Part shown: one piece after another, positions 1-64,000 of the stretch
Numbering within the stretch: position 1 is the first letter of the stretch
Layout: each line of letters begins with the position of its first letter
DNA from: Sphingobacteriia bacterium 24-36-13
GTDB lineage: Bacteria > Bacteroidota > Bacteroidia > Chitinophagales > Chitinophagaceae
Length of the DNA: 64,000 nt
Assembly: GCA_002281875.1 (NCBI GenBank)
Contig: NCHN01000003.1
Location: 60,291-124,290, forward strand
Direction: 5' to 3'
Program-made: the position numbers and the translations under genes
The notes under the pieces: model-generated
Told to the model about the DNA's origin: nothing
Database searches by the model: none
What the model saw: the letters and a program-made list of their open reading frames with translations, nothing else

Positions 1-831
1 TAATTTATAAAAAGTAAAATATTCGCCTGTGAATATCATCGCAAATATTGCTGCAAATACTGGTTGCGTATAAATAAAAGCCCCTGTTGCAGATGAGCCA
101 ATTAGCTGTATACTCTGGACCGTTAATAGGTATGCTACAAAAGTTGAAAAGATGGCTACATAGCCTAATACCACCCAATGGGTGAAATCAAAACTTTCCC
201 AACTAGTACTTAACATATAAGGAAGGCCAACAGGTAGTATGCCAATAGCCCCCAATGTAAATATCCAACGTAGTACTTGAATTCCTGAATACTTAGCCAT
301 CAAAGGTCTTACTAGTACCAAGTAAAAAGCATAAGATATGGCGTTAATAAGCACGAGTATATCGCCTACAACCATATTACTTGCTGCACCACCTGATTGG
401 TCTTTCATTAATATTAAAATACTTGCACCTCCTACACCACAAGCCAGTCCAATTGCTTTCAATAAAGTAAAACCTTCTTTTAATAACCAAGCGGCTATGA
501 TGGTTATGAAAATAGGTGAACCTAATGATAGTAAAGAGCTATGTATTACAGTAGTTAATGAAACTCCTTTGATAAAAAACAATTGATTAATCACAATGCC
601 AGTAAGCGCACATATCAAAAAACGGGGTAAATCTTTTCGATCAAATTTTACTTTACCTGGCTTAAATAAAAATAGTATCCAAAATAAAGAAAGCGTTACT
701 GCTACCCTTACAAAGTTCAACGCAAATGGATGAATATACCCTGGAGTAATGAATTTGACCGCCGCATAACTACTACCAAAAATCAAGTTTGCAACAAGGG
801 CAGCAGTATATGCTTTGTAGGATTGGTTCAT
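1..831 (-). CDS. EamA/DMT-family permease (3' end outside window)
   Basis: Drug/metabolite-transporter superfamily inner-membrane permease with two EamA repeats; the substrate cannot be told from sequence. Reading the minus strand from the ATG at 831-829 gives MNQSYKAYTAAL followed by alternating hydrophobic helices and short basic loops (for example KPGKVKFDRKDLPR). The first half ends near a glycine-rich helix (LACGVGGASILIL), and the second half contains the typical FVAYLLTVQSI and GAFIYTQPVFA segments. The frame is open to base 1, so the C-terminus is missing. Its ATG overlaps the stop of the upstream glycosyltransferase (ATGA at 831-828), so translational coupling is likely. The family call is firm; transport of an amino acid, nucleotide or drug would be a guess. 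Confidence 0.85.
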   Translation of the reverse strand, partial: MNQSYKAYTAALVANLIFGSSYAAVKFITPGYIHPFALNFVRVAVTLSLFWILFLFKPGKVKFDRKDLPRFLICALTGIVINQLFFIKGVSLTTVIHSSLLSLGSPIFITIIAAWLLKEGFTLLKAIGLACGVGGASILILMKDQSGGAASNMVVGDILVLINAISYAFYLVLVRPLMAKYSGIQVLRWIFTLGAIGILPVGLPYMLSTSWESFDFTHWVVLGYVAIFSTFVAYLLTVQSIQLIGSSATGAFIYTQPVFAAIFAMIFTGEYFTFYKL

Positions 832-1916
832 TTAGGCAAATTTAGCAATAATGCTTTAAGTTGCTCTACATCAAACTGATCAATATTCATTTTACTGTAT
901 GTGAAGCTTTGGGCTTTAGTATAAGTATCTTCTAAACTAAATCCTGATTGCGATATACGCAAAAGCCTTTTTGTATTCATCAATAATTCACTCAAATACT
1001 CTTGCTCTGTTTGCCCTGGTGTTGGAACTACAATTAATTTTTTGTCGATAGATAATAACTCCATTAATGAAGTGTATCCACCTCTACAAATGATATAATC
1101 TGCTTGTTGCAATTCTAATGCAAGATCAATAGTGTCTAAATGATTGAAAACCCTCACATGTGGAGGTACTTCTATAGGTTCGGTTTCTGTTGGAAGCCCC
1201 CGAATCAATACTACCGGCTTGGTGAATGCTTCTAAATCTATCAAGATATTGTTTTCTAAAATGGTTCTTTGTGGTTCAGGACCAGATAACACAATGGCAA
1301 AACTATATTTTGTAGCACAGGACACCCTTGTAAATCTAGAGAGTAATTTCATATATGATACAGGTACCTTAGGCATTACTGAAGGATGCGATAGCTTGCC
1401 TGCCAAACCCGGATTGGTCATCATATCGGGTACCCAACATGCAGTGAACTGATTGATGAAATAATAATTGATCCGTCTAAAAATATATTCCACCCATTGA
1501 TAGGGTGCTTTTATAATTAACTGGTGGGTAATAAATACAGAAGGAACAACAGGATGGTGCAACCCAAAACGGTTGTCGGAAATAATCAAGTCAATTTGAT
1601 TTTCTTCAACCACATTTTTTAGCCAAGCTTCTTCGGCTTTAATTGTTTTATAGAGTTTGGGAATCTGAAGTATTAAACTAAACAAAAGCAACAAGCGTGA
1701 TTTTGCATAATGTACCCGATAACCTGTTAAAGGTAAAATGGTTAAATCGGGAAACTCTTTCAACAACAATGCAGCTTGATGGCCTTCTGCAGCCAATATC
1801 ACTTTGATATTTAATTGCCTGAAAGCCTTGATAATTGGGATGCAACGGGTAGCATGACCGAGTCCCCAATCTAGTGGAGCAATTAAAACGGTAGAAATGT
1901 TAAATTGATTTTTCAA
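828..1916 (-). CDS. GT-B fold glycosyltransferase, MurG/GT28-like
   Basis: Probable nucleotide-sugar-dependent glycosyltransferase of 362 residues. The N-terminus carries the glycine/histidine loop of MurG-like enzymes (PLDWGLGHATRCIP, about residues 14-27). The C-terminal half has the donor-binding signature region (CRGGYTSLMELLSIDKKLIV) followed by PTPGQTEQEYLSELL, as in GT28 and UDP-GlcNAc transferases. There is no signal peptide, so it should act at the cytoplasmic face of the inner membrane on a lipid or polysaccharide acceptor. The first codon is TTG at 1916; no ATG occurs near the N-terminus, and the GT-B motif leaves little room for a later start. The EamA permease overlaps its stop by four bases. 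Acceptor and donor are unknown. Confidence 0.75.
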   Translation of the reverse strand: MKNQFNISTVLIAPLDWGLGHATRCIPIIKAFRQLNIKVILAAEGHQAALLLKEFPDLTILPLTGYRVHYAKSRLLLLFSLILQIPKLYKTIKAEEAWLKNVVEENQIDLIISDNRFGLHHPVVPSVFITHQLIIKAPYQWVEYIFRRINYYFINQFTACWVPDMMTNPGLAGKLSHPSVMPKVPVSYMKLLSRFTRVSCATKYSFAIVLSGPEPQRTILENNILIDLEAFTKPVVLIRGLPTETEPIEVPPHVRVFNHLDTIDLALELQQADYIICRGGYTSLMELLSIDKKLIVVPTPGQTEQEYLSELLMNTKRLLRISQSGFSLEDTYTKAQSFTYSKMNIDQFDVEQLKALLLNLPK

Positions 1917-1966
1917 AGTTGCGTTTGTTGAATTATTGAAGCTATTTTGTTACTTTAGTTGAGTAT

Positions 1967-2086
1967 ATGAAAATGAAAATAAACCAAATTATTCTTTTAG
2001 TGTTAGTTATCATGTTGGCATCTAGCTCTTGTGGTGTTTTTCAAAAATCGAATAAAACCAAATTTTGTGGCTGCCCTAAACACTGA
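1967..2086 (+). CDS. tiny lipoprotein (39 aa)
   Basis: A short reading frame, ATG at 1967 and TGA at 2084-2086. It encodes a signal segment (MKMKINQIILLVLVIMLA) running into a lipobox SSSC at residues 19-22. The mature peptide is only about 18 residues and ends in three closely spaced polar and cysteine residues (FCGCPKH). It is transcribed divergently from the glycosyltransferase at 1916. I know of no characterised homologue; minute lipoproteins with a C-terminal CGCP-like motif are, in my recollection, frequent in Chitinophagaceae. The cysteine pair plus terminal histidine could bind metal, but that is speculation. The lipobox makes a real gene likely despite the size. Confidence 0.55.
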   Translation: MKMKINQIILLVLVIMLASSSCGVFQKSNKTKFCGCPKH

Positions 2087-2097
2087 ATTTGTTTACT

Positions 2098-2337
2098 ATG
2101 AACAGAGATCTGTTGGTTTTAACTAAACAAGCATATTTAACCGAAGCAGAAGCCGCTTCTGTTGTTGCTGGTTTAAATAAAATTTTGGGACCAGTTGAAA
2201 ACTGGGCTGCATTTTGTGTGGCGAACGAAATCATAGACATTAATAAACATAAGATTGTTACCAAAACGCATTTGGTAAAACAAATATTGCAAGACAAGCC
2301 AAACAAGGCATTTATCTTTATTTGCAATAAAAACTAG
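2098..2337 (+). CDS. hypothetical small protein (79 aa)
   Basis: Small soluble protein of unknown function. The ATG at 2098 gives MNRDLLVLTKQAYLTEAEA; an upstream TTG at 2089 is possible but less likely. It starts 11 bases after the stop of the tiny lipoprotein and so may share its transcript. The sequence is a mix of predicted helix (residues 9-30) and a second amphipathic part ending in KPNKAFIFICNKN. No catalytic motif, membrane segment or signal peptide is visible. The complementary strand also has an open frame over the same interval, but it lacks a sensible start context. It may be a genuine lineage-specific gene. Confidence 0.5.
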   Translation: MNRDLLVLTKQAYLTEAEAASVVAGLNKILGPVENWAAFCVANEIIDINKHKIVTKTHLVKQILQDKPNKAFIFICNKN

Positions 2338-2383
2338 ATGGAGGGTTCCCCCATTATTAAGTACTAAAGCCCAACAAAAAATA

Positions 2384-3643
2384 TTAAGAAAGTTTGCTCA
2401 AAGCAGATTCTAATTGTTGTAACATAGTTGGGATATCTGCTTTCTTGCAAGTTCCCACACTTAATCTGTACCAACTGCTATCTGCCCCTGCACCAAATGC
2501 TGAAAATGGTACAATGGCAATTTTGGCTTCGCTTAGTATATAAGTAGTAACATCGGACTGTGTAGCCAATACTTGTCCCTCGGCAGTTTTACTCCCCCTT
2601 AAATTAATTTGTATGGTTAAGTAGATTGCAGCTTGCGGCGCAATAGCATCTACCTGATATCCTTTTTGCTTCAATGCACTGATACCATTGTATATGGTTC
2701 TTAAGCGATATTCAACTTCCGATTTAAAATGAGTGAGGTAATTTCCAATGGCTTCTTTCATAGGCAAATAATTGGCAACCGCATGTTGCTCGGCCATTGG
2801 CGCCCATGCTCCTAAATGACTTAATATGGCTTTCATTTTTGCAATCACGTTCTCAGGACCCAATGCCCATCCCACTCTTACGCCTGTTGCAGAAAATACT
2901 TTTGATATACCATCAATAAAAATGGTATACGGTTTCATGGCAGGATTCAATGTTAATGGATTGTAATGAACCGTATCACCATAGGTAAGCGTCCAATACA
3001 TTTGATCGAACATTAAATACAATTTCTTTTGATCGGGGGTTCTGGTTGCATTTTCTGCAAGAATTAATTCGCAAATTTCGGCCAATGCACTTTTACTTAA
3101 TGTAGTTCCAGTAGGGTTTTGTGGAGTACACAAGCATATTAAAGTAGCTCCTTTTATATGTGGCTTGATATCTTCTACTGTTGGCATGAAATCATTTTCA
3201 GGTAAACAAGGCACTTCACAATGTTCTCCATCGGTTAAATGAACATAGTGATTATTGTTCCAAGAAGGTACCCCATAAATTACTTTATCGCCTTTGTCTA
3301 CAATTACTTTAAACAATGCATAAATTAATGGACGGCCACCCGATGCTACTTGAATTTCAGCTGGTGTAAAGCTCAGCCCTTCCCAATCTTGAATAAATCC
3401 ACTAATGGCTTTACGCAAATCTAAAATACCTTCAGCAGCTGGGTAGCTGGTCTTTTTTTGTTGATACGCTTCAATAATCAGTTGCTCTAATTCAGCAGGA
3501 ATTGGAAATTCACTAGGATTAAAATCGCCAATGGTATAATTATAAATGGTCTCTCCGTTTCTAATTCTTTCGTTGATGGCATTTCCCAACTTCACAATTT
3601 CACTTCCTATTAAGGTTTCTGCTAAATGACTCAACTGGCTCAT
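2384..3643 (-). CDS. class I/II PLP-dependent aminotransferase (AspC-like)
   Basis: Cytoplasmic pyridoxal-phosphate aminotransferase of fold type I, 419 residues from the ATG at 3643 (an upstream in-frame ATG at 3676 would add an unlikely hydrophobic tail). Visible landmarks are the substrate-entry segment YTIGDFNPSEFPIP, the ASGGRPLIYALF cofactor-phosphate region, the NPTG motif in CTPQNPTGTTLS, the Asp that contacts the pyridine nitrogen in LMFDQMYW, and the Schiff-base lysine in DGISKVFSATGVRVGW. The C-terminal arginine that binds the substrate carboxylate lies in SSWYRLSVG. The family covers aspartate, aromatic and related aminotransferases; the amino-acid donor cannot be fixed here. It is convergent with the small gene at 2098-2337. 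Confidence 0.88.
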   Translation of the reverse strand: MSQLSHLAETLIGSEIVKLGNAINERIRNGETIYNYTIGDFNPSEFPIPAELEQLIIEAYQQKKTSYPAAEGILDLRKAISGFIQDWEGLSFTPAEIQVASGGRPLIYALFKVIVDKGDKVIYGVPSWNNNHYVHLTDGEHCEVPCLPENDFMPTVEDIKPHIKGATLICLCTPQNPTGTTLSKSALAEICELILAENATRTPDQKKLYLMFDQMYWTLTYGDTVHYNPLTLNPAMKPYTIFIDGISKVFSATGVRVGWALGPENVIAKMKAILSHLGAWAPMAEQHAVANYLPMKEAIGNYLTHFKSEVEYRLRTIYNGISALKQKGYQVDAIAPQAAIYLTIQINLRGSKTAEGQVLATQSDVTTYILSEAKIAIVPFSAFGAGADSSWYRLSVGTCKKADIPTMLQQLESALSKLS

Positions 3644-3753
3644 AAAAAAAATTTCGTGCAAGGTAAGCAATTGCATTTATTTTGGACCGATTATACCATT
3701 TTAACAAATTGCTTTACACGAAAAGAAGTTAACTTTATTAAAATATAAAATAT

Positions 3754-3936
3754 ATGGGAAAAGCTAAATCAACCAGAAAGAATACAAAGAAAGCAACTCC
3801 TGCATCGGGCATGGTATCTAAGTCTGCAGGACCTTCAGGTATGATGAATAAAGCACCTGGTGCAATGAATAATAAAAACTTTTCTTCGTCTAAAAAAGGG
3901 GGTGGTTTTTCTGTAACACCTAGAAAAGCATCCTAG
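3754..3936 (+). CDS. small basic hypothetical protein (60 aa)
   Basis: A 60-residue, lysine-rich low-complexity protein beginning MGKAKSTRKNTKKATPASGM and containing repeated SGM/PGAM segments followed by SSSKKGGGFSVTPRKAS. It has no hydrophobic segment and no cysteine. The charge (many Lys/Arg, hardly any acidic residue) suggests nucleic-acid or membrane-surface binding, as in small histone-like or ribosome-associated tails, but I do not recognise the family. It lies 24 bases upstream of the secreted protein at 3961 and may be co-transcribed. A near match to the -7 box (TAACTTTA) lies about 25 bases before the ATG. Confidence 0.55.
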   Translation: MGKAKSTRKNTKKATPASGMVSKSAGPSGMMNKAPGAMNNKNFSSSKKGGGFSVTPRKAS

Positions 3937-3960
3937 ACTTTCTTAGCGCAACACAAGTAT

Positions 3961-5112
3961 ATGATGAAAAAATATTTTGTCACTGTTATTGTATTGATAG
4001 CATCACTGAGTATTTCCAATATTTATGGACAAACAGAAACTGACTCCATTGCCATTTCATTATCTAAGCCAGTTTATCTGCAAGGTGATTCATTAGAGCT
4101 TCGTGTGTATTATCCAAACTATATCAACAAAAAATTAAAATCGGCCACTGCACATATTTGGATAGATCATTTGGGCACTAAGCAAAGATGGAAGTTTCGC
4201 TATCCCATGATTGAAGGTGAAGTAAATGCTGCTTTAAAAATAAGTGAGCAAATTCCTAGTGGCAACTACGCCATTAGTTGTTTAATTCAATCAGGCTTTT
4301 ACAGAATGCAAGGGCAAGTGATAGAAAGAGATAAAAAAGATACGGTCATCAATTATATGATGCGTACCAGCACTAAACAAATGATGGTAGACCGTGTAAA
4401 AGTTGATGCTAAGGGCTTTTTTACCATGAAGCCTATGTTGTTTCAAGACACTGCTTCTTTTTATTTTTCTCCTGTTCAAAAACCCAAGAAAAACTATTTA
4501 GCCATTTTATTGAAAACGCCTGTTGATTCTGCTTTTGAACCAGCAGCTATTCAAACGGCTTTCTTCAGTGTTGGAAAACCTGGAGAGTTTATCAACAAAA
4601 AAATAGACTACAATCTTTCTTTAGATGATCCTGAATTCGGGAGTGATTTACCCAATGTAACGGTGTACACAAAAGCAAAAACAAAAGTGCAAGAATACGC
4701 AGAATCCTATACCAGTGGATTATTTAAAAATGATAATGCTTATGTATTTGATGGATTAGGAAATGATGAATTGGCCCAATCGCAATCATTGGCTTGGTAT
4801 TTACAACAAAAAGTACCCGGTTTAAACGTTGCAATAGACTCCGCCAATAATGAAGTGTTTAAATGGAGAGAAGAGATTTGCTCCATTTTCATAGATGAGT
4901 TCGAAGTAATGCCTGGAGAACAAACAATGGTATTTCCCAGGGATATTGCAATGATTAAAGTTTTTAGACCTCCTTTTCAATACAGTTCTACCACAGGATT
5001 TGGGGGTGCCATTGCCATCTACACGAAGAAAGGAAAGTTTGTAGACAACAATGGCGCAAAGTTTTCTTTTATACTTAAAGGCTATACTGCATTTGATAGC
5101 GTTTGGAAATAA
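3961..5112 (+). CDS. secreted protein with MG2-like and TonB-plug-like domains
   Basis: A 383-residue exported protein. The signal peptide MMKKYFVTVIVLIASLSIS precedes NIYGQTETDS. Residues about 30-110 look like a macroglobulin MG2-type beta-sandwich (SLSKPVYLQGDSLELRVYYP, then SGNYAISCLIQSG). The C-terminal third resembles the plug domain of TonB-dependent receptors: LAWYLQQKVPGLNV, an IFIDEFEV strand, DIAMIKVFRPP, then GFGGAIAIYTKKG. No beta-barrel follows. Bacteroidota encode many such plug-without-barrel proteins; they are presumed periplasmic or outer-membrane-associated partners in TonB-linked or surface-protein biogenesis, but no activity is established. ATG 3961 and the next codon ATG 3964 are both possible starts. 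It converges on DUF5777 module A. Confidence 0.65.
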   Translation: MMKKYFVTVIVLIASLSISNIYGQTETDSIAISLSKPVYLQGDSLELRVYYPNYINKKLKSATAHIWIDHLGTKQRWKFRYPMIEGEVNAALKISEQIPSGNYAISCLIQSGFYRMQGQVIERDKKDTVINYMMRTSTKQMMVDRVKVDAKGFFTMKPMLFQDTASFYFSPVQKPKKNYLAILLKTPVDSAFEPAAIQTAFFSVGKPGEFINKKIDYNLSLDDPEFGSDLPNVTVYTKAKTKVQEYAESYTSGLFKNDNAYVFDGLGNDELAQSQSLAWYLQQKVPGLNVAIDSANNEVFKWREEICSIFIDEFEVMPGEQTMVFPRDIAMIKVFRPPFQYSSTTGFGGAIAIYTKKGKFVDNNGAKFSFILKGYTAFDSVWK

Positions 5113-5129
5113 AATTGATTATTTTCAAA

Positions 5130-5999
5130 TCACTTTTTCAATGAAAATATTCTTGACAAATTAAATCCAAACTGGAATTCTCCTTTAGACCAACTATTGG
5201 TAGTTTCTGTAATAAAGGAGCGCTCATTCATTCCTGTTGAATTAGAAAAATGCAATTGGAATACGTGCCCACCCGTTTCAATATCTACACCAATAGACAA
5301 TGGGTTGGTTCCAACAGACATAGGCAGTCCATTAGCCACCAATGAATAATCTACTACCAAAGCAACTCGTTTTGAAATCTTGTGTCGGGCTCCTATACCT
5401 AATGCATAAATGGTTTTCTTGTCAGCAGGATCAATCATATTCCTGTACACCAATGTGGGACTCAATTGCAAAGAAAATGCTTCATTGAATTTTCTGCCAA
5501 TAATCAATTGTGCATAATATCCTGTTCGATCATTAAAAGTCAACGGCTTTAGTGGGTCCGGACTTTTATAAGTAAAAATAGAAGTACCTGCAACCGCTAC
5601 TAATGAAACAGGCGTACCTGCTTGTTCTTGGTGAATCAAACGGTATTTAATAAAAGCATCGTATTCTTTTTTGAAAGTGGTTCTACCAAAGCCAATGGTT
5701 AAATCATTGCTCAATCCAAAATCAAACCCCATACGCATACTGGCTTGGTCTAGCCCAAATAAATCACCAATGCCTTGTTTTACTGGACCAAATCGATGCA
5801 AGATTCTAAAGTCTAACATGCCCGCTCCCAACATTTCCATTGAATGACCATTGATGACTCTAGATGATTTAAAAGCACCGGTTACTTTATTATTCCCCTT
5901 TTGGTCTTTCTCTAATTCCTTCAATAAATTGTCTTGTGCAATTACAGAACAAGTAAATAGTATCATTAAACCAACAGTAGTAAATATCTTTTGCATCAT
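5130..5999 (-). CDS. DUF5777 outer-membrane beta-barrel, module A
   Basis: A 289-residue predicted outer-membrane beta-barrel. Signal peptide: MMQKIFTTVGLMILFTCSVIA. The family core is clear: SSRVINGHSMEMLGAGMLDF, HRFG, LFGLDQASMRMGFDFGL, then alternating amphipathic strands, and a conserved C-terminal block VDIETGGHVFQLHFSNSTG with a final strand FQFGFNLSRIF. It shares all these blocks with the protein at 16887-17792, so the two are paralogues. The start ATG overlaps the stop of the YceI gene (ATGA at 5999-5996), implying coupled translation. The domain has no known function; position and predicted topology suggest an outer-membrane pore or scaffold for the redox and lipid-binding proteins encoded just upstream. 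Confidence 0.85.
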   Translation of the reverse strand: MMQKIFTTVGLMILFTCSVIAQDNLLKELEKDQKGNNKVTGAFKSSRVINGHSMEMLGAGMLDFRILHRFGPVKQGIGDLFGLDQASMRMGFDFGLSNDLTIGFGRTTFKKEYDAFIKYRLIHQEQAGTPVSLVAVAGTSIFTYKSPDPLKPLTFNDRTGYYAQLIIGRKFNEAFSLQLSPTLVYRNMIDPADKKTIYALGIGARHKISKRVALVVDYSLVANGLPMSVGTNPLSIGVDIETGGHVFQLHFSNSTGMNERSFITETTNSWSKGEFQFGFNLSRIFSLKK

Positions 6000-6553
6000 A
6001 GATTGGGTTTTTGAATTTGATAGATTGCTTTAACATTAATATGGATGCTTTTTGCAATTTTATCTTTAACCAATTTGGGTATTTGAATAGCGTAGTCTTC
6101 CAATAATAAATCAAAATTGGAGTCTCCAGAAATGATTCCATCCTTTACTTGTAATTGAGCAACAGTAGCCATTTCAGCGGTTTTACCATGTAATTGCATC
6201 GTGCCTTTTACATTGAATTGGTAGTTGGCATTTTTAGTTAAATCAATGGTTGGTACCAACTGAATACTGCCTTTGAAATAACCCCTTGGATATTTACTAC
6301 TCTCTACATAATTTTCATTAAAATGTTCTTGCATTAAAGCATTGGGAAAAATGAATCCTTTCAAGAGCACACTAAATTCAATATTGCCCGTTTTTAAATC
6401 AATCACAGAAAGACCTTGATTATTCACTGCTTCAATATTTTCTAAAGGCATTTTAGAAAAGAATTTCACAGAAGCATTTCTGCAAAGCAGTCGCTCTTGC
6501 GCTTGGCTTTGGATTGCCAGCATCAGTAAAATTGCAATAACTATTTTTTTCAT
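5996..6553 (-). CDS. YceI-like periplasmic protein, module A
   Basis: A 185-residue exported protein with signal peptide MKKIVIAILLMLAIQSQA and a YceI-type lipocalin-like barrel. The conserved block MQEHFNENYVESSKYPRGYF (about residues 74-93) matches the HFNENY-x-ES-x-K-x-P region of the module B paralogue at 17802-18338. YceI family members bind polyisoprenoids or related amphiphiles in the periplasm. The gene sits four bases after the cytochrome-like lipoprotein gene and overlaps the DUF5777 gene, so the three form one transcript. A role carrying a quinone- or isoprenoid-type ligand between the lipoprotein and the barrel is inference. Confidence 0.82.
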   Translation of the reverse strand: MKKIVIAILLMLAIQSQAQERLLCRNASVKFFSKMPLENIEAVNNQGLSVIDLKTGNIEFSVLLKGFIFPNALMQEHFNENYVESSKYPRGYFKGSIQLVPTIDLTKNANYQFNVKGTMQLHGKTAEMATVAQLQVKDGIISGDSNFDLLLEDYAIQIPKLVKDKIAKSIHINVKAIYQIQKPNL

Positions 6554-6557
6554 TCAA

Positions 6558-6926
6558 CTAGTTGTTTAATCCACCGGATGAAACCCAACATGAAATGGCA
6601 TTCTTTTGGGCGGTAGTTAAAGCGCCATTTTTAGGCATCGTGCCAGACTCAACTGAACTTTTAATTTGAGCAGCTGCTGCTTTAATTTGGGTATAATTGG
6701 TTAAAGCACCTGGACCGTTTACACTGCCAGTATTATGGCAACCCACTGCGCCACAGCTGTTTTGAATGATTGGGAAAACAACAGCAGTAAATCTGCTATC
6801 AATGGTAGTGCAGTTGAGTGTAGTACCACCCGTACCAGGTGTTGGGGTTGTTGTACCTGAATCTGACTTAGAACAGGCAATGGCCACAAAAGCAACCATT
6901 ATAGAAAGGATCAATAACTTTTTCAT
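6558..6926 (-). CDS. c-type-cytochrome-like lipoprotein, module A
   Basis: A 122-residue lipoprotein: signal MKKLLILSIMVAFVAIACSK with Cys18 as lipid anchor, then a Thr/Gly/Pro-rich tether (TTTPTPGTGGTT) and a compact domain. That domain carries CGAVGCH (CX4CH), a variant of the CXXCH haem-attachment motif, followed by a Met candidate axial ligand in ESGTMPKNG and a conserved tail AISCWVSSGGLNN. The architecture matches the small monohaem domains of the planctomycete-cytochrome-c type that end in a W-I-x-x-G-M/L-NN block, as also seen in the module B genes at 18765 and 19147. Cys residues at CTT and CWV may form a disulfide. Haem binding is predicted, not shown. It is first gene of module A; no perfect TAnnTTTG box is seen upstream. 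Confidence 0.72.
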   Translation of the reverse strand: MKKLLILSIMVAFVAIACSKSDSGTTTPTPGTGGTTLNCTTIDSRFTAVVFPIIQNSCGAVGCHNTGSVNGPGALTNYTQIKAAAAQIKSSVESGTMPKNGALTTAQKNAISCWVSSGGLNN

Positions 6927-7032
6927 GTGGAGTAGTTTTGGTTGAAAAATGTTTGTTGTTTAAACACAGAGTCTGAACCTAACCATGGCGTTGACTGATA
7001 TGTTAAAATATTTTAATTACCCTTAACAAAAA

Positions 7033-7063
7033 AATCCCCGCTACTTTTTCTATAGCGGGGATT
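7033..7063 (-). terminator. Rho-independent terminator of the 7096-10278 gene
   Basis: An 11-bp perfect stem (AATCCCCGCTA at 7033-7043 pairing with TAGCGGGGATT at 7053-7063) with a nine-base loop. On the minus strand it is followed by a T-rich run (complement of the A-run at 7028-7034). It lies 33 bases beyond the stop of the Asp-box protein gene and separates it from module A. Confidence 0.85.
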
Positions 7064-7095
7064 GTCTTGCGTTTTTCAACGATTATACTATTATT

Positions 7096-10000
7096 TTAAT
7101 CCAACAGCTTATAATCTTTAAAGAATTTAAGCGGTGCAGCTTCTGCTAAAGCGCGGTACTGTTTCCAGCTGCCTTCAAACAAGGCATTGGCTTTTACTAT
7201 TACGCCATTTACTGCTTCTTCTGCATAGCCCATGATGCGATTTTCTTGTTCGCCTGGCATAGTGGTTTTACCCATCACTACCTGGCGAGCTTCGCCTAAA
7301 ATACCATTCACGGTTTCTTGAGGAATATTGCCGTAGCCTTGCTTTAACTGTGGTTTGCCATTCAGCATTTCGCGGATTTCCTTTAATGCATCTGCAACTG
7401 GCTTAGCCGCTTTGCGAATGGTATCAGCAGCTTTACGATCCATGTTCGCATAACCTGCTTCTACTTTTTTCATGATCTCATCCACTTCAGTTAAGCGATC
7501 ATTTAAGGCAGTTAATTTTACAATTGATTTTTCCATTCTTGCATTAGCTGCTCTAATAGCATTTCTTACTGCTAAAGGTGTTGGTGCATTGGGATCATCA
7601 TTCACCACTACCATGGTACTGTCTTTGAGGTCTCTGCCCAAACTCATCACAACTTTATAGGTTCCTGGGTCAACTGGTAGACCGCCTGGCTCATTACCAC
7701 CACCACCTGCTCCACCAAAACGGCCACCGCCGCCACCGCCTCTTCCACCACCACCAGCTTGACGAATACCACGTCCTTCCATTCCCCAATAATATTTATT
7801 GAAGCCAGAATCTGCGCGGGTTCTGAGGTTTCTTACATTCACTCCATTCGCATTGTAAATGGCAATTTGCAAGGTGTCTGAAATTTTATTCTTTCCAGTA
7901 TCTGCTGCAGTTTTGTTTACAAAGAAAGTTAAAGGCGCACCTGTTCTTTTATTCTCCCCTTCATAAGTACCATAAGTACTGTATTCAATACCAGAAGCAT
8001 TTTTCATCTTGGCTTGATAAGCTTGAGGCGCTTCAAATGCTACTAATTTTTTTGCAAAAACTTGACCTTTGTTTGCCGCTAATTTTCTCAACGGACGTAT
8101 ATCATCGAGTATCCATAGAGCACGACCAAAAGTTGCAATCACTAAATCGGCTTCTCTTTCTTGAATGGCCATATCATAAGTTGACACAGAAGGATAACCA
8201 TTTTTGAATTGTTGAAAATTAACACCATTGTCTAAGCTGATGAATAATCCTTGCTCAGTTCCTACAAAAATTAAATTGGGTTCTACTGGATCTTGAATCA
8301 CACACAATGCATACCCCACAACTTTTTTCTCATCCACCATTCTTGTCCAAGTTTTTCCATAGTCAGCTGTTCTATAAACAAATGGACGCATTTCGCCTCT
8401 TCTATAATCGTTCACAATTACAAAAGCTTCTCCGCCATTGTGCTTAGACGCTTTAATTTGTGGAACCCATGCTCCTAAAGGCATTCCTGGTAATTTGCCC
8501 CTGAAATTGGTCCAAGTTTTTCCGCCATCTCTGGTTAATTGTACATTGCCATCATCGGTACCTACCCAAATAACACCTTGTTCTTTTGGTGATGGTTCAA
8601 TGGTTAAAATAGTACAATGGTTTTCTGCACCTGTGATGTCTACAGAAATTCCGCCGTTATTACTTTGATCAATTTTTGCAGAATCATTGGTAGTAAGGTC
8701 TCCTGAAATTTGTTCCCAAGCTGCGCCTTTATTGGTGCTCTTATTTACAAACTGACTTCCATAATAAATAGTGGCTTTATCAAATGGGTCTTGTGCAATC
8801 GCTGCATTCCAGTTGAAACGCTGTTTAACTGATTTGCTAGGACGTGGAGGACGAATGCTCCATTGTTCTCCAGTAGCAATATTATAACGAGATACATTTC
8901 CTCCTTGGCTCATGGTGTACACCCAATTAGGATCTTCTGCATCTGGCATTACATCAAATCCATCTCCACCACTCACTCCTTGCCAAAATGCATTTCTGAT
9001 TCCAGATCTTCTCCAAACATAGGCTGGACCATGCCAGCTACCGTTATCTTGCAAACCGCCCATTACATTGTAAGGAATTTGATTGTCTACATTCACGTGA
9101 TAGTATTGTCCTAATGGTAGTTTTTCATCGAACTGCCAGGTCTTACCACGGTCGCGTGTAATACCAATACCACCATCGTTTCCATCAATAATAAAATTAG
9201 CATCATAAGGATGAATCCACCATGCATGGTGATCAGGATGTATACCACTGTATGGAATCACTGGCTTCCAAGTTTTACCTGCATCATCACTTACATTAAT
9301 TACCTGATTGATATTGTAAATTCTATTTTCGTTTTTAGTATCTACTGCGATGTCTTGAAAATAAAATGCACGGTTGGTTACCACTGCAGGATCACTGTTT
9401 ACTAACTCCCATTTAAATCCTCCATCATCAGATTTGTACAAACCATTTTTAGTGGCTTCTACTAATGCATAAACGCGGTTTGGATCGGTACGAGCAATGC
9501 TGATTCCGATACGACCATAATCCCCCTCGGGCAAACCATGCTCCTTACCCAATTTGGTAAAAGATTTGCCACCATCCATGGTCATATAAAAACCACTTCC
9601 ACTACCACCACCTTTTAAACTCCAAGGTGTTCTTTTGTGCTCATACATATTCACAAACAACTTATTGGGATTAGCAGGATCCATCACCATATCACCTACT
9701 CCACTATTTTGGTTGGTGTATAAAATTTGTTTCCAAGTGTCTCCACCATCAGTGGTTTTATATACGCCTCTTTCAGCATGATCTGCAAATGGATTACCCA
9801 TTGCACCTACATATACTACATCTGGATTAGTTGGGTCTATAATAATGCGATGGATATTGCGCGTCTTTTCTAAACCCATGCGCTTCCATGTTTTTCCGCC
9901 ATCTAAACTTTTATAAATACCTTCTCCTAAACTGATTGAGTTACGTGGGTTTCCTTCTCCTGTTCCTGCCCAAACCACACTGGGATTGGATTGTACCAAA

Positions 10001-10278
10001 GAAATGGCTCCAATATTTTGTATGGGTTGTTCATCAAAAATGGGCGTCCAAGATGCACCCCCATTCTCAGTTTTCCAAACACCACCACTGGCTGTTCCTA
10101 AAAAGATAATATTAGGATTGGTCCAAACTGCATCAATTGCAGTTACACGACCACTCATTCCTGCAGGCCCAATATTTCGGGGCTTCATGCTTTTAAAATG
10201 CTTGGATAAATCTACCTGTTGCGCATACAAACTGCATACAGCAGTAATTGCTACAAAGGCCAAGAGTAATTTTCTCAT
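7096..10278 (-). CDS. secreted Asp-box (VPS10/sialidase-like) beta-propeller protein, copy 1
   Basis: A 1060-residue exported protein usually annotated in Bacteroidota as glycosyl hydrolase or VPS10/sortilin-like. The ATG at 10278 gives signal peptide MRKLLLAFVAITAVCSLYA; a longer frame upstream lacks a signal and was not used. Asp-box propeller motifs recur: TENGGASW, SLDGGKTW, TTDGGDTW, TMDGGKSF, SDDGGFKW, SDDAGKTW, TRDGGKTW, TADYGKTW. An Ig-like segment follows (ADSGFNKYYWGMEGRG). Residues about 839-865 are an almost pure glycine/arginine tract absent from the paralogue at 57160. The C-terminal 150 residues are helical. Asp-boxes are structural and do not prove glycosidase activity; the family is often thought to bind or process peptides or glycans at the surface. 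It is divergent from the 10343 gene, with 64 bases between. Confidence 0.82.
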   Translation of the reverse strand: MRKLLLAFVAITAVCSLYAQQVDLSKHFKSMKPRNIGPAGMSGRVTAIDAVWTNPNIIFLGTASGGVWKTENGGASWTPIFDEQPIQNIGAISLVQSNPSVVWAGTGEGNPRNSISLGEGIYKSLDGGKTWKRMGLEKTRNIHRIIIDPTNPDVVYVGAMGNPFADHAERGVYKTTDGGDTWKQILYTNQNSGVGDMVMDPANPNKLFVNMYEHKRTPWSLKGGGSGSGFYMTMDGGKSFTKLGKEHGLPEGDYGRIGISIARTDPNRVYALVEATKNGLYKSDDGGFKWELVNSDPAVVTNRAFYFQDIAVDTKNENRIYNINQVINVSDDAGKTWKPVIPYSGIHPDHHAWWIHPYDANFIIDGNDGGIGITRDRGKTWQFDEKLPLGQYYHVNVDNQIPYNVMGGLQDNGSWHGPAYVWRRSGIRNAFWQGVSGGDGFDVMPDAEDPNWVYTMSQGGNVSRYNIATGEQWSIRPPRPSKSVKQRFNWNAAIAQDPFDKATIYYGSQFVNKSTNKGAAWEQISGDLTTNDSAKIDQSNNGGISVDITGAENHCTILTIEPSPKEQGVIWVGTDDGNVQLTRDGGKTWTNFRGKLPGMPLGAWVPQIKASKHNGGEAFVIVNDYRRGEMRPFVYRTADYGKTWTRMVDEKKVVGYALCVIQDPVEPNLIFVGTEQGLFISLDNGVNFQQFKNGYPSVSTYDMAIQEREADLVIATFGRALWILDDIRPLRKLAANKGQVFAKKLVAFEAPQAYQAKMKNASGIEYSTYGTYEGENKRTGAPLTFFVNKTAADTGKNKISDTLQIAIYNANGVNVRNLRTRADSGFNKYYWGMEGRGIRQAGGGGRGGGGGGRFGGAGGGGNEPGGLPVDPGTYKVVMSLGRDLKDSTMVVVNDDPNAPTPLAVRNAIRAANARMEKSIVKLTALNDRLTEVDEIMKKVEAGYANMDRKAADTIRKAAKPVADALKEIREMLNGKPQLKQGYGNIPQETVNGILGEARQVVMGKTTMPGEQENRIMGYAEEAVNGVIVKANALFEGSWKQYRALAEAAPLKFFKDYKLLD

Positions 10279-10342
10279 ATTCAAGTTTAGTTTTAAGAAC
10301 GGGTAATTTCTGAAATAAAGACCCAATTGCCAAAAACTAAGG

Positions 10343-11647
10343 ATGAGTGGCTTATATTTATCGGTAGAAACAACGCCATTGAAAAACAATTTATCAGTAC
10401 CACAAAGCAGCTTTAAAATAGGCTTATACGCTGCTATTGTAGCGTTTCTTACTTATACCATGATTTTTGGATTTCGCAAATCCTTTACAGTATGCACTTT
10501 CGACGGAATGGCTTATTGGGGATTGGGTTATAAAACCTTATTGGTGTTGAGCCAGATGATGGGTTATTTAATGGCGAAATTTTATGGCATCAAATTTATT
10601 TCTGAATTAAAAAGATTGGGCCGAGATAAAATTGTGTTGGTCTTGGTAGGCATTGCATGGTTGGCTTGGTTATTATTTGCCCTGGTACCTGCACCTTATA
10701 ATATTGTATTTCTTTTCATTAATGGATTTCCGTTGGGCATGTTATGGGGCGTTATTTTCTCTTATATAGAGGGAAGGAAAACCACTGATTTTATTGGTGC
10801 AGCACTAGCAGTGAGTTTTATTTTTTCATCTGGATTTGTGAAGTCGGTAGGTGGTTGGCTCATCATGCAATTTAATATGAGTGAGTTCTGGGTGCCTTTT
10901 GCAACAGGCTTGGTATTTGCCCTACCCTTATTGTTATTTATTTATCTGATGGAGCGGATTCCACCGCCCACACAAGAAGATATTGATTTACGCATGAACC
11001 GAACGGCGATGAATGCGGATGATCGAAAAAAATTCATCCAACATTTTTTACCAGGCATTATTGCTGCTGTATTCATTTATGCATTCGCTACCATCTTTAG
11101 AGATATCAGAGATAATTTTAGTGCAGATATGTGGAAGGAAATGGGCTACTTAAATCAACCCGCCATTTTTTCAAAAACAGAAACCCCAATCACGTTGATT
11201 ATTTTGGTGTTAATTGGGAGCATGGTGTTGATTAAAAATAGTTTCAAAGCATTTATGTTGGCGCATGTATTTATTGGATTAGGCTTTGTGGTAGCGGGTT
11301 TGAGTACCTGGTTGTTTAGCCAGGGCAGCATTGCACCCATTTGGTGGATGACATTGGTTGGGCTAGGTTTATACATGGTGTACATTCCATTCAACTCTGT
11401 TTTTTTTGAACGCATGATTGCAGCATTCAGATTCACGGGTAATGCAGGATTCTTGATTTATGTGGCAGATTCCTTTGGCTATTTAGGGAGCGTTAGTGTT
11501 CTGTTGAGCAAAGAAATTTTCAAAGTACAATTGAACTGGGTACATTTTTTTTCGAATAGTGTGATGTTATTGTCTGTTGCTGGTGTATTAATTACTAGTT
11601 ACTCCATGTATTATTTTTACCAAAAGCAAAAAGCAGTTCATGATTAG
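10343..11647 (+). CDS. DUF5690 / MFS-like membrane protein
   Basis: A 434-residue polytopic inner-membrane protein with about twelve predicted helices and short charged loops (for example FGFRKSFTVCTFDG after helix 1, YLMERIPPPTQEDIDL at the central loop). The split into two hydrophobic halves around the cytoplasmic loop at residues 205-235 fits a major-facilitator fold. The sequence matches my recollection of DUF5690, a Bacteroidota family without assigned substrate. It overlaps the start of the bestrophin gene by eight bases, so the two are translationally linked. It is divergent from the Asp-box gene. Transport is inferred from fold only. Confidence 0.7.
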   Translation: MSGLYLSVETTPLKNNLSVPQSSFKIGLYAAIVAFLTYTMIFGFRKSFTVCTFDGMAYWGLGYKTLLVLSQMMGYLMAKFYGIKFISELKRLGRDKIVLVLVGIAWLAWLLFALVPAPYNIVFLFINGFPLGMLWGVIFSYIEGRKTTDFIGAALAVSFIFSSGFVKSVGGWLIMQFNMSEFWVPFATGLVFALPLLLFIYLMERIPPPTQEDIDLRMNRTAMNADDRKKFIQHFLPGIIAAVFIYAFATIFRDIRDNFSADMWKEMGYLNQPAIFSKTETPITLIILVLIGSMVLIKNSFKAFMLAHVFIGLGFVVAGLSTWLFSQGSIAPIWWMTLVGLGLYMVYIPFNSVFFERMIAAFRFTGNAGFLIYVADSFGYLGSVSVLLSKEIFKVQLNWVHFFSNSVMLLSVAGVLITSYSMYYFYQKQKAVHD

Positions 11648-12521
11648 TTATAATCCCAAAGATTGGTTACGATTTATTTTTCAGTTTCATAAAACGGATA
11701 CTGTAAGACAGTTATTACCATTGATTTTGGGCATGGGTGTTTTCTCTTGGGGAGTTGTGTACATCGAAATCAATTATTTACAATTGTCTAGTACCAGCTA
11801 TGCAAAAAATATCACGGTAATGCATAGTTTATTGGGCTTTGCCATTTCAATGTTATTGGTATTTAGAACCAATACGGCTTATGACCGCTGGTGGGAAGGA
11901 AGGAAATTGTGGGGTTCATTGGTAAATAATAGCCGCAATCTCGCCTTAAAAATGAACAGCCTATTACCTCATGACGACGAAAAAAATAGGAGCTTCTTCA
12001 AAAAAATTATTCCCTTGTTTGCGGTTGAATTAAAAAATCATTTGCAAAATGAAAAAACAAGATTGGCTTTAGATGCAGAACCGCACCCTGAAATTACCGG
12101 ATTTGATACGAGTAAACATATTCCAAATCAGGTAGTGGCTGTACTTTTGAATAAAGTTCATTTATTAAAAAGAGACCGGGTAATTTCTGAGTTCGAATTA
12201 TTATTTATCAATAATGAGTTGCAATCGTTCATGGATATATGCGGTGCTTGTGAAAGAATTAAGAATACGCCTATTCCTTATTCGTATAGTGCATTCATCA
12301 AGAAGTTTATCTTTTTATACATTATCACCTTGCCGCTCGGCTTCGCATTAACCTTGGGTTATTTTACCATTCCAGCTACTTTATTTATTTCCTATGTACT
12401 AGCCAGTTTAGAATTAATTGCCGAAGAAATTGAAGATCCATTTGGAAACGATGATAACGATTTGCCCATGGAAAGAATTGCCGCAAATATTAATAAAAAT
12501 GTGCAAGATATTTTAGCGTAG
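11640..12521 (+). CDS. bestrophin-family anion channel (UPF0187)
   Basis: A 293-residue member of the bestrophin family, pentameric chloride/anion or, in some bacteria, cation channels of the inner membrane. Diagnostic is the helix-2 block LVFRTNTAYDRWWEGRKLWG (about residues 77-96) with the conserved RTNxAYDRWWE sequence. Other supports are hydrophobic helices near residues 22-45 and 222-258, and the conserved acidic segment EEIEDPFGNDDNDLP near the C-terminus, equivalent to the calcium-clasp or acidic cluster of the family. The start overlaps the preceding DUF5690 gene by eight bases. Length is usual for bacterial bestrophins. Physiological ion and gating are unknown. Confidence 0.9.
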   Translation: MISYNPKDWLRFIFQFHKTDTVRQLLPLILGMGVFSWGVVYIEINYLQLSSTSYAKNITVMHSLLGFAISMLLVFRTNTAYDRWWEGRKLWGSLVNNSRNLALKMNSLLPHDDEKNRSFFKKIIPLFAVELKNHLQNEKTRLALDAEPHPEITGFDTSKHIPNQVVAVLLNKVHLLKRDRVISEFELLFINNELQSFMDICGACERIKNTPIPYSYSAFIKKFIFLYIITLPLGFALTLGYFTIPATLFISYVLASLELIAEEIEDPFGNDDNDLPMERIAANINKNVQDILA

Positions 12522-12549
12522 CATCAGTTAGGTAGCTGCAAAAAAAATA

Positions 12550-12569
12550 GGGCCGGATTACTCCGGCCC
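12550..12569 (-). terminator. Rho-independent terminator after msrB
   Basis: Perfect 8-bp GC stem GGGCCGGA (12550-12557) and TCCGGCCC (12562-12569) with a TTAC loop. On the minus strand it is followed by a long T run (complement of the A run at 12539-12547), so it ends msrB transcription. On the plus strand no T run follows, so it would only weakly serve the bestrophin gene that converges here. Confidence 0.8.
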
Positions 12570-12586
12570 CTTCATTCTCAGTCTCA

Positions 12587-13147
12587 CTATCCTTTCTTCT
12601 CGTTGTATTTTTTTTCTGCTTCAGCAGCTTTTTCAAAATCGAGTACTACCCCATTGATGCAAAATCGCAAGCCCGTTGGGGGTGGGCCATCTTCAAATAC
12701 ATGACCTAAGTGTGATTTACAACGACCACATTGAACTTCAGTTCGCTGCATGCCGTGGGTATTATCTGGCAAATAAATAATGGCACCTTTGGTGAGCGGC
12801 TCATAAAAACTCGGCCATCCACATCCACTATCAAACTTGGTATCACTCTTAAAAAGACCATTTCCGCAAACTGCGCAGTAATAAGTTCCTACTTCTTTAA
12901 AGTTTTCGAACTTACTAGTCCAAGGTCGCTCCGTGCCTTTTTCTCTGGCTATATAATATACTTCAGGAGAGAGTACTTTTTTCCATTCACTGTCTTTAAT
13001 AGTTAATTTTCCTTTTTCTCCTTTTGCAAAATAGGGGTTGTCTTTTTTGCTCATACTATCATTAACAAGTTTCTTACTTGAATTGTTCTGTGCTTGGCAG
13101 CTACTAAGGCTGAAAGCCGCTAAAAGCAAAATGGCTGTCCATTTCAT
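12587..13147 (-). CDS. msrB: peptide-methionine (R)-S-oxide reductase, lipoprotein form
   Basis: MsrB reduces methionine-R-sulfoxide in damaged proteins. The 186-residue product has a lipoprotein signal (MKWTAILLLAAFSLSSC, lipobox Cys17), so it works in the periplasm or on the outer membrane rather than in the cytosol. MsrB landmarks are all present: zinc cysteines CAVCG and CGRC, GCGWPSFYEP, HLGHVFEDGPPPTG, and the catalytic cysteine in RFCINGVVLDF (the family usually has R-Y/F-C-x-N-S; here Gly follows Asn). The short linker after the lipobox is Ser/Asn/Lys-rich. It is a single gene with its own terminator, divergent from adk. It needs a reductant from the envelope thioredoxin system; a TlpA-like protein is encoded at 40151-41641 but no link is shown. 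Confidence 0.93.
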   Translation of the reverse strand: MKWTAILLLAAFSLSSCQAQNNSSKKLVNDSMSKKDNPYFAKGEKGKLTIKDSEWKKVLSPEVYYIAREKGTERPWTSKFENFKEVGTYYCAVCGNGLFKSDTKFDSGCGWPSFYEPLTKGAIIYLPDNTHGMQRTEVQCGRCKSHLGHVFEDGPPPTGLRFCINGVVLDFEKAAEAEKKYNEKKG

Positions 13148-13293
13148 ATTTGGGAATGTTTAATTAGTTGAATCTACGTACATAAGACAGTTTAGGTTTG
13201 TACTTGTTTAGCCCAAACGCCAAAAATTTAGCCAAAACCCTTGTTTTTGATGGATGGAGCTCATTTGTTAAAGGATTTTTAACAAGCCCTTTG

Positions 13294-13301
13294 TATATTT
13301 G
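13294..13301 (+). promoter_or_regulatory. -7 box upstream of adk
   Basis: TATATTTG is a perfect match to the Bacteroidota primary-sigma -7 consensus TAnnTTTG. It ends 25 bases before the adk ATG. A TTTG at 13264-13267 lies 26 bases upstream, longer than the usual spacing to a -33 element, so only the -7 part is called. Confidence 0.5.
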
Positions 13302-13326
13302 TAGCTCAAGCAAGCATCGAACCTAC

Positions 13327-13905
13327 ATGTTTAATATTATTTTATTCGGTCCTCCCGGAAGTGGTAAAGGAACGCAAAGTGAGAAATTAATTGAAAAATA
13401 TGGCTTAAAGCATTTGTCTACTGGAGATTTACTCCGTAGTGAAATTGCACGTCAAACTCCACTAGGATTAGAGGCAAAGAACTTGATGGACAAGGGCCAA
13501 TTGGTACCCGATGAAGTGGTAATTGGTATGATTTCTTCTGCTTTGGAAGCCAATCCGGACGCAAAAGGCTTTTTATTTGATGGGTTCCCTAGAACCACTG
13601 CTCAAAGTGAAGCTTTAGATAAGTTATTAAAGCTCAAACAAACCGAGATAGGGGTTTTATTGGCCATGGAGGTATCTGAGGAGGAATTAGTGAAGCGTTT
13701 ACTAAACCGAGGATTAACCAGTGGAAGAAGCGATGATACCAATGAAACTGTTATTAGAGCCCGTATTGTAGAATATAAAGACAAAACAACAGTGGTTGCC
13801 AACTACTATAGTCAATTTGATAAAGTAGTCACGATTAAGGGGGAAGGCACTGTTGAAGAAATTTTTTCTGCTCTTTGCAGCGAAATCGATAAAAGACTGT
13901 CTTAA
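13327..13905 (+). CDS. adk: adenylate kinase
   Basis: Converts ATP + AMP to 2 ADP in the cytoplasm. The ATG at 13327 gives MFNIILFGPPGSGKGTQSEK with the P-loop GPPGSGKG at residues 8-15; a longer upstream frame is non-coding in appearance. AMP-binding features follow: STGDLLR, and GFPRTTAQSEAL. At 192 residues this is the short form: the LID is a compact loop RGLTSGRSDDTNE with no zinc-binding cysteines, and the arginines of RARIVEY are conserved. It is a single gene with a -7 box and a strong terminator. Confidence 0.96.
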   Translation: MFNIILFGPPGSGKGTQSEKLIEKYGLKHLSTGDLLRSEIARQTPLGLEAKNLMDKGQLVPDEVVIGMISSALEANPDAKGFLFDGFPRTTAQSEALDKLLKLKQTEIGVLLAMEVSEEELVKRLLNRGLTSGRSDDTNETVIRARIVEYKDKTTVVANYYSQFDKVVTIKGEGTVEEIFSALCSEIDKRLS

Positions 13906-13949
13906 CTAATAGAACTGTTAAAGTTTTTTGACCAATAACCAACTGCTAT

Positions 13950-13982
13950 ACCCGTCCCGATATAATCGGGACGGGTTTTTTT
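13950..13982 (+). terminator. Rho-independent terminator after adk
   Basis: Perfect 11-bp stem ACCCGTCCCGA (13950-13960) with TCGGGACGGGT (13966-13976), loop TATAA, followed directly by seven T residues. It is a strong intrinsic terminator 45 bases past the adk stop. Confidence 0.92.
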
Positions 13983-14010
13983 ATGCCTTTTTAATAAAGC
14001 TATCAATCGT

Positions 14011-14018
14011 TAGCTTTG
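14011..14018 (+). promoter_or_regulatory. -7 box upstream of paaZ
   Basis: TAGCTTTG is a perfect TAnnTTTG match, 21 bases before the paaZ ATG and just after the adk terminator. No clear -33 TTTG is seen at normal spacing. Confidence 0.5.
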
Positions 14019-14039
14019 TGCCGAAACGAACCAGACCAT

Positions 14040-16091
14040 ATGTATACTGTAGAAAACTTTTTAATGGGCCAATGGGTAAAAGGAGAAGGAGATGGCCAAT
14101 TATTGTATAATGCCGTAACAGGCGAACCAATTGCCAATGCCACTTCAAAAGGGTTGGATTTTGCAGCTGCTCTTCATTATGCTAGAACCAAGGGTAATCC
14201 AGCGCTAAGAAAAATGAGTTTTCACGAAAGAGGGTTAATGTTAAGGGCATTGGCCATTTACTTAAGGGAACATTTGGAAGAGTTATATAATATCAGTTAT
14301 CAAACAGGAGCTACTAAAGCAGATAGCTGGGTAGATATAGAAGGCGGTATTGGAAATTTATTCTCTTATGCTTCACTAAGAAGAAAATTACCAGACACGC
14401 CTTATTGTTTAGATGGAGAACACCATCCTTTAGGAAAAGCCAATACATTTATGGGGCATCACTTACTCATTCCGAAAGAAGGGGTGGCCATACATATTAA
14501 TGCATTCAACTTCCCCGTATGGGGAATGTTAGAAAAAATAGCCGTGAATTTATTGGCCGGTGTACCTGCCATCGTAAAACCTGCAACGGTCACTTCTTAT
14601 TTAACAGAAGCCGTAGTAAAAAAAATCATTGCTGCTGGTATTTTGCCAGATGGCGCATTGCAATTGATTTGTGGCAGTGCGGGTGATTTATTGGACCATG
14701 TTCAATCTCAAGATGTAGTCACATTCACTGGATCTGCTACTACAGGGTTGCTATTAAAATCAGGCAAAAAAATATTAGGAGAAAATGTTCCTTTTACTAT
14801 GGAGGCAGATTCATTGAACTGCATCGTATTAGGTGAAGACGTTACTCCAGCAATGCCTGAATGGGATATTTTCATTAAAGAAGTAAGAAGAGAAATCACT
14901 ACCAAATCAGGACAACGCTGTACAGCAGTTAGAAGAATTTTTGTTCCTGAAAATAAACTAGAGGATGTACAAAAAGCATTGAGTGCAGCCCTTGCACAAA
15001 ATATTATTGGCAATCCTTTGAATCCAAAAGTAAGAATGGGTTCATTGGCAGGAGAAACACAACGCAACGAAGTAAAAGCGCAAGTAAACAAATTATTGGA
15101 GACTTCAAGTATTTTATACGGTTCATTAGATTCTGTAGAAGTATTAGATGCAGACCCCATTAAAGGAGCATTTGTAAGTCCTTTACTATTGTTGAACGAA
15201 AATCCATTTGGGAATTCAAGCGTACACGAAATAGAAGCATTTGGACCAGTAGCTACCTTGATGCCATACAAGCATACGGAAGAAGCGATTTCATTAGCTA
15301 AATTAGGAAAGGGCTCATTGGTGAGCAGCATTGTAACTGCTGACGCAAAAATTGCTACAGATTATGTAATAGGTGCAGGTAATTATCACGGTAGAATTTT
15401 AGTGCTAAATGAACAGTGTGCCAAAGAAAGTACTGGGCATGGATCTCCATTGCCTTTATTGGTGCATGGTGGTCCTGGAAGAGCAGGAGGCGGAGAAGAA
15501 ATGGGGGGATTAAGGGGCGTTAAACATTATATGCAGCGAGTAGCGGTTCAGGGCTCACCAGATATGATCACCGCCATCAGCAAAGTATATCAACCTGGTG
15601 CAACTGGAAATACCCCAACTATCCATCCATTCAAAAAGTACTTTGAAGAACTAGTCATTGGCGATCAATTAATCACCGAGAAAAGATTAATTACTGCGGA
15701 AGACATCAATGCATTTGCCGATTTAAGTGGCGATCATTTTTATGCGCATTTAGAAAACACCGATTTCAATGGCACAATGTTTGAGAAACAAGTAGCACAT
15801 GGTTATTTAATTATGAGTATGGCTGCTGGTTTATTTGTAGACAGCTACGAAAAAAACCCTGTTCTCTTAAATTATGGTATTGATGAATTGCGTTTTACTA
15901 AACCGGTTTATCCTGGAAGTGAAATGCATATTCGATTTACTTGCAAAGAAAAAATAAGGCAAGAAAAAAAAGAACCAACCGATATTGATAAAGGAATTGT
16001 AAAATGGTTGGTAGAAATGATTGATGAAACCAATGAATTAACAGGAATAGCAACTATCTTAACCATGGTTGCTAAAAAACCAATACAATAA
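14040..16091 (+). CDS. paaZ: bifunctional aldehyde dehydrogenase / MaoC hydratase PaaZ
   Basis: PaaZ-type fusion of 683 residues. In phenylacetate breakdown the C-terminal MaoC domain opens the oxepin-CoA ring and the N-terminal NADP aldehyde dehydrogenase oxidises the resulting semialdehyde. The dehydrogenase spans about residues 1-525: NAFNFPVWG, VKPATVTSY, FTGSATTG, general-base Glu255 in FTMEADSLN and nucleophile Cys294 in SGQRCTAVRR (matching Glu256/Cys295 of the E. coli enzyme). The MaoC domain follows (ITAEDINAFADLSGDHFYAH, then QVAHGYLIMSMAAGLF) with the Asp/His hot-dog dyad. ATG 14040 was preferred to the upstream ATG 14016 because it matches the family start MYTVENF. The rest of a paa ring-oxidation set is not in the window, so the substrate could be another CoA-thioester pathway. 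The next gene begins 10 bases downstream. Confidence 0.9.
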   Translation: MYTVENFLMGQWVKGEGDGQLLYNAVTGEPIANATSKGLDFAAALHYARTKGNPALRKMSFHERGLMLRALAIYLREHLEELYNISYQTGATKADSWVDIEGGIGNLFSYASLRRKLPDTPYCLDGEHHPLGKANTFMGHHLLIPKEGVAIHINAFNFPVWGMLEKIAVNLLAGVPAIVKPATVTSYLTEAVVKKIIAAGILPDGALQLICGSAGDLLDHVQSQDVVTFTGSATTGLLLKSGKKILGENVPFTMEADSLNCIVLGEDVTPAMPEWDIFIKEVRREITTKSGQRCTAVRRIFVPENKLEDVQKALSAALAQNIIGNPLNPKVRMGSLAGETQRNEVKAQVNKLLETSSILYGSLDSVEVLDADPIKGAFVSPLLLLNENPFGNSSVHEIEAFGPVATLMPYKHTEEAISLAKLGKGSLVSSIVTADAKIATDYVIGAGNYHGRILVLNEQCAKESTGHGSPLPLLVHGGPGRAGGGEEMGGLRGVKHYMQRVAVQGSPDMITAISKVYQPGATGNTPTIHPFKKYFEELVIGDQLITEKRLITAEDINAFADLSGDHFYAHLENTDFNGTMFEKQVAHGYLIMSMAAGLFVDSYEKNPVLLNYGIDELRFTKPVYPGSEMHIRFTCKEKIRQEKKEPTDIDKGIVKWLVEMIDETNELTGIATILTMVAKKPIQ

Positions 16092-16101
16092 AATCATTTG
16101 T

Positions 16102-16878
16102 ATGATAGAGCATATTAAAGAAGGGTTTGTAAAAGTTGATCGCGAGCATGGTATTGCAACTATTGAATTCTTTCATCCACAAAGCAATTCATTGCCAGGG
16201 AAAATATTAGATACCCTAGCAAAAGAAATTTATAGTGAAGGTTTAAACCCCGACACCAAAGTAATTGTATTGCGTTCTGTTGGTGAAAAAGTATTTTGTT
16301 CAGGTGCATCATTTGATGAGTTATCCATCATCAATTCAGAAGAAGCAGGTCTTAAATTTTTCAGTGGTTTTGCCCATGTTATTAATGCCATGCGCACTTG
16401 CGGAAAAATAATTATAGCTCGAATTCAAGGTAAATGTATTGGGGGTGGAGTAGGGCTGGCTGCTGCGGCAGATTACGCCATTGCATGCGAAGGAGCCGAT
16501 GTTAAATTAAGCGAGCTCGCAGTAGGTATAGGACCATTTGTGGTAGGTCCTGCAGTTGAAAGAAAAATTGGCTTATCTGCATTCTCACAATTAACCATTG
16601 ATGCGGTAACATTTAGACCAGCAGATTGGGCGAGAAGAAAAGGATTATATGCTGAATTACATCCAGATGTAGCAGGCATGGACGAGTCTATCATTAGACT
16701 GTCAACCACTTTATCTCATTCCAATCCAGATGCATTGCATGAATTAAAAACCATTTTTTGGAAAGGCACAGAACATTGGGATGAGCTCTTGAAAGAAAGG
16801 GCTGCCATTAGTGGACGGTTAATTCTAAGCGAACACAGCAAAGCTTTTATTCAACGGTTTAAACAGAAATTGTCTTAA
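16102..16878 (+). CDS. enoyl-CoA hydratase/isomerase family protein (one catalytic Glu replaced)
   Basis: A 258-residue crotonase-fold protein. The oxyanion-hole segments are FCSGASFDEL (65-74) and GKCIGGGVGLAAAADYA (110-126). In hydratases the GGG-x-E block supplies one catalytic glutamate; here the position is Gly118. The second acidic residue is kept (Glu139 in LSELAVGIGP). This pattern is typical of delta3-delta2 enoyl-CoA isomerases and of PaaG-like enzymes rather than classical hydratases. ATG 16102 follows the paaZ stop by 10 bases and gives the natural N-terminus; the longer frame overlapping paaZ is less likely. Operon partnership with paaZ supports action on unsaturated CoA thioesters. 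The exact reaction is inference. Confidence 0.83.
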   Translation: MIEHIKEGFVKVDREHGIATIEFFHPQSNSLPGKILDTLAKEIYSEGLNPDTKVIVLRSVGEKVFCSGASFDELSIINSEEAGLKFFSGFAHVINAMRTCGKIIIARIQGKCIGGGVGLAAAADYAIACEGADVKLSELAVGIGPFVVGPAVERKIGLSAFSQLTIDAVTFRPADWARRKGLYAELHPDVAGMDESIIRLSTTLSHSNPDALHELKTIFWKGTEHWDELLKERAAISGRLILSEHSKAFIQRFKQKLS

Positions 16879-16886
16879 AATTTCGG

Positions 16887-17792
16887 TTAAATAATTTTTG
16901 GTTTTTTGATGGTGAAAATACGGGCGATATTGAATCCGAAATGAATATCGCCTTTTCCCCATTGACCATCTGTTTCATGAATAAAAGTCCTTTCAGTCAT
17001 ACCAGTAGAATTAGAAAAATGCATTTGAAATACATGCCCCCCAGTTTCTATATCTACACCCACTGAAAGACTATTATAATAACCATTAAAATGTTGAAAC
17101 TGGTAATAATATTCCCCAGTAATATTTACTCTTTTACTTATTCTGATTCTAGTAGCAATTCCTAATGAGAAAAGATCATTAGGGTCGGTTGCTAAAGGAA
17201 CATTATTATAATGAACCATAGTTGGCGTTAGCTGCAAGGAGAAATAGTCATTGAATTTTTTAGCAATCAAAATCTGATTGAAATAACTAAAGCGATCTGT
17301 GTAATAGAATCCTGTACCTGCTGGATTATCAATTGTTTTCCAAATAACTCCCCCTGCATAGCTTACAGATAATGGCATATTGATTTTCCCAGTGCTTTGT
17401 CTTAGAATTCTATATTTTACAAAACCATCATATTGTTTTAGATAAGTACTTCTTCCTACTCCAATCATTAATCTGCTGTTAATACCATAATCGAGCCCCA
17501 TCCGCATAGATGCCTGATCTAATCCAAATAAATTGTATCCTCCAGTATTGACTCTTCCAAAGCGATGATTAATTTTTACATCCAGCAAACCAGCGCCAAT
17601 ATTTTCAATAGAATGTCCATTTACAATACGAGTGGTCTTAAATATTGCAGTAGTAATATCTGTTGTGTTCTTTTCTTTTTCCTTTTCTTCTTTTTCTTGT
17701 AATTTAAATAAATCAACTTCTTGTGCACTTACTATCACAGAACTCACAAAGCAAAAAAACAAAATAACAACTTGTCTAAGATTCAATTTCAT
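16887..17792 (-). CDS. DUF5777 outer-membrane beta-barrel, module B
   Basis: A 301-residue paralogue of the 5130-5999 protein. The signal peptide (MKLNLRQVVILFFCFVSSVIVSA) is followed by a short Glu/Lys-rich charged helix (LQEKEEKEKEKNTTD) not present in copy A. Shared blocks: RIVNGHSIENIGAGLLDVKI, HRFG, LFGLDQASMRMGLDYGI, VDIETGGHVFQMHFSNSTGM, and a last strand HFGFNIARIF. Alternating strands throughout predict an outer-membrane barrel. It is last gene of the sigma-linked run, nine bases after the YceI gene, and ends eight bases from the convergent hydratase gene with no visible terminator. Function unknown; conservation of the GGHVFQ-HFSN block in both copies marks it as the likely functional core. 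Confidence 0.85.
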   Translation of the reverse strand: MKLNLRQVVILFFCFVSSVIVSAQEVDLFKLQEKEEKEKEKNTTDITTAIFKTTRIVNGHSIENIGAGLLDVKINHRFGRVNTGGYNLFGLDQASMRMGLDYGINSRLMIGVGRSTYLKQYDGFVKYRILRQSTGKINMPLSVSYAGGVIWKTIDNPAGTGFYYTDRFSYFNQILIAKKFNDYFSLQLTPTMVHYNNVPLATDPNDLFSLGIATRIRISKRVNITGEYYYQFQHFNGYYNSLSVGVDIETGGHVFQMHFSNSTGMTERTFIHETDGQWGKGDIHFGFNIARIFTIKKPKII

Positions 17793-17801
17793 AGCCCTAT
17801 T

Positions 17802-18338
17802 TTAAAAATTACAATTGATTTGAATATTGGCTTCAGCAGCAATTTTTTCGCCGATATACGAACCAGCAATTTTATAATCGGCTAATTTTACACTGAAGTC
17901 ACTTTTTAAAGATGCTTTGCCAGATTTAACAGTAATAGTTCCTGGGGTTTGAATTTTTTGATCAACACCGTGAATAGTAAGCACGCCATCAGCTGTTACT
18001 TTATATACACCATCCACAGTAAAATTGACAGTGGCAATATTGGTGATATATCCCTTAAAACTTGCTTTAGGAAATTTAGTACTTTCTAAATAATTCTCAT
18101 TAAAATGATCTTCCATCAATTGGTTTTCGAATCGAAAACCTTTAACTAATAATGCAATTACAATTTGTCCATTAGTAGGAAGCATTTTACAATCAACCTG
18201 ATTATTCACTGCTTCAATTTTTACTAAACCACCTGTTGCATTAAACTTAGCAACACCCGATTTTGTAGATAATAAAGCTTGAGCACTCACACCATAAGCT
18301 GAACTCAACAACAAGAATAAAAAAAGATATTTTTTCAT
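17802..18338 (-). CDS. YceI-like periplasmic protein, module B
   Basis: A 178-residue exported YceI-family lipocalin-like protein. Signal MKKYLFLFLLLSSAYGVSA. The block MEDHFNENYLESTKFPKASF corresponds to the same region in copy A at 5996-6553, as does EAVNNQ near residue 42. In the second half GVLTIHGVDQKIQTPGTI is the standard YceI beta-hairpin. YceI barrels bind long isoprenoid chains, so a quinone or other amphiphile is a candidate ligand. It lies four bases behind the OB-fold gene and nine bases before DUF5777. Confidence 0.85.
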   Translation of the reverse strand: MKKYLFLFLLLSSAYGVSAQALLSTKSGVAKFNATGGLVKIEAVNNQVDCKMLPTNGQIVIALLVKGFRFENQLMEDHFNENYLESTKFPKASFKGYITNIATVNFTVDGVYKVTADGVLTIHGVDQKIQTPGTITVKSGKASLKSDFSVKLADYKIAGSYIGEKIAAEANIQINCNF

Positions 18339-18341
18339 AAA

Positions 18342-18755
18342 TTAATTTTTAGATTGAATAAAAGCATCTGTTATAACAACATCAGAGGTGAATCCGATAC
18401 ATACCCCTTTAATACTGATCTTTTTTTTGACTTCAATATTTTTATCTGCTTCTTTTAGGGTACAAAAAACCGCAGAAAAATCATTCGCACCATCAATGGT
18501 AATGGTGGTATTCCCTTCTTGATTTTGACCAACTTCTTTTACAATTCCTTCTACCACTAATGCTTTGTTCAAATATTTAGCATTTGCGTCAGGCTCATTG
18601 TTGTTATAAGCATACACCAATTCTACTGCACTAATTACAATAGCTTTTTCATCATTTACATTTCGTTTGTATTGTGCAGCGTATATAAATACATAATAAA
18701 GAATAGCCAATGCAATTAGAATAACAGAGCTAATTATGATAACCCATTTTTTCAT
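18342..18755 (-). CDS. tRNA_anti-like OB-fold envelope protein
   Basis: A 137-residue protein with one N-terminal membrane or signal segment (MKKWVIIISSVILIALAILY) and an OB-fold domain of the tRNA_anti-like family: LNKALVVEGIVKEVGQ, TTITIDGAN, VFCTLKE, KKISIKGVCIGF, VVITDAFI. In Bacteroidota this domain is seen in envelope proteins despite its name; nucleic-acid binding should not be assumed. The helical stretch before the domain (AIVISAVELVYAYNNNEPDA) is a typical lead-in. It is the only member of module B without a counterpart in module A. Spacing to neighbours is 9 and 3 bases, so it is in the same transcript. Confidence 0.72.
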   Translation of the reverse strand: MKKWVIIISSVILIALAILYYVFIYAAQYKRNVNDEKAIVISAVELVYAYNNNEPDANAKYLNKALVVEGIVKEVGQNQEGNTTITIDGANDFSAVFCTLKEADKNIEVKKKISIKGVCIGFTSDVVITDAFIQSKN

Positions 18756-18764
18756 GATACTTAT

Positions 18765-19136
18765 TTAGTTGTTTAACATTCCAGCATTAATCCAAACTTG
18801 AAATTTTGAAATATCGCAGGCCGATAATTTTCCGCCCCCCTTTGGCATGGCAGATGCTTGTCCATTCTGAATAATGGAGTTCATGAACTTTCCACCTAAA
18901 ACCGAAGCCCGAACTCCTACATAAGTATCCAAAACAATTCCAGCACCTGCAGCTGCATTTCCACCATGACAACTATTACAAGAAGCGTTTAGAATGGGCA
19001 TTAAACTGGTACTAAACTTTACATTAGCCGTATCACAAGTGATAGCAGAAGCTGCTGGATACACCAACTCACTTTTATCATAATAACATGCACTGAAAAA
19101 GAATAGCGCAAAAAATAATAGAAACAAATTCCGCAT
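18765..19136 (-). CDS. monohaem c-type-cytochrome-like lipoprotein, module B
   Basis: A 123-residue lipoprotein from the ATG at 19136: MRNLFLLFFALFFFSACYYD with lipobox Cys17 (an earlier ATG at 19166 would bury the signal). One classical haem site, SCNSCHGG (CXXCH), is followed by a Met in SAMPKGGGKL as candidate sixth ligand and the terminal block KFQVWINAGMLNN. The module A lipoprotein ends in the closely similar WVSSGGLNN. A cysteine pair (TCDT and ACDI) outside the haem site may form a disulfide. Expected location is the periplasmic face of a membrane. Haem attachment is predicted from motif only. Confidence 0.8.
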   Translation of the reverse strand: MRNLFLLFFALFFFSACYYDKSELVYPAASAITCDTANVKFSTSLMPILNASCNSCHGGNAAAGAGIVLDTYVGVRASVLGGKFMNSIIQNGQASAMPKGGGKLSACDISKFQVWINAGMLNN

Positions 19137-19146
19137 AATTATATTT

Positions 19147-19848
19147 TTATTGAGGCATCCCTGCATTAATCCACTTGGTCATTTGCTTGATCTTACATGC
19201 GTCCATTGGATTGCCTATTGGCATTCTTTGTGCTGCTGGTAAACTAGGCGCATGATTAATTGCATCTAAGAATAATTGCTTATTTGCGTTGATATAAGAT
19301 TGAGTTGCTGCAAGTGTTCCTAAATAAACATTGCCTGATCCTGGTGCAACACCATGACAACCGTTGCAGTTATTAGACAAGATGGTTTGTACAGAAGTAG
19401 AATAAGTAAACTTAGTTGTATCGCAACTATTAACACAGTTGGTATTTAAAGCACCTTGATCAATCCATTTTTTAATTAAACTTATTTGAGCAGTACTTAA
19501 TGCCGGATATCCTCTTGGAGGCATTTCACCTTTGGTGATTTCCTTATAATATTTACTATTAGCTGCATCTCTTGGTTTGATGCCCTTCATGATGGTGGTA
19601 TAATCGGTAGTTTGAACACCATCTGCTCTTGTATTGGCGTTATGACAACCTGCACTTGCACAGTAACTCACGTATAAGGGCAGTACATCGTTCTGAAAGC
19701 AAACAGTATCCGATACAGTTGTACCTCCTCCTGTTGTACCTCCTTGAACAATTACAGGTGTTGGATTAATTGCAGAATTCAAAAATTCATGCTTACAAGC
19801 CAACAAGAACAATGTGGCCATTAAACTTGAAACAATGATCTTTTTCAT
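19147..19848 (-). CDS. two-domain c-type-cytochrome-like lipoprotein, module B
   Basis: A 233-residue lipoprotein (ATG 19848; MKKIIVSSLMATLFLLACKH, lipobox Cys18). A Thr/Gly-rich tether leads to two tandem domains of the same type as its neighbours. Domain 1 has YCASAGCHN (CX4CH) and Met in GEMPPRGYP, ending IKKWIDQGALN. Domain 2 has NCNGCHG (CXXCH) and Met in RMPIGNP, ending MTKWINAGMPQ. Each domain also has a CNT/CDT-type cysteine near its border. So this looks like an internal duplication, one half keeping the CX4CH form also found in module A. It follows the anti-sigma gene by 44 bases without a terminator. Confidence 0.78.
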   Translation of the reverse strand: MKKIIVSSLMATLFLLACKHEFLNSAINPTPVIVQGGTTGGGTTVSDTVCFQNDVLPLYVSYCASAGCHNANTRADGVQTTDYTTIMKGIKPRDAANSKYYKEITKGEMPPRGYPALSTAQISLIKKWIDQGALNTNCVNSCDTTKFTYSTSVQTILSNNCNGCHGVAPGSGNVYLGTLAATQSYINANKQLFLDAINHAPSLPAAQRMPIGNPMDACKIKQMTKWINAGMPQ

Positions 19849-19892
19849 AATAGTCAATACACTATTATTGAAAAAGGGGTTGCCTCAGAAAA

Positions 19893-21236
19893 TTATTTTT
19901 TTTGCTTAGTAATTGGTATTCTTAAATTGAAATATAGGGCAATCGTTCCCAATTTATTATGCCCCTCGCCTAGTTCTTCTAAAGGAAGCTTGAAAGTTGG
20001 TTCAATTTCAAGTACCAGATTTCGCTTTGTTTTAACAGAAAGCCCTGTACCAATGGTAAGATTATTTAAAATATGTGATTCCCCATCATCGTCTGTGTCG
20101 TTGGCACTATTCCAAAGCAAAGGAGTGCTTCCATTTAACAATAAATCATACGTGTATTGTTGCTTTATGAAAAATAATGAAGACAAGCCTACAGAAGAGA
20201 TAAAAGACCATTTTTTATTGGGCCGAGCGGTATATCTAACTGAAAGTGGCACTTCAAAAACATGCAAATTACCTTTCACATTTCTTAATTCTAAACTAGT
20301 ATAACTAGGTAAGTTAGGGGAAGGCTTATACAAATAGCCATCTCCAGAAGCGTTAACAGTGGTATAATTATACAATAGCCCCGATCTAATTCTCCATTTA
20401 GGTGTTAAAATATAATTAACTCCTACGCCTATGGTAAACCCAGGTTGATGTAGAGGTTGCATATTAGCCAATAAAAAATCCGGAGCAGCTGTTAAATTCC
20501 ATTCCCATTTAGAAGGTTTCTTTTCCGAGTTTTTATCGCTGATTTTAACTATAGGAGAATCCTTTTCAATAGAAGTATCTTTTGAAACAAAATTCAACAT
20601 TTCAGTTTTTGAAATAACAGAATCATTTTTCTCCTCAATTTTCTCTTGCCTTACCGAATCAATTGCTTCTTTTTGTGTTTGTTCTAGTTGTTTCAAGCTG
20701 TCTTTACCGTTTGTTTCTGTAACAAAAACTTGCAAGTCCTTAGCCGATGTTGTAGGCGTAGGAATCGGAGTTTTATCTATTTGATCTGGAGTCTTATTTA
20801 TGTTGGGGGTTGTCTTATTTATGTTGGGTGCTGCCGCATTTATTTGGGGTGGTGCAATAGTTTTTATTGTAGATTCCTTATTTGATTTGATATTACTCTT
20901 TTTAGTTGTTAGAATTTCCTTATTCAAATTGTTCTGTTCACTTTTGAAAGGGAGTGCTTTTTTATTCCCTGGATCAACGGTTTGAATAGTATGAACCGCA
21001 TCAACTGATTCCTTTCTTGAAAAGTATCTCGAAGCACCTGTAATCAGTAGCCCAGCCATTAAAAAAATAAAGAACCAGAAAACAACTGGCCTTCTTTTTC
21101 TTTTTTGAGGCATTTCTTGATCTAATAATTGATGCATCTTGCTCCAATTAGTAGCATCACTATTGGCATCTTCTGCTTCTTTTTCAAAAGCATTCTTAGC
21201 AAGATCTTCAATTGATTTTGAGTAGAATTTATCCAT
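19893..21236 (-). CDS. predicted dual-membrane-spanning anti-sigma factor with C-terminal OM barrel
   Basis: A 447-residue protein with a remarkable layout: a cytoplasmic N-terminus (1-50, containing NWSKMHQLLDQEM and ending in basic QKRKRRP), one transmembrane helix (about 51-68), a 170-residue low-complexity Lys/Thr/Pro/Asn-rich linker (70-243) with near-repeats of PNINKT at 137-156, and a C-terminal beta-barrel-like domain (244-447; KWEWNLTAAPDFLL, FTIGVGVNYILTP, WRIRSGLLYNY). It overlaps the sigma-factor stop by eight bases. This matches the dual-membrane anti-sigma (Dma) class reported in Bacteroides, where the barrel sits in the outer membrane and the N-terminus holds an ECF sigma factor. 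Barrel status is predicted, and the anti-sigma role rests on topology and gene pairing. Confidence 0.75.
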   Translation of the reverse strand: MDKFYSKSIEDLAKNAFEKEAEDANSDATNWSKMHQLLDQEMPQKRKRRPVVFWFFIFLMAGLLITGASRYFSRKESVDAVHTIQTVDPGNKKALPFKSEQNNLNKEILTTKKSNIKSNKESTIKTIAPPQINAAAPNINKTTPNINKTPDQIDKTPIPTPTTSAKDLQVFVTETNGKDSLKQLEQTQKEAIDSVRQEKIEEKNDSVISKTEMLNFVSKDTSIEKDSPIVKISDKNSEKKPSKWEWNLTAAPDFLLANMQPLHQPGFTIGVGVNYILTPKWRIRSGLLYNYTTVNASGDGYLYKPSPNLPSYTSLELRNVKGNLHVFEVPLSVRYTARPNKKWSFISSVGLSSLFFIKQQYTYDLLLNGSTPLLWNSANDTDDDGESHILNNLTIGTGLSVKTKRNLVLEIEPTFKLPLEELGEGHNKLGTIALYFNLRIPITKQKK

Positions 21237-21807
21237 TCAATTTGCTTTTGGATGACAATAATAATTGTAAGTGTCGCTTGGCTTTAAACAAATTAGATTT
21301 AGAAGTACCCTCATTAATACCCAATAAATTAGCAATTTCCTGATGGCTATAGCCATCAATAATATGCAAACAAAAAACCGTTTTATAGCTCATGGGTAAA
21401 CTCATGACCAATTGGATGATTTCTTGGTAGCCCAATGTCTGAATGATTTCTTCATTAATTGCTGGTTCATATTGTTGCTGTTCAGTTAACTCTTCTATGG
21501 AAATAGCATCAGAAAAATATTTTTTAGAATAGTTAATACAGTTATTAATAAAGACTCTTTTAGACCAGCCTTTAAATGCTGCTTCTGAAACAGCATAATT
21601 ACTCATATCGTATTGTGCTATATTTTTAAATATTTTCATGAACCCATCCATGACCAAATCCTCTATTAAGTTTACCTCATTCGCATACCTTTTACAAACA
21701 GAATTAGCATACCCTTGCAACCACTCATAAAGAGCCCTTTGGCTTTGGCGATTATTCTTTCGACAGCCATCAATTATGTGCTTAATTTGCTCATCAGATA
21801 AACTCAA
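21229..21807 (-). CDS. ECF-type RNA polymerase sigma factor
   Basis: A 192-residue sigma-70-family factor of the extracytoplasmic-function group. Region 2 is visible as RALYEWLQGYANSVCKRYAN and DLVMDGFMKIFKNI; region 4 has SLPMSYKTVFCLHIIDGYSH followed by the helix-turn-helix QEIANLLGINEGTSKSNLFKAK. No ATG lies near the N-terminus and an in-frame TAG lies three codons upstream, so the start is probably the TTG at 21807, an unusual initiation codon that may keep expression low. It is the first gene of the run to 16887. Its direct overlap with the membrane anti-sigma gene is the normal pairing for ECF factors. Target promoters are unknown. Confidence 0.88.
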   Translation of the reverse strand: MSLSDEQIKHIIDGCRKNNRQSQRALYEWLQGYANSVCKRYANEVNLIEDLVMDGFMKIFKNIAQYDMSNYAVSEAAFKGWSKRVFINNCINYSKKYFSDAISIEELTEQQQYEPAINEEIIQTLGYQEIIQLVMSLPMSYKTVFCLHIIDGYSHQEIANLLGINEGTSKSNLFKAKRHLQLLLSSKSKLNG

Positions 21808-21845
21808 CCCTTGCTAATAATTAATCTATTCTGTTAATAATACAG

Positions 21846-21853
21846 CAAAGTTA
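21846..21853 (-). promoter_or_regulatory. -7 box upstream of the sigma/anti-sigma/cytochrome run
   Basis: On the minus strand TAACTTTG (plus-strand CAAAGTTA) is a perfect TAnnTTTG match, 38 bases before the TTG start of the sigma gene, inside the 88-base gap after the TolC gene. It suggests a housekeeping-sigma promoter for the run; whether the ECF factor also acts here cannot be told. Confidence 0.5.
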
Positions 21854-21895
21854 GCATTACGGTTGCCTACACTATATATAATTTTTGATGGAGAA

Positions 21896-23278
21896 TCAGC
21901 GAATTATACCTGCAGCCCAGCTAATTCCATAACTGGCTTTAAGGTATTTTGCCCTTAATTGAATAAGCTTCTCTGCTGTTTCAATAACCTTATTTTCACG
22001 AGTATTGAGTAAGAATAAGCTGCTCTCCCCATTTTGAAAACGAAGGTTTTCGGCTTTTAATAAAGAAGTATAACCATTATATGCTTGTTGAGCAGCAGCA
22101 ATTTGCTCTTTTAATAAAATGGATTCTGCATAGTAGGCTCTAATTTTATTGGCAATACTCCATTGCTTTGCATTTAACTCATAATTGGTTTCTGCAATTT
22201 TCAACTTTGCCTGTTTATAGGCTCCCTGGCCTTCTCTTAAAAACAAAGGAATTTTAAACTGAACGCCCCATACATAATTATTTTGCAAGAGTGCACCGCC
22301 AAAATTCTTCATCACATTATAGCCTTGATTTAATAAATTAGCTTTGATATTTAAAGAAGGTAGCAGAGATTGAAACTTTAATTTTCGTTCTACTTCCAAA
22401 GCAGCTAATTCTACATTCAAACTTTGTATAGATGGATTTTCTGCGTTTGCCCTAATAATAAGTTGATCTGGATTTTCAACAGTCATATACATTTGAAATT
22501 GTACCGTATCAGGCACAAATTTTTCATTGAGCAAGTAGGCGGCGTCATTTTCGTTCCACAAAAAATTGGCTAATTCAAGTTGAGCATTTACTAATTTAAC
22601 TTTGGCATCTGCTTGCAATAATTGGAATTGTTGAACTTGAGTAAGTGCTTCAATGGTATCAATTAATGCCCTATCTCCATTTTCGAAAGCCAATTTAACC
22701 AACCGAAATCGATCTAGACTCACTTGCAAAAACTGGCGATAAATACTAAACAACTGATACGAACCAGCCCATTGCCAGTATGCATTGTAGGCATCAAATA
22801 GTAAATCATTCTGCATTTTAAGTCGGTCTTGTTCACTCTGTTGAGTAAACAACCTTGCTTGCTGTAAATTAGCCCTTCGTTGGTCTAATAGCAAGCCTTT
22901 TACAAGCGGCAGTTCTAATCCTAAATAACTACTCTGCCCTCGCGTAATTTGATTATTTAAAAACAAGCCTCCATTATCTTCAACACCCGCTTTTATATCC
23001 ATGCCTCCAATTCTTGTTGGCAATTTTAATTCTGGATTGGTATAGAAATAATAATTTTTTCCATCAAATGTTTTTCTACTTGCATCTACTTCAAGTGTAG
23101 GATCAAACCCACCTTTGGCACTTAATAATGCTGCATTAGCTTTTTCTACTTTAATATTTGCTTGTTTAGCAATTGGATGAAAAGACCTAACCTGTTCAAT
23201 AAATTGTTCAGGGCTTAATACCTGTGCATTTAAATTGAATGCCCATATACAGCCAATTAAGAATAAATATTTTCTCAT
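21896..23278 (-). CDS. TolC-family outer-membrane efflux protein
   Basis: A 460-residue exported protein (signal MRKYLFLIGCIWAFNLNA) of the outer-membrane efflux family, the trimeric channel-tunnel of tripartite exporters. Long heptad-patterned helices appear in both halves (NLQQARLFTQQSEQDRLKMQ and ANKIRAYYAESILLKEQIAA), with short strand regions such as SSYLGLELPLVKGLL and NNYVWGVQFKIPLF that form the barrel in each repeat. Length is normal. The gene starts three bases after the HlyD gene stop and completes an ABC-HlyD-TolC set. Substrate is unknown. Confidence 0.88.
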   Translation of the reverse strand: MRKYLFLIGCIWAFNLNAQVLSPEQFIEQVRSFHPIAKQANIKVEKANAALLSAKGGFDPTLEVDASRKTFDGKNYYFYTNPELKLPTRIGGMDIKAGVEDNGGLFLNNQITRGQSSYLGLELPLVKGLLLDQRRANLQQARLFTQQSEQDRLKMQNDLLFDAYNAYWQWAGSYQLFSIYRQFLQVSLDRFRLVKLAFENGDRALIDTIEALTQVQQFQLLQADAKVKLVNAQLELANFLWNENDAAYLLNEKFVPDTVQFQMYMTVENPDQLIIRANAENPSIQSLNVELAALEVERKLKFQSLLPSLNIKANLLNQGYNVMKNFGGALLQNNYVWGVQFKIPLFLREGQGAYKQAKLKIAETNYELNAKQWSIANKIRAYYAESILLKEQIAAAQQAYNGYTSLLKAENLRFQNGESSLFLLNTRENKVIETAEKLIQLRAKYLKASYGISWAAGIIR

Positions 23279-23280
23279 GG

Positions 23281-24654
23281 CTATTTTCCCTTTTTTTCTT
23301 TAAGCTCACTCCCCTGCATAGGTGTATAATATTCAGGAGGGAATCCATTGATATTACGCCATAACTCGTAGCCTATTGGTACATCTTTTAACAAAGCTAT
23401 TCCATTAGCACCTCCGCCCATTCGTAATTGGCGAGGCCAAGGCTTTTCAGAAGGGTCTTCAACTACTAATAACCTAAACTTTCCATTAGTACTTACTGAA
23501 GTTTCTACTGCTGCAACTCTTCCTCCAAATGTTCCATAAGAAGCTGCTGGCCAGCCAGTAAAAACAATTGCAGGAAATCCATCAAAAACAAACCTAATTT
23601 TTTGACCAATAGCTAAGAGTGGCAAGTCCATTGGTTCTGCAAATAACTCCACTGCGTATTTTATATTGTCTGGAACAATTTCTACAATCATGTCACCTTC
23701 TTTTACCATTTCCCCAATACCTGCTTTTCTAGCTTTGGTAATTTGACCATTTTGAGGTGCCGTTATATAATAGAGCTTATTTCTGATATCATAATTGCTA
23801 TAGGCATTTTGCAGTTTTGCTACGTCAGCTTCCCCAGTTGCCATATTAGACAATGAACCAAATTGTTCACCCTGTGCTTTGGCTATTTTATCGGTGTACT
23901 CTTGAATTGTACCGTTTTTTTCAATTCGGATCGCGGTTAATTCTTGCTTGGCTTGTAAAAATTTATTTTCAGCACTGATTTTTTTAGCCAATGCATTCTG
24001 GTAACTAACTTTTCTTCTTTCAAAGTCAACCAAAGAAATTACTCCACTATCCAACATGTTTTTTGCTGCGTCTATTTGTCTTTTTGCTACAGACAATTCA
24101 TTCATTACTGCACCTAAATCAATACTATCACTTACTACTTTTAATGATTGTTGACGAAGTTTAACGTCTAACTGATCTAACTTTAAATCTCTTGCTTCTT
24201 CCAAAGCATTTATTTGAGATACTGCAGTTGCTGCTTTATTACTATACCCATCAACGGCAATTTGCTTAGCATCAATTTGTTTCTTAGTCCTATTTAGTAA
24301 TTGAGGATCAAAATAATCTGTTTTAACCTCCCCAATCTGCATGATGGTGTCTCCCTTCTTTACATAATCGCCCTCTTTAACATACCACTTAACCACACTT
24401 CCAGCCAAAACCGTATTTAATTCTTGTGGGCGATCTTCTTGTCTTAATGCTGTTACCGCACCTTTAGCTCTAATATTTTGGGTCCAAGGCAAAAACAAAA
24501 CAATAATTAATAAAATTAATGATGCCCAAAGCCATTTCTTAACATTGTTCTTATTCTGTATTCTATAAATATGCTGATACGAATTAATTGAACTATTTTC
24601 AACAGCATCCTCTATTACAGTACTTATAAATTTATTACTGTCCATAATTTTCAT
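23281..24654 (-). CDS. HlyD-family membrane fusion (periplasmic adaptor) protein
   Basis: A 457-residue adaptor linking the inner-membrane ABC protein to TolC. A single transmembrane helix lies near residues 39-62 (WLWASLILLIIVLFLPWTQN). The lipoyl-like half-motif VKWYVKEGDYVKKGDTIMQI follows, then a long coiled coil (about 115-265), the second lipoyl half YYITAPQNGQITKARKAGIG, and a beta-barrel domain. The C-terminus ends in a charged tail, ELKEKKGK. ATG 24654 and the fourth-codon ATG are both possible. The gene overlaps the ABC gene by 20 bases, so coupling is likely. Confidence 0.88.
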   Translation of the reverse strand: MKIMDSNKFISTVIEDAVENSSINSYQHIYRIQNKNNVKKWLWASLILLIIVLFLPWTQNIRAKGAVTALRQEDRPQELNTVLAGSVVKWYVKEGDYVKKGDTIMQIGEVKTDYFDPQLLNRTKKQIDAKQIAVDGYSNKAATAVSQINALEEARDLKLDQLDVKLRQQSLKVVSDSIDLGAVMNELSVAKRQIDAAKNMLDSGVISLVDFERRKVSYQNALAKKISAENKFLQAKQELTAIRIEKNGTIQEYTDKIAKAQGEQFGSLSNMATGEADVAKLQNAYSNYDIRNKLYYITAPQNGQITKARKAGIGEMVKEGDMIVEIVPDNIKYAVELFAEPMDLPLLAIGQKIRFVFDGFPAIVFTGWPAASYGTFGGRVAAVETSVSTNGKFRLLVVEDPSEKPWPRQLRMGGGANGIALLKDVPIGYELWRNINGFPPEYYTPMQGSELKEKKGK

Positions 24655-26356
24655 TTAAAAGTGGAGCAATAGTAGACCAATTACCAGCCGCTTTTACAAA
24701 GCCATCTTGCAAGTAAATAATTTTATTACAACGAGCTGCAGTTTCAACGTCATTGGTTGCAATGATTACAGTTGCATTCTCTTCTGAAAATATATAGTCT
24801 TGAATATTGTGTTTATATGTTTTTTCTAAAAAATTAAGCGGCTCTTCTAATAATAAGAGTCGTTTTTTCCCTAGCAACGCTCTTAATAATAATATGTCTT
24901 GTCTAATTTTACTATTCAACCTTTTACCAGTAGGATCTAAAATGGTATCATATCCTTTTGGAAGTCCTTGCACAAAACTGGTTAAACCACATCTATTCAC
25001 TAAATCTGTTACTTCATCATATTTTATTTCTTCACTTCCCATGGTGATATTCTCCCAGATACTGCCATGAAAAATATCTTGTTGACTTAATAGAATTCCT
25101 GTTTGTGATCTTACAGAATTTAGGTTATAGTTTCCCATTGGAATTCCGTCTAATAAAATGGAACCAGTAAAATTATTAAACGCTCCAGTTAGTAATCTTA
25201 AAATGGTAGACTTTCCAGATCCAGATTCTCCCATAATACATACTTTATCACCAGGCTCTATATTTAAGCTTAAACCTTCCAGCGCTTTTGCATTATTCCC
25301 ATAAGTAAATCCTACATTTTCGAATAATAAAGACACTCCTTTTGGGGTGTCTGCCAATAGAACCGTTCCCTGTACTTCAATTTCGCTTTCCGTTATTTTA
25401 CTCAATTTTTCTACAGATGTAAGTAAATCATATACTTTATCCATATTCAGAATCAACTTCTCCACTGAAGCTATAATACTTAAGATAACAATATCTGCTG
25501 CAATAAACTGACCAATATTAATCTGCTGATCAACCAATAAAACAGCTCCTACAATAAGCATTGCAGCTGTAATTACAACCTTAAAAATGATTAGACTCCA
25601 ATATTGGGTAAGTAAAACTTTAAAATAGCTGGTTCTGGCATCTAAATATTGTGTTACAATGCCATCTGTTTTACGAATATTAAGCTTAGTTCCTCTTGAA
25701 TATTTAAATGATTTAATAACCCTTGCCATCTCTTCTAACCAAGCTGCTGTTGCAAATTTCTGGTTACTTGCTTCAATACTTGCCTGAAACCCTGCAGGCA
25801 AAGTATATCTCATAATCAAATAAACTATTAACGTTAGAACAGCTCCAAAGCCTATGAATACAGGGTGATATAAAGAAAGTAATATTAGCCCAAAGAAAAT
25901 CTGAATAATAGCCGCAGGTACATCTAACAATAATTTTTCCACTGCTTTTTGTAAAGACACAGTATCAAAAAAACGGTTAACCAATTCAGGTAAATAATAT
26001 GCGTCCAATTTTTCTATGTTCATTTTTGGAAGCCTATCAGCAAATTCAAGGGAATATCTAACAAATAATTTTTGTTGAATTTTTTCGGTTACTTGAAGTT
26101 GCCTTACTTGTAAGAGACCATAAATAAGTACAGCCGCAACTACTAAAATGATTAAAATAACAATAGAAGTAGATAAGGAACCTGCCATTACAAAACCAAT
26201 AATGGTTTGAATTCCCAATGGCATAGCAAGACTTAAAATACCTGCTAAAATAGCAAACGCATATATGGAAGAAACGTCTTTTTTGTCTAAACTAAGTAGC
26301 TCTAATATCTTTCGAGCTGCACCCATGGGTGATACTACATTCTTACTTTTTTCCAT
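24635..26356 (-). CDS. ABC exporter (permease-ATPase fusion) with degenerate ATPase motifs
   Basis: A 573-residue half-transporter with a type-I exporter membrane domain (about 30-310) and one nucleotide-binding domain (about 340-570). The ATG at 26356 was chosen over an upstream TTG. Walker A is intact (GESGSGKST, 376-384) and a Q-loop is present (LLSQQD). The rest is altered: the LSGGQ signature reads LNSKIRQ (about 480-486), Walker B reads LLLLEE instead of four hydrophobics plus DE (500-505), the D-loop reads NFLE, and the H-loop His is Asn (ATND, about 535). The downstream HlyD and TolC genes suggest a real export complex, with ATP binding but poor or absent turnover. No N-terminal peptidase domain is seen. 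The window shows no candidate substrate. Confidence 0.85.
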   Translation of the reverse strand: MEKSKNVVSPMGAARKILELLSLDKKDVSSIYAFAILAGILSLAMPLGIQTIIGFVMAGSLSTSIVILIILVVAAVLIYGLLQVRQLQVTEKIQQKLFVRYSLEFADRLPKMNIEKLDAYYLPELVNRFFDTVSLQKAVEKLLLDVPAAIIQIFFGLILLSLYHPVFIGFGAVLTLIVYLIMRYTLPAGFQASIEASNQKFATAAWLEEMARVIKSFKYSRGTKLNIRKTDGIVTQYLDARTSYFKVLLTQYWSLIIFKVVITAAMLIVGAVLLVDQQINIGQFIAADIVILSIIASVEKLILNMDKVYDLLTSVEKLSKITESEIEVQGTVLLADTPKGVSLLFENVGFTYGNNAKALEGLSLNIEPGDKVCIMGESGSGKSTILRLLTGAFNNFTGSILLDGIPMGNYNLNSVRSQTGILLSQQDIFHGSIWENITMGSEEIKYDEVTDLVNRCGLTSFVQGLPKGYDTILDPTGKRLNSKIRQDILLLRALLGKKRLLLLEEPLNFLEKTYKHNIQDYIFSEENATVIIATNDVETAARCNKIIYLQDGFVKAAGNWSTIAPLLNENYGQ

Positions 26357-26464
26357 TGCGGGCAAATATTACAAGTATTATACCTAAAGTCGTTTAACTG
26401 CCAATAAGCTTTTGTGAAAGTACTTAGCTTAATATTCCTAAAATGAATAATTGGCCAATTTCTA

Positions 26465-27097
26465 CTATAGGTCATCAAATTCATAAATCTCGTCTATATG
26501 GGTTCCTGCACTCATTTCATAGATGGGTTTAACCAACCCATCGTGTAAGTCATAAACCCAACCATGAAGGTCTGGACCTTGCCGCTCTTTCCATGATTTT
26601 TGAATAATAGAGGTCTTAGCTAAATTTAATACCTGCTCTTGCACATTTAACTCTATCATTCGGTTCAATTGGGTGTTTTCATCGGAAATCGCATCAATCT
26701 CTTCTCTATGAAAACGGTGTACATCTTTAATGTTTCGAATCCATTTGTTAATAATTCCAAAATTGTGGTTGGTCATGGCCGCTTTTACCCCTCCACAGCC
26801 ATAATGCCCGCAAACAATAATATGTTTCACTTTTAGTACTTCAACAGCATATTGCAATACGCTTAATAAATTGAGGTCGGTATGTATGACCATATTAGCA
26901 ATATTTCGATGTACAAATATTTCCCCAGGTTGTGTGCCCGTTATTTCATTCGCTGGAACCCTGCTGTCACTGCACCCAATCCATAAAAAATCGGGAGTCT
27001 GTACATCAACCAATCGATTAAAATAATCTGGATCGTCAAGTAGTTTTTCTTTAGCCCAAGCCTTATTTTCTAAAAGTAACCGTTCGTATGAGTTCAT
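26465..27097 (-). CDS. beta-class carbonic anhydrase
   Basis: A 210-residue zinc enzyme that interconverts CO2 and bicarbonate in the cytoplasm. The zinc ligands and catalytic dyad are visible: [14 protein letters not shown] (Cys, then the Asp-Arg pair) and [13 protein letters not shown] (His and second Cys). [14 protein letters not shown] is also a family signature. Length is typical of plant-type beta enzymes. It lies nine bases behind a SulP anion transporter gene, an arrangement consistent with bicarbonate uptake and equilibration. Confidence 0.95.
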
Positions 27098-27106
27098 ATA
27101 TAAAAA

Positions 27107-28657
27107 TTATGGCTGTTTAAATAATAAATGCATGGGTTGATAATTGCCTTTTTTAATATGCACTTTAATTCCTCTCGAAGGTGCTGTTTCAATAAAATCA
27201 TTAATTTCCTCAATAATATCTTTATCAATAAAATCGGCTCTAGTAGCATCAACCATTACAAAAGAATCATCGGGAAATGACTGCAAATGTTTCTTGATGA
27301 TGGGTTTATTCAAAAAAGAAACATCTTTTCGTAGCCTAATCAAATAGTTATTATTATCTCTAACTACCAAAATAGCCGACCTAAAATTACTTCTAACTAA
27401 ATAAAACAAACTCACCAACATTCCAATTACAATCCCAGTAAGCATATCAGTCAAAAATATTCCAACAATTGTTGCCATATAAGGCATAAACTGATCCCAT
27501 CCTTTGGTATAAAATAATTTAATTTCCTTTAAGCTTACGAGTTTAAAACCAGTATATATAAGAACTGCCGCTAGTGCAGATAATGGAATTTTACTCAATA
27601 GTGCGGGAATGAAAACAACACAGAGCAGGAGTAAAATTCCATTAATTATTGTTGCATTTTTTGATTTTGCTCCAGCATTTACATTTACTGAGCTTCTTAC
27701 AATAACCGACGCAATAGGTAAACCCCCTATTAAGCCTGAAATGATATTTCCCATTCCTTGGGCTTTTAATTCTCTATTTGTAGGAGTAATTCGTTTTAAC
27801 GGATCTAGCTTATCAATGGCCTCTACAGCCAATAGTGTTTCTAAGCTTGCAATAATTGCAATTGAAAATGCAATTACCCAAATAGAAGGGTTGAATATTG
27901 TACTAAAGTTAGGCAATGTAAAAAAAGAAATAAAATCGCTTAAATCTTTAGCAATGGGAAGACTTACTAAATGGCTTGTTTCTAATTTGGCACTAGATGC
28001 CGTGTACGTTAAATAATAATTGGTAACTGTTGCAATCAACACAACCATCAATGGGGCTGGTATTAAATTTAGCGTTTTTGATTTCTTTATTGATTTGGTT
28101 TGCCAAATCAATAAAATAAATAAGCTGAATATTCCAATTAATAAAGCAGTTGAATTAACAGCATTCAGTGCTCGCGGAATTTCTGTAAATGTATTTTGTT
28201 GGTCGTTCTGAAAAAAACGCTCATCTCCTTCAAAATCTACATCATAGCCAAGAAAATGGGGTATTTGTTTTAGTATTAAGATGAGCCCAATAGCAGTTAA
28301 CATTCCTCTAATAACCGAGTTAGGAACATAATGGGCAATCACGCCTGCTTTAAAATAGCCTAAAACAATTTGAAAAAAACCAGCTAAAACTACGGCCAAT
28401 AAAAAAGCTTCATACGAGCCCAAACTAGTTATTCCCATAACCACTACAGCTGTTAGTGCTGCAGCCGGACCTGTTACACTTAATTGAGACTTACTAAAGA
28501 AACCAACTACAATTCCACCAACTATTCCTGCAATGATGCCCGAAAATAAAGGTGCCCCAGAACCTAATGCAATGCCAAGGCAAAGGGGCAGCCCTATCAG
28601 CAAAACAACAATAGAAGCGGAAAGATCTGATGCTGTATGCTGTACTAATTTTTTCAT
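27107..28657 (-). CDS. SulP-family anion transporter with STAS domain
   Basis: A 516-residue inner-membrane anion permease. The N-terminal sulfate-transporter segment (LIGLPLCLGIALGSGAPLF, SVTGPAAALTAVVVMGI) is followed by about ten further helices. The conserved block AQGMGNIISGLIGGLPIASV lies near the middle. A C-terminal STAS domain (about 420-516) contains SFVMVDATRADFIDKDIIEE. SulP proteins carry sulfate, bicarbonate or other anions; close linkage with carbonic anhydrase favours bicarbonate here, as in BicA-type transporters, but that is inference. It starts one base after the fabG stop. Confidence 0.9.
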   Translation of the reverse strand: MKKLVQHTASDLSASIVVLLIGLPLCLGIALGSGAPLFSGIIAGIVGGIVVGFFSKSQLSVTGPAAALTAVVVMGITSLGSYEAFLLAVVLAGFFQIVLGYFKAGVIAHYVPNSVIRGMLTAIGLILILKQIPHFLGYDVDFEGDERFFQNDQQNTFTEIPRALNAVNSTALLIGIFSLFILLIWQTKSIKKSKTLNLIPAPLMVVLIATVTNYYLTYTASSAKLETSHLVSLPIAKDLSDFISFFTLPNFSTIFNPSIWVIAFSIAIIASLETLLAVEAIDKLDPLKRITPTNRELKAQGMGNIISGLIGGLPIASVIVRSSVNVNAGAKSKNATIINGILLLLCVVFIPALLSKIPLSALAAVLIYTGFKLVSLKEIKLFYTKGWDQFMPYMATIVGIFLTDMLTGIVIGMLVSLFYLVRSNFRSAILVVRDNNNYLIRLRKDVSFLNKPIIKKHLQSFPDDSFVMVDATRADFIDKDIIEEINDFIETAPSRGIKVHIKKGNYQPMHLLFKQP

Positions 28658-28658
28658 T

Positions 28659-29414
28659 TTAAATATTTAATCCGCCACAAGCGCTAATAACTTGTCCAGT
28701 AATATAAGAACTCATATCGCTCGCTAAGAATAAAGTTGTATTAGCAATTTCTTCCGCTTTACCAAATCGGCCTAAAGGAATTTTTTGCAAAAACTGTGTG
28801 GCTCCCTCACCATCTTTTAAATAATGGGTCATATCTGTTTCCACAAATCCAGGGGCAATTGCATTACAACGAATATTTCTTGAACCAAGTTCGGCAGCAA
28901 TAGACTTGGTAAATCCTATAATACCCGCTTTACTAGCAGCATAACTGCTTTGTCCTGCATTCCCTCTAATACCAATTATTGAACTCATATTGATAATACT
29001 TCCCTGCTTGGCTTTCATCATTGGACGAATCACTTGCTTGGTCATATTATAGATACTCTTTAAGTTAATATCAATCACTTCATCCCATTGCTCTTCGGTC
29101 ATTCGCAACAACAAATTATCTTTTGATATACCAGCATTGTTAACACATACATCAATAGCACCAAATTCTTTTATGGTATCATTTACTAAAGATTCGCAAT
29201 CAGAAAAAACGCCTGCATTGCTCTTTATCGCTTTAGCTTTAACACCCAATGCTTCAATTTGTGTAGCCAATGCAGCGGCTTTTTCAGCACTACTGTCGCT
29301 AACATATGTAAATACAATATGACTTCCTTGTTCTGCTAATTTTAAAGCAATGGCTGCTCCAATTCCACGAGCTGCCCCTGTAACTATTGAAACTTTTCCT
29401 TCTAATAATTTCAT
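28659..29414 (-). CDS. fabG: 3-oxoacyl-ACP reductase (FabG-type SDR)
   Basis: A 251-residue short-chain dehydrogenase. The NADP-binding TGAARGIGAAIA motif lies at residues 13-24, NNAG occurs in CVNNAGISKDN, and the catalytic Ser-Tyr-Lys set is complete (NMSSIIGIRG, QSSYAASKAGI). The end ITGQVISACGGLNI resembles FabG. It reduces 3-oxoacyl-ACP in fatty-acid synthesis if it is true FabG; a more specialised reductase cannot be excluded because no fab genes adjoin. The ATG at 29414 gives the natural start; a TTG nine bases earlier was rejected. It sits between GH3 and the SulP gene. Confidence 0.87.
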   Translation of the reverse strand: MKLLEGKVSIVTGAARGIGAAIALKLAEQGSHIVFTYVSDSSAEKAAALATQIEALGVKAKAIKSNAGVFSDCESLVNDTIKEFGAIDVCVNNAGISKDNLLLRMTEEQWDEVIDINLKSIYNMTKQVIRPMMKAKQGSIINMSSIIGIRGNAGQSSYAASKAGIIGFTKSIAAELGSRNIRCNAIAPGFVETDMTHYLKDGEGATQFLQKIPLGRFGKAEEIANTTLFLASDMSSYITGQVISACGGLNI

Positions 29415-29432
29415 TTGATTCAATTAAATATT

Positions 29433-30941
29433 TTACAAATAAAAACTTTTTATTTCATCTATATACAATCGTTCATTACTTAACCTAGGCACTTTGTGTT
29501 GTCCACCTAATTTGCCTTTTTGTTTTAGCCATTGATTAAATATCCCAGGGTTTAATGCGTGCACTACTGGCATTGATAGTGCTATATCTTTATGCCTTTT
29601 AGCTTCGTAATCACTATTTAAACTTTTAAGGGCAATATCTAATTCATAGGCAAAATCTTGAATAGAATCGGGCTTTTGCTCAAACTCAATTAACCACTCA
29701 TGGGCCCCTTGATGCTGCTCGCTAAAATAAATGGGTGCTGCTGTATAGTCAGTTACAATCAACCCTGTATTAGCACTTGCTATAGCAATTGCCCTATCAG
29801 CATTGTCTGCAATCAATTCTTCACCAAACGCATTAATATATTGTTTTAGTCTGCCAGTTACTTTTAATTTGAAAGGATACTTAGTAATAAACTGTATGGT
29901 GTCTCCTACCAAATAACGCCATAAACCACCATTGGTGCTAATGACTAAAGCGTAGTTTTCTCCAACAACTACATCTTTCAAGCCAATTGTTTTTGGATTG
30001 GGTTTCCCGTATTCACTAACCGGCATAAACTCATAAAAAATTCCATTTTCGGTAAACAACAACATACCCTCCTCTTCCGGAGAAACTTGAGCTGCAAAAA
30101 AACCTTCACTGGCATTATACATTTCTAAATAACTACAACCTGCTCCAATGAGCTGTTGAAATTGTGCCCGATAGGGTGTAAAAGAAACCCCACCATGAAT
30201 ATATAATTCCAAATTAGGCCATACTTCTTTCAAAGTTTTCTTCCCTGTTATGGCCAATATCCTTTTTATTAAAATTAATGTCCAAGTAGGAACCCCAGAA
30301 ATGGATGTAACATCTTCCTGAATGGTATGATGGGCCATTTTTTCTATCTTCTCTTCCCATTCATCCATTAAAGCAATAGATAGTTCAGGGGTTCTAATCC
30401 AATTGGCCCAAATGGGTGTATTCTGTAATAAGACAGCACTTAAATCGCCATACTGCATGTCTTCATTTAATTGGCTTATTTGATGGCTGCCGCCAATGAC
30501 CAGGCCCTTTCCTGTTAATAGATCACTTTCGTTTCTATTGTTATAATACATGGTAAGCACATCTTTTGCACTTTGAAAATGGCAGTCTTCCAAACTTTCT
30601 TGTGTAATAGGGATGAACTTACTTTTATCATTAGTAGTACCACTGCTTTTTGCAAACCAATTAACCGGCGTATTCCAAAGCACATTTTCTTCACCAGCCA
30701 TAATCCGATCTATATAAGGTTTTAAATCGTCGTACTCATGAATAGGAACTGCTTCTTTAAATTTTCTAATATTAAAGAGTTGATTAAAGTTGTACTTTCT
30801 TCCAAACTCGGTGTATTGTCCGTGGGTAATAAGGTCTTGGAGTACTTCACGTTGAGATGCAATTGGATCATTAGCCCATTGAGCAATACGCCAGTGCCTT
30901 ATTCGGGCCAAACGTGATATAGCAGGACTTAATAATTTCAT
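29433..30941 (-). CDS. GH3-family acyl-adenylating protein
   Basis: A 502-residue member of the GH3 superfamily, named from plant auxin-amido synthetases that adenylate a carboxylate and join it to an amino acid. Core motifs: [20 protein letters not shown] (residues about 90-109, the ATP-binding loop), [11 protein letters not shown] (second nucleotide motif, typically YxASE), and YRLVxGD-like YLVGDTIQF. No signal peptide. Bacterial GH3 proteins are mostly uncharacterised. It overlaps lptB by four bases (ATGA) and precedes fabG, hinting at a lipid or acyl substrate. Confidence 0.85.
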
Positions 30942-31717
30942 AAATTTTGTTCACTATTCTCCTTGGCCATATCTATGATCCAATCTTTGCGCTTTAATTC
31001 AAAATTGGTACCAAGATAAAGTCTGCGAACTTGCTCATCTTCTGCCAATTCTTCTGCTGTTCCGTGTTTGAATATTTTACCCTCTATCAAAAGATAAGCC
31101 CTATCGCAAATAGAAAGGGTTTCATTTACATTATGGTCTGTTATTAAAATGCCAATATTCTTGTATTTCAATTTAGCTACAACTCCCTGTATATCTTCAA
31201 CAGCTATTGGGTCTACCCCTGCAAAAGGTTCATCTAATAAAATGAATTTTGGATCAACAGCTAATGCTCTAGCAATTTCAGTTCTTCTTCTTTCACCTCC
31301 ACTTAAACTATCGCCATTATTTTTTCTTACATGGTGTAAATTAAATTCGTCTAACAATGACTCCATTTTATGAAGACGCTCTGCTTTTGTAAGATTAGTC
31401 ATCTCTAGAACAGCCATGATATTGTCTTCTACTGTAAGCTTTCTAAAAACGCTGGCTTCTTGGGGTAAATACCCAATACCCATCTGAGCCCTTTTATACA
31501 TGGGTAACTTGGTGATGTCTTGATCATTCAAGAAAACGCTTCCTTCATCGGGCTTTATAAGACCAACCACCATGTAAAAACTAGTTGTTTTTCCTGCCCC
31601 ATTAGGACCCAACAAACCTACTATTTCTCCTTGTTTAACGTTTACAGAAACATTATTTACAACGGTTCTACCCTTGTAACTTTTGTAGAGGTTATTAGTT
31701 TGTATAGTCAAGTTCAC
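30938..31717 (-). CDS. lptB: LPS-export ABC transporter ATPase LptB
   Basis: ATP-binding subunit of the Lpt complex that extracts lipopolysaccharide from the inner membrane. 259 residues from a GTG start at 31717. Walker [10 protein letters not shown], signature [15 protein letters not shown] (the RRR variant characteristic of LptB), Walker [14 protein letters not shown], and H-loop [10 protein letters not shown] are all intact. The longer frame to the ATG at 31765 is unlikely because it would run through the -7 box at 31740-31733 and overlap the metF ATG on the other strand. The C-terminal 30 residues extend past the usual end ([15 protein letters not shown]). It is the first gene of the lptB-GH3-fabG-SulP-carbonic anhydrase run. 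Confidence 0.9.
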
Positions 31718-31732
31718 CGGTAACGCTTTGTA

Positions 31733-31740
31733 CAAATGTA
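31733..31740 (-). promoter_or_regulatory. -7 box upstream of lptB
   Basis: On the minus strand TACATTTG (plus CAAATGTA) matches TAnnTTTG perfectly, 15 bases before the GTG chosen as lptB start. It argues against the longer in-frame ATG start and would place transcription initiation only a few bases from the start codon. Confidence 0.45.
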
Positions 31741-31763
31741 ATATGTCGTTTGTATATTGCGGC

Positions 31764-32717
31764 ATGAAAGTTACTGAACATATTCAACAGGCCAAGAACA
31801 CATTAATTTCATTTGAAGTTTTACCTCCACTAAAGGGAAAGACCATCCAACATGTTTTTGATCATTTGAACCCATTAATGGAGTTCAAGCCTTCTTGGAT
31901 TAATGTAACCTATCATAGAAGCGAAACGGCTTTTAAAAAGAAAGTTGATGGCACTTTTGAAAAAGTAGAAGTGCGCAAGCGCCCAGGTACCGTTGGGATC
32001 TGTGCCGCTATTATGAACCATTACCGCATAGATACTGTGCCCCACTTTATTTGTGGCGGTTTTAACAAAAGGGAAAGTGAAGACGCACTCATAGACCTCA
32101 ACTTTTTAGGAATTGACAATGTATTGGTTTTAAGAGGCGACGCAGCTAAAAACGAAGCGAGCTTTGAACCTGAAGCCGATGGACATAAATATGCCATTGA
32201 TTTGCAAAAGCAAGTAGTGAATTTAAACAGTGGTATCTATTTGGACGAAGACATTCAAAATGGAGGTAAAACCAATTTCTGTATTGGTACAGCTGGTTAC
32301 CCCGAAAAGCATTTTGAAGCGCCCAATTTAGAAATAGACTTACAACGCTTGAAAGAGAAAGTAGATGCCGGGGCAGATTATATCATGACCCAGATGTTCT
32401 TCGATAACCAGAAATTTTTTGACTACGTGAAAGCCTGCAGAGATATGGGCATCACCGTTCCCATTATTCCAGGACTGAAACCCATCACCAATAAGAAACA
32501 GTTGTCTGTATTACCCAGAATATTTCATGTAGATATCCCTACCGATTTATCCAATGCCATTTCAAAATGTAAAACTGATGCCGATTGTGAGCAGGTAGGA
32601 ACTGAATGGTTAATACAACAAAGCAAAGAACTCAAAGCCTTTGGTGTACCTGTTTTACACTATTATACACTCGGAAAACCCAAGGTAATTTGGAATGTGG
32701 TAAACGCGGTTTGTTAA
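31764..32717 (+). CDS. metF: methylenetetrahydrofolate reductase
   Basis: MetF reduces 5,10-methylene-THF to 5-methyl-THF with FAD, feeding methionine synthesis. 317 residues from the ATG at 31764 ([20 protein letters not shown]); the longer frame would cover the divergent lptB promoter. Family features include ISFEVLPP with the key Glu, [44 protein letters not shown], and [14 protein letters not shown] near the barrel end. FAD binds in the barrel mouth. A single gene, divergent from lptB; no neighbouring met genes are in the window. Confidence 0.93.
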
Positions 32718-32786
32718 ATAAGGCTTAATCCGAATAATTGATATTTGATTAGCGATTAATTGATAGTGGTCCTGATGAAATATTGA

Positions 32787-32794
32787 TAATTTTG
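32787..32794 (+). promoter_or_regulatory. -7 box upstream of the GAF/PAS kinase
   Basis: TAATTTTG is a perfect TAnnTTTG match, 22 bases before the ATG at 32817, in the 99-base gap after metF. No matching -33 element at usual spacing. Confidence 0.45.
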
Positions 32795-32816
32795 GCCGAA
32801 CCCAATTTAACCCCCG

Positions 32817-34805
32817 ATGTTACATTTACTCAATAGCATCTCTCAAGCCAATAGTGCCTTATTATCAGAAGGAGATATAGACAAAGCTATCAATGATGTT
32901 ATTGCTATTCTTGGCTTTGCCACTCAAGTAGACCGCGTGTACGTTTTCACCAATAAAAAAATCAGCAACGAGTTAAGATTATATTATACCCATGAATGGT
33001 GTAGGGAGGGAATAGAACCTCAACTGGGAAATCCAGAGTTGAGTGATATATCCTATGACTTCTTTCCTTTCATGTACGAAACACTTTCTCAAGATAAATA
33101 TATGTATGGGTTAGTGGAAGACTCTCCCAATGAAGTCTTTAAAGAAATCATGGAATCTCAGGGCATATTAACTTATTTATTTACACCCATATTTTGTGAT
33201 GGTGATTATTGGGGATGGATTGGTTACGACAATTGTACAACCAAAGACAAATGGGAGCAAGAAGTAGTTCAGTCACTTTATACCGTTGCCAGAAATATCG
33301 GACTAAGATTATCCAGAGAAAGGGCAACGCTTGAACAAAACAAATTACTTGAACGATTCGAAATGACCATCAAAGCTTCACAGCAAGGCATGTGGGAATG
33401 GGATATAGCTAACAATAAACTAAACTATTCACCCATTTTCATGAAGATGATTGGTTATGAACCCCATGAATTTGAACACACATACGACAATTGGAAAATT
33501 AGAGTACATCCTGACGATATTGAAAATGCAGAAAATAGTTTAAACAAGTATTTTAATAAAGTATCAGAAACTTATCAGAACGAATTTAGGCTCAAACACA
33601 AAGCAGGTCATTATATATGGATCAATGGATTTGGTATTGCCAAAAGGAATGAAGAGGGAAGGCCAGTTTATATGGTGGGTACACATGTAGACATAACACC
33701 ACTCAAAAAGCAACAAGAAATTTTAGAAGAACAGAAAAATGAATTTGATAAACTGATTAATAACTTAGGTGAAGCGGTATTTAGATTAAATAGCTACAAT
33801 CAAATCACGTTCATGAATAATTACTGGCATGAACTTTCAGGGTTTGATATTCAAGATTGCATGATGGAGCCAATTACAGAATTCTTTGAGGACTCCGATA
33901 ATATCTTAATATTTGAACAACTAGAAAATTTAAAAAAATCAGAAACAGGAAGAACTACTATAGAAGTTAAACTAAAACAAAAAACAAACCAATGGCGGTG
34001 GGTGGAGTTATCACTGAGAGAAAATAAAGCCGCTTCTGTTAAAGATTACTTTATTGCAGGAAGCATCATTGATATTCATGACAAAAAAATTGCTCTAGAA
34101 AAGGAAAAAGAATTGTCAGAATTAAAAGCTGGATTTGTATCTCTCACTTCGCATCAGTTTAGAACACCTTTAACTGTTATTTTCTCTAATATTGAAGTGA
34201 TTGAATTATCTGCAAAAAAATTAAATATTGCCTTATCTGATACAATCAAAGAATCTGCAGAAATGATCAAAGACCAAATTGATCGAATGACTCAGTTAAT
34301 GGACAATATTCTTTTAGTGGGTAGATACGATGCAAAACAGCTTGCCTATAATTTGAATCCAATTAGTTTGTCCACTTTTGTAAGGTCAATTATCAAGACC
34401 TATTTCCAAAATGAGCAAGATGGTAGAACCATTTTACTAAAAGAAGAAGTATCGGACAATAAAGTAGCAGCAGACGAATTACTATTTATGCATGTTTTAA
34501 CCAATATTATATCCAATGCATTTAAATACTCAAAAGGAAGTGCAAATCCTGAAATATTCATTTTTTATAAAGACAACAACGCCTTTATAAGTGTTATAGA
34601 TTTTGGCATAGGTATTCCAGCTGATGAAATTGAAAAAGTATTTCATTCATTTTATAGAGCTTCTAATACCCAAACATATCAAGGTTCTGGTTTAGGCTTA
34701 TCCGTTGCTAAACAGTTTATGGAAATACATGGAGGTAAGATTAGTTTAGAAAGTACCCTTCATAAAGGAACTAAAGTAACACTCTCCCTACCCATTATAG
34801 CATAA
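32817..34805 (+). CDS. GAF-PAS-PAS sensor histidine kinase
   Basis: A 662-residue cytoplasmic sensor kinase without transmembrane segments. Order: GAF domain (about 1-165), PAS (175-297, GMWEWDIANNKL with HPDDI and a PAC segment WINGFGIAKR), second PAS (305-420), dimerisation/phosphoacceptor domain with His in LTSHQFRTPLTV (about residue 446; the usual SHELRTPL reads SHQFRTPL), and an ATPase domain with NIISNAFKYS, VIDFGIGIP and GSGLGLSVAKQF. So it should autophosphorylate. It is convergent with the AraC-type response regulator at 34813-35586, whose stop lies seven bases beyond. Signal unknown. Confidence 0.88.
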   Translation: MLHLLNSISQANSALLSEGDIDKAINDVIAILGFATQVDRVYVFTNKKISNELRLYYTHEWCREGIEPQLGNPELSDISYDFFPFMYETLSQDKYMYGLVEDSPNEVFKEIMESQGILTYLFTPIFCDGDYWGWIGYDNCTTKDKWEQEVVQSLYTVARNIGLRLSRERATLEQNKLLERFEMTIKASQQGMWEWDIANNKLNYSPIFMKMIGYEPHEFEHTYDNWKIRVHPDDIENAENSLNKYFNKVSETYQNEFRLKHKAGHYIWINGFGIAKRNEEGRPVYMVGTHVDITPLKKQQEILEEQKNEFDKLINNLGEAVFRLNSYNQITFMNNYWHELSGFDIQDCMMEPITEFFEDSDNILIFEQLENLKKSETGRTTIEVKLKQKTNQWRWVELSLRENKAASVKDYFIAGSIIDIHDKKIALEKEKELSELKAGFVSLTSHQFRTPLTVIFSNIEVIELSAKKLNIALSDTIKESAEMIKDQIDRMTQLMDNILLVGRYDAKQLAYNLNPISLSTFVRSIIKTYFQNEQDGRTILLKEEVSDNKVAADELLFMHVLTNIISNAFKYSKGSANPEIFIFYKDNNAFISVIDFGIGIPADEIEKVFHSFYRASNTQTYQGSGLGLSVAKQFMEIHGGKISLESTLHKGTKVTLSLPIIA

Positions 34806-34812
34806 TGGAAGT

Positions 34813-35586
34813 TTATTTGCCAACAAAATTGGCTGAATAAGCTTTAGGGGGCTTACCGTATTTCTTTTTAAAGCAATGACAAAAATAAGCCACAGAGTTA
34901 AAACCAGATTGAAAGGAAACTTGCTTTACACTCGTATTCCCTTGACGTAATAATACCTCTGCTTTCATTAATTTGATTTCAGTGATATATTGCTTTGGTG
35001 TCATTTTGTATTTAGCCTTAATCATTCTTTCTAGAGTAGACACACTAACAGACATTTTTTTAGCAATAGCAGGTATAGTATTTAACTCGTCTTCATTTAG
35101 CTTTTCAACAATTGCTTCAAATGAGTCTTCAAAAAAGTCTTTTGAATTACCATTAGAAGAGCCACGGGTTGAAAGCAGTCTTTTTTGTTTCGCATTCTCT
35201 TCGTTAATCTGTACAATTCCTGTTAAATTCCTTATTTTAAGTAGTAGCTCTTTAGACTTAATTGGTTTTACCATAAAGTCATTGGCTCCTAACTCCAATC
35301 CTTGAATAATTTTATCATCACCAGACATTCCAGAAATAATAATAACGGGAACTCGATTGGTTGTAGGGCTACTTTTAAATAACCGTAACAGTGAAAAACC
35401 ATCTAAAGGATAGGGTAACATTAAATCTAGCAGTATAATATCAGGTGTAAAGCTGCGCAATATTTCTAATGCTTCATTGCCATCGGCAGCCCCTGCTACT
35501 TCATAATTTTCTTGAAGAATTACTTCAAGTGACATTCTCAGCATTTTGGTATCTTCTACTATAAGTACTTTTTTTCTTTCGTTCAT
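34813..35586 (-). CDS. response regulator, receiver plus AraC-type HTH
   Basis: A 257-residue transcription factor. The receiver domain (1-120) has ILIVEDT-like VLIVEDTKMLR, the phospho-acceptor Asp in IILLDLMLPYPLDG (a two-residue insert compared with the usual MP-x-MDG), and the conserved Lys in FMVKPIKS. A Ser/Asn-rich linker joins an AraC HTH domain (about 155-255): ISAKKMSVSVSTLERMI-like sequence, then KQVSFQSGFNSVAYFCHCFK and KKYGKPPKAY. Phosphorylation should control DNA binding. It is nine bases downstream of the hybrid kinase gene 35596-36672 and thus its likely partner. Confidence 0.88.
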   Translation of the reverse strand: MNERKKVLIVEDTKMLRMSLEVILQENYEVAGAADGNEALEILRSFTPDIILLDLMLPYPLDGFSLLRLFKSSPTTNRVPVIIISGMSGDDKIIQGLELGANDFMVKPIKSKELLLKIRNLTGIVQINEENAKQKRLLSTRGSSNGNSKDFFEDSFEAIVEKLNEDELNTIPAIAKKMSVSVSTLERMIKAKYKMTPKQYITEIKLMKAEVLLRQGNTSVKQVSFQSGFNSVAYFCHCFKKKYGKPPKAYSANFVGK

Positions 35587-35595
35587 GAATATAAA

Positions 35596-36672
35596 TTATT
35601 GGTTCAATGAAATTTCAGTTCTAATGCCTTGCGGTTTTACATCTTCAAAAAATATTTGCCCATTCTGGCTGTTCACAATTAACATTGCTAATGCAAGACC
35701 GATTCCTAAGCCTTGTTGCTCAAATTTGGAACGCTTAATTTGACCAATTGCTCCAGATTGAACATTAAGTTCAGAAGCTTTACACAATTTTCCTTGGTCA
35801 ATTATTTCTATACTAACCCCACTCAATCCAGCAGCAAGACTAATTGTAACCATTCCATCCTTGTTCGAAAATTTAAATGCATTATCAATTAATTCGTACA
35901 ATGCAATAGAAAATAATTCAACACTAATATTAACCTCTATTGGTTCCATAGTTGTTAAACACAAATTCTCAACCCTATCATGATCTGAAGCAACTTGATT
36001 GGCAATATGCTGCAACAATATATCTAGCCGAACCTTACTCCGATCACTCATTGGAGCAATGCCAGATAGTTTCAAGTCATAATAAACTTTAATTTTATTA
36101 AAAGTCTGTTTTAACCTATTACTAGATCTTTCTAAATAGTTGCAAAAATCTTCAATCTCATCGTTGGCCAAATCATTGGCCTTTTGCTTAATTAAATTGG
36201 TAAAAGATAAGATGCCATGCATTGGAGTCTTAAACTCATGACCAACCATTAAAATAATAGTTTGCTCAAGGCTATTAATCAAATTCTTTAAATGGTGTTC
36301 CAATTGATCTTTTCTTTCTAATCTTCTTTCAATAGACTGAAGCAGTTCTGCACTTTTAAAAGGTTTAAAAATATAGTCATCTGCTCCTAAATTCATCCCA
36401 GTTCTTAAATCGTTGTATTGGGCTTTTGCAGTGAGAAAAATCAATGGGGTTTCTATTGCTTTTTTACGCAATTGCTCTAATAATCCAAACCCATCTAAAA
36501 CAGGCATCATTACATCGCAAAGAATTAAATCAGGCTTTCGTTCTATTGCCTTATCTAATCCTATTTGTCCATTTTCTGCAGTTTCCACTTCATAGTCGTT
36601 CAACTCTAAAATTGTTTTTAAAGAATCACGAATATCTTTTTCGTCTTCTACTACTAAAATTTTTTTACTCAT
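35596..36672 (-). CDS. receiver-histidine kinase hybrid
   Basis: A 358-residue protein with the receiver first and the kinase second: REC (1-120; ILVVEDEKDIRDS, Asp in LILCDVMMPVLDG, Lys in YIFKPFKS), phosphoacceptor domain with MVGHEFKTPMHGIL, and an ATPase domain with YELIDNAFKFS, IEIIDQG and GLGIGLALAML. REC-HK order without sensor means input arrives through phosphotransfer. Likely a relay between the PAS kinase encoded just upstream (stop and start overlap by one base) and the AraC-type regulator downstream. Confidence 0.87.
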   Translation of the reverse strand: MSKKILVVEDEKDIRDSLKTILELNDYEVETAENGQIGLDKAIERKPDLILCDVMMPVLDGFGLLEQLRKKAIETPLIFLTAKAQYNDLRTGMNLGADDYIFKPFKSAELLQSIERRLERKDQLEHHLKNLINSLEQTIILMVGHEFKTPMHGILSFTNLIKQKANDLANDEIEDFCNYLERSSNRLKQTFNKIKVYYDLKLSGIAPMSDRSKVRLDILLQHIANQVASDHDRVENLCLTTMEPIEVNISVELFSIALYELIDNAFKFSNKDGMVTISLAAGLSGVSIEIIDQGKLCKASELNVQSGAIGQIKRSKFEQQGLGIGLALAMLIVNSQNGQIFFEDVKPQGIRTEISLNQ

Positions 36673-38573
36673 TATTTACCCGTTTTATTCATGTCATAAG
36701 GGAATCGAATAGTAACTACTGTACCCTTATCTTTTTTACTTCTTACCCTAAAAGAACCATGATGATGATCAGTGAAATATTTAATGGTCATTAATCCTAA
36801 GCCAGTACCTTCAATATCGCCAACATTAGAACCACGAATAAAAGGCTCTCCTAATTTGATAATATCTTCTTGCTCTATTCCAATTCCACAATCAACAACT
36901 GTTAAAAACCACCACATAGGGGTATAGCTAACTCTTACTATTGGAGCCTTATTAGAATTGGTTGAGTATTTAAAGGCGTTGTTTAATAAATTAATTAGGA
37001 TATGCCTAATCATAGTTTTATCAAATTTTACCAAGCTAGGATTACCTTTAAAAATCATTTTCAGGAATCTGCCATCAGTCCAAGGACTATAAGACTCTTC
37101 TTGAATTTCATTTAATAGTTGATTAATATCTATCAGTTCTAGTTGGGGTACAATTTTACCCGACTCTATCTTACTAATGAATAAGAAATCATTCATCAAT
37201 TGAGTCATTTTATCTACTTGCCCAATTATTCTATTAATATAAGCCGCTCCTTTTTCAATTTCTTTAGCAGGTAATTTGCTATAAATCATTTCAAGAATTT
37301 CAGCACTTGACAGTATTACTGAAAGAGGTGTTCTTAATTCATGAGATACCATCGACATAAAATTTGTTTTCATGTCGCTTAAACTTCTCTCTTTAATGGC
37401 AGCATCTAATAAATCTTGCTCTGCCCTTAACTGATCGGTAATATCTGAGAAAAATATAGCCACAATTTGGCCTCTTTCTTCTACTTGATTAAACCTAGAC
37501 ATATAATACCGTAGTGTACGTAATTGTCCAAGCTTGTCGGTGATGATTACTTGGTTCTCTTTTCTAACCGGCACTGTATGTCCACTAAAAACAGTAAATA
37601 ATGTTTTTCTAAACTGTTCTAAGCCCGACTCTATTAATCTAAAAATGCTGTTTTCACCCAACATTTCCTTTTCAAGACCAGTAAGCATTAACCACTGCGA
37701 ATTCACAAAATTGACAGTGCCTGTCATATCTAAAGTAATAACCAACTGGTCAATATTATTAAACATTAATCCTAGTTCGTCATAGTGCTGTTGAAGCCTT
37801 TGTTCACTTTCCCTAATACTGGTAATATTTATTCCATAACCAATTACATATTCTACATTTTCACTTAAGCCTAATACTGGCTGAAACCTTCTTAAATTAT
37901 AAACTTTGTTTCCAGCACTATCTAAATTGACTTCATCAAACTCAACCGTTTTTTTTGTGCTAAGGGCTTTTTCAAATAAGCTTCTTCTTCTAACTGCTGC
38001 ATCTACAGGTTTGTTCGCAAATTTGCAATAGTCAAAATCGTCTTTGCCAATTATCCAATTACGTATTTCTTTTTTTGCGATGGCCATTTTATTTACAAAA
38101 AGGTAACGATGAGAAGGATCAAAAATGGCTATATCTGCAGGTATATTATCTAAAAGGTCTTCATAAAAATGACGCTCTGAACTAGCCGCACTTAAAAAAC
38201 TAATTTCAGCATCTGGCTTTTTGTATAACCAAAGATGACCATTGATATTTCCATCTATAGTCATTGGTTTGTAATCACGCAGCAAGGTTTGACCACTTAC
38301 AAAGCGGATTTCCTCATTTAATACCTCAAGTCCATTGGCGTAGATTGATTCAATTCTAGATAAAAAAAGTGATGGCTCAACAAAATAATGTGCCGATTGA
38401 ACTGCATTGTCTTTACAATTGGTTCCAATTAGAACTTCTGCAGGAGCATCAATTCCAAAAATGGTACAAAAGGTTTGGTTAACATATTGCACCGTATGAT
38501 CTGAAGACTCAAATAGCACTGCATGTGGCAGACTATTGAGTATAAAGGATAATTCCTCTTTTTTCAGATTCAT
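36672..38573 (-). CDS. PAS-domain sensor histidine kinase
   Basis: A 633-residue soluble sensor kinase. Three PAS-like segments (about 1-115, 130-255, 265-390) precede the phosphoacceptor domain with a canonical SHELRTPLSVIL (His near residue 413) and an ATPase domain with INLLNNAFKYS, VVDCGIGIE and GTGLGLMTIKYF. No transmembrane helices. It lies five bases behind a single-domain receiver and overlaps the hybrid kinase by one base, forming one signalling operon. The first PAS (VLFESSDHTVQYVNQTFC) contains a hydrophobic pocket pattern that could bind a small ligand, but no haem or flavin motif is evident. Confidence 0.88.
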   Translation of the reverse strand: MNLKKEELSFILNSLPHAVLFESSDHTVQYVNQTFCTIFGIDAPAEVLIGTNCKDNAVQSAHYFVEPSLFLSRIESIYANGLEVLNEEIRFVSGQTLLRDYKPMTIDGNINGHLWLYKKPDAEISFLSAASSERHFYEDLLDNIPADIAIFDPSHRYLFVNKMAIAKKEIRNWIIGKDDFDYCKFANKPVDAAVRRRSLFEKALSTKKTVEFDEVNLDSAGNKVYNLRRFQPVLGLSENVEYVIGYGINITSIRESEQRLQQHYDELGLMFNNIDQLVITLDMTGTVNFVNSQWLMLTGLEKEMLGENSIFRLIESGLEQFRKTLFTVFSGHTVPVRKENQVIITDKLGQLRTLRYYMSRFNQVEERGQIVAIFFSDITDQLRAEQDLLDAAIKERSLSDMKTNFMSMVSHELRTPLSVILSSAEILEMIYSKLPAKEIEKGAAYINRIIGQVDKMTQLMNDFLFISKIESGKIVPQLELIDINQLLNEIQEESYSPWTDGRFLKMIFKGNPSLVKFDKTMIRHILINLLNNAFKYSTNSNKAPIVRVSYTPMWWFLTVVDCGIGIEQEDIIKLGEPFIRGSNVGDIEGTGLGLMTIKYFTDHHHGSFRVRSKKDKGTVVTIRFPYDMNKTGK

Positions 38574-38578
38574 TTTGT

Positions 38579-38977
38579 TTAATTTAATTGTGTTGCACCC
38601 AATTTAATCAGATTGATTAATTCTTCTTTATTAACTGGTTTTTCTAAACAATCTAGTACACTATCTCCCATCCCAATTTTTAAATAAGCTGATAATAAGT
38701 TAGCAGTAATAACAATAATTCTAACTCGGTTTTTAAGTTCGCTCTCCATATTTACTCTCGCAATCACTTCATTCCCATCCATATTTGGCATGTTAAGGTC
38801 GAGTAGTAATATAACTTTTCTGTTAAGGCTTTCATTTAAGAATTCCATTGCCTCTTCCCCATCTGATACAGAATAAACATCTGCAGCTACATACTTCAAC
38901 ATATGTTTTAATATAACGCGATTTATTTCATCGTCATCTGCAATAAGTATGGTGTATGAGTTATCTATATTTATCAT
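38579..38977 (-). CDS. stand-alone receiver domain (CheY-like)
   Basis: A 132-residue single-domain response regulator with no output domain. Key residues: acidic pair in ILIADDDEINR, phospho-Asp in ILLLDLNMPNMDG, Thr in IVITAN, and Lys in LEKPVNKEEL. It probably serves as a phosphoryl shuttle or sink between the kinases encoded on either side. Spacing to the kinase gene is five bases, to the NarL-type regulator sixteen. Confidence 0.88.
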   Translation of the reverse strand: MINIDNSYTILIADDDEINRVILKHMLKYVAADVYSVSDGEEAMEFLNESLNRKVILLLDLNMPNMDGNEVIARVNMESELKNRVRIIVITANLLSAYLKIGMGDSVLDCLEKPVNKEELINLIKLGATQLN

Positions 38978-38993
38978 TAGAAACGAATCAGTT

Positions 38994-39641
38994 TTAGCTC
39001 TTACCCGACACCCTGTTAATGAATGCCATTTTAGAATTTACTTTTACTTTTTTATAAATATTTTTAATATGCTCATTCACAGTAGTATAAGAAACATTTA
39101 ATATGGTAGAGATTTCTTTATAACTAGAGCCAGCCAATAATAATTCAGCAACTTGTATTTCTCTTTGCGTTAATGCAAACTCTTGAAACCTTTCTATTCC
39201 ACCAGCGGTATTAAATCTATTTCTTGCAGTTTGAATTAAGCCTGTCATTATTTCCGGCTCTAATACTGTACCACCAGATTGCAAAATCTCTAATTGCTTT
39301 TGCATTTCTGCTAACCTGAAGGGTTTTAATAAAAAACCATTTGCCCCATTCATCATTGCTTGCCAAGCTACCAACGGATCTTCCATTCCAGTAATCACCA
39401 ATATTTTAACACCTGGGTAATAACTACTAATAATTGAAATGGCATCTAAACCAGAAATACCTGGTAAGCCTATATCTAATAAAATACAATCGGGTATAAT
39501 TCCTGCATCTTGTCTGATACTAATCCATTTTTCGATTCTGTTGCATGAAAACACCAAGGAAAGATCCTGTTGCAAGGAAATATAATTTTCCATGGTTTTT
39601 CTCAATTGAACATCATCTTCTATGATACCGATCAAATACAT
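38994..39641 (-). CDS. NarL/FixJ-type response regulator
   Basis: A 215-residue regulator with receiver (1-125; GIIEDDVQLRKT, phospho-Asp in CILLDIGLPGISG, Lys in FLLKPFRL) and a LuxR-type HTH (about 150-212; FALTQREIQVAELLLAGSSY, then ILNVSYTTVNEHIKNIYKK). It is the promoter-proximal gene of the minus-strand signalling run 39641-34813. A TAnnTTTG box lies 55 bases upstream. Output promoters unknown. Confidence 0.9.
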   Translation of the reverse strand: MYLIGIIEDDVQLRKTMENYISLQQDLSLVFSCNRIEKWISIRQDAGIIPDCILLDIGLPGISGLDAISIISSYYPGVKILVITGMEDPLVAWQAMMNGANGFLLKPFRLAEMQKQLEILQSGGTVLEPEIMTGLIQTARNRFNTAGGIERFQEFALTQREIQVAELLLAGSSYKEISTILNVSYTTVNEHIKNIYKKVKVNSKMAFINRVSGKS

Positions 39642-39695
39642 TCTATTTTCTTTTCAATTCTTGTAATAAATAGGAATTGGTACTAAAAACTTATA

Positions 39696-39703
39696 CAAAT
39701 TTA
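39696..39703 (-). promoter_or_regulatory. -7 box upstream of the signalling run
   Basis: Minus-strand TAAATTTG (plus CAAATTTA) fits TAnnTTTG exactly, 55 bases ahead of the NarL-type regulator ATG. No clear -33 TTTG at expected spacing. Within this 229-base gap I see nothing else apart from the terminator at 39803-39833. Confidence 0.35.
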
Positions 39704-39802
39704 ACCAAATAAGGATGCTGTCTTTTCCCTTAAACTAGGGATAGAACTACTAATTGAATTTAGCAAATAAAGCTTAGGTAAAGAATGATATTGGTCATAA
39801 AA

Positions 39803-39833
39803 AAGCGGAATCATCAAATAGATAATTCCGCTT
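39803..39833 (-). terminator. terminator of the 71-aa membrane protein gene
   Basis: 9-bp stem AAGCGGAAT (39803-39811) with ATTCCGCTT (39825-39833), 13-base loop, followed on the minus strand by a T run (complement of AAAAAA at 39799-39804). It lies 38 bases past the stop at 39871. Confidence 0.75.
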
Positions 39834-39870
39834 ACAATCGGGGGATATAGATAAAAAGTTATACTAAATG

Positions 39871-40086
39871 CTAATTACTCGCCGCAATTGATGAATTTCG
39901 AATTTCGGCTGTATTGCTTACTACAGAAAGGTCTTGAGACAATTGCTCAGAGGATTGAATGTAGTTATTGGTCATCATAAGGAATACTGTTATCAAGAAG
40001 GTAAACATGATAGAACTTATGATTGCAGCTGGTACACGCAGTTTTTGGTGATGCCTCTCTTTGATTTCTTCATATATATGTTCCAT
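39871..40086 (-). CDS. small single-pass membrane protein (71 aa)
   Basis: A 71-residue protein with a short charged cytoplasmic head (MEHIYEEIKERHHQKLRV), one transmembrane helix (about 20-41, ISSIMFTFLITVFLMM) and a polar tail rich in Ser/Asn/Gln with probable periplasmic location. No recognised domain. It is monocistronic, with its own terminator, between the signalling run and the thioredoxin gene. It could be a small regulatory partner of a membrane complex, but nothing in the sequence says which. Confidence 0.6.
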   Translation of the reverse strand: MEHIYEEIKERHHQKLRVPAAIISSIMFTFLITVFLMMTNNYIQSSEQLSQDLSVVSNTAEIRNSSIAASN

Positions 40087-40150
40087 GATGTAAAGTGACT
40101 ACATCATCTGTTAATCAGATATCAATTAGAAATCAGTCTATTGCATAAAA

Positions 40151-41641
40151 TCAGCGTTTTTTAGTGTCCATTAAAGCATCAAATTGTTCTAAAGACAACT
40201 GCTTTGCCAAAATGCGCTTTTTATCGTCTAATAAATAAACAGTGGGCGTTTTAAAAATATCGTACAACTGCCTATAATTGGGTAATCCTGCTTTTTCTTC
40301 TGCTAGTTTGTCTTCCTTGGTTTGGTATACTTGATACCAATCAGCAGACAATTTATTATCTACAATAAATTTTTTCCAAGCATTATTCTCGTTTTCGTAA
40401 ATATTTACAGAGTAAACGGCTACTCCTTTAGCCTTCCATTTTGCCTTGTAAATTGAATCGTACCTAGGTATTTCTTCTTTACAATGCCCACAATTAGGGT
40501 CCCAAAATGTTACAATAGTAAATGGCGCATTAATATTGTACAATCCTACTTTCTTGCCACTGGTATCGGTTAAATTAAGCACAGGAGCTTGCTGACCTAT
40601 TTGATTGGCCATTAAACTGTAAGCCCTTTCTGTAATTGATTTTCGTGATGCAGGATTTAATAGAACGGTATCACCTTTTGCGTAAAAATTTTCAAAAAGA
40701 TAAACAAACACTTTATCCTGTCCCATGAACTCAGGATTAATGTATTTATTGGTAAACTTAGTAAGCAAATAGGGATAAATTTCTTTCCCTGTTTTAGCCA
40801 TCAAGAGCATTTGTTTTACTTCTGAAATGATTGAATCGGGGTCAGCAGAAACATAATATTTAAAATACTCATCTAACTTAGGTTCAAAAAAAGGTGTTCT
40901 TAACAACCGATCTTCATTAAATAATACATTGTCCCAATAATGTTGTTTTACATATTGGTATGGATAGGCAGAATCTGGCTTTCCTTTTACAATAGGAACA
41001 GGAGGCAATTCAGGTCTCTGCATAATATAAAACAATGCAGACAATAAAGAATTGGGATGCTTCTTATGAATATCGACCTGGTATTGTTTGATTTCTTTTT
41101 CTGTATTGGCTATTGACCCCCTAATTTTATCTGCTTCTAAACCATTAGCAGCTTGTAATGCCAACTTTAATTGCTGCAGTGCTCTTCCTTTTTCATTAGA
41201 AAAACTGGCATAACTTTTAAACAAATCATTATCTGGAGAACCCTTTATGATAGCAGATTCTTTGGCACTGGTGTCTGCCTGTATACTAAACCGTTGTTGT
41301 TGATCCATCAACAATTCAAATTGTATGGTATAAGTAGGAGAAACTACAAAATAGATACCTGTAGTAAGTTTATTAGGCCCTTTAAATAGCCCTTTGCTAT
41401 TTTGGTCTAATCGAGTAGAATCCACCAAAGTCATTCCTTTCCCAAAATAGCTACCTAGGTATATGGTACAATTCTTTAGAGGGGTCAGCGTAATAGCAAT
41501 CTCCCTTCCCCCCAATACCGCTTTATTGGCTGATAAATTACTTTTAGTAACTGTACTGGCTTTTTTAATTGGAGGTTTTTGCTGAGCAAATACAACCTGC
41601 CATTGAATCAAAATCAACACACTGAGCATTAAAAAACGCAT
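40151..41641 (-). CDS. TlpA/ResA-like thioredoxin with DUF5106 region
   Basis: A 496-residue exported protein (signal MRFLMLSVLILIQWQVVFA). The N-terminal beta-domain (about 45-130) resembles DUF4369. The middle helical region (about 130-345) contains RTPFFEPKLDEYFKYYVSAD and fits DUF5106. The C-terminal thioredoxin fold (about 350-495) has the redox site DPNCGHCKEEIP (CGHC) and cis-Pro in FKTPTVYLL. It is a periplasmic thiol-disulfide oxidoreductase; in this family a role in cytochrome c maturation or in reducing envelope proteins is usual. No partner gene adjoins. It is divergent from rlmD. Confidence 0.87.
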   Translation of the reverse strand: MRFLMLSVLILIQWQVVFAQQKPPIKKASTVTKSNLSANKAVLGGREIAITLTPLKNCTIYLGSYFGKGMTLVDSTRLDQNSKGLFKGPNKLTTGIYFVVSPTYTIQFELLMDQQQRFSIQADTSAKESAIIKGSPDNDLFKSYASFSNEKGRALQQLKLALQAANGLEADKIRGSIANTEKEIKQYQVDIHKKHPNSLLSALFYIMQRPELPPVPIVKGKPDSAYPYQYVKQHYWDNVLFNEDRLLRTPFFEPKLDEYFKYYVSADPDSIISEVKQMLLMAKTGKEIYPYLLTKFTNKYINPEFMGQDKVFVYLFENFYAKGDTVLLNPASRKSITERAYSLMANQIGQQAPVLNLTDTSGKKVGLYNINAPFTIVTFWDPNCGHCKEEIPRYDSIYKAKWKAKGVAVYSVNIYENENNAWKKFIVDNKLSADWYQVYQTKEDKLAEEKAGLPNYRQLYDIFKTPTVYLLDDKKRILAKQLSLEQFDALMDTKKR

Positions 41642-41708
41642 ATTCCTTATTTAGGGCTAAAAATACGCAATTTGGGGGGCTAAATAGAAAACGACCTACC
41701 TTTACAGC

Positions 41709-43133
41709 GTGAGAAAACAACGAAAAACAGTTGTACTAGAGAAAGTACTGGTACAGGATTATGCCGCCGAGGGAAAGTCTTTGGCAAGAGTAGATGGCAA
41801 AGTGGTTTTTATTGAGGGGGCAGTACCCGGCGATATTGTAGATGTACAATTGTCTAAGAATAAAGCTGATTGGGCAGAAGGCCATACTGTTCATATTCAT
41901 AGCTTGTCTTCGGATAGGGTTACCCCTTTTTGCGAACATTTTGGCGTTTGTGGCGGTTGCCAATGGCAAATGCTACCCTATGAAAAGCAATTATTTTATA
42001 AACAGAAGCAAGTTACCGACAACCTAACCCGTATTGCAAAAATTAATCTTCCTGAAATTGCGCCTATAATTGGAGCCGATTTTACACGTGGGTATAGAAA
42101 TAAAATGGAATATACTTTTGCTACCCGAAAATACATTCCAACGGATGAATTTAGAAGAATGAAAGCAGAAGGGGTCGATTTTAACAATCAACCAGGGGCA
42201 GCAGGTTTTCATGTTCGTGGATTTTTTGATAAAGTGGTAGAAATAGACACTTGCCATTTGCAAGAAGAACCCACTAACTTAATTAGAAAAGCAGTAGCAG
42301 CTTATGTTCTTGCTAATGAATTGCCTTTTTATAATATCAAAAGCCATGAAGGGTGGATTAGAAACCTCCTCGTAAGAAGCAGTACTACAGGAGAATTAAT
42401 GGTGAATATGGTTATAGCTTATGAAGAAAAGGAACATCGAATTGCGCTTTTAGATCAGTTATTGAAATCGTTCCCACAAATAACTACGTTGTTGTATACT
42501 ATTAATGGTAAAAGAAACGATAGCCTGCACGATCAAGAACCAATAGTTTATTTTGGCAAAGGCTATATCATTGAGAAATTAGAAGAGCTTTCATTTAAGA
42601 TTAGTCCTAAATCATTTTTTCAAACCAATACCAAGCAGGCAGAAAAATTATATGCGGTAACCAGAGAATTTGCTGAACTAGATGGCAGCCAGCTTGTTTA
42701 TGATTTGTATTGTGGAACCGGAAGTATTGGATTATTTGTAAGCAAGTTTGCAAAAAAGCTAATTGGGGTTGAAATGGTAGCCGATGCTATTGAAGACGCC
42801 AAAGAAAATGCGGCTTTAAATGGAGTAAACCATGCTTCTTTTTTTGCGGGTGATGTCATTGACATTTGCAACGACGCTTTTTTTGAAGCGCATGGGAAAG
42901 CAGATGTGGTAATTACAGATCCTCCAAGAGCTGGAATGCACGAAAAACTAGTAAAAAAACTATTGGAAATAGCCGCTCCTACGGTGGTTTATGTAAGCTG
43001 TAATCCTGCAACGCAAGCAAGAGACTTGGCTTTATTAAGCGAAAAATATCAAGTAACCAAAATACAACCAGTCGATATGTTTCCACATACCTTGCATATT
43101 GAAAATGTTGTACAACTGAAATTGATTAATTAA
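41709..43133 (+). CDS. rlmD: 23S rRNA (uracil-C5)-methyltransferase, RlmD/RumA type
   Basis: S-adenosylmethionine-dependent enzyme that forms 5-methyluridine in 23S rRNA (position 1939 in the E. coli family member). 474 residues from a GTG start. The N-terminal TRAM domain (1-65) includes VDGKVVFIEGAVPGDIVDV. Cysteines of the 4Fe-4S cluster are seen in FCEHFGVCGGCQWQ and IDTCHLQ. The methyltransferase fold has VYDLYCGTGSIGLF, DPPRAGMHEKL, and the catalytic cysteine in VYVSCNPATQARDL. Assignment as RlmD rather than RlmC is by similarity of layout only. It is the first of five plus-strand genes spaced at -1 to 19 bases (rlmD, rhomboid, rhomboid-like, EEP, EEP). Confidence 0.9.
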   Translation: MRKQRKTVVLEKVLVQDYAAEGKSLARVDGKVVFIEGAVPGDIVDVQLSKNKADWAEGHTVHIHSLSSDRVTPFCEHFGVCGGCQWQMLPYEKQLFYKQKQVTDNLTRIAKINLPEIAPIIGADFTRGYRNKMEYTFATRKYIPTDEFRRMKAEGVDFNNQPGAAGFHVRGFFDKVVEIDTCHLQEEPTNLIRKAVAAYVLANELPFYNIKSHEGWIRNLLVRSSTTGELMVNMVIAYEEKEHRIALLDQLLKSFPQITTLLYTINGKRNDSLHDQEPIVYFGKGYIIEKLEELSFKISPKSFFQTNTKQAEKLYAVTREFAELDGSQLVYDLYCGTGSIGLFVSKFAKKLIGVEMVADAIEDAKENAALNGVNHASFFAGDVIDICNDAFFEAHGKADVVITDPPRAGMHEKLVKKLLEIAAPTVVYVSCNPATQARDLALLSEKYQVTKIQPVDMFPHTLHIENVVQLKLIN

Positions 43134-43135
43134 TT

Positions 43136-43978
43136 ATGACAGAGTTTAGACCAAGTAGATTTGAGATATTACCTACCATCGTAAAAAACTTATTGATCAT
43201 CAATGGGCTTTTTTTTCTGGCACAAAATATCATTTCAGGACCTAATGGCTTCTTGAATATGGAAAATATTTTTGCCTTGCATGGATGGCAAAGTAGCTTG
43301 TTTCAGCCATGGCAGTTGATTACACATATGTTCATGCATGGAGATTTTGGCCATATTTTAGGTAATATGTTTGCACTTTGGATGTTTGGCTCAGTTTTGG
43401 AAAACTTATGGGGTTCAAAAAGATTTTTAACTTTTTACTTGATTTGTGGACTAGGTGCTGCCTTAATACATTTATTGTTTTTGAGTTATGAGTTTGTGCC
43501 ACTCATGAATGACTATAAAGTCATTTTTAACTTACATGAAGATGGTGGCGCTTCATTAAATAATGCAATGATTCGTTTTATTGATACGTATAATATTCGA
43601 TTCGAGAATCACAGTGAAATTATTAACAGTTTAAGGTTAAATCCAGACAATACCATTGCTAGTGCCCAAATGTTTGAAGCACTAACCAATTTTTACGACA
43701 AAAATATTAATACTGCTACCCTAGGGGCGAGTGGTGCAGTGTTCGGTATTTTAGCAGCTTTCATTTATTTATTCCCGAATACTTATATCTATATCTATTT
43801 TCTATTCCCCATAAAAGCAAAATGGATTGGACTACTCTATTTCTCTTATGAGTTCTTTTTTGCCCTTAAAAACTCTGCAGGAGACAATGTAGCCAGATGG
43901 GCACATATAGGTGGAGCTATCGTTGGATTACTAATTGTTATTACTTGGAACAAAACCCGTAAAAAAACGTTCTATTAG
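43136..43978 (+). CDS. rhomboid intramembrane serine protease
   Basis: A 280-residue membrane protein with about six helices. The active-site serine is Ser199 in LGASGAVFG; the His partner is His257 in WAHIGG. The helix-2 HxxxxHxxxN oxyanion motif (HGDFGHILGN, His68-Asn77) is intact. It should cleave transmembrane substrates at the membrane surface. About 75 residues (roughly 118-194, polar) are inserted before the catalytic helix, larger than in E. coli GlpG. It starts two bases after rlmD; the next gene begins one base after its stop and encodes a related but inactive protein. Confidence 0.92.
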   Translation: MTEFRPSRFEILPTIVKNLLIINGLFFLAQNIISGPNGFLNMENIFALHGWQSSLFQPWQLITHMFMHGDFGHILGNMFALWMFGSVLENLWGSKRFLTFYLICGLGAALIHLLFLSYEFVPLMNDYKVIFNLHEDGGASLNNAMIRFIDTYNIRFENHSEIINSLRLNPDNTIASAQMFEALTNFYDKNINTATLGASGAVFGILAAFIYLFPNTYIYIYFLFPIKAKWIGLLYFSYEFFFALKNSAGDNVARWAHIGGAIVGLLIVITWNKTRKKTFY

Positions 43979-43979
43979 T

Positions 43980-44903
43980 ATGTCACCACTAACACAAAAA
44001 AGTGCCAGAAATATATTACTTGGCCAAGATAATAACGCATTGGTATTCTTATTTGCTGTGAATTCCTTGGTTTTTGTATTAATTAATTTTATAAGGATAG
44101 TTTACTTTTTATCGGACATTCCTTTGGAATTTTTCAATAAGCAAATATTAGACTGGTTTACGCTATCTCCTGTACCAGAAGTCTTTTTTGCAAGACCATG
44201 GACCATTTTTACAGCAATGTTCACCCACTTAAGTATATGGCAGTTAATTAGTACGCTGTTATGGTTATGGGCATTTGGATACATATTGCAAGACTTAGCG
44301 GGCAATAGCAAATTATTACCCATCTATTTATATGGAGGATTTGTGGGTGCAGTTGTTTTTCTTTTAACCAATAACTTATTCCCCGTTCTAGAAAGAAATA
44401 TTTTAACCACCCCAGCAATGATGGGAGGAGGGGCCGCAGTGATGGCTGTTGCTTTAGCAACTACTACATTGGCGCCAGACTATAGATTATTCCCCTTAAT
44501 AAATGGAGGAATTCCACTTTGGGTGCTCACATTGGTATTTGTTGCTATAGACTTTGCTACATTATCGGGCGGTAATGCAGGAACAGGAGCAGCCCATTTA
44601 GCGGGCGGAGCTATAGGTTTCTTTTTTGTAAAGCAATTACAAAAGGGGAAAGATTGGAGTGCATGGATGAATGCATTGGTAGATTGGGTAGACAACCTAT
44701 TTAATCCAGAAAAGAAAAAAGAACAACAAAAACAATCAGAAAAACATTTCTATAGAGCCAATAGAAAACCTTACGAAAAAATTGCCAATATTACCCAACA
44801 GAAACTAGACGATATCCTAGATAAAATAAACCAGCATGGATATGCGTTTTTAACAGACGAGGAGAAGGCTTTCCTAAAAAGAGCCAGCGACCAAGACCTG
44901 TAA
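43980..44903 (+). CDS. rhomboid-like protein lacking the catalytic serine, with DUF6576-like tail
   Basis: A 307-residue membrane protein from ATG 43980 (a frame starting at 43935 overlaps the rhomboid gene and is rejected). The rhomboid fold is recognisable, but the catalytic GxSG reads MGGGAA (149-151 Gly-Gly-Gly), and the helix-2 motif keeps only His83: the second His is Gln88 and the Asn is Thr92. His206 (AAHLAGG) is retained. So it is a predicted pseudoprotease. A soluble C-terminus (about 225-307) with KIANITQQKLDDILDKINQH and TDEEKAFLKRAS resembles DUF6576, often found behind rhomboids in Bacteroidota. It may regulate or present substrates to the active protease encoded upstream. Confidence 0.82.
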   Translation: MSPLTQKSARNILLGQDNNALVFLFAVNSLVFVLINFIRIVYFLSDIPLEFFNKQILDWFTLSPVPEVFFARPWTIFTAMFTHLSIWQLISTLLWLWAFGYILQDLAGNSKLLPIYLYGGFVGAVVFLLTNNLFPVLERNILTTPAMMGGGAAVMAVALATTTLAPDYRLFPLINGGIPLWVLTLVFVAIDFATLSGGNAGTGAAHLAGGAIGFFFVKQLQKGKDWSAWMNALVDWVDNLFNPEKKKEQQKQSEKHFYRANRKPYEKIANITQQKLDDILDKINQHGYAFLTDEEKAFLKRASDQDL

Positions 44904-46024
44904 TGACATCACAACATCCCATTTTTACTTTTATTAAGACCAGCATAGCTGCATTGGGGTTTCCCTTAATATTCATTTATTGGATTGGGGCATTTAGCGG
45001 TTGGATGGACCCGCATATTTTTACTGGCATTACTTTTTTAGCCATTGGATTTCCATTACTGTTTCTCGCCAGTTTTTTATGGTGCTGCATTATTGTATTG
45101 TTATTTAGAAAAAAATCCTGGATGGTTTTTTTATTATTACTACCAGGAAGTTTTAATTTATTCAACACTTACTCAATTCGGTTTAGCCAAACATTTAATA
45201 CTACAAAAGATCCTCAATCTATTCGAGTATTAACCTGGAATGTGAATGAATTTTTATTTAGTAAACCAGAAGCGGAATCTTGGAAATATGATCAGGGCGA
45301 AATGCTCCATTTCATAAAAGAAGTAAATCCAGATATACTTTGTTTTCAAGATTATATTGTTTCCCCTGGTTGGGCCGAACGAGATATCCCAGGGTTTATA
45401 AGAGATAGTTTAGGGTTCCCTTATCAGTTTTTTAGCATGGACGACTTAGATTACGGAACCATTATTTTTTCCAAATTCCCTATTAAAAATAGTGGCCGAA
45501 TTGTATACACGCAAGCATCACATCCAGAAAGTATTGCATATGCCGATGTAGAAATTAAGAACAAAACTATTCGCATATTCAATACGCATTTTAGATCTAT
45601 GTTTTTACACCACAATAAATTATCTAGTGCTGTATTGGGAAATTTAAAATACGTAAAAGAAGACACCAATTTTCTATTTCAATCGAACCGATTTGAAAGA
45701 TTAGAGTATTATGATCGAGTACATACAGTTCAAGCCCAACAAGTGATAGATGCATTTGATGATACCAAAATGCCATTTATTTTTTGCGCCGATTTAAATG
45801 CTGTACCAAGTAGTTATGTATATCAATTATTAAGACAAAACACACTCGATGCCTATTTAGAAAATGGTTCCGGCTTAAGAGGTACTTATAAAAAAGGAAG
45901 TTTTTTAGCGAGAATTGATTTAATACTCACGTCAATAGATTGGAAAACCGTACAATATTATTCTCCAAAACTTGATTTATCAGATCATTATCCTGTGATT
46001 GCAGATCTACAGCTTTCCAATTAA
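44903..46024 (+). CDS. EEP-family membrane-anchored phosphoesterase, copy 1
   Basis: A 373-residue endonuclease/exonuclease/phosphatase-family protein. The N-terminus has about three transmembrane helices (residues 10-85). Catalytic landmarks follow: LTWNVNEFL, ILCFQDYIV, FNTHFRSMF, CADLNAVP, and LSDHYPVIADLQL (metal-binding and general acid/base Asp-His). The second landmark normally has Glu (LQE); here FQD places Asp. Start ATG overlaps the preceding TAA by one base. Substrate could be a phosphodiester or phospholipid on the outer face of the membrane; it cannot be told. Confidence 0.85.
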   Translation: MTSQHPIFTFIKTSIAALGFPLIFIYWIGAFSGWMDPHIFTGITFLAIGFPLLFLASFLWCCIIVLLFRKKSWMVFLLLLPGSFNLFNTYSIRFSQTFNTTKDPQSIRVLTWNVNEFLFSKPEAESWKYDQGEMLHFIKEVNPDILCFQDYIVSPGWAERDIPGFIRDSLGFPYQFFSMDDLDYGTIIFSKFPIKNSGRIVYTQASHPESIAYADVEIKNKTIRIFNTHFRSMFLHHNKLSSAVLGNLKYVKEDTNFLFQSNRFERLEYYDRVHTVQAQQVIDAFDDTKMPFIFCADLNAVPSSYVYQLLRQNTLDAYLENGSGLRGTYKKGSFLARIDLILTSIDWKTVQYYSPKLDLSDHYPVIADLQLSN

Positions 46025-46043
46025 ATTTTTTGTAATTTTAATT

Positions 46044-47147
46044 ATGGCTAAAGGCTGGATCAGAAAAACCACGAAGAAATTTTTCATTATTGTTAATGCA
46101 ATTATTGTTTTATTTTTTTTGATTGCCGCGCTATCACCCTACATCAATCCTAATCAAATTTGGCTACATGGGTTATTAGCATTAACCACCCCTTACCTCA
46201 TTTTAGCACTAATCTTATTTACCTTATTTTGGTTAATATCTAAACCAATTTGGTCTTTAATGCCAATTATTGCGTTGTTAATTGGATGGCAACAAATTTC
46301 TGTCGTGTTTGCATGGACAGGAAATTCCATCTTTACAAAAAGGAAAGCCGAAAATCATTTTAGAATTGTTAACTGGAATGTGCAAAGTTTTAATGGTCTA
46401 TCTAAAGATGCATTGGCAAAAAAGTTGGTAAGAAACGAAGTGGCATCAAGCATTTTAAAAACCTATCCAGATGTAATTTGCTTACAAGAATTCAACAATG
46501 CAGAGGCGGAAAACAATATTAGTTTATTCAAAAGCACCCATCGTTATTACTTTTTTTCTAAAGACCATAAAAGAAATGATGGCACTTATCAATCCGGATG
46601 TATTATTTTTTCTAAATATCCCATCATCGATTCTGGCAGAGTAGTTTTTCCATCTGAGGAAAGTTTAATTTATGCAGACTTATTAAAAGGAAATGATACC
46701 ATTAGGGTATTTACTACCCATTTACAGTCTTTCAAGTTTAAAAAGAAAGACTATGCTGATATTGAAAAAATTAAGGAATCAGATGAGTCTTCTTTTAGTG
46801 CTTCACTTAGTATAATGCGCAAAATGAAGGCCGCCTATAAAAAAAGGGGGATTCAAGCTGATTTAGTAAGGAATGCTCTAAACAAGAGCCCATATCCATC
46901 GGTAATTACAGGCGATTTTAATGACGTTCCTAATTCCTATACCTATTTTAATATTAAAGGTGATAAAAACGATGCTTTTTTGCAAAGAAGCTTTGGTTTA
47001 GGTAGAACCTTTATTTCATTAGCGCCAACCCTAAGAATTGACTATATCTTATTAGATAAACAATTTGAAGTAAAGCAGTTTGATATGGTTGATGAGTCTT
47101 TAAGCGACCATATCATGCTAGTAGCTGATATTCGTTTGAAAAAATAA
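46044..47147 (+). CDS. EEP-family membrane-anchored phosphoesterase, copy 2
   Basis: A 367-residue paralogue of the preceding gene product (ATG 46044; a longer frame overlaps the previous CDS). Three N-terminal helices, then IVNWNVQSFNGL, VICLQEFNNAE with the canonical LQE glutamate, FTTHLQSFKF, TGDFNDVPNSYTYF and LSDHIMLVADIRL. All catalytic motifs are intact, unlike the Glu-to-Asp change in copy 1. The 19-base gap keeps it in the same transcription unit. It lies just ahead of cysS. Confidence 0.86.
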   Translation: MAKGWIRKTTKKFFIIVNAIIVLFFLIAALSPYINPNQIWLHGLLALTTPYLILALILFTLFWLISKPIWSLMPIIALLIGWQQISVVFAWTGNSIFTKRKAENHFRIVNWNVQSFNGLSKDALAKKLVRNEVASSILKTYPDVICLQEFNNAEAENNISLFKSTHRYYFFSKDHKRNDGTYQSGCIIFSKYPIIDSGRVVFPSEESLIYADLLKGNDTIRVFTTHLQSFKFKKKDYADIEKIKESDESSFSASLSIMRKMKAAYKKRGIQADLVRNALNKSPYPSVITGDFNDVPNSYTYFNIKGDKNDAFLQRSFGLGRTFISLAPTLRIDYILLDKQFEVKQFDMVDESLSDHIMLVADIRLKK

Positions 47148-47149
47148 AA

Positions 47150-47157
47150 TAACTTTG
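47150..47157 (+). promoter_or_regulatory. -7 box upstream of cysS
   Basis: TAACTTTG matches TAnnTTTG and lies only seven bases before the cysS ATG. If used, transcription would begin almost at the start codon (leaderless or nearly so); otherwise cysS depends on readthrough from the EEP genes. Confidence 0.4.
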
Positions 47158-47164
47158 CGACATC

Positions 47165-48670
47165 ATGTCGCTGAAAGTATACAACTCGCTTACCCGTAAA
47201 AAAGAAAATTTTGAAGCCATCAATCCTCCATATGTGGGAATGTATGTTTGTGGCCCTACAGTAAGTGGAGAAAGTCATTTAGGTCATGCAAGACCATTTA
47301 TCACTTTTGATGTGCTATACAGGTATTTAATGTACCTAGGTTACAAAGTAAGATATGTAAGAAATATTACCGATGCTGGCCATTTTGAAGAAGAAGGTAG
47401 AGAAGCAGAAGATAAAATTAGTTCTAAGGCGGTTTTAGAGAAGTTAGAACCAATGGAATTGGTACAAAAATATACCAATATGTACCATTGGGCTATGAAT
47501 CAATTTAACAACTTACCGCCAAGCATAGAACCAACTGCAACCGGACATATAGTAGAGCAAATTGAAATGATTAAAAAAATCATTGAAGATGGTTATGCTT
47601 ATGAATCTAATGGCTCTGTGTATTTTGATGTAGAGAAATACAATACCGATTTTAGTGCCAAAGGACAACCCTATGGAATTTTAAGTGGCAGAATTTTGGA
47701 TGATCAAATAGAAAGTACCAGAGAATTAGATAACCAAGACGAAAAGCGAAATAAAAGTGATTTTGCCCTTTGGAAAAATGCGCCACCAGAACATATTATG
47801 CGTTGGCAAAGTCCATGGGGTGAAGGATTCCCGGGATGGCATATAGAGTGTTCAGCTATGAGCACAAAATACTTAGGTAAAGAATTTGATATTCATGGAG
47901 GTGGTATGGATTTACAATTCCCACATCATGAGTGTGAAATTGCTCAAAGTACTGTATGCAATCATCAAATGCCTGCTAGGTATTGGCTCCACAATAATAT
48001 GATTACCATCAATGGTAAGAAAATGGGAAAGAGCTATAATAATGTAATTAAACTAAGTGAATTATTTGCTGGAACGCATCCGATATTAGAACAGGCTTAT
48101 GCCCCTTCTACTGTTCGCTTTTTTATTTTACAGTCTCAATATAGAAGCACATTAGATTTTAGTAATGAGGCTTTGCAAGCAAGTGAAAAAGCATTGAGAA
48201 GACTAATGGATGCCTATGAATGGTTAATGAGTTTTGACCATACAGGCAATCAAACTGGAGATGATCAAGCACTAAACCAAAAAGTAATCAAGTTGGTTAC
48301 TGAGTTTGATGAATTCATGAACGATGATATTAATACCGCCAAAGTAATTGCCAATATGTTCGAATTGGTTCCTGTTATCAATTCATTAAAGGATAAACAT
48401 ATTAGCGCAAACGCTTTAGACAGTAACACTATAGCGCTAATGAAAAAACAATTATCTGCATTTATTGTAGATATTTTTGGGCTTCAAAGCAGTAAGGCAG
48501 ACAACAACAATAAATTGGAAGGTGTTTTACAACTATTGATCAATATTCGCAAAGAAGCAAAGCAAAGAAAAGACTTTGTTACATCCGATAAAATCAGAAA
48601 TGAATTAAGTGCTTTAGGCGTTCAATTAAAAGATGAAAAAGATGGAGGAATGAGTTATACCATCCAGTAG
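47165..48670 (+). CDS. cysS: cysteinyl-tRNA synthetase
   Basis: Class Ia aminoacyl-tRNA synthetase of 501 residues. The HIGH-like motif is HLGH in GPTVSGESHLGHARPF (usually PTVYDxxHIGHARP; here Ser/Gly replace Tyr/Asp). KMSKS appears as KMGKS in INGKKMGKSYNN. Zinc ligands are the Cys of CGPTV, ECSAMS and HHECEIAQ. The C-terminal DALR2-type helical region includes RKDFVTSDKIRNELSALGVQ. Length is close to other Bacteroidota CysS. Essential housekeeping enzyme; convergent with the penicillin acylase gene one base away. Confidence 0.96.
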   Translation: MSLKVYNSLTRKKENFEAINPPYVGMYVCGPTVSGESHLGHARPFITFDVLYRYLMYLGYKVRYVRNITDAGHFEEEGREAEDKISSKAVLEKLEPMELVQKYTNMYHWAMNQFNNLPPSIEPTATGHIVEQIEMIKKIIEDGYAYESNGSVYFDVEKYNTDFSAKGQPYGILSGRILDDQIESTRELDNQDEKRNKSDFALWKNAPPEHIMRWQSPWGEGFPGWHIECSAMSTKYLGKEFDIHGGGMDLQFPHHECEIAQSTVCNHQMPARYWLHNNMITINGKKMGKSYNNVIKLSELFAGTHPILEQAYAPSTVRFFILQSQYRSTLDFSNEALQASEKALRRLMDAYEWLMSFDHTGNQTGDDQALNQKVIKLVTEFDEFMNDDINTAKVIANMFELVPVINSLKDKHISANALDSNTIALMKKQLSAFIVDIFGLQSSKADNNNKLEGVLQLLINIRKEAKQRKDFVTSDKIRNELSALGVQLKDEKDGGMSYTIQ

Positions 48671-48671
48671 A

Positions 48672-50891
48672 CTATTCTCCTGGACGGTATTCCTTTTCTT
48701 TGTTGTTAAACACATCTTCTTTATAAAAAAATACGTCTTTAAACTTACCATAAACAAATCCAGCAGATTGATCTCTAAAATGTGGAGACAATGGATTATT
48801 ACTATGGCCTCCAGTCACAATCGTTTTGGCTTTAATGCGCTTGCCAAATTCAACTGCAGCAATAAAGCTGTTTCCTGAAAAGCCATACCTTCCTTTTGAA
48901 CTATACATTGACCTACTTTCAAACGCAGGTAATGAACCCCATCTAGAAGAACTTAAAGGAACCGCTAAACTTTCTTTACTATCGTCGTATACTTCAGCAA
49001 ATTTTCCAGTCAAGCGCTGGTATCTATTAATCGCTCCCCATCTTACTTGCCAGTATCCATATTTTGCTGTTAACTCGTTCACCACTTCATTTAATTGCTC
49101 CAACATTTTTCTACTGCTAACTCCATTAGCTATTGCATTGAATCGGCCAATCCATTCTGTATTTTCTTCTTGGGTTTTAGCACGAGGCCAAAGTGCATTT
49201 ATTTTAGTGGCCCAATCAATTGCTAATGTTGTAGCGATAGAACTAGTATCAGTAATCTTATTCCATGCTCTCAATGTTTCTACTGCAGGTCTAATTTTAT
49301 TTTTTAATGAGTCGGTATTGCTGGTTGCATCAAAGGCTTTAAACAAAGGGGGTAATAAAATATCAAAGGCTGTTAAATAGCGATCGTACCCAATTTCAAT
49401 TAACTCTTCAAGCGTAATACTATCTCGGTTATTTAATAAACGCATCGCATTTATTCCCCTAGCATTTTGGCCATCAGGAGCCATATAATAAGGGTAATTA
49501 TTTTTATTAGGGCTACTCTCTCCTGCTAATGTAAATGGAGTGGCATTACAGTTTTGCATCCATCCACTTGCCGGATTAATTAAATGTACCGTTTCCTCTA
49601 ATGGGTGTACGCCTTGCCATTCAGTTGCGGCAATAGAGCCATCAACTGGTAAAGTAAAATCAAAACCAGGATTTCTTTTTAAAGTAAAATCAAAACCAGG
49701 ATTTCTTTTGGGCACAAAGTTTCCATGCCAATAAGCAATATTTCCTTGGTCATCGGCATACACCGTATTATTGGTTGTATTAGAAAGTCCTTTCATTGCT
49801 AAAGTGTACTCTTCTAAGTTGTTGGCCTTGGTTGTTTTCCAACTCTGTATCAATGCCTTCATAGATCGATTGTACTCTTTTAATGCCAACCACTTTCCAT
49901 TTCTTTTAGCTACTATAGGACCATGATGTGTATAAAATGCAGTAAATGACTTCGCTAGTTTTTCACCGTTAACGGTATAGTAAATAGTAATTAATTTAGA
50001 TTTTACCGGCATGAATTTTTTATCGTATTCATATACCCAGCCTTTGTTGGTTTTAGAAATTTTTTCTTCATACAAATCTGCTACATCTGTATAGCCTGAA
50101 GTGTGCATCCATCCTACATGTTCATTAAATCCTTGGTAAATAAAAAACTGACCCCAAGTAGCAGCACCATAAGCATTCAAGCCTTCTTCGCTCACCATTT
50201 GCGCTTCTGATCTAAAATAAAAAGGCACGTGTGGATTAATATAGAGCATCGCATTACCCGAAGCAGAACGTTTAGGACCAATCGCAAATCCATTGGATCC
50301 TCTTTCTTCAATGTCTTTTATTTGATGATAAACTGTTGAATTGGTTTCAGGACCGTTTTCATAAAATTGTTTTATTTCTTCAACTGAAGCTCCACCAGTA
50401 CTTGTTGCAGAAACACTTCCGTCGGTATACATTAAATGAAACCAAGGTTCAAATTTCTTTAAAACAACAGGTCTAACTTCAGGGTGCTTGTACAAAAAAT
50501 AATTAATTCCATCTGCATGTGCATTTAATAACTTCTTTAACCAGATTGGACTTTGTAAATAATCTTTTTTTGCATCATTGCTATCGGCTATTAAACGCAT
50601 GAGCAAATCATTGTACACCAATTTTTCTCCTTCCATCTCAGCTCTTCTACCCAACATTTCTAAATAATTGCGTTCTATACGTTCAAAGTTTTCTTCGCAC
50701 TGTGAATACATTAATCCAAAAACAACATCAGCATCTGTTTTGCCATAAATATGCGGAACACCATAGGTATCTCTTACAATATTTACTTGTTTGGCTTGAG
50801 CTTCCCAACGCTTTACCTCAGCCGTACTAGGCGATTGAGCAAAAGCGGAGGCCATGATCAAACTACAAAATGCAACAAACCCTATTCTCAT
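48672..50891 (-). CDS. penicillin-acylase-family Ntn hydrolase
   Basis: A 739-residue exported protein (ATG 50891; signal MRIGFVAFCSLIMASAFA). Penicillin-acylase family members are made as one chain and cut into alpha and beta subunits; the new N-terminal serine of beta acts as nucleophile. Here it is Ser in ERGSNGFAIGP (about residue 199), preceded by Gly as expected. Other family blocks: RDTYGVPHIYGKT near the N-terminus, PHVPFYFRSEAQMV, and VTGGHSNNPLSPHFRDQ. Substrates may be acyl-amides such as N-acyl-homoserine lactones, beta-lactams or peptides. A 10-residue tandem duplication occurs in NPGFDFTL (see repeat at 49651-49710), just C-terminal to WHGNFVPKR. It is the only gene on this strand between cysS and 50965. 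Confidence 0.88.
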   Translation of the reverse strand: MRIGFVAFCSLIMASAFAQSPSTAEVKRWEAQAKQVNIVRDTYGVPHIYGKTDADVVFGLMYSQCEENFERIERNYLEMLGRRAEMEGEKLVYNDLLMRLIADSNDAKKDYLQSPIWLKKLLNAHADGINYFLYKHPEVRPVVLKKFEPWFHLMYTDGSVSATSTGGASVEEIKQFYENGPETNSTVYHQIKDIEERGSNGFAIGPKRSASGNAMLYINPHVPFYFRSEAQMVSEEGLNAYGAATWGQFFIYQGFNEHVGWMHTSGYTDVADLYEEKISKTNKGWVYEYDKKFMPVKSKLITIYYTVNGEKLAKSFTAFYTHHGPIVAKRNGKWLALKEYNRSMKALIQSWKTTKANNLEEYTLAMKGLSNTTNNTVYADDQGNIAYWHGNFVPKRNPGFDFTLKRNPGFDFTLPVDGSIAATEWQGVHPLEETVHLINPASGWMQNCNATPFTLAGESSPNKNNYPYYMAPDGQNARGINAMRLLNNRDSITLEELIEIGYDRYLTAFDILLPPLFKAFDATSNTDSLKNKIRPAVETLRAWNKITDTSSIATTLAIDWATKINALWPRAKTQEENTEWIGRFNAIANGVSSRKMLEQLNEVVNELTAKYGYWQVRWGAINRYQRLTGKFAEVYDDSKESLAVPLSSSRWGSLPAFESRSMYSSKGRYGFSGNSFIAAVEFGKRIKAKTIVTGGHSNNPLSPHFRDQSAGFVYGKFKDVFFYKEDVFNNKEKEYRPGE
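49651..49710 (-). repeat. 30-bp in-frame tandem duplication in the penicillin acylase gene
   Basis: Two adjacent 30-base units, 49651-49680 and 49681-49710, are identical except for their last base (T versus G). Translation on the minus strand duplicates the ten residues KRNPGFDFTL. Near-identity at silent positions means a very recent duplication by slippage or unequal exchange, or an assembly artefact. Confidence 0.92.
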
Positions 50892-50964
50892 AAATTTTTT
50901 TTTGATGTTATAACGATTAGTAACCAATTATCTAAAGGGATATAGTAATGATTTTACAAAAATA

Positions 50965-51879
50965 CTATTGCCCCTTAAAGCCCCACTTTTTCATGACGTT
51001 TAAATCTTCTTTTATGCATTCCAACGGAGCAATACCTTGATATGCTTCTTGCTCAACAATCAAGTGTAAAGTGCCTCCATTTTTTAAACCCTCTTCCACA
51101 ATTTCTTTTACTAGTTGTACTCCTTTTCCTAAGATGGTGCTTTCATATCCATTGCCGTTGGTTCTTTTGATTTCATCTTTTACATGCATAGAAACAAAAC
51201 GACCTGGATATTTTTTTACAATAGATAATGCATCAGCACCTGTTCCATACAAATTACCCATATCAAATTGCTGGGTTACCATAGAAGGGTCTGTATTGTT
51301 AAGCATTACCTCGTACATGGTTTCAGTACCCATCATTTGTGTAAACTCAAAATCGTGGTTATGATAGCCGAATCGCATTCCCGATTTTTTACACAGCTCA
51401 CCCGATTTATTAAACACTTCCATAAAACGCAACATTTGCTCTTTAGATTTACGCAAACCCGACTCTAAAGATGGGCTTATCACTAATTCTTGGCCTACTA
51501 CTGCCGCATCTTCAATGGTATATTTCCAAGCATCGGTAAAATCATTTTTTGATGCATCCCAATGATTCGCTCCCATTACGGTATGTCCAGATGGCATTTT
51601 CAGCCCCAAGTCATCTAAAACTTTTTTGAATTCAGTAGCTGTATAGCCATAAAATTTTCTATTCACATAATTGGCATGCTCTACATTTTTATATCCCATT
51701 TCTGCAACTGCTTTTAAAGTAGCCAATGGGTCTTTACGCATATCTTCACGTACAGAATACAATTGAACACCTGTAATGAATTTCTTTTTAGCGGCAGCAG
51801 AAGCCCAAGAAGGAAGCGTAACAGTAGCTAAAGCAGCTAAAGTACCTTGTTGTAAAAATTTACGACGGTCCAATTGCAT
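50965..51879 (-). CDS. Tat-exported sugar phosphate isomerase/epimerase-like TIM barrel
   Basis: A 304-residue protein of the xylose-isomerase-like TIM-barrel superfamily (AP endonuclease 2 fold). The start ATG at 51879 gives a twin-arginine signal (MQLDRRKFLQQGTLAALATV, cleavage near ASAAA); a longer frame to 51933 would hide it. Metal-binding candidates are the acidic and His residues in RFGYHNHDFEF, TQQFDMGNL, SMHVKDEI and LIVEQEAYQG. Members exported by Tat in Bacteroidota are thought to act on sugars or inositol-type polyols in the periplasm; the reaction is undetermined. Divergent from the gene at 51921. Confidence 0.85.
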   Translation of the reverse strand: MQLDRRKFLQQGTLAALATVTLPSWASAAAKKKFITGVQLYSVREDMRKDPLATLKAVAEMGYKNVEHANYVNRKFYGYTATEFKKVLDDLGLKMPSGHTVMGANHWDASKNDFTDAWKYTIEDAAVVGQELVISPSLESGLRKSKEQMLRFMEVFNKSGELCKKSGMRFGYHNHDFEFTQMMGTETMYEVMLNNTDPSMVTQQFDMGNLYGTGADALSIVKKYPGRFVSMHVKDEIKRTNGNGYESTILGKGVQLVKEIVEEGLKNGGTLHLIVEQEAYQGIAPLECIKEDLNVMKKWGFKGQ

Positions 51880-51920
51880 ATTTTTAATTTTTTGTGATAA
51901 CCAAAGTACGCAAATTTTGT

Positions 51921-52394
51921 ATGAAAGCAGCATCTGTGCACGAGATCAAACAAGCTTTAATGAGCAACTCCAGCAAAGAGTTGGCTGAACTTTGTTTGAG
52001 ACTGGCAAAATTCAAAAAAGAGAATAAAGAATTACTTACCTACTTGTTATTTGAAGCACATAACGAAGAAGCATATATAGCTGAAGTAAATCAACTTATT
52101 ACAGACGAATTTAGTGAAATAGATCCAGGCCAAAACCTCTATTTTGTAAAGAAAACCCTTCGTAAAATTCTGAGGATTGCTAGTAAACATATACGTTATA
52201 CAGGTTCTAAGCAAGCAGAAGTAGCTATTTTACTTCATTTTAGTTTAAGCCTAAAAAGATCAGGTATACCATTTATGAAAAGCACCGCATTGGCTAATTT
52301 GTATAAACAACAAATTAAAAAGTTAAATGCCGCAATTGGCACACTACATGAAGACCTACAATACGACTATTTACAAATGATGAATGAATGCTGA
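51921..52394 (+). CDS. hypothetical helical protein (157 aa)
   Basis: A 157-residue, all-helical, soluble protein beginning MKAASVHEIKQALMSNSSKE. It has several Leu-rich amphipathic helices (LAELCLRLAKFKKENKELL, LYFVKKTLRKILRIASKH), no signal peptide and no recognisable motif. Such ORFs downstream of a Tat-type isomerase are not a known operon pair and the two are divergent. The start ATG is preceded by an AT-rich run (CAAATTTTGTATG) reminiscent of a near-leaderless promoter. Function unknown. Confidence 0.7.
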   Translation: MKAASVHEIKQALMSNSSKELAELCLRLAKFKKENKELLTYLLFEAHNEEAYIAEVNQLITDEFSEIDPGQNLYFVKKTLRKILRIASKHIRYTGSKQAEVAILLHFSLSLKRSGIPFMKSTALANLYKQQIKKLNAAIGTLHEDLQYDYLQMMNEC

Positions 52395-53432
52395 TTACTG
52401 TTCCTGATCAAAGTAAAGTTTATAGTAATGTTTGCCCGTCATTTCATCATAGCCCTTCTCTATCAAATCTCTTCTGCCATGCACATACACATGAAAGTTT
52501 TTATCTAATTTAAGTATGCTCTTAAAATGCCTTTGTTGTTTTTGAATAGCCGCTGGATTAATAGCAAATTCGTCCTCAATATTAACTTGCTTCGCTACTT
52601 CATATTGTTGTTTATACTGGGTAAAACTATCAATTACTTCGGGGTGGTATAATACCTCTTTACTAAACTCATCTATCTGAAATTGATCATGGGTTTTAAA
52701 ATAATCCATGCTTCTTTGCAGCATATCAATTTGATCGGTTTTGTTTGTATCAAAATGCTCGGTTAATTCATTGCTGATAAAAAGCTTACACATTCCCAAA
52801 GTTTCATTGGTATTATGGTAACTGTTAATAATTGGAGCCGCTTGTAAGAAGGCCGATTTCCAAAATGCAGCATCTCCTTGTTTAGAAGCTGTAGATTCAT
52901 GAATCAAGGCTAAAAACCCTTGATTTTGCTCTTTTCTTAGCAAAATCACCCCTTTTTCAGGCTTTTTGAGGTCAATTCCGTCCTCAATAGACAAATTGAT
53001 GCCAGCTGGCTGGGTCTTAACTTTTAAAAATTGGTCTTTAGTGCTGGTATGAAAAAGACCAATTGCATCAGTAAAACCATCATCAAAAGGTATATTTTCA
53101 AAAAATACCATATAAAACTCACCCGATTTAGCAAAAACAGACTGACTCTTTAGATGGAAATGTTCCGCAATGGTTTTACTCCCCATTTCAAAAGGCATAT
53201 TTCCTTCAAAAACTTGAGAAATGGTATTGTAAACCAAATTGTTTTCTTGGCTCAATTGGTATTGTTCCGCCTCATTAAAGGGTTTTAGGAAAAAATGGGT
53301 CAATGTCTGCTGCCAAAATTCATCAGGAATTTCGTGAGCCGTTTCAGATAAAATTAGGGAGCTTCCTTGGGCTGCATTGCCCGCCTGGTGCACCATTAGC
53401 TTGTTTATTGTTACGCCGGAAATTGCATTCAT
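52395..53432 (-). CDS. nucleoid-associated protein, NdpA/YejK family
   Basis: A 345-residue protein of the NA37/NdpA family (nucleoid-associated 37-kDa protein). ATG 53432 (MNAISGVTINKLMVHQAGNA) is used; the upstream frame contains no convincing N-terminus. Family-like blocks include VHQAGNAAQGSSLILSE, FYMVFFENIPFDDG, AIGLFHTSTKDQFLKV, NINSIEDGIDLKKPEKGVI-like LSIEDGIDLKKPEKG, and FKSILKLDKNFHVYVHGRRD at the C-terminus. It binds DNA in Enterobacteria; role in Bacteroidota is not known. Convergent with the gene at 51921; stop codons are adjacent. Confidence 0.8.
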   Translation of the reverse strand: MNAISGVTINKLMVHQAGNAAQGSSLILSETAHEIPDEFWQQTLTHFFLKPFNEAEQYQLSQENNLVYNTISQVFEGNMPFEMGSKTIAEHFHLKSQSVFAKSGEFYMVFFENIPFDDGFTDAIGLFHTSTKDQFLKVKTQPAGINLSIEDGIDLKKPEKGVILLRKEQNQGFLALIHESTASKQGDAAFWKSAFLQAAPIINSYHNTNETLGMCKLFISNELTEHFDTNKTDQIDMLQRSMDYFKTHDQFQIDEFSKEVLYHPEVIDSFTQYKQQYEVAKQVNIEDEFAINPAAIQKQQRHFKSILKLDKNFHVYVHGRRDLIEKGYDEMTGKHYYKLYFDQEQ

Positions 53433-53535
53433 AGTACTGCGAATATAGAAGATAAGCAGCCTTTTAAAAACCAAATTCGGAAATCGTCAATAATTTTCGG
53501 ACCTTTGTATCATTCTTAACCATTAACCCTGCTAC

Positions 53536-53877
53536 ATGTACGCCCAGATTTGGACCAAGTACCTACCGATTATTCGCATATTATTAAAGAGAACCAAGCA
53601 GGATAACCAAGTGCTTGACCTTAATAGAATTGATTTTGAGCGTTTAGGAACCGGAAGAAAAGCAGGGTATAAATTCACTATTGAATTTAAAAATGGCAAA
53701 GTAGCTAATTTAATCAGCAGCTCTGCATTAGCATCAGATTTGGCCAGTGTAATGTTAGACGATGCCAATACTAAATTGATTTTAGAAGGCGGAGAGTTTA
53801 CGGTATCTCTGAATACAAAATTTCAACTCCTTATAAAAGGAGTGGCCGCTGAATTACCAGCAGCCACAGAAGAGTAA
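53536..53877 (+). CDS. hypothetical small protein (113 aa)
   Basis: A 113-residue protein with an N-terminal helix (MYAQIWTKYLPIIRILLKRT) that could be a short membrane-binding segment, then a compact alpha/beta part with FTIEFKNGKVANLIS and GEFTVSLNTKFQLLIKG. No recognised domain. It is the first of two plus-strand genes; the SDR gene starts 12 bases after it, so co-transcription is likely. A near -7 box (GACCTTTG) lies about 33 bases upstream. Confidence 0.65.
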   Translation: MYAQIWTKYLPIIRILLKRTKQDNQVLDLNRIDFERLGTGRKAGYKFTIEFKNGKVANLISSSALASDLASVMLDDANTKLILEGGEFTVSLNTKFQLLIKGVAAELPAATEE

Positions 53878-53889
53878 ACATTCCTTTTT

Positions 53890-54666
53890 ATGAATCTTAA
53901 CATAAAAGACCAATTATTCATAGTTGGTGGTGCTACATCTGGATTTGGCAAAGCAATTTCGTTTGCTTTAGTTAATGAAGGTGCAAAAGTTATAGCTATT
54001 GCTAGAGGCTTAGAAAAGTTGAATGATTTAAAAGTAACTGCTCCCAATCAAATCGAAATTTTAGCTGGAGACCTAGCGGAAGAAGAAACACTAATCAAAT
54101 TACTAGAGTTGATTAAAGACCAACCAATTCATGGTATGGTTGTCAATGCAGGTGGACCTCCGGCAAAAATGGTTTTAGAAACAACTTTAGAAGATTGGGA
54201 TAAAGCTTACTACTCCATATTAAGATGGAAAATAGCACTAACACAAGCAATCGTTCCAAAAATGGTGAAAGCTGGATATGGGAGAATCGTTTATATAGAA
54301 AGTGTATCTGTTAAACAGCCTGTAGAAAATTTAGTGTTGAGTACTTCATTAAGGCTAGCAGTAGTTGGAATGGTTAAAACACTTTCTCAAGAAATAGCTA
54401 CAACGGGTGTTACATTAAATATATTAGGACCCGGCTCACACAATACACCTGCAATTAATAGACTTTACACAAAAAAAGCAGAACAAACCGGGCTGCCTTT
54501 TGATCAAGTGAAAGAAATGGGTATCCAGCAAATTCCAGTGGGTATGCTAGGAGAAGCAGCAGATTTTGCAGGACTAGCCATATGGTTACTCAGTCCTCAA
54601 AGTAAATTCATAACAGGTCAAACCATCACTATTGATGGTGGTGCTGTTAAAGGAATAATGGGTTAA
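53890..54666 (+). CDS. SDR-family protein lacking the YxxxK active-site pair
   Basis: A 258-residue Rossmann-fold short-chain dehydrogenase/reductase-like protein. The nucleotide-binding loop GGATSGFGKAIS (residues 13-24) and NAGG (86-89) are intact. In place of the usual Tyr-x-x-x-Lys the sequence reads ENLVLSTSLRLAVVGMVKTL, so both Tyr and Lys are missing, and the upstream serine region IESVSVKQP is divergent. The C-terminal FITGQTITIDGG is typical. A divergent SDR group with an LSxSLRxAVxG segment exists in bacteria; it may use a different mechanism or bind rather than reduce. Convergent with the aldehyde dehydrogenase. Confidence 0.82.
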   Translation: MNLNIKDQLFIVGGATSGFGKAISFALVNEGAKVIAIARGLEKLNDLKVTAPNQIEILAGDLAEEETLIKLLELIKDQPIHGMVVNAGGPPAKMVLETTLEDWDKAYYSILRWKIALTQAIVPKMVKAGYGRIVYIESVSVKQPVENLVLSTSLRLAVVGMVKTLSQEIATTGVTLNILGPGSHNTPAINRLYTKKAEQTGLPFDQVKEMGIQQIPVGMLGEAADFAGLAIWLLSPQSKFITGQTITIDGGAVKGIMG

Positions 54667-54681
54667 TTATTAACTCAGATT

Positions 54682-56016
54682 TTACATCAAATGAATCGTA
54701 CGCTTTTTTAAAAACCTACTAAAATTTTCTTGTCCTATTCTTAATCCACCAATTCCACTCATATTAAAACTAAGATGATCTCCATAATGTAAAATGGCAG
54801 TGAGCGCCGACTCGTTAATACTTATTGAACCCGCATGAATTCGATTAGCAATATCTTCTGCTTCTTCATCAGTAGCAGCAAATACTGCAGCACCTAAGGA
54901 ATATTTAGTAGCATTAGCCAATTCAACTACTTCTTCTTTTGTACTAAATGACATTATTGGCATAATAGGCCCAAAAGTTTCTTCCTTCATCAACAACATA
55001 TTATGTGTAACGTTCACTACAATTGTTGGCCTGCAATAAAATCCTCCATGAATTTGTTCACAAGCATTACTACCAGTTAAAATTATTGCGCCTAAATTTT
55101 TGGCATCTTCTAAATGGGTATTAATCGTTAAAACTTGTTTTTCAAAAATGATTGGGCCAATTTCGCCTTTGTGCTGATCATCGGTTACAAGCTGTAATGC
55201 TTTTGTTTTTTCAATTAATAAATCAACCAACTCATCATGAATAGATTCATGCACATACACTCTTTCAAAACTCAAACAGTTTTGTCCTGCATTAGTAGTG
55301 CTTCCTTTTAAAATAGCGGTAGCAGCAACTTCCAAATTAGCTCCTTGCAAAACTATTGCCGGATCCTTAGCCCCTATTTCCATTAAAACAGGAGTCAATT
55401 TTTTACTAGCTGCTAAAGAAATCTTCATTCCTGTATTTACTGAACCAGTAAAACAAACTAAGTCTGCTAAACCAACCATTATTGCACCAACACTTGCATC
55501 ACCGGGAGTAAACAACAAAATTTTCTGTAACCCAGGTACCAACAATATAGTTCTGTTGATCACTTCAATAAAACGAGGTGTTATTTCGCTGGGCTTTACC
55601 AATACTGTAGCTCCTGATAATAACGCAGGTATGGTATCCATCATAGATAAAGCCAAAGGAAAGTTCCATGGGCTAATAATAGCAACCAATTGGTGAGGAA
55701 TCCAATTAGCATATTCTTCATAAAAGTCCTTTGTTGTAGCACACCATTTATCAATAGAGTCAATCACCCAATCTATTTCGGCAATTGTTTCCCAAGTTCT
55801 GCCAGTATCAGCAGCCAATGCTCCAATCAACAGTTCTTTGTTGATGATGATCGCTTGTTTCCATTCTTGTAAAACCGCAATACGGTTTGTAATGCCCGAT
55901 CTTACCCATGCATCTTGATGGTTGCGTAATTGCTTACAACGTTGTGCTATTTGAGCTGCATTACAATCGGGTATTTCATAATCGTATACACCGGTTCTAG
56001 GATTTCTAACTCGCAT
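54682..56016 (-). CDS. aldehyde dehydrogenase family protein
   Basis: A 444-residue NAD(P)-dependent aldehyde dehydrogenase. IISPWNFPLALSM and VLVKPSEITP form the cofactor pocket, FTGSVNTG follows, catalytic base Glu lies in LMEIGAKDPAI and the nucleophile Cys in GQNCLSFERVYV. MKEETFGPIMPIMSF completes the motif set. Length is slightly short but full. C-terminal segment SGIGGLRIGQENFSRFL resembles aldehyde dehydrogenases acting on aliphatic or fatty aldehydes, but substrate is not decided. It lies 14 bases downstream of the PhnA-like gene. Confidence 0.9.
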   Translation of the reverse strand: MRVRNPRTGVYDYEIPDCNAAQIAQRCKQLRNHQDAWVRSGITNRIAVLQEWKQAIIINKELLIGALAADTGRTWETIAEIDWVIDSIDKWCATTKDFYEEYANWIPHQLVAIISPWNFPLALSMMDTIPALLSGATVLVKPSEITPRFIEVINRTILLVPGLQKILLFTPGDASVGAIMVGLADLVCFTGSVNTGMKISLAASKKLTPVLMEIGAKDPAIVLQGANLEVAATAILKGSTTNAGQNCLSFERVYVHESIHDELVDLLIEKTKALQLVTDDQHKGEIGPIIFEKQVLTINTHLEDAKNLGAIILTGSNACEQIHGGFYCRPTIVVNVTHNMLLMKEETFGPIMPIMSFSTKEEVVELANATKYSLGAAVFAATDEEAEDIANRIHAGSISINESALTAILHYGDHLSFNMSGIGGLRIGQENFSRFLKKRTIHLM

Positions 56017-56030
56017 ATTTGCATATAAAG

Positions 56031-56609
56031 TTATGCTTTGCGAACATATTTTGTTAGTATAACAATCATTTGACCCTCAATTTTACCTTCAATTTGTTCA
56101 GTATTATCGGGAACCAAACGGATATTCTTCACGACAGTACCCATTTTTGCATTCAAACTAGTTCCTTTCACATCTAATGATTTAGTTAACACAATGGAAT
56201 CGCCCGTAAAAAGTTGTTGTCCATTACAATCCAAATGCAAGTCTACTGAGCCATCATTATCATGATCACCAGTAGCTTTGGCCCAAGCTAGTTTATCATC
56301 ATCTAAATAAAGCATATCTAATAAATCTGCTGCCCAAGATTCATTTCTTAATCTATTCAACATTCTCCAAGAAACTACTTGAATACCTGGCACTTCACTC
56401 CACATAGCAGTATTTAAACAGTCCCAATGCTTGCTGTCTAAAGCTTCTTTCTTTTCGATTTGTTGTAAACATTTACTGCAAATCATGATGCAGTTATCTT
56501 CAGTTGTTCTGTCTACAGGCGGCACTTCAAATAAAGACAATGGGGTAGTTGCAGCGCAAAGCTCACATTGGTTTTGGCTACGCGCTTCTATAGATTTGGC
56601 TAAACTCAT
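56031..56609 (-). CDS. PhnA-domain zinc-ribbon protein
   Basis: A 192-residue protein with an N-terminal zinc ribbon (CELC near residue 15 and CSKC near 44) and a C-terminal PhnA domain (about 115-185): DCNGQQLFTGDSIVLTKSLD followed by VKGTSLNAKMGTVVKNIRL. PhnA/YjdM proteins were named for phosphonate use, but the link is doubtful; this domain is not itself phosphonoacetate hydrolase. The middle helical part is longer than in minimal YjdM. It is co-directional with the aldehyde dehydrogenase. Confidence 0.85.
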   Translation of the reverse strand: MSLAKSIEARSQNQCELCAATTPLSLFEVPPVDRTTEDNCIMICSKCLQQIEKKEALDSKHWDCLNTAMWSEVPGIQVVSWRMLNRLRNESWAADLLDMLYLDDDKLAWAKATGDHDNDGSVDLHLDCNGQQLFTGDSIVLTKSLDVKGTSLNAKMGTVVKNIRLVPDNTEQIEGKIEGQMIVILTKYVRKA

Positions 56610-56680
56610 AAAAAGTGAATTGATTAAAGCGCCGAAGATACCTTTTTTACTTTTGAACAGATATGATAAAAGTCATGTAC

Positions 56681-57106
56681 TTATTTAATCAATAGTTTAT
56701 GAAATTTAATGACTTCATCCTTTTCAATAGGTGTTAAATGCTCTTTGCGATTGTATTTATCAAAAAGAAAAATCACTCGTTTATGCTGCGGATATTTTGC
56801 AAGAATGGCTTCCATTTTTTCACCCAGAGGAAAATCTTTTTCGAACAAGGGCTTACCAACTGTTGCAGGTGCTTTTTCGCGGGTATGCATTCTATTGATA
56901 GTGGCTTCCAGTGTTGCCAATAAATTAATAGGAATATCGGGCACTTTACTGGCTTTAGCCAATAAGCCTTGTAATTGTTTTTTACTTAAACTACCTCGCT
57001 CTTCGTATTGGTGCATTAAACTCATCACAAACAAAGCATCAGGATTGTGTTTGTAACAAGCTTCCAATACTCTGTCTATAATATCTAATTTCCCTTTTGG
57101 CATCAT
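56681..57106 (-). CDS. hypothetical protein (141 aa)
   Basis: A helical soluble protein beginning MMPKGKLDIIDRVLEACYKH and ending KDEVIKFHKLLIK. Segments such as NPDALFVMSLMHQYEERGSL and SKKQLQGLLAKASKVPDI suggest paired helices. No catalytic motif. ATG 57106 and 57103 are equivalent candidates; a frame extended to 57118 would begin inside a -7 box. Function unknown; it is divergent from the Asp-box gene at 57160. Confidence 0.68.
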   Translation of the reverse strand: MMPKGKLDIIDRVLEACYKHNPDALFVMSLMHQYEERGSLSKKQLQGLLAKASKVPDIPINLLATLEATINRMHTREKAPATVGKPLFEKDFPLGEKMEAILAKYPQHKRVIFLFDKYNRKEHLTPIEKDEVIKFHKLLIK

Positions 57107-57107
57107 A

Positions 57108-57115
57108 CAAAGATA
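57108..57115 (-). promoter_or_regulatory. -7 box upstream of the 141-aa protein
   Basis: Minus-strand TATCTTTG (plus CAAAGATA) matches TAnnTTTG and lies one base before the ATG at 57106. If used, transcription would start inside or just past the first codons, so the true start may be slightly downstream or the box may be chance. Confidence 0.3.
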
Positions 57116-57159
57116 CAATAAAGAATATGGCGTATATTTCTGAATAAAATTCAGCCAAT

Positions 57160-60100
57160 ATGCATAAACTGCTTTTAGGTTTGCTCCTTATAACTGGTGC
57201 AGACTATTCATTTGCACAAGCCAGCAAAGAACCCAATACCGAAAATGTAAATCAATATTTTAAACCCGTTAAATGGCGCAGTATTGGGCCTTTCAGAGGA
57301 GGCAGGTCTAATACAGGTACTGGTGTTAAAGGAGATATCCATACTTATTATATGGGTACGACTGGTGGTGGATTATGGAAAACCACCGACCGAGGAATTA
57401 GTTGGAAAAATATTTCCGACGGGCAATTTAAAACAGGATCAGTTGGTTCAATAGCCGTTTCAGAAAGCAACCCCAATATAGTATATGTAGGAATGGGAGA
57501 ACATGCCATGCGCGGGGTAATGACCCATCATGGAGATGGCATGTATAAAAGTACAGATGCTGGAAAAAATTGGAAAAAAATTGGACTAGATGCTACACAG
57601 CATATTGCTCGCGTAATTATTGATCCAACCAATCCTGATATTGTATATGTTGCCGCACAAGGAGCACTTTATAGTAATTCTACAGAAAGAGGAATTTACA
57701 AAAGCACCGACGGAGGAACAACATGGAAAAAAATCTTATACATCAACGATAAAACGGGATGTGCAGAATTATCCATGGATGCAAAAAATCCAAGCATATT
57801 ATATGCAGCCATGTGGGACCATGGCAGACTGCCTTGGAAAGTAATCAGTGGAGGCCCAGGAAGTGGATTGTACAAATCAACCGATGGCGGTGCTAATTGG
57901 GAAAAATTGAGCAAAGGTTTACCTAAAGAAATGGGTAAAATGGCTATTGCAGTAAGCCCAGCAAATTCAGATAAAGTATATGCATTAATTGAAAGCGATT
58001 TCGAAAAAAATGCAGGAGGATTATATGTATCAAATAATGCGGGGAAAAGTTTTAGCCAAGTTTCAGCAGAACATAAAATCATTCAGCGTGCATGGTATTA
58101 TATAGAAGTGTTTCCAGATCCAAATAATGAAAACACTTTGTATGTATTAAGTGCTCCGGCGTTAAAATCAATTGATGGCGGAAAAACATGGGAAAACCTA
58201 CAAGGTGTCCATGGAGATTATCACAATCTTTGGATTAATCCAAGCGATTCAAAAAATTTAGTGATGGCCGATGATGGAGGAGTAACCATAAGTTTTAATG
58301 GAGGACAAACCTGGAGCAGCCAAAGCAATATGCCAACTGCACAGATGTACCGCATTAATGTAGACAATTTATTTCCGTATAATATTTATGGAGGACAACA
58401 AGATAATTCATCAGTAAAAATTGCGAGTAGATCTTTTTCCGGAGGGATTACAGCCGCCGATTGGTCGGCATCAGCAGGAGGTGAAAGTGCATTCTTAGCG
58501 TTTGATCCAAATAATCCAAGATATGTATTGGGCGGGTCTTATCAAGGAACCATAGAAGTATTAGATACCAAAACAAATGCAAGTACCAATATCATGGCTG
58601 CACCCATTCAATATTTAGCAATGGATGCCAAAGACATGAAGTATCGTTACAACTGGAATGCCCCCATCATACATAGCCAACACGAACCAGGTACTTATTA
58701 TCATGGGGCTCATTTGTTACTAAGAACAAGGGATATGGGTAAAACATGGAACGAAGTATCTCCCGACTTAACACGTAATGAAAAGGAAAAACAAGTAAAA
58801 CCGGGTATACCATTTACCAATGAATCGGTGGGTGCAGAAAACTATGGAACATTAAGTTATGTAGTTGAATCACCGTTAGAAAAAGGAGTGATCTATACAG
58901 GTAGTGATGATGGATTGGTATATATAACAAAAGATGGCGGAGCCAACTGGAAAAATATTACACCAGCAGGATTAGCAGAGTGTTTAATCAATGCAATAGA
59001 AGTATCTCCTTTTGATAAAGCCACTGTATATATTGCAACCACGCGTTATAAATTTAACGACCATACACCCGGATTGTATAAGAGTACTGATTACGGGAAA
59101 ACCTGGACCAATATAAGCAATGGAATACCAGTAGGTTCTTTTACACGCGTTGTAAGAGAAGATGATAAACGAAAAGATTTGTTGTATGCAGGAACAGAAA
59201 ACGGCGTATATATTTCTTTTAATGGAGGAAAAAATTGGACTCCGTTTCAATTAAATTTACCCAACACGCCTATTACCGATTTACGCGTACATCAAAACAA
59301 TTTAATTGCAGCTACATCTGGCAGATCATTTTGGATATTGGACGATTTAACATTGGTTAGACAATATAAAACTGCTCCAACTACCCTATCAGTTTACGAA
59401 CCAGCGCCAGCAATATTAGCCAGTGGCAGTTCGGAGTTAGATGGCAATAATCCCGACTTTGATGGAACCAATCCATACAGAGGAGTTAACCCTGCAACAG
59501 GAATTGTAGTGTATTATGATTTACCTGAATTAAAAGAAAAATCTGTGATTACTATGACCATTAAAGATGGTAATGGAAAAACAATTCAAACAATTAGTTC
59601 TAAAGCAGACCCCAACTATAAAAGATACGATGGAGCACCTCCAAGAGATGCATTATTATCTACCAATAAGGGCTTGAACAGATTTGTATGGAACTTACGA
59701 CACGCAACTATGCCGGGCATTCCAAATACCTATATTGAAAGTAGTTTCCGCGGACATAAAGCCATTCCAGGAACTTATACCATCAGCATTGAAGCAGAAG
59801 GAAAAACAGTAAACACCAATGCAACTATTTTAGCTAATCCCAATTATCCAACCACTGCTGCTGAGTACCAAGAATTTGATGAAGCTATGACGGGCATGGA
59901 AGCAACTGTAAAAGAAATGCATAATATGGTCAACGAATTATTTTCGAAGAAGCAACAATTAGATCAAATTATTAAAAGCCTACCAACAGGCGAATTAAAA
60001 ACCAAAGCAGAAGCTTTATCACAAAAAATGAAAGCATGGGATGAAGATATGATTCAACGTAAGGCTACTGCTTATGATGATGCGGAGAACTTCTTGAATA

Positions 60101-60306
60101 AATTTACTGCCAACTATATGTTCTTGATGAATCAAACAGAAAGTGATATACCAAGAGTGAATCAACCAAATTTGGATTTATTAAAAGAATACACCAAACA
60201 ATGGCAGGTATTGAAAGAGCGAGGAGATAACCTTAACAAAATAGAAATACCTGCTTTAAATAAGCAATTATTTAATGAGGGAGTAGGCGCCATTCGTACA
60301 AATTAA
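57160..60306 (+). CDS. secreted Asp-box (VPS10/sialidase-like) beta-propeller protein, copy 2
   Basis: A 1048-residue exported protein paralogous to the 7096-10278 gene product. Signal [19 protein letters not shown]. Early block [19 protein letters not shown] matches KPRNIGPAGMSGRVTAI of copy 1. Asp-boxes: [64 protein letters not shown]. An Ig-like module follows with [16 protein letters not shown]. The last 150 residues are helical ([19 protein letters not shown]). It lacks the glycine tract of copy 1. Function unknown, probably surface binding or hydrolysis. Confidence 0.82.
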
Positions 60307-60329
60307 TACAGCCTTATACAACTGACCAA

Positions 60330-60337
60330 TATATTTG
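60330..60337 (+). promoter_or_regulatory. -7 box upstream of the alpha/beta hydrolase
   Basis: TATATTTG, perfect TAnnTTTG match, 19 bases before the ATG at 60357 and 23 bases after the stop of the Asp-box gene. Confidence 0.45.
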
Positions 60338-60356
60338 TAAGACTAAATCATGATTC

Positions 60357-61292
60357 ATGAAAAAGTTCTTACGATATATTGGTTATTTTTTTGGTGCAAT
60401 CCTTGCCTTATTGGTTTTATTATTCATCATTTATTTTCAACCAGACAGAAGTTTAGATGAATTAAAACCATTGTATGTAAACAACGAATCGGAGTTTATG
60501 CCATTGATGGGCATGAATGTACATTATAGAGACCAAGGAAATCCAACTGATTCCGTTCCACTGGTATTAATTCATGGTACTAGTTCTTCATTGCACACAT
60601 TTGAAGCGGTAGTAAAGAAAATTAATCCAAACAGAAGAGTCATTACATTAGATATGCCCGCATTTGGACTAACGGGCCCTAATGCAACCAATGAATACAG
60701 CTTCAACTATTATAGTCAATTTTTAGACTCCTTTTTAACCAAATTACAAATACCCCTTTGCGATATTGGAGGTAATTCATTAGGTGGTGGTATTGCTTGG
60801 CAATTCACTACTTATTTTCCTGAAAAAGTTAGAAAGCTCATATTGATAGATGCAACCGGTTACCCCGTCATGAATGTAAAAGGCTCCATTGGTTTTAAAA
60901 TTGCTTCAACGCCAGTAATTAATAATGTCATGTTATTCATTACTCCCAAAGCATTGGTAAGTGCCAGCTTAAAGGGAATCTATCAAGACCCCACAATTAT
61001 TAATCAAGAACAGATTGATCGCTTTCATGATATGGCAATTGCAAAGGGAAACAGAAAAGCTTTATTAGCCATTTTTAAAAAGGGATTAGAGCAGGAGCCA
61101 GACAAAATTAAGACCATTCAAAAACCCACCCTCATTATTTGGGGAGATAAAGATGGATTGATTCCTGTACAAAACGCCTACTTATTTAATAAAGATATTA
61201 AGGGAAGCAAACTAGCCATCCTAAACAATATTGGTCATGTTCCTATGGAAGAAGATCCTGCTAAAACAGCAGCGTTGATTAATGAATTTTAA
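60357..61292 (+). CDS. membrane-anchored alpha/beta hydrolase
   Basis: A 311-residue alpha/beta-hydrolase-fold protein. An N-terminal helix (FLRYIGYFFGAILALLVLLF, residues 4-23) anchors it to the inner membrane with the catalytic domain outside. The oxyanion HGTSSS motif is at VLIHGTSSSLH, the nucleophile Ser in GGNSLGGGIAW, acid Asp in IIWGDKDGLIP, and His in NNIGHVPMEEDP. It is an esterase, lipase or related hydrolase; substrate not known. A hairpin terminator-like region follows. Confidence 0.9.
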   Translation: MKKFLRYIGYFFGAILALLVLLFIIYFQPDRSLDELKPLYVNNESEFMPLMGMNVHYRDQGNPTDSVPLVLIHGTSSSLHTFEAVVKKINPNRRVITLDMPAFGLTGPNATNEYSFNYYSQFLDSFLTKLQIPLCDIGGNSLGGGIAWQFTTYFPEKVRKLILIDATGYPVMNVKGSIGFKIASTPVINNVMLFITPKALVSASLKGIYQDPTIINQEQIDRFHDMAIAKGNRKALLAIFKKGLEQEPDKIKTIQKPTLIIWGDKDGLIPVQNAYLFNKDIKGSKLAILNNIGHVPMEEDPAKTAALINEF

Positions 61293-61321
61293 AAACGGAG
61301 CAGCATTAATTATTGAAAAAT

Positions 61322-61368
61322 AAATCGGGGACAATCACACCCCCCGATATGAAAGTACCCCGATTTTT
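61322..61368 (+). terminator. possible terminator after the alpha/beta hydrolase
   Basis: AAATCGGGG (61322-61330) can pair with CCCCGATTT (61358-61366), which is followed by TT. A competing CCCCCGAT at 61341-61348 can pair with ATCGGGG instead, giving an alternative shorter hairpin. The long loop makes this weaker than the other terminators. Confidence 0.45.
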
Positions 61369-61438
61369 AGGATGAAATCCTAGTGCAATATGCTTAAAAA
61401 TTGGGGGACAGATATACCTACTTTTAGGTAATTTTAGT

Positions 61439-63280
61439 TCATTGCAATGATTCGTCAAAAGAGCCTGCATTATTCACCACATCTTTAACTACTTGATCTA
61501 GCTTATCCGCAGCATCATGCAATTGAGTAATCAAGGTTTCTTTTTCTTCTTCGTCAACTAATTTTTCTTTAATTATTTTGGTAATACCCAAAATATCTGA
61601 AAGCGGACCTCTTACCAAATGAGACTGAGCCCATGCAATTTCTCTTAACTTTTGGTTCTGAATTTTAAGGCTCTCCATAGTAGATACCCTGGTAGTAATA
61701 TCTTTTACCACACCAATGAACTTATAAATTTGACCTTGTAAATCTTTATACCCAACCCCATTAATAATTACATGTTTAATGGTGCCTTTCCGGGTTTGAA
61801 TTTGAACTTGTATAGGAGAAGACTCCCCTTCAATAGTGGATACTTTCCCCATCCATTTATGATATATTTCCTGGTCTTCTGAAATAACCGATTCAGTAAA
61901 TCGGTCTTTATGAGCCAATGTTTCATGGGGAGATAAATCAAGAATACGGAACATTTCATCACTCCAAATGGCATGACCATCTGGAAGCATTACTTCAAAA
62001 CTTCCTACATGCGCAATCCCTTCTGCTTTAGAAAGCATTTCTTGAATAGTTAGCGCCTTTTCAATGGCCGCTTTTTCTGTGCTTAAGTCTCTAAAATACG
62101 CTGCTAAAAACAAATATTTCCCTGCTCTAAAAGGTGCCCCAGCAGTAATTCGAACGGGCTTTATTTTTCCTTTATGATCAATGATATTGGTGTCAACAAA
62201 TTGATGACCTTTTGTTTTACTTGAAGAAAACTGCTGAAATAATGAAGTTATTTTAGCCAAATCGTTTGGTGGATGAAGTTGAGTTTGATGCATCCCAACC
62301 AATTCATATTTGGAATAACCAAATAATTCACTTGCCCTGTCATTCACATCAACCAAATGACCACTGTTTGCATCTGCAATTAATATCGCATCTTCAGCTC
62401 CATCAAATAATGCGGCATAGCGAAGATCTACAATTCGCATTTCTTCCTCTTGTATTTTGATAGTAGTAATATCGTTACTAAATAAAGTGAGTCCTAATAT
62501 TTTACCATGCTGATCTATGATTGGGCTGTACTTGTTTTCAAAAAATAATCTTTTGCCATTGGGGGCAATAAAATTATTCGAAATAATAAAGTTTTCTCCT
62601 GCTAAAGCCCTATCATAATTGGCTTTCGCAATGGCATGCATAGATTCAGATAATACATCAAAAACATTCATACCCACAGCAACATCTTTTAATAAAATGT
62701 TTTTAGCAAATGGTATATATGAATTAGAAAAACCCAAAAACTGATAATGCTTGTCAATTGCCAATACAAATAAATCTTTTGGGCTATTTAAAATAGCTTT
62801 CAAAAAAGCATTGTCTTTAATGATCTGTTTTTTACTTTTTTCAAACTCCTTTTGTGTGATGATGAAATTTTCAGAAAGCCTTGAGGTATCCGATATATCC
62901 AAATGAGTTCCAATAATCATTCCGGTTAACTCGCCTTTTTCATTACGCATGGCCAATGCCCTACTTAAAATAATCACCCAATCACCATTGGCATGAAGCA
63001 TTCTAAACTGTTGTGCATATTCTTGAACAGGATTTAAAATATAATCGGCAAAATACTCTTTTGCTTTAGCTAGGTCTTCCAGATGCAACCAATCTTCCCA
63101 AACTTCTTTTATAGGATATTTTGCCCAATCAGCTGTTGCGTACTCTTTGCGGCCAAGCATTTCAAAATAATAGCTATTGCACCAAAGTTCTTGTGTGAGT
63201 ACATTGTATTCCCACCCACCCAATTGACCAACAGCCAAAAGGGTTTCGTATTTTGAACTATAAGCAGGATTATTGGGCAT
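61439..63280 (-). CDS. four-PAS protein with phosphoacceptor-like helix but no ATPase domain
   Basis: A 613-residue soluble sensor-like protein. Four PAS domains in order: about 10-135 (LGGWEYNVLTQELW), 155-280 (ISNNFIAPNGKRLFFENKYS), 285-410 (DAILIADANSGHLVDVNDRA), and 415-540 (HVGSFEVMLPDGHAIWSDEM). The C-terminus has a histidine-kinase-like dimerisation helix with AQSHLVRGPLSDILGITKII (His about 554), then ends at residue 613 without any N, G1 or G2 box. So it cannot be a complete kinase. It may be phosphorylated by, or dimerise with, other kinases, or may have lost its ATPase domain. Confidence 0.85.
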   Translation of the reverse strand: MPNNPAYSSKYETLLAVGQLGGWEYNVLTQELWCNSYYFEMLGRKEYATADWAKYPIKEVWEDWLHLEDLAKAKEYFADYILNPVQEYAQQFRMLHANGDWVIILSRALAMRNEKGELTGMIIGTHLDISDTSRLSENFIITQKEFEKSKKQIIKDNAFLKAILNSPKDLFVLAIDKHYQFLGFSNSYIPFAKNILLKDVAVGMNVFDVLSESMHAIAKANYDRALAGENFIISNNFIAPNGKRLFFENKYSPIIDQHGKILGLTLFSNDITTIKIQEEEMRIVDLRYAALFDGAEDAILIADANSGHLVDVNDRASELFGYSKYELVGMHQTQLHPPNDLAKITSLFQQFSSSKTKGHQFVDTNIIDHKGKIKPVRITAGAPFRAGKYLFLAAYFRDLSTEKAAIEKALTIQEMLSKAEGIAHVGSFEVMLPDGHAIWSDEMFRILDLSPHETLAHKDRFTESVISEDQEIYHKWMGKVSTIEGESSPIQVQIQTRKGTIKHVIINGVGYKDLQGQIYKFIGVVKDITTRVSTMESLKIQNQKLREIAWAQSHLVRGPLSDILGITKIIKEKLVDEEEKETLITQLHDAADKLDQVVKDVVNNAGSFDESLQ

Positions 63281-63430
63281 GTACTAACTATTAATTCAAT
63301 TAAAAATATTAATTAGCTGCCGCATTAAGCAAAGGATTGGCGATTATTTTCAATAGTATCAATTAAACGGCTTATCCTATCAATTTTTAAATACAATTGA
63401 ATGCTTAAATTGAGTGTCAAATTTGCTTTT

Positions 63431-64000
63431 ATGAAAAAATGCTTCCTTTTCTACCTTATTAGCTTCTCTTTTTTAATAACCAACGCTCAAACTCTTCAAC
63501 CGATTGAACAAAAATTAATAAAAAAAATAGAGGAGCATTATCCTGCAATGGTAGACCTACTTAAAAATAGTGTTAACATCAATAGTGGAACATTTAATAT
63601 AGCAGGAGTAAAAGCAGTTGGTCAATTATACAGCAAGGAATTAGAGAAATTAGGATTTACCATAGAGTGGATTAATATGCCCGATTCTGTTAAGAGAGCA
63701 GGTCATTTGGTAGCAACAAGAAAAGGCAATAAGGGAAAAAAGCTTTTATTATTAGGCCATCTAGACACCGTATTCGAACCAGATATGCCCAGCAATCCAT
63801 TTACTGTTTTGAATGATAGCACTATCACTGGTCAGGGAATTAATGATATGAAAGGAGGCGATGTAATCATCATTGCTGCAATGAAAGCCATGCACGAATT
63901 AAACTTGTTGAATAATGCAACCATCACTATTTATATGACAGGCGACGAAGAAAATGCAGGAGAGCCAAGAAGCCTCACTAGAGGAGATTTTATTGAAAGG
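63431..64000 (+). CDS. M20-family metallopeptidase (3' end outside window)
   Basis: The N-terminal 190 residues of an exported M20/M25/M40 zinc peptidase (signal MKKCFLFYLISFSFLITNA, then QTLQPIEQ). The first metal motif is LLGHLDTVFEP, the second GQGINDMKGGDV (bridging Asp), and the third TGDEENAG (general base Glu). It resembles glutamate carboxypeptidase-type enzymes acting on small peptides or amino-acid conjugates. The frame is open to the window edge. Confidence 0.9.
   Translation, partial: MKKCFLFYLISFSFLITNAQTLQPIEQKLIKKIEEHYPAMVDLLKNSVNINSGTFNIAGVKAVGQLYSKELEKLGFTIEWINMPDSVKRAGHLVATRKGNKGKKLLLLGHLDTVFEPDMPSNPFTVLNDSTITGQGINDMKGGDVIIIAAMKAMHELNLLNNATITIYMTGDEENAGEPRSLTRGDFIER

Follow-up and report, generated by a model that had tools for sequence, protein, structure and literature searches.

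A candidate Dma/Reo-type sigma/anti-sigma switch at the head of an envelope redox gene run in a Chitinophagaceae bacterium

One class of sigma factor regulators, the Dma/Das and EcfO-Reo pairs, is described in the accessible parts of PMC13088901, PMC13114119 and PMC9308784. According to these texts, Dma anti-sigma factors consist of an N-terminal domain, one transmembrane (TM) helix, a disordered tether and a C-terminal outer-membrane (OM) barrel, and neighbouring genes are under their control: for example, loss of Dma2 raises das2 and the genes next to it (PMC13088901). The EcfO sigma gene is strongly upregulated under OM stress, toxins that damage the envelope induce EcfO-Reo pairs, and a second-hand report names oxygen as another inducer (PMC13114119, PMC9308784, accessible parts). 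Separately, an isoprenoid or quinone ligand is known for other members of the YceI family (PMC9113575, in the portion available), and the available text on the Burkholderia BcnA-LcoA system states that a YceI lipocalin and a cytochrome b561 limit lipid peroxidation.

The 64,000-nt stretch of DNA analysed here (hereafter the window; Sphingobacteriia bacterium 24-36-13, contig NCHN01000003.1) contains seven co-directional genes, all on the minus strand and running from 21807 to 16887, as the initial annotation had it. The run and its candidate promoters comprise, in reading order:

21840..21867, minus strand: P1, candidate ECF-type promoter upstream of SIG, GGCAACC-N16-TGTAT (exact genome match)
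21846..21853, minus strand: TAnnTTTG -7 box TAACTTTG, in the P1 spacer
21229..21807, minus strand: SIG, ECF sigma factor of 192 aa, TTG start (Pfam regions 2 and 4)
19893..21236, minus strand: DMA, predicted dual-membrane anti-sigma factor of 447 aa (PF13568, hydropathy, alignment)
19857..19884, minus strand: P2, the motif of P1 between DMA and CYT2 (exact genome match)
19147..19848, minus strand: CYT2, lipoprotein with CX4CH and CXXCH (PF13442, PF07635 and PF00034 over cut-off)
18765..19136, minus strand: CYT1, cytochrome c lipoprotein with one CXXCH (by eye), likely ATG at 19136
18342..18755, minus strand: OB-fold protein with N-terminal membrane anchor (PF12869, tRNA_anti-like, E 1.8e-16)
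17802..18338, minus strand: YceI-family lipocalin-like protein, signal peptide by eye (PF04264, E 1.4e-13)
16887..17792, minus strand: DUF5777 outer-membrane barrel, 12 strands predicted (PF19089)

Junctions from SIG to DUF5777 measure -8 (the DMA/SIG overlap of 8 nt), 44, 4, 9, 3 and 9 nt, the CYT2/CYT1 value being 4 nt if CYT1 is read from further upstream but 10 nt from its likely ATG. Pfam matches over cut-off along the run are PF04542, PF08281, PF13568, PF13442/PF07635/PF00034, PF12869, PF04264 and PF19089. As for the annotated lack of an internal terminator, three terminator-like sites were found, no more than chance predicts (3.0 expected), and one of them falls inside DMA on its coding strand. 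SIG does head the seven genes, but the run cannot be said to start there: co-directional genes continue upstream, reading by eye as ABC, HlyD-like and TolC-like, and the 88 nt between the last of these and SIG contain no terminator-like site on that strand. No structured RNA matched Rfam at gathering score, and three proteins compared with PADLOC gave no defence-system match.

The first two genes were correctly read as an ECF sigma factor and a predicted two-membrane anti-sigma factor. SIG matches sigma regions 2 (PF04542, 26.5 bits) and 4 (PF08281, 50.6 bits), both over cut-off, and shares 31-45% identity with 12 sigma factors of related loci. DMA divides into a TM segment (about 50-70), a tether (about 71-245) and an OM barrel (about 246-447): a single hydropathy peak exceeds 1.6 (window starts 48-52, residues 51-69), as for one TM helix; the tether is made up of 70% disorder-promoting residues, by composition only; and the barrel matches PF13568 at 260-411 (39.6 bits, cut-off 27). 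Three Bacteroidales Dma-like proteins align with DMA at an hhalign probability of 98%, over the barrel only, and alignment of the N-terminus reveals a conserved motif with an invariant W31. By this TM-tether-barrel architecture, SIG-DMA looks like a Dma/Reo-type regulator.

The downstream genes encode putative electron carriers and envelope proteins. One CXXCH haem site is present in CYT1 and one in CYT2, the other CYT2 site being CX4CH, a putative haem site. CYT1 scores just under the PF13442 cut-off of 27 bits (26.1) and just over it (27.1) when analysed with its neighbours. CYT2, whose ATG lies at 19848, has a lipobox recognizable by eye. Among 84 related proteins, 36 have CX2CH only, 31 CX4CH only, 15 both, one two CX4CH and one neither, and an MP motif occurs in 83 of them. 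The OB-fold protein has a hydropathy peak of 3.25 at residue 5. The YceI domain scores 51.9 bits (cut-off 23.7); a PDB sequence search returned nothing for YceI at E 0.1, and nothing for DUF5777 at E 5, a family of which no mention was found in the open-licence literature searched.

A shorter set, module A, is used here for comparison only:

6558..6926, minus strand: cytochrome-like lipoprotein with CX4CH (by eye)
5996..6553, minus strand: YceI (PF04264 over cut-off)
5130..5999, minus strand: DUF5777 (PF19089, E 9.8e-93)

The seven-gene run (module B) had been said to contain the complete module A set. Both do share a cytochrome-YceI-DUF5777 core, but the module A cytochrome carries CX4CH, not CXXCH, and its sole Pfam match is below cut-off and to an unrelated family (PF21827). 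The suggestion that the sigma switch also controls module A had to be abandoned: the stretch upstream of module A lacks a GCAACC element and the genome holds no third match, so membership of module A in a SIG regulon is rejected and shared control of the two modules is unsupported.

Evidence for self-regulation comes from P1 and P2. The pattern GGCAACC-N16-YGTAT matches exactly twice in the 3.07-Mb genome, at these two sites (backward control: 1), with 0.07 matches expected in 64 kb. The -7 box noticed earlier does precede SIG, but falls within the spacer of this better supported ECF promoter, and the spacers of all 15 relatives having the promoter element lack it. The composite P1 element precedes 12/18 SIG ORFs, as compared with 3/694 other genes, and at loci outside this set 6/9 DUF5777-linked SIG, as compared with 1/159 ORFs; it stands before 2/7 unlinked SIG of the host's family, and 0/5 SIG outside that family, though GGCAACC is found in 4/5 of the latter. 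P2-type sites are in weak excess over all DMA loci (5/87 against 25/1224 background windows, P 0.04, with a sixth match excluded: L252, 88 nt downstream, TGCAACC). They occur in 4/9 scanned rows of the window's ten-row sigma clade, L141 being unscanned for P2 (P 3e-5 computed on ten rows, 7e-4 on nine without the window), and L127, L143, L156 and L196 share the P2 position. P2 leaves almost no leader ahead of the CYT2 ATG. The claim of a self-regulated switch thus gains two candidate promoters, with an element that recurs upstream of relatives' SIG.

The motif is nevertheless equally common ahead of unlinked (23/41) and linked (12/20) sigma factors of SIG's group, so it does not mark the redox module, and the idea that it is special to module-linked sigma factors was rejected. 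Across 17 relatives the strict pattern yields 139 matches, of which a hand count places 10 at the module, compared with 68 for the backward control, which suggests that relatives may have wider regulons. Allowing two mismatches in the own genome gives 303 matches against 259 for backward-pattern controls, little enrichment and taken as noise; a wider regulon by way of the loosened motif was therefore discarded. An unlinked module considered for possible trans-control (L092) has one motif match only.

Could SIG-DMA regulate itself and remote genes, its adjacency to the module being a convenience and the module itself respiratory or lipid-handling housekeeping? The generic nature of the motif, with many other sites in relatives, speaks for this, as does the distribution of the pair. 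YceI and DUF5777 make up a widespread core together with a small carrier, whose slot is swappable among cytochrome c, Rieske and cupredoxin. SIG-DMA adjoins this core in only 15 of 60 DUF5777 loci sampled from the host's family (the top of a score-ordered list plus some lower-scoring loci), and in only 4 of 40 loci outside the family (mostly top-scoring ones); core loci without the pair have no regulator pair, or a two-component or FecR system instead. The six same-genus loci examined (L037-L039 of G087, L237-L239 of G519) have DUF5777 without SIG-DMA, and 34 of 54 SIG-DMA pairs have no DUF5777 nearby. The other side is held by the position of P2 between DMA and the first cytochrome, and by linkage counted from the regulator: DUF5777 lies within 6 kb after DMA in at least 29 of 95 matches (six fragment rows of already counted genes excluded), or at least 16 of 82 once the 13 profile seeds are set aside; seeds make up 11 of the 12 DMA matches over 400 bits. 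Similarly, 40 of the 54 pairs have a next gene, of module type in 29, although the profiles for DMA, Rieske, CHRD and cupredoxin used here and for the 40 loci outside the family had been built from module-linked proteins, partly from the same loci, which favours module-type pairs. The arrangement SIG-DMA-DUF5777 was also found in 20 of 80 sigma-led loci from many families (the best 80 of at least 585). At one of the 15 family loci, L088, the pair follows the module instead of preceding it.

The link between pair and module is thus far above chance, while the absence that the initial annotation had named as counter-evidence is literally what most sampled relatives display (45/60 family loci and the six same-genus loci). 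Link labels change 16 times on the sigma tree, at least nine of these changes being forced by well supported branches, so the pairing does not reflect one stable inheritance, a possibility that was rejected. On balance, we regard the housekeeping alternative as unlikely, if worth keeping in view.

We lean towards reading the run as a sigma/anti-sigma operon that regulates itself, of the Dma/Das (EcfO-Reo) type, with an envelope redox module as its probable direct output. DMA would hold SIG at the inner membrane until its OM barrel feels damage or oxidation; SIG, once freed, would fire P1, for its own gene and DMA, and P2, for the cytochromes, the OB-fold protein, YceI and DUF5777. The lipoprotein carriers may then hand electrons on to YceI, which would bind a lipid or quinone at the outer membrane, DUF5777 would serve as the OM channel of the module, and oxidative damage to the envelope would thereby be limited.

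Alternatively, the module could be an outer-membrane electron conduit, in which carriers and DUF5777 deliver electrons to the surface of the cell, with the switch doing no more than tuning the flow. Outside the family, a DUF5777 neighbour bears a T9SS surface-sorting tail (Pfam) in 7/40 loci, the tailed neighbours including two cupredoxins and four DOMON-like proteins, and genes for cytochrome c, 4Fe-4S and NrfD proteins accompany one subgroup of DUF5777 (at L093 as identified by Pfam, at L094 and L095 as judged from the gene layout). However, DOMON is over cut-off in only one of these four proteins, tails occur on 0/143 genes near DUF5777 in the sigma-led set, and in the family set no tailed redox protein lies near DUF5777 (2/457 near genes are tailed, and both of these encode 425-aa proteins at L062). 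The figures of 7/40, 0/143 and, in a third set, 0/94 led us to reject the idea that tails characterise the module in general. One further weak tail was seen at L294, and L296 is below cut-off. Porin-cytochrome conduits of the Mtr/Pcc type combine a multihaem cytochrome with a large barrel, and a 12-strand barrel is small for a protein-filled conduit; the window run encodes no multihaem protein, with at most two haem motifs per protein, and DUF5777 is modelled with 12 strands. We find the conduit quite doubtful. A broader, tentative and clearly unlikely proposal is that YceI, swappable one-electron carriers and DUF5777 would form an unrecognised Bacteroidota outer-membrane redox relay, leading from an inner-membrane quinol source through a lipoprotein cytochrome, Rieske protein or cupredoxin as far as the outer membrane, with T9SS-exported surface cupredoxin/DOMON proteins as a further station in some lineages. 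Envelope sensors that were each recruited separately (Das-Dma, propeller kinase-LytTR, ECF-FecR) would switch this relay on.

Two further readings concern what the switch answers or governs. A response to copper or other metals is suggested by the nearest sigma relatives (L127, L128), which adjoin genes resembling heavy-metal handling by eye, and by the cupredoxins of some modules; Pfam finds no metal-handling family besides haem proteins among the seven genes, and we consider this reading very improbable. Control of OM vesiculation, with the module as cargo, would be hardly credible either: the anti-sigma architecture is shared and Dma1 and Dma2 mutants hypervesiculate, yet in B. thetaiotaomicron the genes adjoining dma2 are dispensable for vesiculation (PMC13088901, accessible part), and no NigD family match exists among the seven genes.

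The operon that we favour ties together the open questions of Dma/Reo sensing and control and of what the YceI and DUF5777 families, both widespread, do, and with two candidate promoters and a strict motif found nowhere else in the genome, the question is directly testable. The run had been called an undescribed system; the regulator class is already described, and the novelty lies in its coupling to a redox module. Such a coupling of a Dma/Reo-type switch to a YceI redox set was not found in the open-licence literature searched, nor did the open-licence titles and abstract openings listed disclose a described set joining YceI with Rieske proteins, cytochromes, sigma factors or quinone, or GCAACC with sigma factors. 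The words cytochrome, YceI, redox and Rieske do not occur in the main text of PMC13088901, and no sigma factor appears in that of the BcnA-LcoA paper.

As far as the accessible texts go, the Dma/Das systems of Bacteroides thetaiotaomicron (Dma1-3, with ECF21 sigma factors) resemble SIG-DMA in that the sigma gene adjoins the anti-sigma gene, while what they are known to control is vesiculation, NigD and glycan loci, unlike the redox module here. EcfO-Reo of Bacteroides fragilis and Phocaeicola vulgatus likewise has an anti-sigma factor that spans from cytoplasm to surface, as predicted for DMA, and is a proposed OM-stress sensor; nigD genes and an LPS glycosyltransferase are among the regulon members reported in the parts available, and a YceI redox module was not found there. 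DUF5777 shares 5-15% identity with the small 12-strand OM channels FapF, KdgM and NanC and the COG4313 channel, a shared fold that shows no function. BcnA-LcoA of Burkholderia resembles the system predicted here in being, by its available description, a stress-induced envelope operon that joins a YceI lipocalin to a cytochrome carrying electrons; the lipocalin's partner is a cytochrome b561, a family without a Pfam match among the seven genes, whereas in the run that place is taken by c-type cytochrome lipoproteins (at other loci by Rieske or cupredoxin) and an OM barrel. The candidate operon would thus place a regulator of the Dma/Reo type, studied in gut species according to the same accessible texts, outside those species and beside a YceI redox module.

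Since ECF promoters of Bacteroidota carry GCAACC as a -35-like element, CAACC elements were examined first upstream of SIG, the ECF sigma factor gene that leads the run. Two copies of an ECF-type motif, both candidate promoters, serve the run:

21867-21840, minus strand: P1, GGCAACC-N16-TGTAT, upstream of SIG
19884-19857, minus strand: P2, second copy of the strict motif, between DMA (the gene of the predicted dual-membrane anti-sigma factor) and the cytochrome lipoprotein gene CYT2

Among relatives and the window, a [GC]CAACC element is found near the start of 16 of 18 ORFs called SIG, the exceptions being the first such ORF of locus L060 and that of L085, neither of which partners a DMA; at L068, the called ORF is too long and contains the element. 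The composite P1 element precedes 12 of these 18 ORFs versus 3/694 other genes and, at other loci, outside the 18-SIG set, 6/9 DUF5777-linked SIG genes versus 1/159 other ORFs (Fisher P 2e-8), as well as 2/7 unlinked ones. With a looser pattern, it was recorded in the sigma-led set (the best 80 of at least 585 loci) at 12/20 linked and 23/41 unlinked SIG genes, with a background of 47/787. Being as frequent at unlinked as at linked loci, the P1-type motif is, judging from sequence, a general candidate promoter of this sigma group, and not module-specific. Outside the Chitinophagaceae, the composite precedes 0/5 SIG genes (background 2/360) despite the presence of GGCAACC at 4/5, and there either the -10 part differs or the starts are misplaced.

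The initial annotation had placed a -7 box, TAACTTTG, ahead of the run; it is indeed present, within the P1 spacer. Across the window, TAnnTTTG turns up only about half as often as chance predicts (48 found versus 103 expected), and therefore the box may support basal expression; it occurs in the spacer of 0/15 relatives having the promoter element. Depletion across the window is also the pattern expected of an avoided promoter box. Shared control of module A, the second cytochrome-YceI-DUF5777 set, had been proposed as well and was not borne out, no P1-type promoter being found there either in the upstream stretch or with the genome-wide strict pattern. Immediately upstream of the run, ABC, HlyD-like and TolC-like genes (by eye) occupy 21896-26365 on the same strand.

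The strict pattern has exactly two matches in the window's own 3.07 Mb genome versus one for a backward-pattern control (0.07 expected per 64 kb), a rarity that applies to this genome only: 17 relatives gave 139 matches versus 68 for the control, and by hand count 10 of the 139 lie at the module. P2-type sites occupy the same position after DMA at L127, L143, L156 and L196, followed in three of the four by a cytochrome-type lipoprotein gene. Counting the window, they occur at 5/87 DMA loci versus 25/1224 windows after other ORFs (P 0.04), omitting a sixth match at L252 (88 nt downstream, TGCAACC). In the window's ten-row sigma clade, 4/9 scanned rows have one (P 3e-5, calculated on ten rows; L141 was left unscanned), or 3/9 without the window (P 7e-4). 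The leader between P2 and the ATG is very short; leaderless mRNAs are put at just 5.5% in Flavobacterium psychrophilum, and a promoter class ascribed to ECF factors is described with a CGT box at -10 (PMC9723704).

DUF5777 is present in 128/147 sampled Chitinophagaceae genomes, and in 153/395 of the phylum sample. At 60 DUF5777 loci of the family, mostly from the top of a score-ordered list with some lower-scoring ones, SIG-DMA shares the run at 15 (at L088, downstream of the module), a two-component system does so at 15, and neither at 30; none of the 60 has both, and this exclusion has a hypergeometric P of 0.005 when the two modules of the window are counted in (62 loci). DUF5777 lies within 6 kb downstream of at least 29 of 95 DMA matches (leaving out six fragment rows of genes already counted): 12/12 at 400 bits or more (11 being profile seeds), 7/13 between 330 and 400, and 10/70 below, or 16/82 once the 13 profile seeds are excluded. 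SIG-DMA-DUF5777 occurs in 20 of the best 80 sigma-led loci, with Hymenobacter, Pontibacter, Rufibacter, Dyadobacter, Pedobacter, Mucilaginibacter and Marivirga among its genera, and Rhodohalobacter outside Bacteroidota. At 40 DUF5777 loci of other families, SIG-DMA was found in 4, and at L262 SIG stands beside a 525-aa protein that matches no Pfam family. Within the same genus, SIG-DMA is missing at all six DUF5777 loci examined, and genome G087 carries it with one cytochrome, away from its DUF5777 loci. The sigma tree requires 16 changes of the link label, versus a mean of 29 after shuffling (0/500 shuffles as low), and well supported branches force at least 9 of the 16. In this tree, SIG of the window clusters with L042, L127 and L128, apart from the main linked clade of 12. 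The pairing is old or recurrent, but not stable. At L127 and L128, the nearest sigma relatives, apparent heavy-metal or copper handling genes (by eye) lie 3' of DMA.

Other regulators adjoin similar genes. A histidine kinase and response regulator replace SIG-DMA at 15/62 loci (including L041, L044, L050, L055 and L062), often with one more YceI gene; by Pfam, the L050 system is a propeller/Y_Y_Y histidine kinase with a LytTR regulator. At L264, L269 and L274, a module of OB, cupredoxin, DUF5777, cytochrome and YceI genes lies next to a divergent ECF sigma gene, a different T9SS-tailed protein taking the place of the cupredoxin at L269; in L264 and L274, Pfam identifies a FecR-type anti-sigma factor beside the sigma factor, and a cupredoxin with a T9SS tail. 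T9SS-tailed DOMON-like proteins, as well as ankyrin-type proteins, adjoin cytochrome, YceI or DUF5777 genes at L268, L273, L278 and L282, with a Crp-family regulator upstream in L268 (Pfam) and, by eye, similar ones in L273 and L282.

YceI and DUF5777 are the usual constant parts of the module, while the small carrier varies. Loci of the family mostly have cytochrome c; Dyadobacter, Pedobacter, Mucilaginibacter and others have a Rieske protein, Rhodohalobacter has cupredoxin plus cytochrome, and Rufibacter, Pontibacter and Hymenobacter have CHRD or Lipoprotein_15 proteins alongside cytochrome. Among the 40 outside-family loci, mostly top-scoring DUF5777 matches, a cytochrome, Rieske or cupredoxin gene was found in 33 and a YceI gene in 32 (within five genes, same strand), and a DUF5777 neighbour bears a T9SS sorting tail in 7 (two cupredoxins, four DOMON-like and one other, with DOMON above cut-off in one only). 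In 40 of 54 SIG-DMA pairs, a next gene lies no more than 400 nt away. Module-type genes make up 29 of these 40 (14 cytochrome, 5 YceI, 4 CHRD, 4 Rieske, 1 cupredoxin, 1 OB), and the 29 include 10/20 without DUF5777 nearby, figures favoured by DMA, Rieske, CHRD and cupredoxin profiles partly trained on these same module-linked loci. As unrelated one-electron carriers are swapped around fixed partners, the shared role reads as electron transfer, of which carrier swapping is the strongest sign. A DUF5777 subgroup occurs with cytochrome c, 4Fe-4S and NrfD genes (L093 by Pfam; L094 and L095 in similar layout), a set resembling a quinol oxidoreductase. Two DUF5777 domains share one open frame of ~600 aa at G058:C1:1307151-1308746, G063:C73:29767-31365 and G141:C1:3570056-3571669.

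The analysis shows the genes of the run and how they are arranged, the promoter motifs and the recurring link. In the proposed mechanism, SIG would be released from DMA and fire P1 and P2, electrons would flow through the module, and the module would protect the envelope. The predicted architecture of the window's DMA is that of Dma1, Dma2 and Reo. Loss of Dma2 is reported to increase expression of das2 and neighbouring genes (PMC13088901); Reo is a proposed outer-membrane stress sensor, in P. vulgatus, the sigma gene of such a pair rises 33-fold under an envelope-damaging toxin, and induction of EcfO-Reo by prolonged oxygen in Bacteroides fragilis is reported second-hand (PMC13114119; PMC9308784). 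In Burkholderia, a YceI lipocalin together with cytochrome b561 is described as limiting lipid peroxidation, and YceI proteins have been found to contain ubiquinone-8 or other isoprenoids (PMC9113575). Joining Dma/Reo regulation to these YceI-cytochrome b561 data, the operon may be read as an outer-membrane stress switch driving envelope redox protection.
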